33,689 bases of DNA from Dysgonamonadaceae bacterium (GTDB taxonomy: Bacteria > Bacteroidota > Bacteroidia > Bacteroidales > Azobacteroidaceae): contig JAIRNV010000135.1 of NCBI GenBank assembly GCA_031257875.1, positions 1 through 33,689 on the forward strand. The letters run 5' to 3'. Below the pieces are notes generated by a model. It worked only from the letters and a program-made list of their open reading frames with translations, made no database searches and was not told the origin of the DNA. Positions 1 to 33,689 of this stretch are shown piece after piece (position 1 is the first letter of the stretch; each line of letters begins with the position of its first letter). Made by a program: the position numbers and the translations under genes.

Positions 1-52
1 CAAAAGAAATATTTTCCGCTTTATTGTTTTCATTCATTTGTCAATTTCCCAA

Positions 53-366
53 TTTGTCCGCATAACTGACGTCATGCGGGGCGCTGTGCGATTCAAACGT
101 TTCTACCGAGCTGCAATCCCTGACGGAATTATTGCCGGCAGGGTATCTGTAATGCACAAAACCATACCGGTGAACCGGCATCTCGCAGAGATGCAAAGCT
201 CGGTAGAAAATAGCGTATCTCCGCCTTCACCGGCATCTCGTAGAGATGCGGCATTTGTCCGCATAACTGACGTCATGCGGGGCGTTGTGCGATCAAACGT
301 TTCTACCGAGCTGCAATCCCGGACGGGATTATTGCCGGCAGGGTATCTGTAATGCACAAAACCATA
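53..366. repeat. Pair of about 113-bp direct repeats with hairpins between them
   Basis: Two nearly identical copies lie at 53-166 and 254-366, starting TTTGTCCGCATAACTGACG and ending AATGCACAAAACCATA. They differ at only a few bases plus one indel. Between them are two small hairpins, GCATCTC-gca-GAGATGC (about 179-195) and GCATCTC-gta-GAGATGC (about 233-249), and the segment AGCTCGGTAGAAA, which is complementary to TTTCTACCGAGCT inside each copy. A third, partial copy of the repeat end lies at 544-582. Reading frames exist across this stretch on both strands, but they simply translate the repeat, so I call no gene. This is non-coding repeat DNA of unknown function. Confidence 0.8.
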
Positions 367-369
367 CTC

Positions 370-520
370 TTTTGAGACAATAGGAACACAGATAAAACGG
401 ATGATACGAATAGACACAGGTTTTTATATTTTTGACCGGCAGATAATTACGTTTTTCTACAAAAAGAAATATTCAGTGAAAAACCGTTTTATCCGTCTCA
501 TCCGTGTTCTAATTACTCTT
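370..520. repeat. Imperfect inverted repeat in the 5' intergenic region
   Basis: The left arm near 370-415 (GGAACACAGATAAAACGG and following) resembles the reverse complement of the right arm near 475-520 (AGAACACGGATGAGACGG on the minus strand). The two enclose an AT-rich loop. The arms are imperfect, so this is a decayed or loosely conserved hairpin repeat. Apart from the repeats and the promoter described separately, I see nothing else in 1-849. Confidence 0.55.
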
Positions 521-662
521 TTGAAACTTAAGATAAATAAGGTGACGGGATTATTGCCGGCGGGTATCTGTAATGCACAAAATAAAACCGCGTGAAGTAT
601 ATTTATTTTGTATTCCGAAACAGGCTTGAAAACCTAAAATTCACCCAAATGCCCCCAATCAG

Positions 663-691
663 TTGCAATGTAAAAAAATGTCGTATCTTTG
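663..691 (+). promoter_or_regulatory. Bacteroidota-type promoter for the outer-membrane gene
   Basis: TTGCAA at 663-668 is followed, about 18 bp later, by TATCTTTG at 684-691. The latter matches the TAnnTTTG -7 element used by the primary sigma factor of Bacteroidota. The inferred transcript start is about 160 nt before the ATG at 850, giving a long 5' leader. The short inverted element GAAGGAAGGCGATGTTGCCTTCC (around 799-822, shown as arms GGAAGGC and GCCTTCC) lies in that leader. Confidence 0.6.
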
Positions 692-849
692 CTCCGCAAA
701 CGGCAGGTATATGGACGAAAAGCGATAAATTAGATTTTATGCGGAATATTATCTTTTTTTCAAAAGTCGTAAAATATTTTCCGGTTTGATGTGTCTTCAA
801 TGAAGGAAGGCGATGTTGCCTTCCATAAAAAATCAATAATTATTAAAAA

Positions 850-1632
850 ATGAAAAAACTTAAATTATTAGCAGGGCTGCTTTTGTTCAGCGTGTGTGGT
901 TATTCACAGACAGTAAATGTTGGTGTTCGGGGAGGATTGAGTATTCCCAACATTGTATCGGGAGGTGATAATCCTGTGAGTAAAGGGTATTCGTCACGTA
1001 TTGCCGGAGGCGGCGGCGTATTTGCCGAACTGGGTATTAACAATTATGTATCTTTTCGCCTGGGCGTTGAGTATAGCGGCCAGGGCGGTAAGCGTAACGG
1101 TATTCAGGCGATGCCGTCGGAACAGATGATGGCCGGTATTACAGCCGCCATGAGTGGCGGGAACATGGAAGGTATGGACGCTATCCTCAGTCAGATACCT
1201 GAAATATTCTATGCAGATGTTAAAAACACTGCCGCCTTCGACTATCTGATGGTACCGGTATCCGTACAAATCGGAACAAATGCAAACAATCGGTGGCGGG
1301 TTTACGCAAATGTGGGGCCTTTTGTCTCGTTTCTTTTGCGCGGCGAACAAACTACGAAAGGTCAAAGCAAAATATACATGGACGCCGGCAAATCGCAAAC
1401 GCTATGGGATGAAATGGATCTTGGCTCTACGGAAGTGATTACAAGTGATTTGAATCCGGTAAATGCAGGTATTCAGGGAGATGTAGGATTATCTTACCGG
1501 CATGATCGCCACAGGATTTTTATTGAAATCGGCGGCAATTACGGTTTTATCAAAATGCAGAAAGACAAAGCGAACGGTTCAAACCGTATCGGGGCGGCTA
1601 CCGTTATGCTCGGATATGCAATCCAACTGTGA
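850..1632 (+). CDS. Outer-membrane beta-barrel protein (PorT/OMP_b-brl type)
   Basis: The 260-residue product starts with a clear signal peptide (MKKLKLLAGLLLFSVCGYSQ, cleavage expected near residue 19-20). The mature part has alternating polar/hydrophobic strands with aromatic residues and Gly turns (for example GGLSIPNI, YVSFRLGVEYSG, WRVYANVGPFVSF, IFIEIGGNYGF) and ends in a hydrophobic strand GYAIQL, as outer-membrane barrels do. A Met/Gly-rich segment near residues 78-115 could be an extracellular loop or small insert. The family contains porin-like and secretion-accessory proteins with no enzymatic motif, so the role is not known. It stands alone, behind its own promoter and before a terminator-like hairpin. 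Confidence 0.7.
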   Translation: MKKLKLLAGLLLFSVCGYSQTVNVGVRGGLSIPNIVSGGDNPVSKGYSSRIAGGGGVFAELGINNYVSFRLGVEYSGQGGKRNGIQAMPSEQMMAGITAAMSGGNMEGMDAILSQIPEIFYADVKNTAAFDYLMVPVSVQIGTNANNRWRVYANVGPFVSFLLRGEQTTKGQSKIYMDAGKSQTLWDEMDLGSTEVITSDLNPVNAGIQGDVGLSYRHDRHRIFIEIGGNYGFIKMQKDKANGSNRIGAATVMLGYAIQL

Positions 1633-1649
1633 AATAATGATTAATGATT

Positions 1650-1702
1650 AATGATTAATGATTAGTGGTTAATAATTACCGGCAATCTAATCATTAATCA
1701 TT
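1650..1702 (+). terminator. Terminator-like hairpin built from AATGATT repeats
   Basis: The arm AATGATTAATGATTAG (1650-1665) pairs perfectly with CTAATCATTAATCATT (1687-1702) and is followed by a short T run. It can end transcription of the beta-barrel gene. The right arm overlaps the last codons of the convergent gene at 1698. The same AATGATT units recur at 4713-4748, so this may be a repeat family doubling as a terminator. Confidence 0.55.
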
Positions 1703-3227
1703 TTTTCCTATATTTGCAGCAAGCGGGTAAAGCGCTGTAAGCCCCATCATTTGCTTTGTATTTTTCCGTATCGTGTCCGGCTTTCGCCAAAGCCTTCGCT
1801 GCTTCATCCGGCGACGTTTGCTTCGAATCGTACTGCAAATGTAGCTGTTTCGTTTTAATATCCCAAACGGCGGACAAAATGCCGGGTATGTTGTTCGCTG
1901 TTTTTTCAATCCGTTTTTTGCACATTTCGCACAGGCCTTCGACATGCAGAGCCGTTGCACGCAGGGTCTCCGCATCGATGCCGGCATTTAAATTCATCAT
2001 GCTCGGCTTGCCTTCCAGCTGGGCGCCGGCGTCGATAACAAATGCGCCGTTGACAACGATTTCTTCGCCGTCGACAAGTCCGGACAGCACAACGTATGCT
2101 TCGCCCAGGGATGTTCCCAAATCAATTTCCCTGAGTTTGAAAACCGGCAAATCCGTGTCTGGCTGTTTGACGTAAACGATGGAGCGTTTGCCTGTCCACA
2201 GTACCGCTGTCCGGGGGATAATGATTTCATTTCCGGTATGTTTCAAAGCAGCCCTGACATTGGCATTGGCATACATTTCCGGTTTGAGTTCCAGGTGCGG
2301 ATTGGCGGTTTCCACGCGGACTTTGGCGGTTCGCGCGGTTTTGTCGAGTATTGGGTCGATGAAAGAAATTTTACCGGAAAAGGTTTTGCCCGGCAATGTT
2401 TGCAGCGTGTATTCCACCCTGTCGCCGGTTTTCAGGTAAGGCAAATCCGATTCGTAGGCATCGAATATCGCCCAGACCGACGACAAATCCGCCAAGTCAA
2501 ACAGTGCGCCGCCCTGGCTGACATAGTCGCCCTGTTCGACTTTCTTGTCAATCACGGCGCCGCCCGCATTCGCCAAAATATTTGTAACCGGCAAAACCTT
2601 GCCTGTCTGCTCGATTTCGGCAATTTGCCTGTCGGAAAGTTTCCAGAAACGGAGTTTTTCGCGGGCGGCGTTCAGCAGGGCAGGTTGAGTCGTTTCCAAT
2701 TTTTTCGCTTCCAGCAGTTCTTGTTGGGCATTCAGTAAGTCAGGCGAATGGATTTTTGCAATCACCTGCCCTTCCCGAACGGTTTCGCCGGCAAAATTGA
2801 CCGAAAGCGTTTCGATGCGTCCGCTGACGTGCGACACCAGCGAGCGCAAAAGCCGTTCGTCGGGCTTGATGATGCCGTACATGCGTATTTCTTTTACGGG
2901 TGCTGCCCGTCCGACAGGCATTGTTTGAATGTTTGCCAGTGCGACGGCTTCTTCCGACATTTGAATTGCGTCGGGGTCGATGTTTTCCGTACCTGTTCCC
3001 GTCGTTTTGAGGGGGATTAAATCCATGGCGCAGATGGGGCATTTGCCCGGACGGGGCTGGCGGATTTGCGGATGCATGGAGCAGGTCCATGTTTGCGTTT
3101 CGTTTTCGGAAACCTGTTCCGCCGGGTGGTTGTGCCGGGAATGGCCGCCGAATATCAGCCGGCCGAAAAAGATTCCTGCTGCGAGGAACAGTCCGTAGAG
3201 GACGTACTTTAATTTGTTTGTTTTCAT
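1698..3227 (-). CDS. cusB: CusB-type RND efflux periplasmic adaptor with HMBD and C-terminal HMA-like domain
   Basis: This 509-residue membrane-fusion protein links the inner-membrane RND pump to the outer-membrane channel for Cu/Ag-type metal export. An N-terminal membrane anchor (about residues 6-26) is followed by a heavy-metal-binding domain with C49, H52, C63 and C66 (TCSMHPQ, KCPICAMDL). The usual adaptor barrel-sandwich and beta-barrel then follow (GRIETLSVNFAGE, SSVWAIFDAYESDL, VVNGAFVIDAGAQLEGK). The last 85 or so residues form a ferredoxin-like HMA-type domain with a CEMC motif near residues 432-435, which plain CusB lacks. It lies 28 bp downstream of the CusC-type gene and is probably co-transcribed with it. 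The assignment to the family is firm; the precise metal is inferred from the neighbours. Confidence 0.9.
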   Translation of the reverse strand: MKTNKLKYVLYGLFLAAGIFFGRLIFGGHSRHNHPAEQVSENETQTWTCSMHPQIRQPRPGKCPICAMDLIPLKTTGTGTENIDPDAIQMSEEAVALANIQTMPVGRAAPVKEIRMYGIIKPDERLLRSLVSHVSGRIETLSVNFAGETVREGQVIAKIHSPDLLNAQQELLEAKKLETTQPALLNAAREKLRFWKLSDRQIAEIEQTGKVLPVTNILANAGGAVIDKKVEQGDYVSQGGALFDLADLSSVWAIFDAYESDLPYLKTGDRVEYTLQTLPGKTFSGKISFIDPILDKTARTAKVRVETANPHLELKPEMYANANVRAALKHTGNEIIIPRTAVLWTGKRSIVYVKQPDTDLPVFKLREIDLGTSLGEAYVVLSGLVDGEEIVVNGAFVIDAGAQLEGKPSMMNLNAGIDAETLRATALHVEGLCEMCKKRIEKTANNIPGILSAVWDIKTKQLHLQYDSKQTSPDEAAKALAKAGHDTEKYKANDGAYSALPACCKYRKK

Positions 3228-3255
3228 ATAAAAATGAGTTAATTAGTCAACTCGT

Positions 3256-4710
3256 TTACTTATCATAATCAGACATTAATTTTTGAATATTTGCCGCCAT
3301 TGTATTGTAATCGGCGACCGCTTCGGCTGTTTTCAGTTCGTAGTCCAGCAGTTGGCGCTGCACCTGAATTACGCTTGACAAATCGTTTTTGCCCGATGCA
3401 AATTCTTGAATCATCAGGTTAAAAGCGGTTTGCGCCAGTTCCGTCTGTTTCCGGTAAAGGGCAATCCGCCGCGCGGCGTTGTCCATCTGGTGTTTGGTGC
3501 GATAGAGTTCGGCTTCAAGCATGTTTTGGGTGTCGGCGTATTTTTCGCGGCTTGCCTGCTGCAAAAAAGCGTTTTCCCGCTGCTGCGCCCTGTATTTGCT
3601 CCTGTAAACCGGAATACTGACGGATACCATCGGCATAATCATGTCCCGGCCGTTCATGCTGTTCATACCGCCCGTATTGCTCATGCCGCCCATACCGTCA
3701 TCTACCGCCGCACCCGCCGGTTTTTTATTTACAAGCATGTATTGCAGGCCAATGCCGAACATCGGGTAACTCATTTTCCTGTCCATTTCGGCTTTTGCCC
3801 GGTATGCCGATTCTTCTTCGCTAATCATGTTCAACATGGGATTCTGATTTGCCAGCAGGGTTTTAGCCGCCGCAATATCAAGGATAAAAGGAATTTGTTT
3901 CAATGAATCGGGAATTTGGATTTCGCTTTCGGCGGAACGGTTCAGCAAGGCGTTGAATTTGGCTTTTTCGGCCTGTATTTCCGACAGTATATTTTCCATG
4001 TTGTTGTCGGTTTCTGCTGTTTCCAGGCGGATTTGCAGGACTTCGGACATGCCGGACGTGTTTCCCCGCGACATTTGCGACATTGAAGACATTTGCGACA
4101 TGGGGGGCGAAGGGCTAACGGCCGGGGCGGTCATGTTCATAGCTCCCCCCAAAGAGGGGGGAGCGGCTGCGGATTCAGACTCACTGCGGTTGTTGCTCCG
4201 GCGCCCCCCTTCGGGGGCGGGTATGGGGGCGGTAAATCTTTGCAAAGCCAGTTTTTCCAGATGCGTCAGCAGTTTTTTGTTTTTCCGGTTGTTATTTAAT
4301 TGCTGTTGCAACCGGCAAAGCGTAAACCACCGGGTATAGACGTCGAGAAATAATTTATCCCGCGTTTCGCGAAACTGCTCGAAAGCCATTTGCGCCATGT
4401 GCAGGGCTTCCGTGCGGGCGGCTTTCCGTGTGCCGAACCATGGGAACATCTGCATCAGTTTGACGTCGGCAACCTGTTTCCCGTCAACGATTTCCATCGG
4501 CTGCAGGAAAAAGCCCAAATCTAATTGCGGGTCCTGCAGGGCGCCGGCCTGCGGGACTTTCTGCAAAGCGGCCAGGTAAGTCAGGAAACCGGCTTTCACG
4601 CCCGGATTGTTTTCTGCCGCAATTTTCAGATACCGGGGCAGGGAATCGGTTTGGGCGGAGACGGAGTGATACATTGTTATGAATAAAATTGCTGTTATGA
4701 TCCTGTTCAT
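3256..4710 (-). CDS. cusC: CusC-type TolC-family outer-membrane factor, Met-rich
   Basis: The 484-residue product has a signal peptide (MNRIITAILFITMYHSVSAQ). It has a TolC-type alpha-helical repeat organisation: an N-terminal YLKIAAENNPGVKA helix, PQAGALQDPQLDLGFF, and long amphipathic helices rich in Ala and Gln. It should be the outer-membrane channel of the Cus-type pump. Two Met-rich stretches (roughly residues 190-215 and 345-365, with MSQMSSMSQMS and MGGMSN) suit Cu(I) handling. Residues of about 159-190 are encoded by a G/C-rich palindromic element inserted in frame, described separately. It precedes cusB by 28 bp. Confidence 0.88.
   Translation of the reverse strand: MNRIITAILFITMYHSVSAQTDSLPRYLKIAAENNPGVKAGFLTYLAALQKVPQAGALQDPQLDLGFFLQPMEIVDGKQVADVKLMQMFPWFGTRKAARTEALHMAQMAFEQFRETRDKLFLDVYTRWFTLCRLQQQLNNNRKNKKLLTHLEKLALQRFTAPIPAPEGGRRSNNRSESESAAAPPSLGGAMNMTAPAVSPSPPMSQMSSMSQMSRGNTSGMSEVLQIRLETAETDNNMENILSEIQAEKAKFNALLNRSAESEIQIPDSLKQIPFILDIAAAKTLLANQNPMLNMISEEESAYRAKAEMDRKMSYPMFGIGLQYMLVNKKPAGAAVDDGMGGMSNTGGMNSMNGRDMIMPMVSVSIPVYRSKYRAQQRENAFLQQASREKYADTQNMLEAELYRTKHQMDNAARRIALYRKQTELAQTAFNLMIQEFASGKNDLSSVIQVQRQLLDYELKTAEAVADYNTMAANIQKLMSDYDK
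4142..4235. repeat. Palindromic repeat element inserted in frame within cusC
   Basis: Inside the coding region, GCTCCCCCC-aaaga-GGGGGGAGC (4142-4164, a perfect 9-bp stem) and GCCCCC-cttc-GGGGGC (4203-4218) form two strong hairpins about 40 bp apart. The segment encodes a low-complexity stretch (APEGGRRSNN, SESESAAAPPSLGG) unlike the helical surroundings. Reading is kept open through the insert, so it adds about 30 residues to what should be a loop of the channel protein. Confidence 0.65.
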
Positions 4711-4712
4711 GC

Positions 4713-5085
4713 TAATGATTAGTGATTAGTGATTAATGATTATTAATGACTCATGTTACGCAAATTACACAAATCTGTTAATTTGCAGATCTGCAAAACC
4801 TTCCCGGCGTCTTTTTGGAGCTTTTGTCAGCTGACAAAACCTTCCTGACGTCTTTTTGGAGCTTGTGATCGCGATCAAAACCCTTTGTTCGGACGAGGCT
4901 GTGCCTCGTTCGCCGTATCCTTACAGGTTGTACCTGTCTGACAGGCAGAGCCTGTCGGGATAGCCGGCGCGAGGTTGGAACCTCGCACCAACGGGGGGAT
5001 TGTTTTGAACGCGAATTGCGCAAATTACGCACATTTTACATTTGAATTTTATCAAATAAATTTGTGTAATTCGCGTAATTCGCGT
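4713..5085. repeat. Intergenic repeat block: variable palindromes, mini-hairpins and a long inverted repeat
   Basis: No gene is visible here. The block contains AATGATT-type repeats (4713-4748), then three perfect palindromes joined by a common linker: TTTGCAGATCTGCAAA (4782-4797), TTTTGTCAGCTGACAAAA (4822-4839) and TGATCGCGATCA (4866-4877). The linker resembles CCTGACGTCTTTTTGGAGCTT, split here as CCTGACGTC plus TTTTTGGAGCTT. Next come CGAGGC-tgt-GCCTCG (4894-4908), ACAGGT-tgt-ACCTGT (4923-4937), GACAGGC-aga-GCCTGTC (4940-4956) and GCGAGGTT-gg-AACCTCGC (4969-4986). A long inverted repeat (about 5003-5094) starting GTTTTGAACGCGAATT runs to the copA end. An Arg-rich reading frame on the minus strand here is a translation of hairpins and is not called. 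Confidence 0.8.
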
Positions 5086-7311
5086 TCAAAACAGATTCGT
5101 CCCTGCCTTAAGTGGGCTACCGTTAAAACGGAGGCTGTTCAGCACAACGCTTACACTGCTTAAAGCCATTGCAGCCCCTGCAATCATCGGATTGAGCAAA
5201 AAGCCGGTGAAAGGATAAAGCGCGCCGGCTGCAAGGGGAATACCAATCAGGTTGTAGATAAACGCCCAGAACAGGTTTTGGCGGATGGTCGCCACCGTAT
5301 TGCGGGACAGGCGGATAGCGGCCGCTATCTTTCGCAAGTCGCCCGAAACAATCGTAACGCCGGCTGTTGCGACAGCAATGTCGCTTCCTTTACCCATCGC
5401 GATGCTGACGTCGGCCTGCGCCAGAGCCGCACTGTCGTTGATTCCGTCGCCGACCATCGCCACTGTTTTCCCTTCCTGCTGCTTCGTTTTTACCAGACGC
5501 AGTTTATCTTCGGGCAGCGCCTGTGCAATAAATTCTTTGATTCCCGCCCGGCGGGCAACCGCCCTGGCGGCCGTTTCGCTGTCGCCTGTCGCCATCACGA
5601 TTTCAATGCCGGACGCCTGCAACTGCTTGATGCTTTGCCGCGCAAACGGCTTTATTTCATCCGATACGGCGAACACAGCCATGATTTGCGTTTCCGTTCC
5701 GAACAGGACAACCGTATGGCTCTCCTCTTCTTTTGCCGTTATCCATTCCCGGACTTCATCACTGTTGCCGGCAGCGGTAAACAACAGGGTATTGCCCGCG
5801 TAAAAATCCGTATCCCCGATGGTGGCTTTTACGCCTTTGCCGGGCAATATTTCCACGGCGAACGAATCAGGCGAGTTTGCTGCATAAGGGATTACACCTG
5901 TAATTGCTTTTGCCAGCGGATGCCCCGACGATTTTTCCATGCAGTATAAAATACGGTAAAATTCTTCCGTTTCGGGAACCAGCCATTTCATGTCCGTAAC
6001 TTCCGGGATGCCCTGCGTAACCGTCCCTGTTTTATCCATCACAACGGTATCGACTTTCCGCAGGGTTTCCAGGCTGTCCATATCTTTTATCAAAATGCCC
6101 TGCCCGGCGCCTTTTCCCATCCCGACCACGATGGCGGTGGGCGTTGCCAGTCCGAGTGCGCACGGGCAGGCGATAATCAGCACGGTTACAAATGCAAGGA
6201 AAGCATGAACCGGGGCGCCGGCGCCTCCGAAAAGCATCCACAGCAGTGCCGAAAGCGCGGCAATGGCCGCCACTGCGGGGACAAAAATACCGGTTATTTT
6301 ATCAACGGTTTTCTGGACAGGCGCCTTTGTGCCCTGCGCTTCGCTTACCAGGCGTATGATTTGCGCCAGCAAGGTTTCGTTCCCCGGTTTTGTAACGCGG
6401 AACTTAAAACTTCCATGCTGATTGACGGTTCCCGCAAACACGCGCTGCCCCGCGTTCTTTTCCACCGGAACGGGTTCGCCGGTAATCATGCTTTCGTCCA
6501 CAAAAGAATATCCGCCGGTAACGACGCCGTCTACCGGAATCTTTTCCCCTGCTTTTACCCATACAATATCGTGAACGCCAATATCGCGAATATCAATTTC
6601 CGCTGCGCTTCCGTCGGGACGGACAACCGTAGCCGTTTTTGACTGCAACCCGGCCAGTTTTTTTATTGAATCCGAAGTTTTCCTTTTGGCTTTTTCTTCC
6701 AGCAACTTGCCGATAAGGATAAATGCAATCAGCACGCCGGCCGTTTCAAAATAAAGCCCGGCATGTATTCCCCTGCCTGTCCAGAATTGAGGATACAGCA
6801 GGCCGAACAGGCTGAACGCATAAGCCGTCGCAGTACTCAGGGAGACAAGCGTATTCATGTTCATCCGCCGGTGTCTGGCCTGCCGGTATGCGTCAATAAA
6901 AAAGGAGCGTCCGCAAACAGATAGCACGAGCGTAGCGAGTATGCCCTCCGCATATCCCGTCCACGAAAAGTTTGCTAACGGGGTCATTGATAAAACAATC
7001 AGGCCGGCGGACAAAATCAGCGCGGTAACCGTCTGTATTTTCAAACGGCGATAACGCTGTTTTTCGCCCTGTTCCAACAATTTGTCCCCGTCTTCATTTT
7101 CAGGGGCAACCACAAGGTCGTAACCGGCTTCCCGCACGGCTTTCCGCAGTTCCATTGCACCGGTAAGCGCTTTGTCGTATTCGATACTTGCCGTCTGGGT
7201 GGCAAAATTGACACTGGCGCTTATTACGCCCGGCTGCTTCTGCAATACTTTTTGAACATGGCTGGCACAGCCGGCGCAGGACATCTTAACTATGATTTTT
7301 ATTTGATTCAT
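5086..7311 (-). CDS. copA: Copper-translocating P1B-type ATPase
   Basis: This 741-residue inner-membrane ATPase exports Cu(I) from the cytoplasm. One N-terminal HMA domain carries the metal site C12-x-x-C15 ([12 protein letters not shown]). The actuator domain has TGEP, the membrane metal site is CPC near residue 380 ([13 protein letters not shown]), the phosphorylation motif DKTGT is near residue 425, and the ATP-binding/hinge part has SSGHPLAKA (the HP motif) and [20 protein letters not shown]. Eight transmembrane segments fit the hydrophobic stretches. The length is typical for a single-HMA CopA. The CPC motif and the Cus-type genes on both sides support copper or silver as the substrate. 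Confidence 0.95.
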
Positions 7312-7514
7312 TTGATTATTATGATTACGTTGTCTGTACTATGATTTTTTACTATGATTTGATTATGATTTTTTTGATTGCTATGATTAAAATGTGAGAG
7401 AAAAAATCATGGTAATCATAAAAATCACAATAAATCATAGTCGATGTTTTTTGATTGCTATGATTTTTTTACGTTAAATGTTAAATCATAGCAATCATAA
7501 AAATCATAATCAAA
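7312..7514. repeat. Hairpin-forming TATGATT repeats downstream of the GxxExxY gene
   Basis: The stretch is made of units such as TTTTTTGATTGCTATGATT and their reverse complements (AATCATAGCAATCATAAAAA), arranged so that successive units can fold on each other. It is strongly AT-rich, unlike the GC-balanced genes around it. Matching units flank the other side of the GxxExxY gene at 7908-8056. Confidence 0.75.
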
Positions 7515-7907
7515 TCATAGTCGATGTTTTTTGTTAGTTAGTCGTTTGAATACCAGGCTTGCTTCGCCAAAATTGATTAACAGCCCGATTTCAAGATTAT
7601 AGGCTTCCAAATAGTTAATTGCCTGCGCAAAATGAGCATTATCTAAAGCGCTGACCGCTTTTAACTCAACTGATATTACGTCTTCGACAAAAAAATCAAC
7701 TCGCCGTGTGCCGATTCGTTCTTCACGGTAGAAAATCGGCATCACAAATTCCCGTTGAAACCGAATCCCTGCCATACGCAGTTCAATCGCTAACGCCCTT
7801 TGATAAATCACTTCCTGAAAACCGTTTCCTAAAGTTCTGTGAACGGTCATCGCACATCCTATTATTCTGGATGTCAACTCTGAATATTTGTATTGTTCTT
7901 TTATCAT
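7515..7907 (-). CDS. GxxExxY family protein
   Basis: The 130-residue protein carries the family signature GFQEVIY (Gly-x-x-Glu-x-x-Tyr) near residues 28-34. It is followed by RRVDFFVEDVISVELKAV, which supplies the Asp and the E-x-K of a PD-(D/E)XK-like core, and ALDNAHFAQAINYL with the usual Gln. The family is common in Bacteroidota and of unknown role; a nuclease-like fold is an inference from the motif. It is sandwiched between cusA and copA, flanked on both sides by inverted TATGATT repeats, and has no obvious link to copper. The likely reading is a passenger gene inserted into the efflux operon. Confidence 0.88.
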   Translation of the reverse strand: MIKEQYKYSELTSRIIGCAMTVHRTLGNGFQEVIYQRALAIELRMAGIRFQREFVMPIFYREERIGTRRVDFFVEDVISVELKAVSALDNAHFAQAINYLEAYNLEIGLLINFGEASLVFKRLTNKKHRL

Positions 7908-8056
7908 CGTCTTAAACTATGATTTTATTATGATTTTTTTGATTGCGGTGATAATTGTCTATACTATGATTTTAGTTTGATTTTTTTGATTGCTATGATT
8001 TTAAGGTAGCGAAAAAAAAATCATAGCAATCAAAAAAATCACAATAAAATCATAGT
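7908..8056. repeat. Hairpin-forming TATGATT repeats upstream of the GxxExxY gene
   Basis: TATGATTTT units at 7917-8000 face reverse-complement AATCATAGCAATCAAAAAA units at 8010-8056. The last few bases encode the C-terminal residues and stop codon of cusA, so the repeat runs into the coding sequence. It is the same family as 7312-7514. Confidence 0.75.
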
Positions 8057-11000
8057 CTAGACTCCCGCCACCAGCACTGCAACACCGGCACCACAAACAT
8101 CGTCATGCTTTGAATCAGCATACCGCCGAAAGTCGGAATAGCCATCGGCGCCATCATATCGGCGCCTTTACCCGTCGAGGTCAGTACCGGCAAAAGCGCA
8201 ATCAGCGTAGTGGCGGTAGTCATTGCAGCGGGACGGACGCGCCTTAGTCCGGCATAAACCACCGCTTCCCTGATTTCCGCTTTCGTCTGTGGATTGCGTG
8301 CCGTAAACGTATCGTGAATGTATGTTCCCATCAACACGCCGTCGTTGGTAGCAATGCCGAACAAAGCGATAAATCCCACCCAGACGGCTATGCTCAAATT
8401 AACGGGATGCATCTGGAACAGGTCGCGCACATTTTCCCCGCCGATGGAAAAATTCATAAACCAGGGTTGTCCGTAAAGCCACAACAGAATAAATCCTCCC
8501 GCGAATGCGACAAAAACGCCCGAAAAGTGTATCAGCGAAGCCGTTACCGTGCGAAACTGGAAATAAAGCACCAGCAGGATAGCGATTAGACAAAGCGGAA
8601 TAACGACAAGCAGACGCTTGGCCGCCCGTTGCTGCTGTTCATAATTGCCTGCAAATTTGTAAGATACGCCGGCAGGGAGTTTCAATTCCCCCGTACCGAT
8701 TTTTTCTTTTAATAATTGATCCGCTTCCTGCACGACGTCCACTTCCGCTTTGCCCTGCTGCCTGTCGAAAATCACATAGCCGGTCGGGAAAGTGTTCTCG
8801 CTCTGAATCATCTGGGCGCCTTTGGCATAGCCGATGTCCGCCACTTCGCTTAAAGGAATCTGCACGCCGGTGGCCGTCGGAACCAGTAGGCCGGACAAGG
8901 CTTCGGGACTGTTGCGCAATTCGCGGGGATAACGCAGGCGGACGGGAAAACGCTCGCGCCCTTCGACAGTGGTAGTCAGCGTCATACCGCCTACCGCCGC
9001 TTCAATCACTTCCTGTAAATCGGCAACGGCAATACCGTAACGGGCCATATTCGGTCTGTTCAGTTTGATTTCGATATACGGCGCTCCGACGGCACGGTCG
9101 TAAAACACGGTAGAAGGCAGAACGGACGGCGATTCTTTCAACGCCGTTTCTATCGCTTTCCCGGCCTGTTCGATGCTTTCCAAATCGGGCCCCGACACTT
9201 TCAGTCCCATCGGTGCGCGCATACCCGTCGAAAGCATGACCAGCCGGGCTTCGACAGGCTGCAATTTAGGCGAAGAAGTCAGTCCCGGCAAGTGCGAAAC
9301 ATGAATGATTTCCTGCCAAATATCATCTGTGTTCTTAATCTGCGGCCGCCACTGGCGGAAATAGTCGCCCCAGCGGTCGGGAATCAAACTGTCGGCGGGA
9401 ATCGGCCGGAAGCCGCCGGCAGGGTTGTAAACCGCGCCGTTTTTCAGCAGGAACTCTCCTTTGGAATTGGTCTTGAAACGCATCCGCCGTCCGTTTTTGT
9501 CCAAAATATATTCGGGACGGTAGTTAATCGTGTTCTCAAACATTTGCGCCGGCGCCGGGTCGAGCGCCGAATTGACGCGTCCCCATTTCCCGACTGTCAC
9601 TTCCACTTCCGGAATAGCGCCGATGCGTTTATCCACCGTTCCGATCAGTTGCAGATTCCGTTCGATACCGGTATGCGGCATACTTGTCGGCATCAGGAGG
9701 AACGAGCCTTCGTCGAGACTCGGCATAAACTCCTTGCCCATTCCCCGCCAAATCCACAGCCCGAAAACCAGGGTAACAGCAGGTATCATCATAAACTTCC
9801 ACCGGTTGGCCAGACACCACCGCAAAATGCGTTCGTAGAAAACTACCAGCGACCACAGAACAGCCAGGATAATGCCGATGGACAGTATCACAAATACAAA
9901 ATTCAGCGAAAAGCCCGCGCCGGCGCCGACCGGCAGCCATTCGGCGGTGAGATGGAGGACTGCGGTTATTAGGGCGGCAAGGGTGATGATGGTTTTGCTC
10001 TTCTTTGACTTTAATGACTTTAAAGATTTCGGCAACCTGATGGAAAACACCCAGTAAGCCAGCGTGGGCAAAAGCGCAAAACCCAGCAGAAATGCCGAAA
10101 CAAGCGCAAACGTCTTGGTGTAGGCCAGCGGCTTGAAGAGCTTTCCTTCCTGCGCCTGCATGGCGAAAACCGGAAGGAAACTGATGACTGTCGTCAACAT
10201 GGCGGTAGCCAGAGCGCCGGAAACTTCCCCGGCGCTGCGGTAAACCAATTCGACGGATACGTTTCGTGAAACGCCGTTACCGCCGTGTCCGTCCATGTTT
10301 TTCAGGATGTTTTCCACAATCACCACGCCGACGTCCACCATCACCCCAATGGCTATCGCAATACCCGACAGCGCAACAATGTTTGCATCCACGCCCGTGT
10401 ACCGCATGATGATAAACGCCGCCAAAACCGCTATCGGCAGCAAACTCGAAATAATCGCCGAAGCCCGCAGGTTGAATACCAAAACGATAACGACAATAAT
10501 ACAGATCAATATCTCATGCGTCAATGCCGTTTCGAGCGTCCCGACGGTCTCCCTGATTAAGCCCGAACGGTCGTAAAACGGTACAACCGTTACTTTGGAT
10601 ACCGTGCCGTCTGCCAGCCTTTTCTGCGGAAGCCCCGCCGACATTTCTTCAATCCGGGCTTTAACGCGGTCTATCACTTCCATCGGATTGGAGCCGTAGC
10701 GGGCGACAACTACGCCGCCAACCGCTTCCACGCCTTCTTTATCCAATCCCCCGCGGCGGGTGGCCGGGCCGAAATTGACGAAAGCCACATCCTTGATTCT
10801 TACGGGAATCCCTTCGCGCACAGCGATGACCGCTTCTTCCAAATCGGACAGGTTTTTGATGTAGCCCAGTCCGCGCACCAGATATTCAACTTTGTTCAGT
10901 TCTACGGTTTCCGCACCAATGTCGAGATTACTTTTTTGAATGGCGCTCATCACGTCCATCACCGAAACGCTGTACGCACGCATCGCATGGGGATTGATTT

Positions 11001-11625
11001 CCACCTGGTATTCTTTCACGAACCCGCCGACAGATGCGACTTCCGACACGCCTTCAGCCGAAGAAAGCGAATATTTGACATAAAAATCCTGGATAGTGCG
11101 CAACTCGTCGGGACCCCATCCGCCGGACGGCTTGCCCGTTTCGGGATTCCTGCCTTCCAAAGTGTACCAAAAAACTTGTCCGAGAGCGGTAGCGTCGGGA
11201 CCCAAAGCCGGCCGGACGCCTTCGGGCAACATTCCCGAAGGCAGGGAATTGAGTTTTTCCAGTATCCGCGAACGGCTCCAGTAAAATTCCACATCGTCGT
11301 TGAAAATAATGTAAATGAACGACATTCCGAACATGGACGAACTGCGGATTGTCTTCACGCCCGGAATACCGAGCAGCGAAGTTGTCAGCGGATAGGTGAT
11401 TTGTTCCTGGATGTCTTTGGGCGAGCGTCCCATCCATTCGGTGGCGACAATCTGTTGATTCTCGCCGATATCGGGAATGGCGTCCACCGGTATGGGGTCA
11501 GACGGCAGCCAGCCTTTATGCCAGTTGAAAGGCGCTACCGAAATACCCCATAATACGATAACAATTAGCAACAACGCGGTTATCAACCTGTTGTTGAGAA
11601 AATATTTGATGAATTTGTTTAGCAT
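8050..11625 (-). CDS. cusA: CusA/CzcA-type heavy-metal efflux RND transporter
   Basis: This is the inner-membrane proton-driven pump of the tripartite exporter. I choose the ATG at 11625 (MLNKFIKYFLNNRLITALLLIVI), giving 1191 residues. An upstream in-frame ATG would add 35 residues translated from a GGTGAAGGG repeat. RND landmarks include the first helix followed by AFNWH-like periplasmic entry, PVDAIPDIGENQQIV, the TM4 charged segment GIAIAIGVMVDVGVVIVENI, EVSGALATAMLTTVISFLPVF and C-terminal GVLMGTYIHDTF and RVRPAAMTTATTLIALLPV. A lysine/serine-rich stretch SLKSLKSKKSK between transmembrane segments comes from a small GACTTTAA-type repeat near 9998-10033. The metal (Cu/Ag) is inferred from copA and the HYC_CC_PP gene. 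Confidence 0.93.
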   Translation of the reverse strand: MLNKFIKYFLNNRLITALLLIVIVLWGISVAPFNWHKGWLPSDPIPVDAIPDIGENQQIVATEWMGRSPKDIQEQITYPLTTSLLGIPGVKTIRSSSMFGMSFIYIIFNDDVEFYWSRSRILEKLNSLPSGMLPEGVRPALGPDATALGQVFWYTLEGRNPETGKPSGGWGPDELRTIQDFYVKYSLSSAEGVSEVASVGGFVKEYQVEINPHAMRAYSVSVMDVMSAIQKSNLDIGAETVELNKVEYLVRGLGYIKNLSDLEEAVIAVREGIPVRIKDVAFVNFGPATRRGGLDKEGVEAVGGVVVARYGSNPMEVIDRVKARIEEMSAGLPQKRLADGTVSKVTVVPFYDRSGLIRETVGTLETALTHEILICIIVVIVLVFNLRASAIISSLLPIAVLAAFIIMRYTGVDANIVALSGIAIAIGVMVDVGVVIVENILKNMDGHGGNGVSRNVSVELVYRSAGEVSGALATAMLTTVISFLPVFAMQAQEGKLFKPLAYTKTFALVSAFLLGFALLPTLAYWVFSIRLPKSLKSLKSKKSKTIITLAALITAVLHLTAEWLPVGAGAGFSLNFVFVILSIGIILAVLWSLVVFYERILRWCLANRWKFMMIPAVTLVFGLWIWRGMGKEFMPSLDEGSFLLMPTSMPHTGIERNLQLIGTVDKRIGAIPEVEVTVGKWGRVNSALDPAPAQMFENTINYRPEYILDKNGRRMRFKTNSKGEFLLKNGAVYNPAGGFRPIPADSLIPDRWGDYFRQWRPQIKNTDDIWQEIIHVSHLPGLTSSPKLQPVEARLVMLSTGMRAPMGLKVSGPDLESIEQAGKAIETALKESPSVLPSTVFYDRAVGAPYIEIKLNRPNMARYGIAVADLQEVIEAAVGGMTLTTTVEGRERFPVRLRYPRELRNSPEALSGLLVPTATGVQIPLSEVADIGYAKGAQMIQSENTFPTGYVIFDRQQGKAEVDVVQEADQLLKEKIGTGELKLPAGVSYKFAGNYEQQQRAAKRLLVVIPLCLIAILLVLYFQFRTVTASLIHFSGVFVAFAGGFILLWLYGQPWFMNFSIGGENVRDLFQMHPVNLSIAVWVGFIALFGIATNDGVLMGTYIHDTFTARNPQTKAEIREAVVYAGLRRVRPAAMTTATTLIALLPVLTSTGKGADMMAPMAIPTFGGMLIQSMTMFVVPVLQCWWRESRL

Positions 11626-11640
11626 TTTGCATGTTGGATT

Positions 11641-11742
11641 AAGGGTGAAGGGTAAAAGGTGAAGGGTGAAAGGTGAAGGGTGAAAGGACTGCGTTTTGAC
11701 GTCGTGTACCGTGTACCCTTTACCTTTCACCTTTTACCTTTC
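11641..11742. repeat. Inverted GGTGAAGGG/ACCTTTCACC repeat
   Basis: AAGGGTGAAGGGTAAAAGG and similar units (11641-11687) are followed, about 27 bp later, by reverse-complement units ACCCTTTACCTTTCACC (11714-11742). The same units flank the four-helix-bundle gene at 30549-30908, whereas here nothing lies between them. It separates the HYC_CC_PP gene from cusA. Confidence 0.75.
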
Positions 11743-11743
11743 C

Positions 11744-12127
11744 TCAAATCCTGTAAATGCAAATCAAGTGGCGCAATGCTGCGCTATATCGCGCTAAGCC
11801 GCCGGGAGGAAAGACCTGTTGTAATAAAAGATTGGTTTTGCAGGGAAAAATCAGAACGTCGCACACAGTAAAAAATACCGTTTGCGGGCAGGCAGGCGCT
11901 TGAATATCCGTATCTGTCCTGTGAATGGAAAAGGAGTCGGTTTTAATTTTTAAAACCCTGTCGGAACAGCAACCCGGACGGTTTTTTTCGCAACAGGATT
12001 TCGGCAAATCTTTTTTGACAAAACTCACGGAATGCAGTTCGCTTTTGCAGTAGTGCAAAGCGATTGACGGCTGGGCGGCTGTCAGCAGCAAACCTATGAG
12101 TGATATAAAAGATATTGCCCGTTTCAT
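11744..12127 (-). CDS. HYC_CC_PP family small secreted protein
   Basis: The 127-residue protein starts with a signal peptide (MKRAISFISLIGLLLTAAQPSIA) and carries the three motifs that name the family: HYC (LHYCKSEL), CC (KSCCEKNRPGCC) and PP (QQVFPPGG). The family is found next to copper/heavy-metal RND and TolC genes in Bacteroidota and is presumed to be a periplasmic metal-binding protein, although its biochemistry is not known to me. It is the first gene of the efflux locus, with a plausible promoter just upstream. Confidence 0.85.
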   Translation of the reverse strand: MKRAISFISLIGLLLTAAQPSIALHYCKSELHSVSFVKKDLPKSCCEKNRPGCCSDRVLKIKTDSFSIHRTDTDIQAPACPQTVFFTVCDVLIFPCKTNLLLQQVFPPGGLARYSAALRHLICIYRI

Positions 12128-12151
12128 AATTTATTGTAATTAAAACCGGTG

Positions 12152-12181
12152 CAAAAGTAATGATTTTTTTTAGAATACAAA
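12152..12181 (-). promoter_or_regulatory. Promoter of the copper-efflux locus
   Basis: On the minus strand, TTTG (12181-12178), 18 bp and TACTTTTG (12159-12152) match the Bacteroidota -33/-7 pattern. The start of HYC_CC_PP at 12127 lies about 20 nt after the expected transcript start. I see no recognisable metal-regulator operator. Confidence 0.55.
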
Positions 12182-12263
12182 AAAATTGCGATCGGATGTA
12201 TTTTAAATTGTTGCGCCCTGTCATTTCGCCCCCGGTCGGGCAACCTTTTAAAATTTGACACAC

Positions 12264-12760
12264 GTGATGTTTAGTGATGCGAAATAAAGATATAACGGTT
12301 AATATAAAGTGTCGTCCCTGCGGGACAAGCCCTGCAATACCGTAAAATTGTGCAAACCCAGGTCCCGCAGGGACGATACCTTATTAATCGTATGCTTTTT
12401 GGGGCTTGCAACCGCGGTTGCAAACGTCCTGACGGCTTTTGGGGACTTTCGTACCGGTACGAAAACGTCTAAGGTTCTGTTTTGAACGCGAATTACGCGA
12501 ATTTATTTGGTAACGTGAAATAAAAAAGATATAGCAATTTTAAGTTTCCCCTCCGTGTCTTTCCGTGAAACTCCCTCCGTGAAACGCTGTGTTTAATAAT
12601 TTTTACAACACGGAGTTTCACGGAGGGGCACGGAGGAAAAGTTTAAAACTGCAATATCTTGTTTATATCGCATTACTTAATGCGATATACTATAATATAT
12701 ATCAACATATTATGAATGGATTTCTCTATTGGTGTCCATTAGAAATTTAGTACCCAACCG
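12264..12760. repeat. Intergenic repeat block between efflux locus and ThiF cluster
   Basis: No gene is visible. The block holds an inverted repeat of TCGTCCCTGCGGGAC (12312-12326) with its exact complement at 12362-12376, then two more variable palindromes of the family at 4782-4877: TTGCAACCGCGGTTGCAA (12406-12423) and TTTCGTACCGGTACGAAA (12447-12464), with linker CCTGACGGCTTTTGGGG. Half of the GTTTTGAACGCGAATT repeat follows (12478-12510), then the long CTCCGTG hairpin (12526-12660), and TATATCGCATTA-ct-TAATGCGATATA (12664-12689). Confidence 0.75.
12526..12660. repeat. Long CTCCGTG hairpin repeat, copy 1
   Basis: A 135-bp inverted repeat begins AAGATATAGCAATTTTAAG and ends with the matching complement (CTTAAAACTGCAATATCTT-like). 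Its inner arms are made of CTCCGTG and CCGTGAAAC units around an AT-rich loop, TTTAATAATTTTTACAA. Copy 2 is at 20578-20676 and a half copy at 26693-26734. The folded, mobile-looking structure without a gene suggests a MITE-like element; terminal duplications could not be verified. Confidence 0.7.
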
Positions 12761-12867
12761 GTGTGGATATTCCTAATGGACATTTGGGGTTTATTAACTT
12801 TTAAAAAACAAAAATCAGTCCGCTTGCCGGCGGGGGTATCGCTCAATGGTTTGAAAAACAAAAAAAG

Positions 12868-12912
12868 TACCCATTTGGGTATTGCGGGTGCAATTTCTCT
12901 ATCCGATCTTTG
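12868..12912 (+). promoter_or_regulatory. Promoter with 14-bp palindromic operator in front of the ThiF-like gene
   Basis: TACCCATTTGGGTA (12868-12881, perfect palindrome) directly abuts TTG (12882-12884). After exactly 20 bp comes GATCTTTG (12905-12912), one base from the TAnnTTTG -7 consensus. The layout is identical to that at 14434-14478 in front of the GNAT gene. The operator centre falls near -44, where class-II activators such as LuxR-type proteins bind. Confidence 0.7.
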
Positions 12913-12942
12913 TCGAAAAATAAAACCCATAAATAAAATAAA

Positions 12943-13701
12943 ATGGAAGAAAGATATAGTAGAAATCGAATATACGTTCGTTCGGAAGAGCAACAGTTTA
13001 TCCGGAATTATCGCATTTTATCGGGAGGCGCCGGCATTGGCGGCATTATTGCGGAGTGTGCTTTGAGATTTGGCTTTGAGACTATTACTGTCGTGGATGG
13101 CGACACTGTTGAAGAGTCGAATCTAAACTGTCAGAATTACAGGATGGAAGATATTGGAAAACCTAAAGTAGAAGCCTTAAAGGAACGATTACTGAGTATT
13201 AATCCCAATGCCAACATCATCGCAATAAATACATTTGTTGATGCCGATAACGTGGAAGAACTGGTTAAAGAACACGACATTGCTATCAATGCGCTGGATT
13301 TCAAGTCCAATATTCCAATTGTTTTTGATGAGTGGTGTCAAAGGTTTAATATTCCAGTTATTCATCCTTATAACATTGGTTGGGGTGGTTTGGTTATTGT
13401 AGTGGAGCCAACGGGACCTCAACTTAAAGATTTCACCGATACTTGGGAAAATTTCGAGGTGAAACTTATTGAGCATATTGCAAATTACTTCAAATTCTGG
13501 GCAAAACCCAAACCGTGGATTGAAAATATCATAACTCAATACAAAAATGAAAAATCGGTATTTCCGCCACCGCAACTTTCTGTCGCTTCGTGGATTGCAG
13601 CAGGATTGTGTACAAATTTACTGTTTTACATTGCTACCGGACAGGAAATAAAACGTTACCCTAAATTTTATTTGTCATCAATCATCAATGACAAGAATTG
13701 A
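12943..13701 (+). CDS. ThiF/E1-like adenylyltransferase family protein
   Basis: The 252-residue protein has the E1/MoeB/ThiF Rossmann signature: RNYRILSGGAGIGGIIAE (GxGxxG, about residues 22-39), the acidic end of strand 2 in VVDGDTVEESNLN, and KPKVEALKERLLSINPN. The family adenylates a C-terminal carboxylate. Here the usual Arg in the NLxRQ motif is replaced by Cys (NLNCQNY), which may impair ATP use. The C-terminal half (HPYNIGWGGLVIV, PPPQLSVASWIAAGLCTNLLF) is peculiar to this subfamily, and I see no zinc CxxC pairs. It lies behind the same operator as the acyltransferase gene, so it probably belongs to that pathway. Its substrate is unknown. Confidence 0.75.
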   Translation: MEERYSRNRIYVRSEEQQFIRNYRILSGGAGIGGIIAECALRFGFETITVVDGDTVEESNLNCQNYRMEDIGKPKVEALKERLLSINPNANIIAINTFVDADNVEELVKEHDIAINALDFKSNIPIVFDEWCQRFNIPVIHPYNIGWGGLVIVVEPTGPQLKDFTDTWENFEVKLIEHIANYFKFWAKPKPWIENIITQYKNEKSVFPPPQLSVASWIAAGLCTNLLFYIATGQEIKRYPKFYLSSIINDKN

Positions 13702-13722
13702 ACAATTTCGCTATTGAAAATA

Positions 13723-13759
13723 AAAGCCGGTGCGTTTCATTCGGAACCGTACCGGCTTT
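13723..13759. terminator. Bidirectional terminator between thiF-like gene and luxR remnant
   Basis: AAAGCCGGT (13723-13731) pairs with ACCGGCTTT (13751-13759) between two convergent genes. On the minus strand the stem is followed by TTTTATTTTC, so it best serves the luxR gene; it could also stop the ThiF transcript. Confidence 0.7.
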
Positions 13760-13764
13760 CAACC

Positions 13765-14293
13765 TTATAGCAATTTACTGTTCATGACATAACAGATAGC
13801 TTCAGAAATATTATCAACGCCCAACTTTTCAAAAAGGTGTTTACGGTATACTTTTACGGTATCAAACGACCGGTGTATTTGATTTGCAATTTCGTGCATC
13901 GTATATCCCTTGGCTGATAGCCGAAGCACTTCCTTTTCCATGTCTTTCAGTTCCGGTCGAAGCATCCCGTGCCATTTTTTTGTTTTTCTGTTATAACTCC
14001 AATATCTACATGAATTATTTTGAGACATTTCTATGTTTCCTGATGTATTACGGGATGAGATAGATGCAACACATAGCGCTAACCACACACTCCCGTTTTC
14101 CGTAGAGAAATAACGGGTTATCCGCTACATACAGGAAATCCTGATGATAATAATCAATCACATAAACACTCTGATATGTGGTGCGGGCAAAAGCGCCGAC
14201 ATCTTCGATAATGTGACTGACTTCATTATATGCATCCTCAGAGAGGCAGTCTATAATATTTTCTTTGATAAAAAAATCCTTTGTCCCGGCCAT
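13765..14293 (-). pseudogene. Broken LuxR-family transcriptional regulator with PAS-like sensor
   Basis: The N-terminal part (14293 to about 14100, MAGTKDFFIKENIIDCLSE, AFARTTYQSVYVIDYYHQDFLYVADNPLFLYG) resembles the PAS-like sensor of Bacteroidota LuxR-type regulators. The C-terminal part lies in another frame (about 14000 to 13765, MEKEVLRLSAKGYTMHEI, HRSFDTVKVYRKHLFEKLGV) and is a complete LuxR-type helix-turn-helix. The central sensor portion, probably 80-100 residues, is missing and the two ends are out of frame, so I read an internal deletion. It is divergent from the GNAT gene and faces palindromes that are good candidates for its own binding sites. Confidence 0.75.
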
Positions 14294-14395
14294 AATCAAT
14301 AGCGTTCTATAGTATAATTCGACAAAGGTAATAAAAAGCAGGCGGTTATTCGAACAATCACTAAACAACATCCTGCCTATTTGCTATTCTAAATA

Positions 14396-14409
14396 TACCC
14401 AAATGGGTA
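14396..14409 (-). promoter_or_regulatory. Third copy of the 14-bp palindromic operator
   Basis: TACCCAAATGGGTA is the exact reverse complement of TACCCATTTGGGTA, so it is the same site facing the luxR remnant. Its centre lies 38 bp from that of the copy at 14434-14447. A -7 element at the expected distance on the minus strand is poor, so autoregulation is only a possibility. Confidence 0.65.
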
Positions 14410-14433
14410 ATTAATTGACATACAATGGACAAT

Positions 14434-14478
14434 TACCCATTTGGGTATTGTCAAACGATGATTCCACCAGTACCTTTG
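14434..14478 (+). promoter_or_regulatory. Promoter with palindromic operator in front of the GNAT gene
   Basis: TACCCATTTGGGTA (14434-14447) abuts TTG (14448-14450), and 20 bp later TACCTTTG (14471-14478) matches TAnnTTTG perfectly. The expected transcript start is about 30 nt before the ATG at 14514. The geometry is base-for-base the same as at 12868-12912. Confidence 0.75.
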
Positions 14479-14513
14479 TCTCATCAAACAAACAAATTAA
14501 TAAACGAAAAAAA

Positions 14514-14912
14514 ATGGATAAATTAATTGCATCTTATAAAAACTATTCAATTTGGCAAATGAGGAAATTCTTTTTTTCACAATCCAAGGTATTTGTTGCC
14601 AAGAATAACACGAATGAAATTGCAGGAACAATTCGGGTTATGGAATGGAGTGGGCTGGAAGAATTACCTGTTACAAAATTGTTCGGCATACGAAAATTGG
14701 ATGAAATCTCACCAGAAGATAGTAATGCTCCTATTTGCAAACACAAAAAGGGAATTATGTTTGCCGAATGTGACAGGAAGCTATTTAAAACCGTAAACAG
14801 CTTAGGAATAAAAGCAATAGCTCTTGGTGAAGGTATTGAATATTTAGGGTCACTCACTATTCCTATGTATGCAACATGTAGTTGTCTGATAAGCCTCGTG
14901 GACTTTCATTGA
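14514..14912 (+). pseudogene. N-acyl-amino-acid-synthase/autoinducer-synthase-like GNAT, 3' end lost
   Basis: I start it at the ATG at 14514 (MDKLIASYKNYSIWQMRKFF); a TTG further up would place the promoter inside the gene. The recognisable part has the GNAT strand SKVFVAKNNTNEIAGTIRV, then ECDRKLFKTVNSLGIKAIALGE and YLGSLTIPMYAT, as in FeeM-like N-acyl amino acid synthases, relatives of LuxI-type synthases. Such enzymes transfer an acyl chain from acyl-ACP to an amine. After MYAT near 14877 the protein runs about a dozen unrelated residues to a stop, exactly where the KAS III remnant begins, so the 3' end appears deleted. The assignment rests on the fold pattern and context. Confidence 0.6.
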
Positions 14913-15436
14913 GAGTGGATTGGATTGAATCCATATCTTATGCAAACCAATTACCTGCTTGCATGTATCAAGGAGCTTTAAAACAAAAAGATGGGGGCCT
15001 AAGAGGTTGGACAACTTTCGAAGAAAAAGAATGGCTTGACCAATCAGTATTTTCTGTAAAACAAGACACTCGCCTTTTAGGGAAATACGCTGTATTAAAA
15101 GCCGTTGAACATATTAAAAATAGTGGCTTGAAACATGATTTGAAATTTGAGAAACTAGATTATTTCCTCCCACATATTTCTTCCATGTTTTTTTACGACA
15201 AACTAAAAAATCTATTAAGAGAAGAAAATGTATGTATTCCTGAAGATAATTGGTTTACTAACTTATCTTATGTGGGAAATGTTGGTTCTGCATCAATATA
15301 TCTAATGCTTAATGAATTATTCCATAGTGGAAAACTCAAAAACAATCAAAGTATTTTTCTTTTTATTCCGGAAAGCGGAAGATTTTCTTACACAACTGCA
15401 TTACTAACAGTTGTAAATGCGGAAGAAAAAAAATAA
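14882..15436 (+). pseudogene. C-terminal half of a KAS III-type beta-ketoacyl-ACP synthase
   Basis: The 184 residues match the C-terminal lobe of a KAS III enzyme. The catalytic His is in FLPHISSMFF and the catalytic Asn in LSYVGNVGSASIYL, with the final strands LFIPESGRFSYTTALLTVV. The N-terminal lobe with the active-site Cys is absent. A TAG stop lies in frame immediately upstream (14879-14881), and only a TTG could serve as start. It therefore cannot condense acyl chains on its own and is best read as a deletion remnant joined to the GNAT gene. Intact relatives make or transfer beta-ketoacyl groups, for example in DarB-type resorcinol pathways. Confidence 0.75.
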
Positions 15437-15612
15437 TACATCCTTAAATTACCGTTTCTAAAAAAACAAGGTAGTAAATTCCGAACAAAGCGAGTAATAA
15501 ACTTTCAATACATAATTTTTACCGGTTGAAAAACTCACTTTGTTCACTATATTACCGGAATTATACCCCGGCTATGCACATGTCAATTTCAATTTCAATA
15601 AAATAAAGCAAT

Positions 15613-16012
15613 ATGAAACAAAAGCATTTAAAGCGCAAATGCTACCAGCTTGTAATGGCTTTTTTGAGCATCGTATATACTGCGAATGCGCAAACCGTTT
15701 TAACAGTTGAAGACTGCATTCAAGATGCCGTAGCAAATTATCCGCTAACGCGACAATACGGACTAATTGAGCAGGCAAAAAACTATTCCGTGAGTAACAC
15801 CGTTAAGAGCTATTTGCCGCAAATTTCATTAAATTCACAGGCGACTTACCTGTCGGATGTTACCGGACTTTCTCCGGATTTGTCCTCCCTGCCATTTGAT
15901 TTGCATATTCCGGCCATGAGTAAAGACCAATACCGTGCAACTCTTGACATTTCACAACAGATTTGGGATGGCGGAATCACGGGTATCCAGCGTCAGTTAA
16001 TCCGCAAAAACA
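15613..16012 (+). pseudogene. N-terminal remnant of a TolC-family outer-membrane factor
   Basis: A signal peptide (about residues 1-27, ending TANAQ) leads into typical TolC sequence: LTVEDCIQDAVANYPLTRQY, VKSYLPQISLNSQATYLSDV and YRATLDISQQIWDGGITGIQRQL. Family resemblance stops near residue 133 (about 16012), and the frame then translates unrelated residues to a stop at 16164. The remaining two thirds or more of the channel protein are missing. The upstream spacer 15437-15612 has an imperfect inverted pair GAACAAAGCGAGT / ACTCACTTTGTTC. The gene would have supplied the outer-membrane exit for the ABC exporter that follows. Confidence 0.75.
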
Positions 16013-16606
16013 GCACTGGAGCGGAACAGGATAAAAAACCTGCTGAAAGATGGCGCCGCCACTCAAAAGCAGCTGGAGGATGCGGAGTCGCATATAACAG
16101 TTCTGAAAAATACGCTCTCTGCCCAGTCCTGCACTTTGTCCAATGCAACAAACGGCATTCGTGAAGAAGAAAATGTTTATACGATACAAATTGCGCAGAT
16201 AGAGGATATGCTGAACAAAAGCCGCATAGTAAATCCCGTATCGGGAACGGTATTAAACAAATATGCTGCCGAAAAAGAGCTGGCTGTTCAAGGAAAAGCC
16301 CTGTATAAAATAGCAAATATGCAATCCGTGTTTTTAAGGGTTTACGTTATTGCTTCACAGCTCGACAGCATCAAGACAGGTCAAAGGACAACGGTCTTTG
16401 TTCATTTATCCGATGGTGGATACAGGTCATATCCCGCAAAAATCATTTGGATTTCCGGCAAGGCGGAATTTACCCCCAAAACAATACAGACAAAAGATGA
16501 ACGTCAGAATTTGGTTTATGCCGTGAAACTCGAAGTGGAAAATACGGATGGTTTAATTAAAATAGGGATGTATGGCGATGTTAAATTCAAAACATCAGAA
16601 AAATGA
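16013..16606 (+). pseudogene. C-terminal remnant of an HlyD-type membrane-fusion protein
   Basis: The second frame opens exactly where the TolC homology stops. It encodes HlyD coiled-coil sequence (ALERNRIKNLLKDGAATQKQ, then QIAQIEDMLNKSRIV), followed by the lipoyl/barrel-sandwich return NPVSGTVLNKYAAEKELAVQG and the beta-barrel part (FLRVYVIASQLDSIKTGQ, MYGDVKFKT). The N-terminal anchor and first half of the hairpin are missing, so a deletion fused tolC to hlyD out of frame. An ATG at 16136 could still start a 156-residue fragment, but it would lack a signal. Its stop overlaps the ABC start (ATGA). Confidence 0.75.
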
Positions 16607-17517
16607 ATGCGATAATTGCTGTGGATAATATCTCGAAAAAATATCCGGGAAAACAACCTGTTATCGCTTTGGATAGGGTAAGTCTACAGGTTAATGACGG
16701 AGAATTATTCGGTCTGATTGGGCCGGATGGCGCCGGAAAGACTTCGCTGTTCAGGATTCTTGCCACACTTCTCCTGCCCGATGAAGGAACGGGCAGAATC
16801 GACAGCAAAGATGTCGTTGCGGACTATATGGAGATAAGAAAAACAACAGGCTACATGCCCGGACGCTTTTCGCTCTATCAAGACTTGACAGTTGAAGAAA
16901 ATCTGAAATTTTTTGCAGATGTATTCAATACAACAGTCGAAAGCAACTACGATATAATAAAGGATATATATACTCAAATAGAACCGTTTAAGAAACGTAG
17001 AGCCGGAAAACTGTCCGGGGGAATGAAGCAGAAGCTGGCGCTATGCTGTGTCCTTGTACATAAGCCGGGCGTCCTGATTTTAGATGAACCGACAACAGGT
17101 GTAGATCCTGTATCAAGGAAAGAATTTTGGAATATGCTCAAGCAGTTGAAAAAGCAGGGGATTACAATAATCGCATCTACCCCGTACATGGATGAAGCAA
17201 GTTTGTGTGATAGAATTGCCCTCATTCAGTCGGGAAAGATTTTAACCGTCGATTCTCCCGAAAAAATCGTTTCAAATTATCCATTCAGGCTCTACGCGGT
17301 TAAGTCGAAGAACAACTATATGCTGCTTGAACATTTGAGAACGCGGGAAAATGTACGCCGAAGCTATATTTTCGGAGAATATCTGCATGTGGTTTTTAGA
17401 GGAACGGATGAATCTTTGGGTACAGGTATTTTTGAAAAAAAGGAAATTCAGCCAACGATAGAGGACTGCTTCATGCAGCTTATGGAACAATCACCAATGC
17501 AACAGGTAACAGAATGA
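16603..17517 (+). CDS. ABC transporter ATP-binding protein 1 (YbhF-N-like)
   Basis: This 304-residue nucleotide-binding protein has Walker A GPDGAGKTS (residues 40-48), signature LSGGMKQKL (137-145) and Walker B VLILDE (157-162), with DEPTTGVDPVSR. The usual H-loop His is replaced in ASTPYMDEA. It should energise the two ABC-2 permeases encoded downstream. It overlaps the HlyD remnant and the next ABC gene by 4 bp each, so translation is coupled. The gene is full length even though the genes before it are broken. Confidence 0.9.
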   Translation: MNAIIAVDNISKKYPGKQPVIALDRVSLQVNDGELFGLIGPDGAGKTSLFRILATLLLPDEGTGRIDSKDVVADYMEIRKTTGYMPGRFSLYQDLTVEENLKFFADVFNTTVESNYDIIKDIYTQIEPFKKRRAGKLSGGMKQKLALCCVLVHKPGVLILDEPTTGVDPVSRKEFWNMLKQLKKQGITIIASTPYMDEASLCDRIALIQSGKILTVDSPEKIVSNYPFRLYAVKSKNNYMLLEHLRTRENVRRSYIFGEYLHVVFRGTDESLGTGIFEKKEIQPTIEDCFMQLMEQSPMQQVTE

Positions 17518-18251
17518 GCGCAATTGAAGTAAAAAATTTAACGAAAAATTTCGGCAGGTTTGTCGCTGTTGATTCCATTTCATTTGATGTTGGAGCAGGA
17601 GAAATATTCGGTTTCCTCGGCGCCAACGGCGCAGGAAAAACAACCGCCATGCGAATGTTGTGCGGATTACTGGCTCCCACTTCCGGGACGGGGCAGGTGG
17701 CAGGATACGATATACGCAGGCAGACAGATATGGTAAAAAAGAACATAGGATACATGAGCCAAAAGTTTTCGCTGTACGAAGATTTAAGCGCTATGGAGAA
17801 TATGGAACTTTTCGGAGGCATTTACGGAATGAAGATGCGGGAGATTAGCGCAAAGACCAAAGAAGCCGTAAATGAGTTAGGTCTTGAAAATGAAAAAAAA
17901 CAGCCTGTGCAATCCCTGCCTTTGGGTATAAAGCAAAAAATCTCTTTTGCCGTTTCCACATTTCACTCTCCGAAGATTATATTCCTGGATGAACCTACCG
18001 GCGGCGTCGATCCCATTAGCCGGAGACTTTTCTGGGAAATGATATACAAGGCGTCCTCAAAAGGAATGACAGCGTTTGTTACAACGCACTACATGGATGA
18101 GGCGGAATACTGTAACCGGGTTTCGATTATGGTAGACGGTCAAATCAAGGCAATGGATACACCCCGGAATTTAAGAGAAAGCTTTCATGTCAAATCGATG
18201 GACGATGTTTTTCAAGTATTGGCGCGTTCCTCAAAATATTCAGGAAAATGA
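17514..18251 (+). CDS. ABC transporter ATP-binding protein 2 (YbhF-C-like)
   Basis: This 245-residue nucleotide-binding protein has Walker A GANGAGKTT, a degenerate signature LPLGIKQKI, Walker B IIFLDEPTGGVDP and a normal H-loop TTHYMDEAEYC. Together with protein 1 it would form a heterodimer with one canonical and one degenerate ATP site, as in the two halves of YbhF. It overlaps both neighbours by 4 bp. Confidence 0.9.
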   Translation: MSAIEVKNLTKNFGRFVAVDSISFDVGAGEIFGFLGANGAGKTTAMRMLCGLLAPTSGTGQVAGYDIRRQTDMVKKNIGYMSQKFSLYEDLSAMENMELFGGIYGMKMREISAKTKEAVNELGLENEKKQPVQSLPLGIKQKISFAVSTFHSPKIIFLDEPTGGVDPISRRLFWEMIYKASSKGMTAFVTTHYMDEAEYCNRVSIMVDGQIKAMDTPRNLRESFHVKSMDDVFQVLARSSKYSGK

Positions 18252-19351
18252 AACAGCTTATCAGCTTTATAAAAAAAGAAATATATCATATTATACGTGA
18301 TCCGCTGACATTATCCATCATGTTGATTCTTCCCGTATTACTTGTGCTGATACTTGGCTTTGCCGTAACAACGGAAATACGGAATACGCCTGTTGCCGTA
18401 TTCGACCGGTCTAAAACAGTCGAATCGCAAAGATTGATAGATAAGATTGACGGAAATGCTTACTTTACGCTGGTCAATAATTTACATTCGGAATCCAGTA
18501 TTGAGAAGTCATTTCAGAAAGGCGAATGCAAGCTTGCCATAGTGATACCTTCCGATTTTGGACAAAATCTTTTGTATAGAGAAAAAACAAACATTCAGGT
18601 AATTGTTGACAGCTCCGATCCGAATGAGGGTTCCACCCTGTGCAGCTATTTACAGCTTGTAATCGCTCAATACCGGAAAGAACTTATTAACCTTCAAAGC
18701 CATTCGGGTGCAATAAACACGGAAATAAAACTTCTGTACAACCCTCAAATGAAGGGAATGTACAGCATTGTGCCGGGAATAATCGGAATGATTATGATGT
18801 TGATATGCGCGTCTATGACCTCCATATCCATAGCGCGTGAAAAGGAAGCGGGAACAATGGAAATCCTGCTGGTTTCTCCGTTGAAGCCTGCTCAAATTGT
18901 TCTTGCAAAGGCAGCTCCCTATCTTTTTATTTCATTGGTTGATATGGTGCTATGCCTGCTTCTCGCCCGTTTTGTATTGGAGATTCCTGTTTTGGGAAAT
19001 GTGTGGTCGATAATGCTTCTGTCGTTGATATACACGCTCTCGGCCATTGCGCTGGGGCTTTTGATTTCTACGGTTTCGCAGACGCAACAGGAAGCAATGG
19101 TAACTTCCGGGGTTGGCTTATTGCTGCCTACCATGCTGCTGTCAAATTTGATTTTCCCGATAGACAGCATGCCGCTGCTGCTGCGGCTGTTTTCCTACAT
19201 CGTGCCTGCGCGCTGGTTCATCGACCCGCTGCGCGATATTATGATAAAAGGACTGGGATTTGGGGCTATCTGGTTCGAGTTCCTTATCCTGCTATCAATA
19301 AGTACGATATTGCTTTTTATCAGTATTAAAAAATTCAAAAACAGATTATGA
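18248..19351 (+). CDS. ABC-2 type permease 1 (YbhS/YhhJ-like)
   Basis: The 367-residue protein has one N-terminal membrane segment (LSIMLILPVLLVLILGFAV), a large external domain (about residues 45-170) and five C-terminal segments. These include the conserved ISIAREKEAGTMEILLVSPL and the final RLFSYIVPARWFIDPLRDIM. This is the ABC-2 exporter arrangement found in YbhFSR-type drug or lipid exporters that work with an HlyD adaptor. It overlaps the ATP-binding gene and the second permease by 4 bp. The substrate is unknown; context suggests the product of the acyl-transfer genes. Confidence 0.9.
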   Translation: MKQLISFIKKEIYHIIRDPLTLSIMLILPVLLVLILGFAVTTEIRNTPVAVFDRSKTVESQRLIDKIDGNAYFTLVNNLHSESSIEKSFQKGECKLAIVIPSDFGQNLLYREKTNIQVIVDSSDPNEGSTLCSYLQLVIAQYRKELINLQSHSGAINTEIKLLYNPQMKGMYSIVPGIIGMIMMLICASMTSISIAREKEAGTMEILLVSPLKPAQIVLAKAAPYLFISLVDMVLCLLLARFVLEIPVLGNVWSIMLLSLIYTLSAIALGLLISTVSQTQQEAMVTSGVGLLLPTMLLSNLIFPIDSMPLLLRLFSYIVPARWFIDPLRDIMIKGLGFGAIWFEFLILLSISTILLFISIKKFKNRL

Positions 19352-20454
19352 CACTTCTATTTTTATTAAAGAAAGAATTTCTGCAAATATTGCGCAATAA
19401 GTTTTTACTGGCTGCAATGATTGTACTGCCGGTATTCGAGCTTGCGATATTGCCCTGGGCTGCCACCTTCGAGCAGAAAGACATTTCGCTGTGTGTCGTC
19501 GACAATGACCACAGCGCCTGTTCAAGAAACCTGATAACAAAAGTGTTATCTTCCGGATATTTCAAATTGACAGATTATGAGTTTGATTATCCGAAAGCGC
19601 TGTCTGATATGGAAAAATCCCGTGCAAATTTGATACTGGAAATTCCGGGTAATTTCGAGAAGGACTGCATAAACAGCCAGCCGGTGAATTTATCGCTGGT
19701 AATTGACGCTGTAGATGGGCGGAAAGCCGGACTTGGCATGTCCTACCTGTCTCAAATCATCAACGAATATGGCAAAGAGATTGTCATTGAGTCGGGAGGA
19801 CAAGCTCCCGTAATAGTGGATGTAAAGCCCTCTTTCAGGTATAACGCTGCCATGCGTTATCAAAACTATATGGTTCCGGGTCTTTTGGTTATACTGGTTA
19901 CCATGATGGGAGGAATGCTATCGGCGCTGAATATTGTCAGAGAAAAGGAAATGGGGACAATCGAGCAAATGAACGTAACGCCCGTATCCAAAACCATGTT
20001 TATTTTGGGAAAGCTAATTCCGTTTTGGGTTTTAGGTTTAATCAACCTGACGATAGGAATTTTCATAGGCTGGATTGTTTTCGGGATTTTTCCGACGGGA
20101 AACGTTATGAATATATACGTTTTTGCCTTTTTCTATCTTTTGGCGTTCACAGGCTTGGGCTTAATGATGTCAAATTTCGCCAAAACCCAACAGCAGGCAA
20201 TGTTCATGTTGATTTTTGTGTTGATTATATTTATCATGTTAAGCGGACTGTTCACTCCCATAACAAGTATGCCCGAATGGGCGCAGAAAATCACGCTTGT
20301 CAATCCGCTCCGTTATTTTGTGGATGTAGTCCGCCTTGTATATCTGAAAGGGAGCGGTTTACGTGATATATTGCCGCAACTGTGCAGCATGATGGTGTTT
20401 GTGGCGGTATTAAATGTGCTTGCGGTTATATCTTATCGAAAGACTGACAGTTAG
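19348..20454 (+). CDS. ABC-2 type permease 2 (YbhR-like)
   Basis: The 368-residue paralogue of the previous gene has the same topology: FLLAAMIVLPVFELAILPW, an external domain, then NIVREKEMGTIEQMNVTPV and VNPLRYFVDVVRLVYLKGSG. It is the last gene of the exporter operon and would form a heterodimeric pore with permease 1. The sequence is intact. Confidence 0.9.
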   Translation: MTLLFLLKKEFLQILRNKFLLAAMIVLPVFELAILPWAATFEQKDISLCVVDNDHSACSRNLITKVLSSGYFKLTDYEFDYPKALSDMEKSRANLILEIPGNFEKDCINSQPVNLSLVIDAVDGRKAGLGMSYLSQIINEYGKEIVIESGGQAPVIVDVKPSFRYNAAMRYQNYMVPGLLVILVTMMGGMLSALNIVREKEMGTIEQMNVTPVSKTMFILGKLIPFWVLGLINLTIGIFIGWIVFGIFPTGNVMNIYVFAFFYLLAFTGLGLMMSNFAKTQQQAMFMLIFVLIIFIMLSGLFTPITSMPEWAQKITLVNPLRYFVDVVRLVYLKGSGLRDILPQLCSMMVFVAVLNVLAVISYRKTDS

Positions 20455-20833
20455 AGGCTATTTTAAAATCAGGCAAAGGGTTCATATTCTGTCATTCCCC
20501 TGCATTTCAAATTGTCGCAGCTATCGATTAATAAGATATAATAAGGTAATAAGGTTGGTTACGGATGAAACAATCAACTCCGTGTCCCTCCGTGAAATCC
20601 ACTCCGTGAAACGCTGTATTTAATAATTTTTATAACACGGAGTTTCACGGAGTGGATTTCACGGAGGGACACGGAGGAAAAGATTAAAACTGCAATATCT
20701 TGTTTATTTCGCATTACTAAAAGTGAAAATAAAACTCAAAAGTGGATTATCAAGGAATTGACAACAATGAAAAAAGTATTTTATCTTTTCTGAAGAAATT
20801 GTTATCAGTCCGCTTGCCGGCGGGAGTTCACAT
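20455..20833. repeat. Repeat-bearing spacer with long CTCCGTG hairpin, copy 2
   Basis: No gene is visible. The main feature is a perfect 35-bp inverted repeat: arm 20578-20612 (starting CTCCGTGTCCCTCCG) pairs with 20642-20676 around a 29-nt AT-rich loop. The flank AAAACTGCAATATCTTGTTTAT after it also follows copy 1 at 12526-12660 (here given in two parts, AAAACTGCAATATCTTG and TTTAT). ATCAGTCCGCTTGCCGGCGG (20805-20824) is also present at 12816-12835. The two repeat sets bracket the cluster at 12868-20454. Confidence 0.7.
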
Positions 20834-21337
20834 CTATTTTTTTATTGAAATTGTAGCACAAATACTTAATCTGAATCCTGTTTCGTTACGGAATTTTTCC
20901 ATCAATTCTTTATGGGAAGAATGATAGTAAGGGTGGCTTTTGTTGGCAAGGAAAGCCAGCTTTCTTGAAATACACAATAAACTGTAATTGTCTTGGAAAT
21001 TCAGAATTGTCGTTTTAAGTTGTTTTGTTCCATCAGGTATCCAACCCGAAGTTTTATTTGCTTCTTTTAGTTCCAAAAAATAGAAATCATACTTATTTTG
21101 AGGCCGCAAACAAATAAGCAAAGCATCACATTGTGATTCTTGCGTACCGTCCGGTCTTAAACATTTGATATTTTTATCAAGTGGAACAAAATAAATAGAA
21201 AAACCGTCGACATTTTCAACTTTGGCAGTACCGTTATCAATAGGAATCACTTTAGCCGGTAAACTTGAATCATCATAAATGCCGAAACTATCTGTCCTAT
21301 GCTCGAAGCAAGTTGTTGAAAATAAATCAATTTTCAT
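20834..21337 (-). CDS. PD-(D/E)XK-like protein paired with an AAA ATPase
   Basis: I start it at the ATG at 21337 (MKIDLFSTTCFEHRTDSFGI), giving 167 residues; the open frame extends further but only into the upstream gene. Residues D71 (ESQCDALLICL), E89 and K91 (FYFLELKEA) and Q106 (TKQLKTT) fit the D-(n)-E-x-K core and following Gln of PD-(D/E)XK nucleases. No named family was recognised, so nuclease activity is an inference from this spacing. It overlaps the ATPase gene by 11 bp, so the two are translationally coupled and probably work together, as in ATPase-nuclease defence pairs. Confidence 0.6.
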   Translation of the reverse strand: MKIDLFSTTCFEHRTDSFGIYDDSSLPAKVIPIDNGTAKVENVDGFSIYFVPLDKNIKCLRPDGTQESQCDALLICLRPQNKYDFYFLELKEANKTSGWIPDGTKQLKTTILNFQDNYSLLCISRKLAFLANKSHPYYHSSHKELMEKFRNETGFRLSICATISIKK

Positions 21338-22553
21338 TTTCTTCCTCAATTTCTTGTAGTTGAGTAAACAGATTATTTGTGTCGGCAAGTATATTGTTCA
21401 AAAAATTGTCATCTGACGGTATTAAATCGTTGTATTTGGGTAATGATTTAATTGTACCCGTTTTTTCTTCCATTTCATAAATTGAAACATCTGTGGCATT
21501 TACGCAAGCATCAATCGAAATTATTTTTGAAATTTCTAAAGATAAAGTTTCTTTGTTAACTTGTGATAAACTGTCAAGCACTTGTTTTGCTTTTATTGCA
21601 ATAGTTAAATAATTAATCAGATACGGACTGTGAGTGGTCATAATCAATTCATTGCCAACATTCATATTATTAAATTCCAATAAACTTTGCAACATTTTCC
21701 ACTGGGAAACAGGAAATAGATTTTGTTCGGGCTCTTCAACAATATTTACGAATGTAGTTTTATTGAATTTTGCCGATAAAACAGAAAGAGCAATGCGCTT
21801 TTGTTCATCGGTTAAACTATCATTACTCCAAATTTCCTGTACTCCCTTCTGAAACTTAATTTTTTCTTCGCTACTCATCAATTCCTTATTTTCACTATGC
21901 TGTTTCACAGAATTGGCCAAATAATCGGAAACTATATACAAAGGAACAAACGATTGAAAACCGCTCGAAGCATCAGTTAATTTGACTTTATAATTTTCCC
22001 CTTTCAAATTAAGCGTATCATTCAGTTTGTCATACTCAATAAACGTTTCATTAATTGGCAATTTTAACGCATTCTTTAAATCTTGTTGAGCATTATAATA
22101 TTCCGTATTAAATTCCTGCAATGACTCTGACGATAATTTCAGTTCCTTTGCTCCTTTAATACAGGTTAAAAAATTCCTTTCTGCAGGCACATACATCACC
22201 TGCGGCAATTGATATGTATTTTGAGATATTCCGTCAATAATCAGCGTTTCCTTTTGATACTTAATTTTGTAAGCATCACCCTGATATTCAACTGTTGAAT
22301 GGGGACTCAAATAGGCCTCAATACGGTGGTAAGGCAGAAATTGACTTTTCAAACGGTTAACACCTTTGCGTTCAAACCATTTTTTGTCATAGTCGCCTCT
22401 TACCAATGCCTTCTCAATCCACTTGAATGTGGAAATCAACTTTGCCACAGTACTTTTACCGGAACCTTGATTTCCGACAAATACCGTAACTTTGTTAATA
22501 TCAATGTGTCCGTATTTGATTGGACCGAAATTTTTTATTTCTATTTGTTGCAT
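21327..22553 (-). CDS. AAA/ABC-type ATPase of a candidate defence pair
   Basis: The 408-residue ATPase starts with IEIKNFGPIKYGHIDINKV, as in SMC/RecF/OLD-like enzymes. It has Walker A GNQGSGKS (residues 27-34), a signature-like DASSGFQSFVPL, Walker B FVNIVEEPEQNLFP (Glu in place of the usual Asp) and TTHSPYLINYL. It lacks a TOPRIM domain, so it is not a full OLD protein. The coupled downstream gene carries a nuclease-like motif. It stands head-to-head with the AriA-like gene, 164 bp apart, which places both pairs in a defence island. Confidence 0.8.
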   Translation of the reverse strand: MQQIEIKNFGPIKYGHIDINKVTVFVGNQGSGKSTVAKLISTFKWIEKALVRGDYDKKWFERKGVNRLKSQFLPYHRIEAYLSPHSTVEYQGDAYKIKYQKETLIIDGISQNTYQLPQVMYVPAERNFLTCIKGAKELKLSSESLQEFNTEYYNAQQDLKNALKLPINETFIEYDKLNDTLNLKGENYKVKLTDASSGFQSFVPLYIVSDYLANSVKQHSENKELMSSEEKIKFQKGVQEIWSNDSLTDEQKRIALSVLSAKFNKTTFVNIVEEPEQNLFPVSQWKMLQSLLEFNNMNVGNELIMTTHSPYLINYLTIAIKAKQVLDSLSQVNKETLSLEISKIISIDACVNATDVSIYEMEEKTGTIKSLPKYNDLIPSDDNFLNNILADTNNLFTQLQEIEEENEN

Positions 22554-22576
22554 ATTTTCGCGTATTTTGATGGCTG

Positions 22577-22680
22577 CAAAAGTAGTAATTTTATCGGAAT
22601 AATAATCTATTTCTTAATATAACCACCCTGATCCGGTTGACAAGTTAACAGTCAAGTATCAAAAACAAATTGTAACTTTG
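22577..22680. promoter_or_regulatory. Divergent promoters of the two defence pairs
   Basis: On the minus strand TACTTTTG (22584-22577) and on the plus strand TAACTTTG (22673-22680) both match the TAnnTTTG -7 element. The expected starts give leaders of about 20-35 nt. Convincing -33 elements are not obvious for either, which may mean that activity depends on another factor. Confidence 0.5.
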
Positions 22681-22717
22681 CACTTTATTTCAGAAACAAC
22701 ATATAGATATAAAAATA

Positions 22718-24064
22718 ATGGAAGTAAAAAACATTAAAATACGGAAATTGTTTGGTTTATTTGATTATAACATAGAATTAAACCAAAGCGGGAGCCTGAC
22801 TGTTTTGACAGGTCCGAACGGTTATGGCAAAACAACCATTTTGAATATTATTTACAGTCTTTTCAATCAAAGGTTTTTCTATTTTCAGAAACTTAATTTT
22901 GAGTTGATTTCGTTTTACTTTATCAACGGACAGCAAATTGACATTACAAAAAAGAAAGGGAAAGACAAAGTTGAACAAAGTGTACGAATAGTTAATAATC
23001 AGCAAAGAATCGTATCCCAAAATATTGAAACAGTTGATGTTCACATCAGGCTACTACAGACCGGTACGCCAATAGAAGCATTTATCTATAATTCGGAGAG
23101 TGAAAATAAACTGGTATTGGAGTTGGGAAAATATATTCCTGTTCATAAAATTTCTCAAAATATTGTTTTAGACAGTAGAACGGGGAAACAATTTTCGCTA
23201 AGAGATTTTTTAATTGAAAATATAAATTTTCTTCCGTTAAGTGTTATTAATTTAATCAACAAACAGGGAAGCGTTAAAATTTCCGAACTGTTAAATGCTA
23301 CAAATGTTTATCTCATTAGAGAAGAGAGGTTGTTGACTCAGACTCGCAATCCCAATCAAAACGTGTCTTTTGACAGAACGATTGAGAAATATGCCGAAGA
23401 ATTAAAAGCGTTAATAGCACAAAAGCAATTAGACGCATATAAAATTGCACAACAATTGGACGGCTCTTTTCCTAAACGCTTAATCGAATGCAAAGAATTT
23501 TTGTCGGAAAGTGATTTTAAATCCCGTTTTGCTGACTTGACTAAAAAACAGGCATTGCTAAAAACTTTTGGAATAGCAACTACCATACAAGATATTACAG
23601 AATACAATAACGAAACAAAAAACGTATTAACTGTCTATTTAGAGGATTCTGAGGCAAAAGTAAGAGTATATGATGAATTATTAAATAAAATAGAGTTGTT
23701 TGTGAATATTCTGAATGAAAAGATGTTTGCTTTCAAATCCATTGTAATAAACGGTTCGCAGGGTTTTTACTTTCAATTAAGCAATGGACAAAAATTGAAG
23801 TTGACGGACTTGTCTTCCGGTGAACAGCAGGAAGTTGTACTTCAATATGAATTGCTGTTTAAGACAAATCCCGATACTCTAATTTTAATAGATGAACCGG
23901 AAATTTCATTGCATGTGATGTGGCAAAAGGCATTTATACAGGATTTACAAAGGATAGCCAAAATAAAACAAATATCATTTCTTGTCTCGACTCATGCACC
24001 ACAGATTATTAACGACAATTGGGATTTGACTCGTGATTTGTATGAACTTTCCAATGCCGAATAA
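22718..24064 (+). CDS. ariA: PARIS-like AriA ATPase
   Basis: The 448-residue ABC-type ATPase has Walker A GPNGYGKT (residues 32-39), signature LSSGEQQEVVLQ, Walker B TLILIDEPEISLH and the switch region STHAPQII. The middle (about residues 190-310) is a helical, probably coiled-coil insert. It is followed after 5 bp by a DUF4435/TOPRIM gene. That gene order and both protein sizes match AriA-AriB of the PARIS anti-phage system, in which the ATPase scaffold holds AriB until a phage anti-restriction protein triggers release. Assignment to PARIS rather than another ATPase-TOPRIM pair is likely but not certain. Confidence 0.72.
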   Translation: MEVKNIKIRKLFGLFDYNIELNQSGSLTVLTGPNGYGKTTILNIIYSLFNQRFFYFQKLNFELISFYFINGQQIDITKKKGKDKVEQSVRIVNNQQRIVSQNIETVDVHIRLLQTGTPIEAFIYNSESENKLVLELGKYIPVHKISQNIVLDSRTGKQFSLRDFLIENINFLPLSVINLINKQGSVKISELLNATNVYLIREERLLTQTRNPNQNVSFDRTIEKYAEELKALIAQKQLDAYKIAQQLDGSFPKRLIECKEFLSESDFKSRFADLTKKQALLKTFGIATTIQDITEYNNETKNVLTVYLEDSEAKVRVYDELLNKIELFVNILNEKMFAFKSIVINGSQGFYFQLSNGQKLKLTDLSSGEQQEVVLQYELLFKTNPDTLILIDEPEISLHVMWQKAFIQDLQRIAKIKQISFLVSTHAPQIINDNWDLTRDLYELSNAE

Positions 24065-24069
24065 ATACG

Positions 24070-24924
24070 ATGGAAGAAAATCGAACTTTGAAAGGAAGCC
24101 TTGACGCCACTAACAAAATCAATGATATCAGATTATCTTTGCGTAACAATACGGGAAGTAAGATTATTTGGATTTTAGTAGAAGGGACCAATGATTGCAA
24201 AATTTATCCGAAGTTTTTTGAAAAAGACAAAGCAAAAGTAGAATTTGTATACGGGGGAAAGGGGCAATTAAACATTGCTTTAACCACACTTGCCAACGAA
24301 ACGGAACAGGTAGCCGGTATTCGCGATGCTGATTTTTTACATTTGGAAAAAACTTATCCCAATACTAAAAACCTGTTCTTTACGGATTATCACGACATTG
24401 AAATGACGATGCTCGGATTTGAGGAGGTTCGTAATAATTTGGCTTCCGAATACAGACTGTCGGACAATTTGCAAAAAATATGGGACAATGTTCTAAATGA
24501 ATCGGCATTCATTGCTTACATTCGTTGGTATAACGAACAGAAACGTTGTAAAATACGTTTTGACGGGATAAAATTTGGTGGAAATTTATCAGAAATAACC
24601 GAAGGAAAAATAAGTATTAAAAAACAGGAATTGCTGATTGAATTAAACAATCGTTCTGCAAACAAAGCAGAAAAATTGACTTTTGAAAATATTGATCATT
24701 TTATAAACCAATATAAAACTTCCGATTTCCTTAATCTTTGTAACGGACACGATACAACTGCATTGTTTTCTTTACTTGTTGAAAAACAGGTCTCTCATAC
24801 CGAATTTTGTCGCCATTTAAGATTATCCTTTACTGGCCGGGAATTTTCCACTACAAAATTGTACTCTGCAATATATGATTGGCAGCAGAAAAATGGATTT
24901 GATATTTTGAAACAGCTTACCTGA
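24070..24924 (+). CDS. ariB: PARIS-like AriB, DUF4435/TOPRIM effector
   Basis: The 284-residue protein carries the DUF4435 pattern with TOPRIM-type acidic residues: the Glu in IIWILVEGTNDCKIY (about residue 38), the DxD in VAGIRDADF (about 81-83) and DYHDIEMTML (about 99-106). In PARIS, AriB is the toxic nuclease that cleaves host tRNA once freed from AriA. All three acidic positions are present, so it looks active. It starts 5 bp after the ATPase stop. Confidence 0.75.
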   Translation: MEENRTLKGSLDATNKINDIRLSLRNNTGSKIIWILVEGTNDCKIYPKFFEKDKAKVEFVYGGKGQLNIALTTLANETEQVAGIRDADFLHLEKTYPNTKNLFFTDYHDIEMTMLGFEEVRNNLASEYRLSDNLQKIWDNVLNESAFIAYIRWYNEQKRCKIRFDGIKFGGNLSEITEGKISIKKQELLIELNNRSANKAEKLTFENIDHFINQYKTSDFLNLCNGHDTTALFSLLVEKQVSHTEFCRHLRLSFTGREFSTTKLYSAIYDWQQKNGFDILKQLT

Positions 24925-24960
24925 CTGTTTTCCTTAAATTATTTATTTTTAGTTACGGCT

Positions 24961-26136
24961 ATGAATCATAACAACCCCCTGAAAATAGTCTACCTGCTTC
25001 CCGGCGGACTTTTCGCCCCCGGCGGAATGGAACGCATTACAATCCTCAAAGCCAATTATCTGGCAGAAAAAACGGGCTGCGATGTTTCGATTGTTACGAC
25101 TGAACAAATGGGGCGCCCCGTATTTTTTCCCGTTTCGGAAAAAGTCCGCCTGTATCATTTGAATATCGGGATACACGCCGGATTCGGGAAAGAAAAGTAC
25201 ATTGAAAAGGTTATTTCGCGTTTTCTGAAGACACGGGAATATGTGCGGGAACTAAAGACATTGCTGAATACGGTGCGGCCGGATATTACCGTTTCACTGT
25301 TGGGACTGGATATTGAATTTTTAAATGATTTCAAAGACGGCAGCGTCAAGATCGGGGAACTGCATTTCCCTGCGAACTTCCGTCAATTGATGGCGCGAAA
25401 ACTGTCAAACGCTCCTGTTCCCAACTGGGTCGCTGCCGTCAGGACGCAAACATTCAGGCGGGCTTGCCGCAAACTATCGCGCTTAGTGGTGCTGACCCGT
25501 GAAGAAAAAGCATCGTGGAAAGGCGCAGACAACATAGAAGTGATACCCAATGCCGTGCCGTTTTTCCCTGAAACAACGGCCGATTACAGCGAAAAAAAAG
25601 CCATAGCCGCAGGGCGACTGGTTTATGAAAAAGGTTTCGACATGCTGATTGAAGCATGGAAAGCCGTTTATGAAAAACATCCCGACTGGGAACTGCACAT
25701 TTATGGAGACGGCAACGAAAAAGCAAATCTGTGCCGGCTGATCCGGCAAGCAGGTTTGGATGCCGCCGTCAAAATTCATCCGCCGGAAAAAGATATTTAC
25801 GCCCGATATCCGAAACATTCCATGCTGCTTTTCCCGTCGCGTTATCTGGAAGCGTTTCCCATGGTATTGCTGGAAGCCATGTCGTGCGGACTTCCGGTGG
25901 TTGCATTCGATGCCCCCTGCGGACCGAAAGATATTATCAGGGACGGCGTCAACGGGTTTCTTGCCGGGACGGGAGATATTGAGGCGCTGTCCGCAAAAAT
26001 AAACACTTTGATAGAATCGGAAGGAATAAGGAAAACAATGGGAAAGGCCGCGCGGGAAATGTCGTTCGATTATGGAGAAGAAAAAATCATGCAACGCTGG
26101 TTGCAATTGTTTGAAGATGTAAAAAAGGAGAGATGA
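24961..26136 (+). CDS. Family 4 (GT-B) glycosyltransferase
   Basis: The 391-residue retaining glycosyltransferase has the N-terminal GT-B lobe starting KIVYLLPGGLFAPGGMERIT (Gly-rich acceptor loop). The C-terminal nucleotide-sugar lobe has AAGRLVYEKGFDMLIEAW, LHIYGDGNE and the E-x7-E motif near residues 297-305 (EAFPMVLLEAMSCGLPVVAF). It probably builds surface polysaccharide or glycolipid. It starts 36 bp after ariB without a clear promoter, but its composition differs (higher GC), so it likely belongs to the core genome next to the defence island. The sugar specificity cannot be told. Confidence 0.88.
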   Translation: MNHNNPLKIVYLLPGGLFAPGGMERITILKANYLAEKTGCDVSIVTTEQMGRPVFFPVSEKVRLYHLNIGIHAGFGKEKYIEKVISRFLKTREYVRELKTLLNTVRPDITVSLLGLDIEFLNDFKDGSVKIGELHFPANFRQLMARKLSNAPVPNWVAAVRTQTFRRACRKLSRLVVLTREEKASWKGADNIEVIPNAVPFFPETTADYSEKKAIAAGRLVYEKGFDMLIEAWKAVYEKHPDWELHIYGDGNEKANLCRLIRQAGLDAAVKIHPPEKDIYARYPKHSMLLFPSRYLEAFPMVLLEAMSCGLPVVAFDAPCGPKDIIRDGVNGFLAGTGDIEALSAKINTLIESEGIRKTMGKAAREMSFDYGEEKIMQRWLQLFEDVKKER

Positions 26137-26182
26137 AACCTTTTCTTTTCTCATGCCTGAATAATTTTTCTATCAACAATAG

Positions 26183-26308
26183 TCTGACCATGTCGGATTT
26201 TCTCCCGACGGTGTTGGCAAATGATCTGACCATGTCGGATTTTTTCCCGACGATGTTGGCAAAAGATCTGACCGTGTCGGATTTTTTCCCGACGGCGTTG
26301 GCGAAAAA
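26183..26308. repeat. Three tandem 42-bp repeats after the glycosyltransferase
   Basis: Units start at 26183, 26225 and 26267 with TCTGACCATGTCGGATTTT, and a partial fourth starts at 26309. Each contains the small hairpin GTCGG-attttttc-CCGAC. Since 42 is a multiple of three, both strands stay open; the minus strand reads a 14-residue period SFANIVGKKSDMVR. I do not call a gene, as no start, homology or non-repeat part supports one. The whole unit is conserved, so it is not a CRISPR. Confidence 0.8.
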
Positions 26309-26363
26309 TCTGCGCTGCGCATACCGGATTTTTATATACCGGCGCTTATTTTTCATGTTTTAG

Positions 26364-26774
26364 TAATAAAAAATAAATCACATGTAACGACTGGCAATTG
26401 CGGCCAAACTTGAAGGTTACGGGGGGGGGTATTCGTTTTGAAGTTCCTTTCTATCTGAATGATTTAATCGGTAATATTGTTTTAATAAAATATTCCTGCC
26501 TGCCAACCGGAATTGTAAAACGGCAGAAGGCGCAGGAAGGCCGGCATAACCAATGCTGTTACGCAGGCACAACCAACACTTGTTATGCCGGCATAACAGC
26601 AAAAAAAATGGCTGGCAGTTCAGGTAAAGAACTGCCGGCCATTCGGATATTGCCTGTTAAAGAATAAAAAACAAATAACATGTAACCATCAACTCCGTGT
26701 CTCTCCGTGAAATCCACTCCGTGAAACTCCGTGTTATAAAAATTTGGCAAACAGAGAATAAGTATGTATTTTAT
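26364..26774. repeat. Repeat-rich spacer with inverted GCCGGCATAAC pair and half hairpin copy 3
   Basis: No gene is visible. GCCGGCATAAC (26540-26550) is inverted at 26582-26592. A strong stem (26607-26643) is described separately. A half copy of the CTCCGTG hairpin lies at 26693-26734, starting CTCCGTGTCTCTCCG; its right arm is missing and the insertion-sequence remnant begins about 40 bp later, so the insertion may have removed it. A run of nine G occurs near 26420. Confidence 0.65.
26607..26643 (-). terminator. Strong rho-independent-type terminator on the minus strand
   Basis: A 15-bp stem with one G-U pair joins 26607-26621 (AATGGCTGGCAGTTC) to 26629-26643 (GAACTGCCGGCCATT) around a 7-nt loop. 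Read on the minus strand it is followed by eight T. It would stop transcripts from the transposase remnant upstream on that strand. Confidence 0.7.
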
Positions 26775-27434
26775 GGTGTATGACAAATTGCATCATACCG
26801 CGTTTTTGATGCAGTTCATCAGCGTATTCCATTGATTTCCTTTTTTGCATGCTCTCAGATTGGCAATTCTTTGCAGTCCGTCAATAGACCATCTTTAACC
26901 CGATAATTTTATTCGCTGTTGAATAACATTCCGGTTAGCTGATTCTATAGTTCCCGAACCCATCAGACAGCCTTTCTCCATATAAGTTTTATACTGCATC
27001 CCGCCACTGTTATTCCGTTAATAACCAATCACATCCGTAAGAGCTTTGGCCGACTTGCCATTTCTTTCCTGCCTCCTGTAATTTTGAACTCATGCCGAAT
27101 TTCTTAGTGTGCTGACATGGAACGTGTGCCCTGCCTGCTTCGACTTTCCCGAAACAGGTGTGAAGTTTTTTTTTATTCCTGTTGCACGACACCGCACCCA
27201 GACTTTTTTGCATCATAATACGATTCACATGTTGTGACAGTTTCATAAATTCCGTTTCATACCCGTAGCCGTCCTTGATGGAATCTTTTTTCTCCAGCCA
27301 TATATCCAATTCTTCCGATATGGAGGCCTATATCGCCGCTTTTTCCGTTTCTTTGTTCTTTTTCATTGATGATTATGGTAATTATTCGCAGAAGTAATTA
27401 TTTTCCGGATAAGTTGTGCTATTTGTCATACACC
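26775..27434 (-). mobile_element. Degraded ISKra4-like insertion sequence with terminal inverted repeats
   Basis: GGTGTATGACAAAT at 26775-26788 is repeated exactly, inverted, at 27421-27434, and similarity continues a few bases inward. Between these ends lies a broken transposase. The element is about 660 bp, well short of a complete transposon of this kind, so the middle has been lost. I found no clear target-site duplication. Confidence 0.7.
26793..27366 (-). pseudogene. ISKra4-family transposase remnant
   Basis: From the ATG at 27366 the sequence reads MKKNKETEKAAI, a TAG stop, then ASISEELDIWLEKKDSI, ETEFMKLSQHVNRIMMQKSL and KKKLHTCFGKVEAGRAHVPC, as at the N-terminus of ISKra4-type transposases. 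The other end reads CLMGSGTIESANRNVIQQRI, a TAA where GQRW is expected, then RWSIDGLQRIANLRACKKGN to a TGA at 26793. The central catalytic part is missing. Stops and deletion make it non-functional. Confidence 0.75.
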
Positions 27435-27473
27435 CGATTTATCCCGGTGGGAGGCTATGTAATAAATAATCGT

Positions 27474-27481
27474 TATCTTTG
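27474..27481 (+). promoter_or_regulatory. -7 promoter element for ispH
   Basis: TATCTTTG matches TAnnTTTG and lies 23 bp before the ispH ATG, so the transcript would have a very short leader. No clear -33 motif is seen. It lies just outside the right end of the insertion-sequence remnant. Confidence 0.5.
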
Positions 27482-27504
27482 GCGTCCGTTTAACGGGCAA
27501 TAAG

Positions 27505-28365
27505 ATGAAAACAGTTGAAATAGACGAAGGTTCCGGCTTCTGCTTCGGCGTGGTAAACGCTATTCAAAGCGCTGAAAAAGAACTGGCCGCAGACAAAGAA
27601 CTTTATTGTCTGGGGGATATTGTTCACAACAGTCAGGAAGTCGCCCGTTTGCAGGAAAAAGGCTTGCGCACGATTAACCATGAGGATTTGAAGAACATGC
27701 ACAACAAGCGCGTGCTTTTGCGCGCACACGGCGAACCGCCTTCTACTTACGAAACGGCCGGACAGAATGCCATCCGGATTATCGACGCTACCTGTCCGGT
27801 GGTTTTACAACTGCAAAGAAAAATCCTAAAGCATTACAAAGAAATAGATCCTGTTAATTCCCGGATTGTTATATTCGGGAAAATCGGTCATGCCGAGGTT
27901 AACGGCCTGGTAGGACAAACTGCCGGCAAAGCCATTGTTATTGAGAAAATAGCGGATTTGGATTTGTTGGATTTCAGCAAAAATATATATTTGTTTTCCC
28001 AGACAACAATGTCGGTGCATGATTTTAAGGAAATTGTGGCCGGGATTCAAACCCGGATTCATAAAGGCTCGGATTTCAGGTATTTTGATACTATTTGCCG
28101 GCAGGTGGCCAACCGGATACCGCACATCAGGGAGTTTGCGGCGCGCCATGATTTGATTTTGTTTGTTGCTGGCGAAAAGAGTTCCAACGGGAAAGTGCTT
28201 TTGGGCGAATGTATCAAAGCCAACGCAAATACTTACCTGATTGCCAGTCCCGACGATATTCATCCGCAATGGCTGGAAAACGTAGAATCGGCAGGCATTT
28301 GCGGGGCGACTTCCACCCCCAAATGGCTGATGGAAGATGTTGCACGAAAAATTGAATTACTTTGA
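27505..28365 (+). CDS. ispH: 4-hydroxy-3-methylbut-2-enyl diphosphate reductase (IspH/LytB)
   Basis: This is the last enzyme of the methylerythritol phosphate route, reducing HMBPP to IPP and DMAPP. The 286-residue protein has the three cysteines that hold its iron-sulfur cluster: C13 (GSGFCFGV), C97 (DATCPVV) and C198 ([10 protein letters not shown]). It also has the substrate-binding [21 protein letters not shown] and [15 protein letters not shown] motifs, and [13 protein letters not shown] at the end. Length is normal for the bacterial enzyme. It has its own -7 element and seems monocistronic. Confidence 0.96.
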
Positions 28366-28427
28366 AAATGAAACGTTTGAATGTTTTTTATTATTTAATA
28401 TCCGTACATTTATCGGGAAACGGCAGG

Positions 28428-28568
28428 ATGCAATATATAAAGATATACATACCGCTCGCCGTTTTGCTGTGGGCCGTTTGTTTTTCAGGAATGCGTGGTC
28501 AGGCTTTCTGCCGGTTTCGGTCAATACAGCCACGAAAGGGACAAAAGGATAATGCCGGGATGGATTAG
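28428..28568 (+). pseudogene. Possible remnant of a small secreted protein
   Basis: The ATG at 28428 opens MQYIKIYIPLAVLLWAVCFS, a plausible signal peptide, followed by only about 20 Arg-rich residues. Shifting the frame after GMRGQ gives LSAGFGQYSHERDKRIMPGW, which looks more protein-like, so a frameshifted remnant is possible. I do not recognise it. The rest of 28366-28646 shows only a weak stem, TTCATAC/GTATGAA. Confidence 0.25.
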
Positions 28569-28646
28569 ATAAAATACTTCATACATTTTTCTTCCTAATC
28601 CAAGTATGAAAATGGCCGTTAAATTAATTATACTTTTATTTTTCCC

Positions 28647-29420
28647 CTATTTTATCTTATCCCTCACCCCCTGCAAAAATATCTTCATACCCTCCACATC
28701 CCGCGCTTCTATAATTTTCAGAAGATTGGCCAGTTCTTTTCGGATTTGTTCCAACTGTCCGGGAGTTTTCGGATTAAAAAGAATTTCCGTCAACAAATAA
28801 TCGTCTTCCGAAAGCAGGCCGCGGGCAATATCCATGTGCTTTTTAAACGTAGTTCCAGGCGCCTCCTGATGTTTCATCACAGATGCAAAAACCAGTGTCG
28901 ACGAAAACGGAATGGACAGCGAATAGGCAACCGTTTCGTCATGCTCATCGAAAGTATATTCAAAAATATTCAGTTTCAATGTATTGTACAAATCCCTGAA
29001 AAAGACTTTTCCCAAATGGGAAGATTCGGAAATAATAATGGCATTCTCGGATGAAAGATTGCCTAAAGAGGCAAAAGTCGGCCCGAACATCGGATGCGTG
29101 GAAACATAAGGCCTTCCCGTTTTTTTGTAAAACGCTTTCAGTCCCGTCTTTACGGATGCGATGTCCGAAATAATACAGGACGCCGGAACAAAAGGCAACG
29201 CTTGATGAAACGCCTCAACCGTATACCGGACGGTAGCGGCATTAATCAATATTTCCGGTTGGAAATCCCTGATTTCTTCCGGTTGACTCATCCGGATGCA
29301 ATTGTAGGTAAAGCGCAATTTTTCGGGATTCGGGTCGAAAATGGCAACTTCATGCGTAAAACTTAGTACGTCGGCGAAGAAAGAACCCATTTTTCCTGCG
29401 CCTAAAATTTGGATTTTCAT
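28647..29420 (-). CDS. tyrA: Prephenate dehydrogenase
   Basis: This NAD(P)-dependent enzyme converts prephenate to 4-hydroxyphenylpyruvate, the tyrosine precursor. I start it at the ATG at 29420 (MKIQILGAGKMGSFFADVL), giving 257 residues with the GxGxMG dinucleotide motif at the very start. Further landmarks are SDIASVKTGL, the catalytic-site STHPMFGPT and the helical C-terminal dimerisation domain (YSLSIPFSSTLVFASV). It is the last gene of the aromatic operon, 13 bp after the DAHP synthase gene. No ACT domain is present, so feedback control probably lies elsewhere in the pathway. Confidence 0.9.
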   Translation of the reverse strand: MKIQILGAGKMGSFFADVLSFTHEVAIFDPNPEKLRFTYNCIRMSQPEEIRDFQPEILINAATVRYTVEAFHQALPFVPASCIISDIASVKTGLKAFYKKTGRPYVSTHPMFGPTFASLGNLSSENAIIISESSHLGKVFFRDLYNTLKLNIFEYTFDEHDETVAYSLSIPFSSTLVFASVMKHQEAPGTTFKKHMDIARGLLSEDDYLLTEILFNPKTPGQLEQIRKELANLLKIIEARDVEGMKIFLQGVRDKIK

Positions 29421-29433
29421 AATCAATTACGAA

Positions 29434-30501
29434 TTACTTATTCAACACTTCTATCTGCTGTCGAATAGATTCTTCATGAATAGCTTCCAGAACCGTTTTC
29501 ATAAACCCGGCGCCGATTCCCATTTTTTCAGCCTGCGAAACCCTGTTTTCCAGAATTTCATCATAGCGAACGGTTTGCAGTACAGGCATATTATGCTCCT
29601 TTTTGTATTGTCCGATTTCTTTGGAAATGCGCATCCGTTTGGCTAAAATACCGAGCAGTTCATTGTCGATTTCGTCAATTTCCTGCCGGAGTTGCACCAG
29701 ATTTTCCGTCGTCTGTTTCGTTTCCCGGACAACAAGCATACTCAAAATGTAAGAAAGAACATCCGGCGTAATTTGCTGATCCTTGTCGCTCCAGGCGCAG
29801 TCCGGATCGCAGTGCGATTCGATAATCAGGCCGTCGTAGTTCAGGTCCATGGCTTGCTGGCTGATAGGAGCGATTAATTCGCGCTTCCCTCCGATATGAC
29901 TTGGGTCGGAAAAGATCGGCAGGCTCGGAATCCGTCGTTTCAATTCAATCGGAACGTGCCACTGAGGATGGTTGCGGTACAGTTTTTTATCATACGTACT
30001 GAATCCCCTGTGAATTACGCCGATTTTCCGAATCCCTGCGTTGTACATTCTTTCGATAGCGCCAATCCACAGTTCCAAATCGGGATTCACCGGATTTTTA
30101 ATCAGCACAACTCCCGTAAAGCCGGAAACCTGCAAGGCTTCGGCAATTTCCTGAACCGCAAAAGGATTGACGGAAGTCCGGGCGCCCACCCAAATAATGT
30201 CAATGCCATGCTTAACGGCTTCAAATACATGGCTTTTATTGGCGACTTCCGTAGCCGTATACATGCCGGTTTCCCGTTTCACTCGCTGTAACCAGGAAAG
30301 GCCTTCCGAACCGACGCCTTCAAATCCACCCGGTTTTGTACGCGGTTTCCATATTCCGGCACGGAATATTTTGATTTCCCTCTTTGCCAATTCTTTGGCG
30401 GTTGTCATCACCTGTTCTTCTGTTTCAGCGCTGCACGGGCCTGCGATAATTAGCGGGCGCCGTTCATTGAGGCCAGGTAGTAAGATTGATTCTAATTCCA
30501 T
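29434..30501 (-). CDS. Bifunctional DAHP synthase / chorismate mutase (type II, AroQ)
   Basis: The 355-residue fusion catalyses the first step of the shikimate route and the branch step to prephenate. Residues of about 1-250 are a type I-beta DAHP synthase (IIAGPCSAETEEQV, AGIWKPRTKPGGFEG, VGARTSVNPFAVQEI, PIFSDPSHIGGKRELI, ESHCDPDCAWSD). About residues 262-355 are an AroQ-type chorismate mutase (LRQEIDEIDNELLGILAKRM, ISKEIGQYKKEHNMPVLQ). The order synthase then mutase is the one typical of Bacteroidota. The mutase part can serve as the allosteric domain in such fusions. Prephenate made here feeds the tyrA and pheA products of the same operon. Confidence 0.94.
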   Translation of the reverse strand: MELESILLPGLNERRPLIIAGPCSAETEEQVMTTAKELAKREIKIFRAGIWKPRTKPGGFEGVGSEGLSWLQRVKRETGMYTATEVANKSHVFEAVKHGIDIIWVGARTSVNPFAVQEIAEALQVSGFTGVVLIKNPVNPDLELWIGAIERMYNAGIRKIGVIHRGFSTYDKKLYRNHPQWHVPIELKRRIPSLPIFSDPSHIGGKRELIAPISQQAMDLNYDGLIIESHCDPDCAWSDKDQQITPDVLSYILSMLVVRETKQTTENLVQLRQEIDEIDNELLGILAKRMRISKEIGQYKKEHNMPVLQTVRYDEILENRVSQAEKMGIGAGFMKTVLEAIHEESIRQQIEVLNK

Positions 30502-30512
30502 AATTTTTTTTC

Positions 30513-30543
30513 AGGTAAAAGGTGAAAGGTAAAGGGTGAAAGG
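30513..30543. repeat. GGTGAAAGG repeat, downstream flank of the four-helix-bundle gene
   Basis: AGGTAAAAGGTGAAAGG and related units lie between the DAHP synthase start and the four-helix-bundle gene. The complementary flank is at 30943-30966. This is the same family as 11641-11742. Confidence 0.7.
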
Positions 30544-30548
30544 CCGGC

Positions 30549-30908
30549 TTATCCGTTTTTCCTGTACATAATCAATTTATGTAACATTTTTGATATGCAT
30601 TCGGTCTTTTCCACTAATACCATTCCATCTTCTTTTAATAAATAATTTAATTTTATTGATAAATATAATTGCGTTCTTAACTCTGCACATGAGCCTTTGG
30701 CAATGTACATGAATTGAACAAATTCTCTATTTGTCTGTCTTTCATATCCTTCAGCAATATTTGAAGGAACTGAAACAGCAGCTCTCTGCATTTGATCTTT
30801 AAATCCATAATCCTTACATAATTTTAATTTTTCATATACGGAAACAGTCATATTCATAGCATCTTTCCACACTTGTAAATCTTCAAATCTTTTTACTTCC
30901 CTGTTCAT
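30549..30908 (-). CDS. Four-helix-bundle protein (S23/23S-rRNA intervening-sequence type)
   Basis: This is a 119-residue protein from the ATG at 30908 (MNREVKRFEDLQVWKDAMNM). The pattern F-x-D-L-x-V-W-K-x-A, then QMQRAAVSVPSNIAEGYER and FVQFMYIAKGSCAELRTQL, is diagnostic of the S23-like four-helix bundle. The family was first seen in 23S rRNA intervening sequences; its role is unknown. Here it sits inside an aromatic amino acid operon to which it has no obvious relation, flanked on both sides by inverted GGTGAAGGG repeats. I infer an inserted passenger. Confidence 0.92.
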   Translation of the reverse strand: MNREVKRFEDLQVWKDAMNMTVSVYEKLKLCKDYGFKDQMQRAAVSVPSNIAEGYERQTNREFVQFMYIAKGSCAELRTQLYLSIKLNYLLKEDGMVLVEKTECISKMLHKLIMYRKNG

Positions 30909-30942
30909 AATCACACTTCCAATTAAATACGTACCCTCCCCG

Positions 30943-30966
30943 CCTTTTACCCTTCACCCTTCACCC
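30943..30966. repeat. Complementary CCTTCACCC flank of the four-helix-bundle gene
   Basis: The sequence CCTTTTACCCTTCACCC is the inverse of the repeat units on the other side of the gene. The aminotransferase gene takes its last codons (RGEG) and its TGA stop from this repeat. Confidence 0.7.
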
Positions 30967-32126
30967 CTGATCCGTTCCAAAGCCTCCTGCAATTTCTCAT
31001 CTTTGCAACAAAGCGAAATCCGGATGTAACGGTTACCGTTACTGCCGAAAATGAATCCGGGGGCGATAAAAACACGGGCGCCGTACAGAATCCGGTCTGC
31101 CAATTCTCCGCTATCCGCGTATTTATCGGGGATTTTTCCCCAAAGAAACATACCGGACTGTTTCGGGTCGAACCGGCAACCGAGCGTGTTCATAATCTCT
31201 TCGGCAATCTTTCGCCTTCTCCGGTATACTTCATTCATGGACGAATACCATTCTTTGGGAGCTTGCAGGGCTTGCGCCGCCGCCAGCATCATCGGTTTGA
31301 ACTGTCCGCTGTCGATATTGCTTTTCACTTTCAAAACCCACCGGACAAACTGCGCATTGGAGGCAAGCATGGCGATACGCCAGCCCGGCATATTTTGCGA
31401 TTTGCTCAAAGAGTTCATTTCGATACAGACCTCTTTGGCTCCTTCGATTGACAGTATACTCTCCGGACGGTCATTCAAAATAAAACTGTAAGGATTGTCA
31501 TTACAGATAATTATCTTGTGTTTATGCCCGAAATCAACTAATTTTCGATAAAGTTCAAGCGTAGCCGGAGCGCCGGTCGGCATGTGGGGATAATTGACCC
31601 ACATGAGTTTAACATTTGATAAATCAAGTTGCTCCAAAGCATTGAAATCCGGTTGCCAGTCATTTTCTTCTTTCAAATCGTAAGGAATGATTCGAGCTTC
31701 GACCAGATTACCGACCGAAGTGTAAGTCGGATACCCCGGATTGGGCGTCAAAACGCCGTCGCCGGGATTGAGGAAAGCCATGGAAATATGCAAAATCCCT
31801 TCCTTGGAGCCGATTAACGGTTGAATTTCCGTGTCGGGATTCAAATCCACATCATACCACTGTTTGTACCAGCCGGCAAACGCCTTGCGCAATTCGGGAA
31901 TGCCCGCATAAGGCTGATAACCGTGTGAATCGGCTTTTCGCGCCGATTTGCACAAAGTCTCAATGGCTTCTTCCGAAGGCGGCAAGTCAGGGCTGCCTAC
32001 GCCCAAACTGATTACATCCAGTCCTTTCGCGTTCATCTCTGCAATTTCCTTCAGTTTTTTGGAAAAATAATATTCACTGACCGAATGTAACCGCCGGGAC
32101 GGCTCTATTTTTTTTGTCATATCCAT
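30954..32126 (-). CDS. Class I/II PLP-dependent aminotransferase (probable aromatic)
   Basis: The 390-residue fold-type I aminotransferase has LGVGSPDLPPSEEAIE near the N-terminus, SHGYQPYAGIPELRKAF, the PLP-stacking YPTYTSVGNL, WVNYPHMPTGAPA, CNDNPYSFI, the Schiff-base Lys in EMNSLSKSQNMPGWRIA (near residue 242) and the terminal Arg in RYIRISLCC. It resembles LL-diaminopimelate/alanine-type enzymes. Its place between pheA and DAHP synthase-chorismate mutase argues for transamination of phenylpyruvate and 4-hydroxyphenylpyruvate. Two ATGs (32126, 32120) are possible. The end of the gene runs into the repeat at 30943-30966. Confidence 0.88.
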   Translation of the reverse strand: MDMTKKIEPSRRLHSVSEYYFSKKLKEIAEMNAKGLDVISLGVGSPDLPPSEEAIETLCKSARKADSHGYQPYAGIPELRKAFAGWYKQWYDVDLNPDTEIQPLIGSKEGILHISMAFLNPGDGVLTPNPGYPTYTSVGNLVEARIIPYDLKEENDWQPDFNALEQLDLSNVKLMWVNYPHMPTGAPATLELYRKLVDFGHKHKIIICNDNPYSFILNDRPESILSIEGAKEVCIEMNSLSKSQNMPGWRIAMLASNAQFVRWVLKVKSNIDSGQFKPMMLAAAQALQAPKEWYSSMNEVYRRRRKIAEEIMNTLGCRFDPKQSGMFLWGKIPDKYADSGELADRILYGARVFIAPGFIFGSNGNRYIRISLCCKDEKLQEALERIRGEG

Positions 32127-32155
32127 TTTTTTTTAGTTGTTTACTCATTTACTTG

Positions 32156-33016
32156 TTAACTCGTTAACTCATTTATATTGTTTTCTTTATATTCGCCTAA
32201 AATCTTAAAATCTCTCATCAAAGGGCGGGCAGCATCCAGTCCCTGCTTGTAATTCAAGATATCCGGGAAAGTCAGATCAATGTAAAACAAATACTCCCAT
32301 TCGCAGCCTAAAATCGGTAAAGACTGTATTTTAGTCAGATTTAAGTTGTAGAAATAGAAAATAGTCAATATTTTAGACAAACTTCCTTCCGTGTGCGGAA
32401 GGGTGAAAACAAGCGATGATTTGTTGATTTCGCCGCTTTTGACCAAATCGTCGGCTATCCAACGGTTTGAAATCAACAGAAAACGGGTAAAATTCCGTTT
32501 ATTCGTCTCTATGCCTTCTTCCAGGACCTGCAAACCGTAGCGTTCGGCAGCATACCGGCTGCATATTGCCGCATGTCCTTTCAGTTGATTTTCGGCAATG
32601 ATTTTCGCGCTTAACGCCGTATCTTCCTCTTCCACAATTTTTACCTTATGAAGCGTATTCAAATAATCGGCGCATTGCATCAAAGCAATCGGGTGGGAAT
32701 TTACTTCGCTGACCGTTTCTGCGGATTCGCCAGGCAGGACGGCAAAACTGTGGGTGATGCGGATTTTCTGTTCGCCGACAACCACTAAATCACTTTCCCT
32801 GATAAGTTCGTGATTTTGCAGCAAACTTCCCGCGATTGTATTCTCTATCGCCATGATACCGATAATATTCGGATCTTTTTTCACGGCGGCAATCACATCC
32901 TTGAACTGATTACAGGGAAGAATCCCAATATTTTCTTCCCCTTTTTCTTTGAAAAACCTGCGCGCGGCTATCTCATGCCAGGCGCCTTCGATTCCCTGAA
33001 TAGCAACTGTTTTCAT
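32156..33016 (-). CDS. pheA: Prephenate dehydratase with ACT domain
   Basis: This enzyme converts prephenate to phenylpyruvate. I start it at the ATG at 33016 (MKTVAIQGIEGAWHEIAARR), giving 286 residues. The in-frame ATG at 33076 lies upstream of the terminator stem, and its extra residues (DFFFEF) just translate the terminator T run. The PDT domain has GIMAIENTIAGSLLQN, SHPIALMQC, AAICSRYAAERYGL and the catalytic TRFLLIS. The C-terminal ACT domain (SSLVFTLPHTEGSLSKIL, LGCEWEYLFYIDLT) is the usual site of phenylalanine feedback. It is the first structural gene of the operon and sits directly behind an attenuator. Confidence 0.94.
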   Translation of the reverse strand: MKTVAIQGIEGAWHEIAARRFFKEKGEENIGILPCNQFKDVIAAVKKDPNIIGIMAIENTIAGSLLQNHELIRESDLVVVGEQKIRITHSFAVLPGESAETVSEVNSHPIALMQCADYLNTLHKVKIVEEEDTALSAKIIAENQLKGHAAICSRYAAERYGLQVLEEGIETNKRNFTRFLLISNRWIADDLVKSGEINKSSLVFTLPHTEGSLSKILTIFYFYNLNLTKIQSLPILGCEWEYLFYIDLTFPDILNYKQGLDAARPLMRDFKILGEYKENNINELTS

Positions 33017-33034
33017 CTTTACGCAATTAAATTC

Positions 33035-33066
33035 AAAAAAAAAATCCCGCCGTTCTCGACAGGATT
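33035..33066 (-). terminator. Attenuator terminator in the pheA leader
   Basis: On the minus strand AATCCTGTCG-agaa-CGGCGGGATT forms a 10-bp stem with two G-U pairs (33066-33057 with 33052-33043), followed by a T run down to 33035. It lies between the leader peptide and the pheA ATG, so it can stop transcription before the operon. Its 5' arm overlaps the antiterminator segment at 33059-33071. Confidence 0.85.
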
Positions 33067-33119
33067 TTATATTCATTTTATAACATATATTTTTTGTTTT
33101 TTATCATACAAAACCCTGT
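33059..33119 (-). promoter_or_regulatory. Antiterminator pairing of the pheA attenuator
   Basis: ACAGGGTTTTGTA (33119-33107, minus strand) starts one base after the leader-peptide stop codon. It pairs over 13 positions (11 Watson-Crick, 2 G-U) with TATAAAATCCTGT (33071-33059), which contains the 5' arm of the terminator. A ribosome that reaches the leader stop covers the first segment and lets the terminator form; one stalled earlier leaves it free to block the terminator. Confidence 0.8.
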
Positions 33120-33120
33120 T

Positions 33121-33177
33121 TTACTCTTTATTAAAGTAAAAGTAATAAAAGGAATATGTAAAATAAAAATGATTCAT
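33121..33177 (-). CDS. Phe/Tyr-rich leader peptide of the aromatic operon
   Basis: An 18-codon reading frame reads MNHFYFTYSFYYFYFNKE and ends TAA. It has five Phe and five Tyr, ten aromatic residues in eighteen, clustered at positions 4-15. It starts about 22 nt after the expected transcript start and ends just before the antiterminator. Function as a sensor of charged tRNA-Phe and tRNA-Tyr follows from the known mechanism of pheL-type attenuators. The mixed Phe and Tyr codons fit an operon that makes both amino acids. The codons are not a by-product of a simple T run. Confidence 0.85.
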   Translation of the reverse strand: MNHFYFTYSFYYFYFNKE

Positions 33178-33205
33178 CGCTTGTTTGTTGTTACAAATTC
33201 GGGTG

Positions 33206-33234
33206 CAAATGTAATCAATTTTTTTAACATACAA
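33206..33234 (-). promoter_or_regulatory. Promoter of the aromatic amino acid operon
   Basis: On the minus strand TTG (33234-33232), 18 bp and TACATTTG (33213-33206) match the Bacteroidota -33/-7 elements. The transcript would start near 33199, giving a leader of about 180 nt before pheA that holds the leader peptide and attenuator. Confidence 0.7.
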
Positions 33235-33689
33235 GTTATTGATGAATAAAAATTGCATTGCGCGACCTGTCATTCAAATGTGTGACATTTCTATTTAAAC
33301 CACAAAGGGGCAAAAGTCGCACAAAGGAGTTTCACAAAATCAACCTTTGTGCGACTTTATGCCTTTATAGAATTCACCCATACACATCTTTTTTATTCCG
33401 GAATTGATTGTTTTTTGGCAGTGATTTAAAAAGTATGCTATAATAATTAAATATGTGTGAAAAATATAACCTAAACTGTTTATAGCTGCATATTTTTTAC
33501 ATCACCACCCATTTTTTTATGTGAAATAATTTGGATGGGAACATGGAATTCACCCATCATTATTCTAAAAATTTTTTTTCAAAATATACTTTGTATTTTT
33601 ACATCGAAAATTTTTAGAACCGGGAGTATATTTCGATTTAAATCAATGATTTAAATAAGAATCAAGAGTTGATTCCGATTTAAATCATT
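33235..33689. repeat. Gene-free end of the window with two hairpin repeats
   Basis: AAAGTCGCACAAAGG (33313-33327) pairs perfectly with CCTTTGTGCGACTTT (33344-33358), and weaker pairing extends outward. At the very end, AATGATTTAAAT-aa-GAATCA folds on TTGATTC-cg-ATTTAAATCATT (33645-33689) and may continue past the window. The rest is AT-rich with no coding signal. Confidence 0.6.

Follow-up and report, generated by a model that had tools for sequence, protein, structure and literature searches.

A Candidate Phe/Tyr Leader-Peptide Attenuator Upstream of the pheA Operon in the Class Bacteroidia

Introduction

Leader-peptide attenuation is textbook knowledge, and attenuators of the trpL/pheL type work by ribosome stalling. 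In the pheL attenuator of enterobacteria, runs of Phe codons precede the prephenate dehydratase gene, and the antiterminator and terminator folds exclude each other. Other leaders carry codons for more than one amino acid, such as ilvL (Ile/Val/Leu) and thrL (Thr/Ile). Mutually exclusive folds in front of biosynthetic operons also belong to the anatomy of riboswitches and T-boxes. A comparative study of attenuators by Lopatovskaya et al. from 2010 (doi 10.1134/S0026893310010164, cited in PMC4833913) may include Bacteroidota.

In the phylum itself, clues to leader-peptide attenuation of amino acid operons are presented in a study on Flavobacterium psychrophilum (PMC9723704, 2021). It names pheA among the conserved structured 5′ elements of Flavobacteriaceae that lack Rfam matches, and its main text does not describe this pheA element as a Phe/Tyr leader. 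Leader-peptide-like small ORFs of Bacteroides thetaiotaomicron are mentioned in PMC7366714, the relevant passages of which do not name pheA.

Here, we follow up an original prediction, made from the letters of the DNA alone, of an attenuator in front of pheA in a Dysgonamonadaceae bacterium. The window, i.e., the whole stretch of DNA that was analyzed, comprises 33,689 nucleotides of contig JAIRNV010000135.1.

Results

A leader ORF and two exclusive folds precede pheA

The window belongs to a fragmentary metagenome-assembled-type Bacteroidales genome of 234 contigs that is 84.7% complete. Its PheA protein is up to 94% identical to those of the nearest named relatives, Candidatus Symbiothrix and Dysgonamonadaceae MAGs, which we take to be of termite gut origin. 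The features of the leader region and of the operon downstream of it are listed in Table 1.

Table 1. Positions of the attenuator parts and operon genes in the window
Feature	Positions	Strand	Details
Promoter, Bacteroidota –33/–7 type	33206..33234	-	TTG 33234-33232 and TACATTTG 33213-33206, read in the sequence
Leader ORF, 18 codons (5 Phe, 5 Tyr)	33121..33177	-	MNHFYFTYSFYYFYFNKE and stop; ATG 33177, TAA 33121
Region 2, antiterminator 5′ arm	33106..33119	-	ACAGGGTTTTGTAT; starts one base past the leader stop; 14 pairs with region 3
Region 3, antiterminator 3′ arm	33059..33072	-	ATATAAAATCCTGT; overlaps the terminator 5′ arm (33068-33057)
Intrinsic terminator	33035..33068	-	AAAATCCTGTCG-AGAA-CGGCGGGATTTT; stem 33068-33057 / 33052-33041, T's to 33035; terminator scan
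pheA, prephenate dehydratase	32156..33016	-	ATG 33016; Pfam PF00800, E 1.2e-50; NCBIfam matches
Class I/II aminotransferase	30954..32126	-	PF00155
DAHP synthase fused to chorismate mutase	29434..30501	-	PF00793 + PF01817
tyrA, prephenate dehydrogenase	28647..29426	-	PF02153

All parts of the original prediction were recovered, with small corrections. The –33/–7 promoter is present on the minus strand before the leader, and 10 of the 18 leader codons encode Phe or Tyr. The densest part of the leader, a core with 10 aromatics in 12 codons, was matched by none of 5000 dinucleotide shuffles of the sequence, and nowhere else in the window do 12 codons hold at least 8 aromatics; chance is excluded as an explanation for this density. 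The antiterminator lies where it had been placed, one base past the leader stop, and its length had to be corrected from 13 bp to 14 consecutive pairs including two G·U. The duplex of regions 2 and 3 has a predicted energy of –16.4 kcal/mol, compared with a shuffle mean of –4.9 (p 0.005). Likewise, the hairpin and its T's before pheA were confirmed by a terminator scan of the window (one found, 0.2 expected), with a stem of 12 pairs including G·U instead of the 10 bp claimed. Since the terminator draws its 5′ arm from region 3, the antiterminator and the terminator exclude each other, in agreement with the shared arm originally proposed. The distance between the last aromatic codon and the first paired base of region 2 is 13 nt. 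Upstream of the promoter, at 33313-33358, lies a perfect 15-bp inverted repeat (AAAGTCGCACAAAGG / CCTTTGTGCGACTTT).

The gene order pheA, aminotransferase, DAHP synthase/chorismate mutase, tyrA is kept in 62 relatives with enough flanking sequence. The DAHP synthase/chorismate mutase of this operon was the sole DAHP synthase found in a search of the 84.7%-complete genome, and the leader contains no Trp codon. Trp supply would have to be secured otherwise: Trp synthesis would hinge on an operon without a Trp codon in its leader. Elsewhere, 43 of 191 leaders carry one. Between the aminotransferase and DAHP synthase genes, a gene for a PF05635 23S rRNA-intervening-sequence (four-helix-bundle) protein is located at 30549-30914 on the minus strand; such a gene was found nearby in none of 80 related loci. 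At 22718-24924 (plus strand), the window also harbors an AAA ATPase gene (AAA_15/AAA_21) and, directly behind it, a gene with DUF4435; the combination calls defence systems to mind.

Aromatic leaders are conserved throughout the class

The pheA upstream regions used for comparison were drawn from 80 named genome contigs and from the family, order, and phylum of the window. An ORF with at least six Phe/Tyr in 12 codons was called a leader, and the expectation was derived from shuffling. Such a leader precedes pheA in 203 of the 234 loci with enough upstream sequence (11.6 expected), and a stricter one with at least eight Phe/Tyr in 12 codons in 177 (0.4 expected). Owing to the relatedness of the sampled genomes, these counts do not represent independent events. 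With duplicates taken out, leaders were present at 28/37 loci of the window's own family, 61/62 named loci, 57/60 loci of the order sample, and 41/44 of the class sample, compared with 3/14 in other classes of the phylum. The attenuator thus spans the class Bacteroidia, as judged from its leaders, and is rare in the other classes. Examples are MKALYNTYFFFFYYFYFSNKVKREFVCVR from Phocaeicola vulgatus as well as MSNNRFYFSNTFFFFYGK and MKRFNAYFWFYYYYFKALPGFERVAVCC from the class sample. In the order sample, 87 of 158 Bacteroidales genomes gave no PheA match, which suggests that Phe synthesis has often been lost or that the enzymes have diverged strongly.

The 12-codon cores contain 984 TTT/TTC, 752 TAT/TAC, and only 14 TTA/TTG codons, a tally that is partly biased by the selection of ORFs for their Phe/Tyr content. 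The large excess of TTT/TTC over TTA/TTG, together with the TAT/TAC codons, indicates that amino acids are conserved here and not merely a T-rich RNA. Both Phe and Tyr occur in 188 of 191 cores; three hold only Phe and none only Tyr. The last three codons of the core usually alternate (FYF in 88 cases, YFY in 37), and the last aromatic one encodes Phe in 138 of the 191. The length, the N-terminus, and the C-terminus of the leader vary freely among loci, and the aromatic density alone persists.

A TAnnTTTG element lies no more than 120 nt ahead of the leader's start codon at 153 of 188 loci (20.6 expected), with a median distance of 35 nt. On the other side of the leader, the last aromatic codon is separated from region 2 by a median of 11 nt (5–95% range 6–14 nt). 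Leaders of the window's clade often stop just ahead of region 2; in many relatives, among them Phocaeicola, the frame continues through this region.

Both folds are maintained by compensatory changes

The hairpin with its T-run is kept at the same place in the relatives. Of the 168 loci with both a leader and a hairpin, 161 possess an upstream arm whose complementarity to region 3 is significant by shuffling (p < 0.05), 138 of them at p < 0.01; terminator and antiterminator are both present in 160 loci. The arms themselves diverge widely, for example ACAGGAT/ATCCTGT, AAGCGGGA/TCCCGCTT, GCCGGGA/TCCCGGC, GAGGCTTTG/AAAGCCTC, and AGGATTGTG/TACAATCCT, and each region 2 still fits its own region 3. 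A table of pairs built from the predicted duplexes illustrates the variety of pairs and is not an independent test.

For a swap test, each distinct region 3 core was represented by one locus (n = 50), and region 2 was taken from a fixed window that was not picked by pairing. This test supersedes a version in which region 2 was picked by its best own pairing, a choice that favors the hypothesis. Own pairs averaged –15.6 kcal/mol compared with –9.5 (sd 0.4) for permuted ones (z = –15), and none of 20000 permutations fell below –11.3. With the 28 distant loci only, the values were –14.4 and –9.0 kcal/mol, respectively. This fit of region 2 to its own region 3 indicates that the two regions are under compensatory evolution and that both folds are maintained. 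The other arm of the terminator, region 4, also covaries.

A 1:2 hairpin, which would protect region 2 in the absence of translation, is typical of trpL/pheL attenuators but not universal. As a general feature, it was not found among the 160 loci: p ≤ 0.05 was obtained in 31 of them, the mean z was –0.74, and the window gave no significant result. The behavior of the element without translation and the synchronization of ribosome and polymerase are therefore less certain.

Among the outcomes that would count against it, the original prediction had listed an absence of aromatic leader peptides and of the paired stems upstream of pheA in related genomes. With leaders at 203 of 234 loci, the comparison went the other way. 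A comparison of related pheA leaders, such as it had suggested, revealed conserved aromatic codons, covarying antiterminators and terminators, and a promoter and spacing that are kept.

The attenuator is lost in some relatives

Nine of the 37 loci of the window's own family lack the leader. The losers include L111 (G002) and L118 (G003) as well as L097, L103, L109, L110, L112, and L117; both genomes of the genus with a size of ∼1.0–1.2 Mb (G002, G003) are thus among them. Several leaderless loci show a TAnnTTTG-like site only a short way before the pheA start, and here pheA seems to have a promoter of its own. These losses would fit relaxed control in obligate symbionts, in a sample of small numbers. 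At locus L099 (G019), the terminator hairpin is retained, and the leader ORF and the antiterminator arm are gone between the TAnnTTTG site and the terminator. This locus appears to represent a decayed attenuator that should always terminate, unless another promoter is used.

Proposed mechanism and alternative explanations

The comparison supports well that a ribosome-mediated transcription attenuator controls the pheA operon, and we regard this as very probable. The transcript would begin ∼7 nt past TACATTTG, with a ribosome translating the leader behind RNA polymerase. If Phe-tRNA and Tyr-tRNA are ample, this ribosome would reach the stop codon and cover region 2, so that regions 3 and 4 could form the terminator and transcription would stop before pheA. 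If charged tRNA-Phe or tRNA-Tyr is scarce, it would stall on the run of Phe/Tyr codons. Region 2 would then be available for pairing with region 3, no terminator would form, and the operon would be transcribed. The same outcome is expected for leaders reading through region 2. The spacing between the codon run and region 2, both in the window and at the median locus, agrees with the geometry of an attenuator, in which region 2 stays accessible when a ribosome is stalled on the run and is covered by a ribosome that has reached the stop codon. Several points weigh against the model: the window comes from a fragmentary assembly, the protector hairpin is not generally conserved, the leader has no Trp codon in an operon with the sole DAHP synthase found, and some relatives manage without the attenuator.

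Joint control of the operon by Phe and Tyr had been claimed for this locus and is supported by the codon content, with both residues in 188 of 191 cores. We expect both to be sensed because the cores hold both codons and the operon makes both amino acids. The same attenuator might nevertheless respond to Phe only (or to Tyr only), one tRNA being limiting and the other aromatic codons being tolerated replacements. The excess of Phe over Tyr in the cores (984 to 752), the three Phe-only cores, and the preference for Phe as the last aromatic codon are consistent with such single sensing. We nonetheless consider it unlikely, given an operon for the synthesis of both amino acids and cores in which the two residues usually alternate up to the last three codons.

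Two further explanations assign the leader ORF a different role. The folds could be sensed by a ligand or a protein, as in a riboswitch, a T-box, or an element bound by an RNA-binding protein, with the small ORF being secondary. A biosynthetic operon preceded by two exclusive folds is indeed what the window shows, but conservation is confined to the short pairing arms, no aptamer-like core was seen, and the aromatic codons are conserved as well. Moreover, no Rfam family matched the window or seven relatives at gathering score, and riboswitch or T-box identity was rejected for lack of a match to such families at this score. We therefore judge a ligand- or protein-sensing element to be very improbable. 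That the ORF encodes a functional small peptide, followed by a plain terminator hairpin, is hardly credible: a pattern recognizable across a class could be read this way, yet length and both termini of the peptide vary freely, and the hairpin and antiterminator covary with each other while keeping a constant distance to the aromatic run. Stalling at Phe and Tyr codons thus remains our preferred explanation of the leader.

Discussion

The functional class of the element is established; its Phe/Tyr form, which extends across the class Bacteroidia, does not seem to have been worked out before. On balance, we lean towards a broader view, in which a dual Phe/Tyr attenuator is class-wide and probably ancestral in Bacteroidia and does without a conserved protector hairpin. 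This would imply that Bacteroidia as a class have retained close coupling of translation to transcription, and the attenuator would have disappeared repeatedly from intracellular or gut symbionts that have stopped adjusting their supply of aromatic amino acids. Ribosome-stalling attenuation would then be a long-standing and widespread mode of regulation in the class, implying transcription-translation coupling there. The model offers a testable mechanism by which Bacteroidia, Phocaeicola vulgatus and other major gut commensals among them, could control Phe and Tyr synthesis, and the attenuator could be used as it stands to sense the supply of both amino acids. At present, no Rfam family annotates it.

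According to the original prediction, this attenuator is not known to have been described from Bacteroidota. Our literature search for a Phe or Tyr attenuator of the phylum found no paper describing one beyond PMC9723704. The statement has to be qualified insofar as Trp attenuation is known in the phylum (RF01692) and PMC9723704 presents clues to attenuation and a structured pheA 5′ element. The Flavobacteriaceae pheA element of that study and the element of the window are probably the same device, since leaders such as MSNNRFYFSNTFFFFYGK precede pheA in the class sample.

A permissive Rfam scan returned only sub-threshold matches resting on the terminator hairpin. Assignment to Phe_leader (RF01859) was rejected, with a score of 24 bits compared with a gathering score of 55 and essentially the terminator part aligned. 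The element was not assigned to Bacteroid-trp (RF01692) either: this model has no match in the window, the leader lacks Trp codons, and the downstream gene is pheA.

Among the described systems, Bacteroid-trp ("Bacteroidete tryptophan peptide leader RNA") stems from the same phylum and shares with our element a short ORF rich in the end product (e.g., MNHLINTYWWWRLQTVRS) before a biosynthetic gene; it differs in its Trp codons and trp genes. Bacteroid-trp elements with WWW leaders also occur in the family of the window, at L240 in front of a trpB-like gene (named by reading the protein). The pheL attenuator (RF01859), the best sub-threshold Rfam match, resembles the element of the window in its leader with runs of Phe before a prephenate dehydratase gene and in its exclusive folds. 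In contrast to the Phe and Tyr codons of this element, it uses Phe only; its target is a fused chorismate mutase/dehydratase, and it possesses the 1:2 protector hairpin that is not generally conserved in the Bacteroidia element. Finally, ilvL and thrL provide the parallel of a single leader that responds to two or more products of its operon, as proposed here for Phe and Tyr, for other amino acids and in another phylum.
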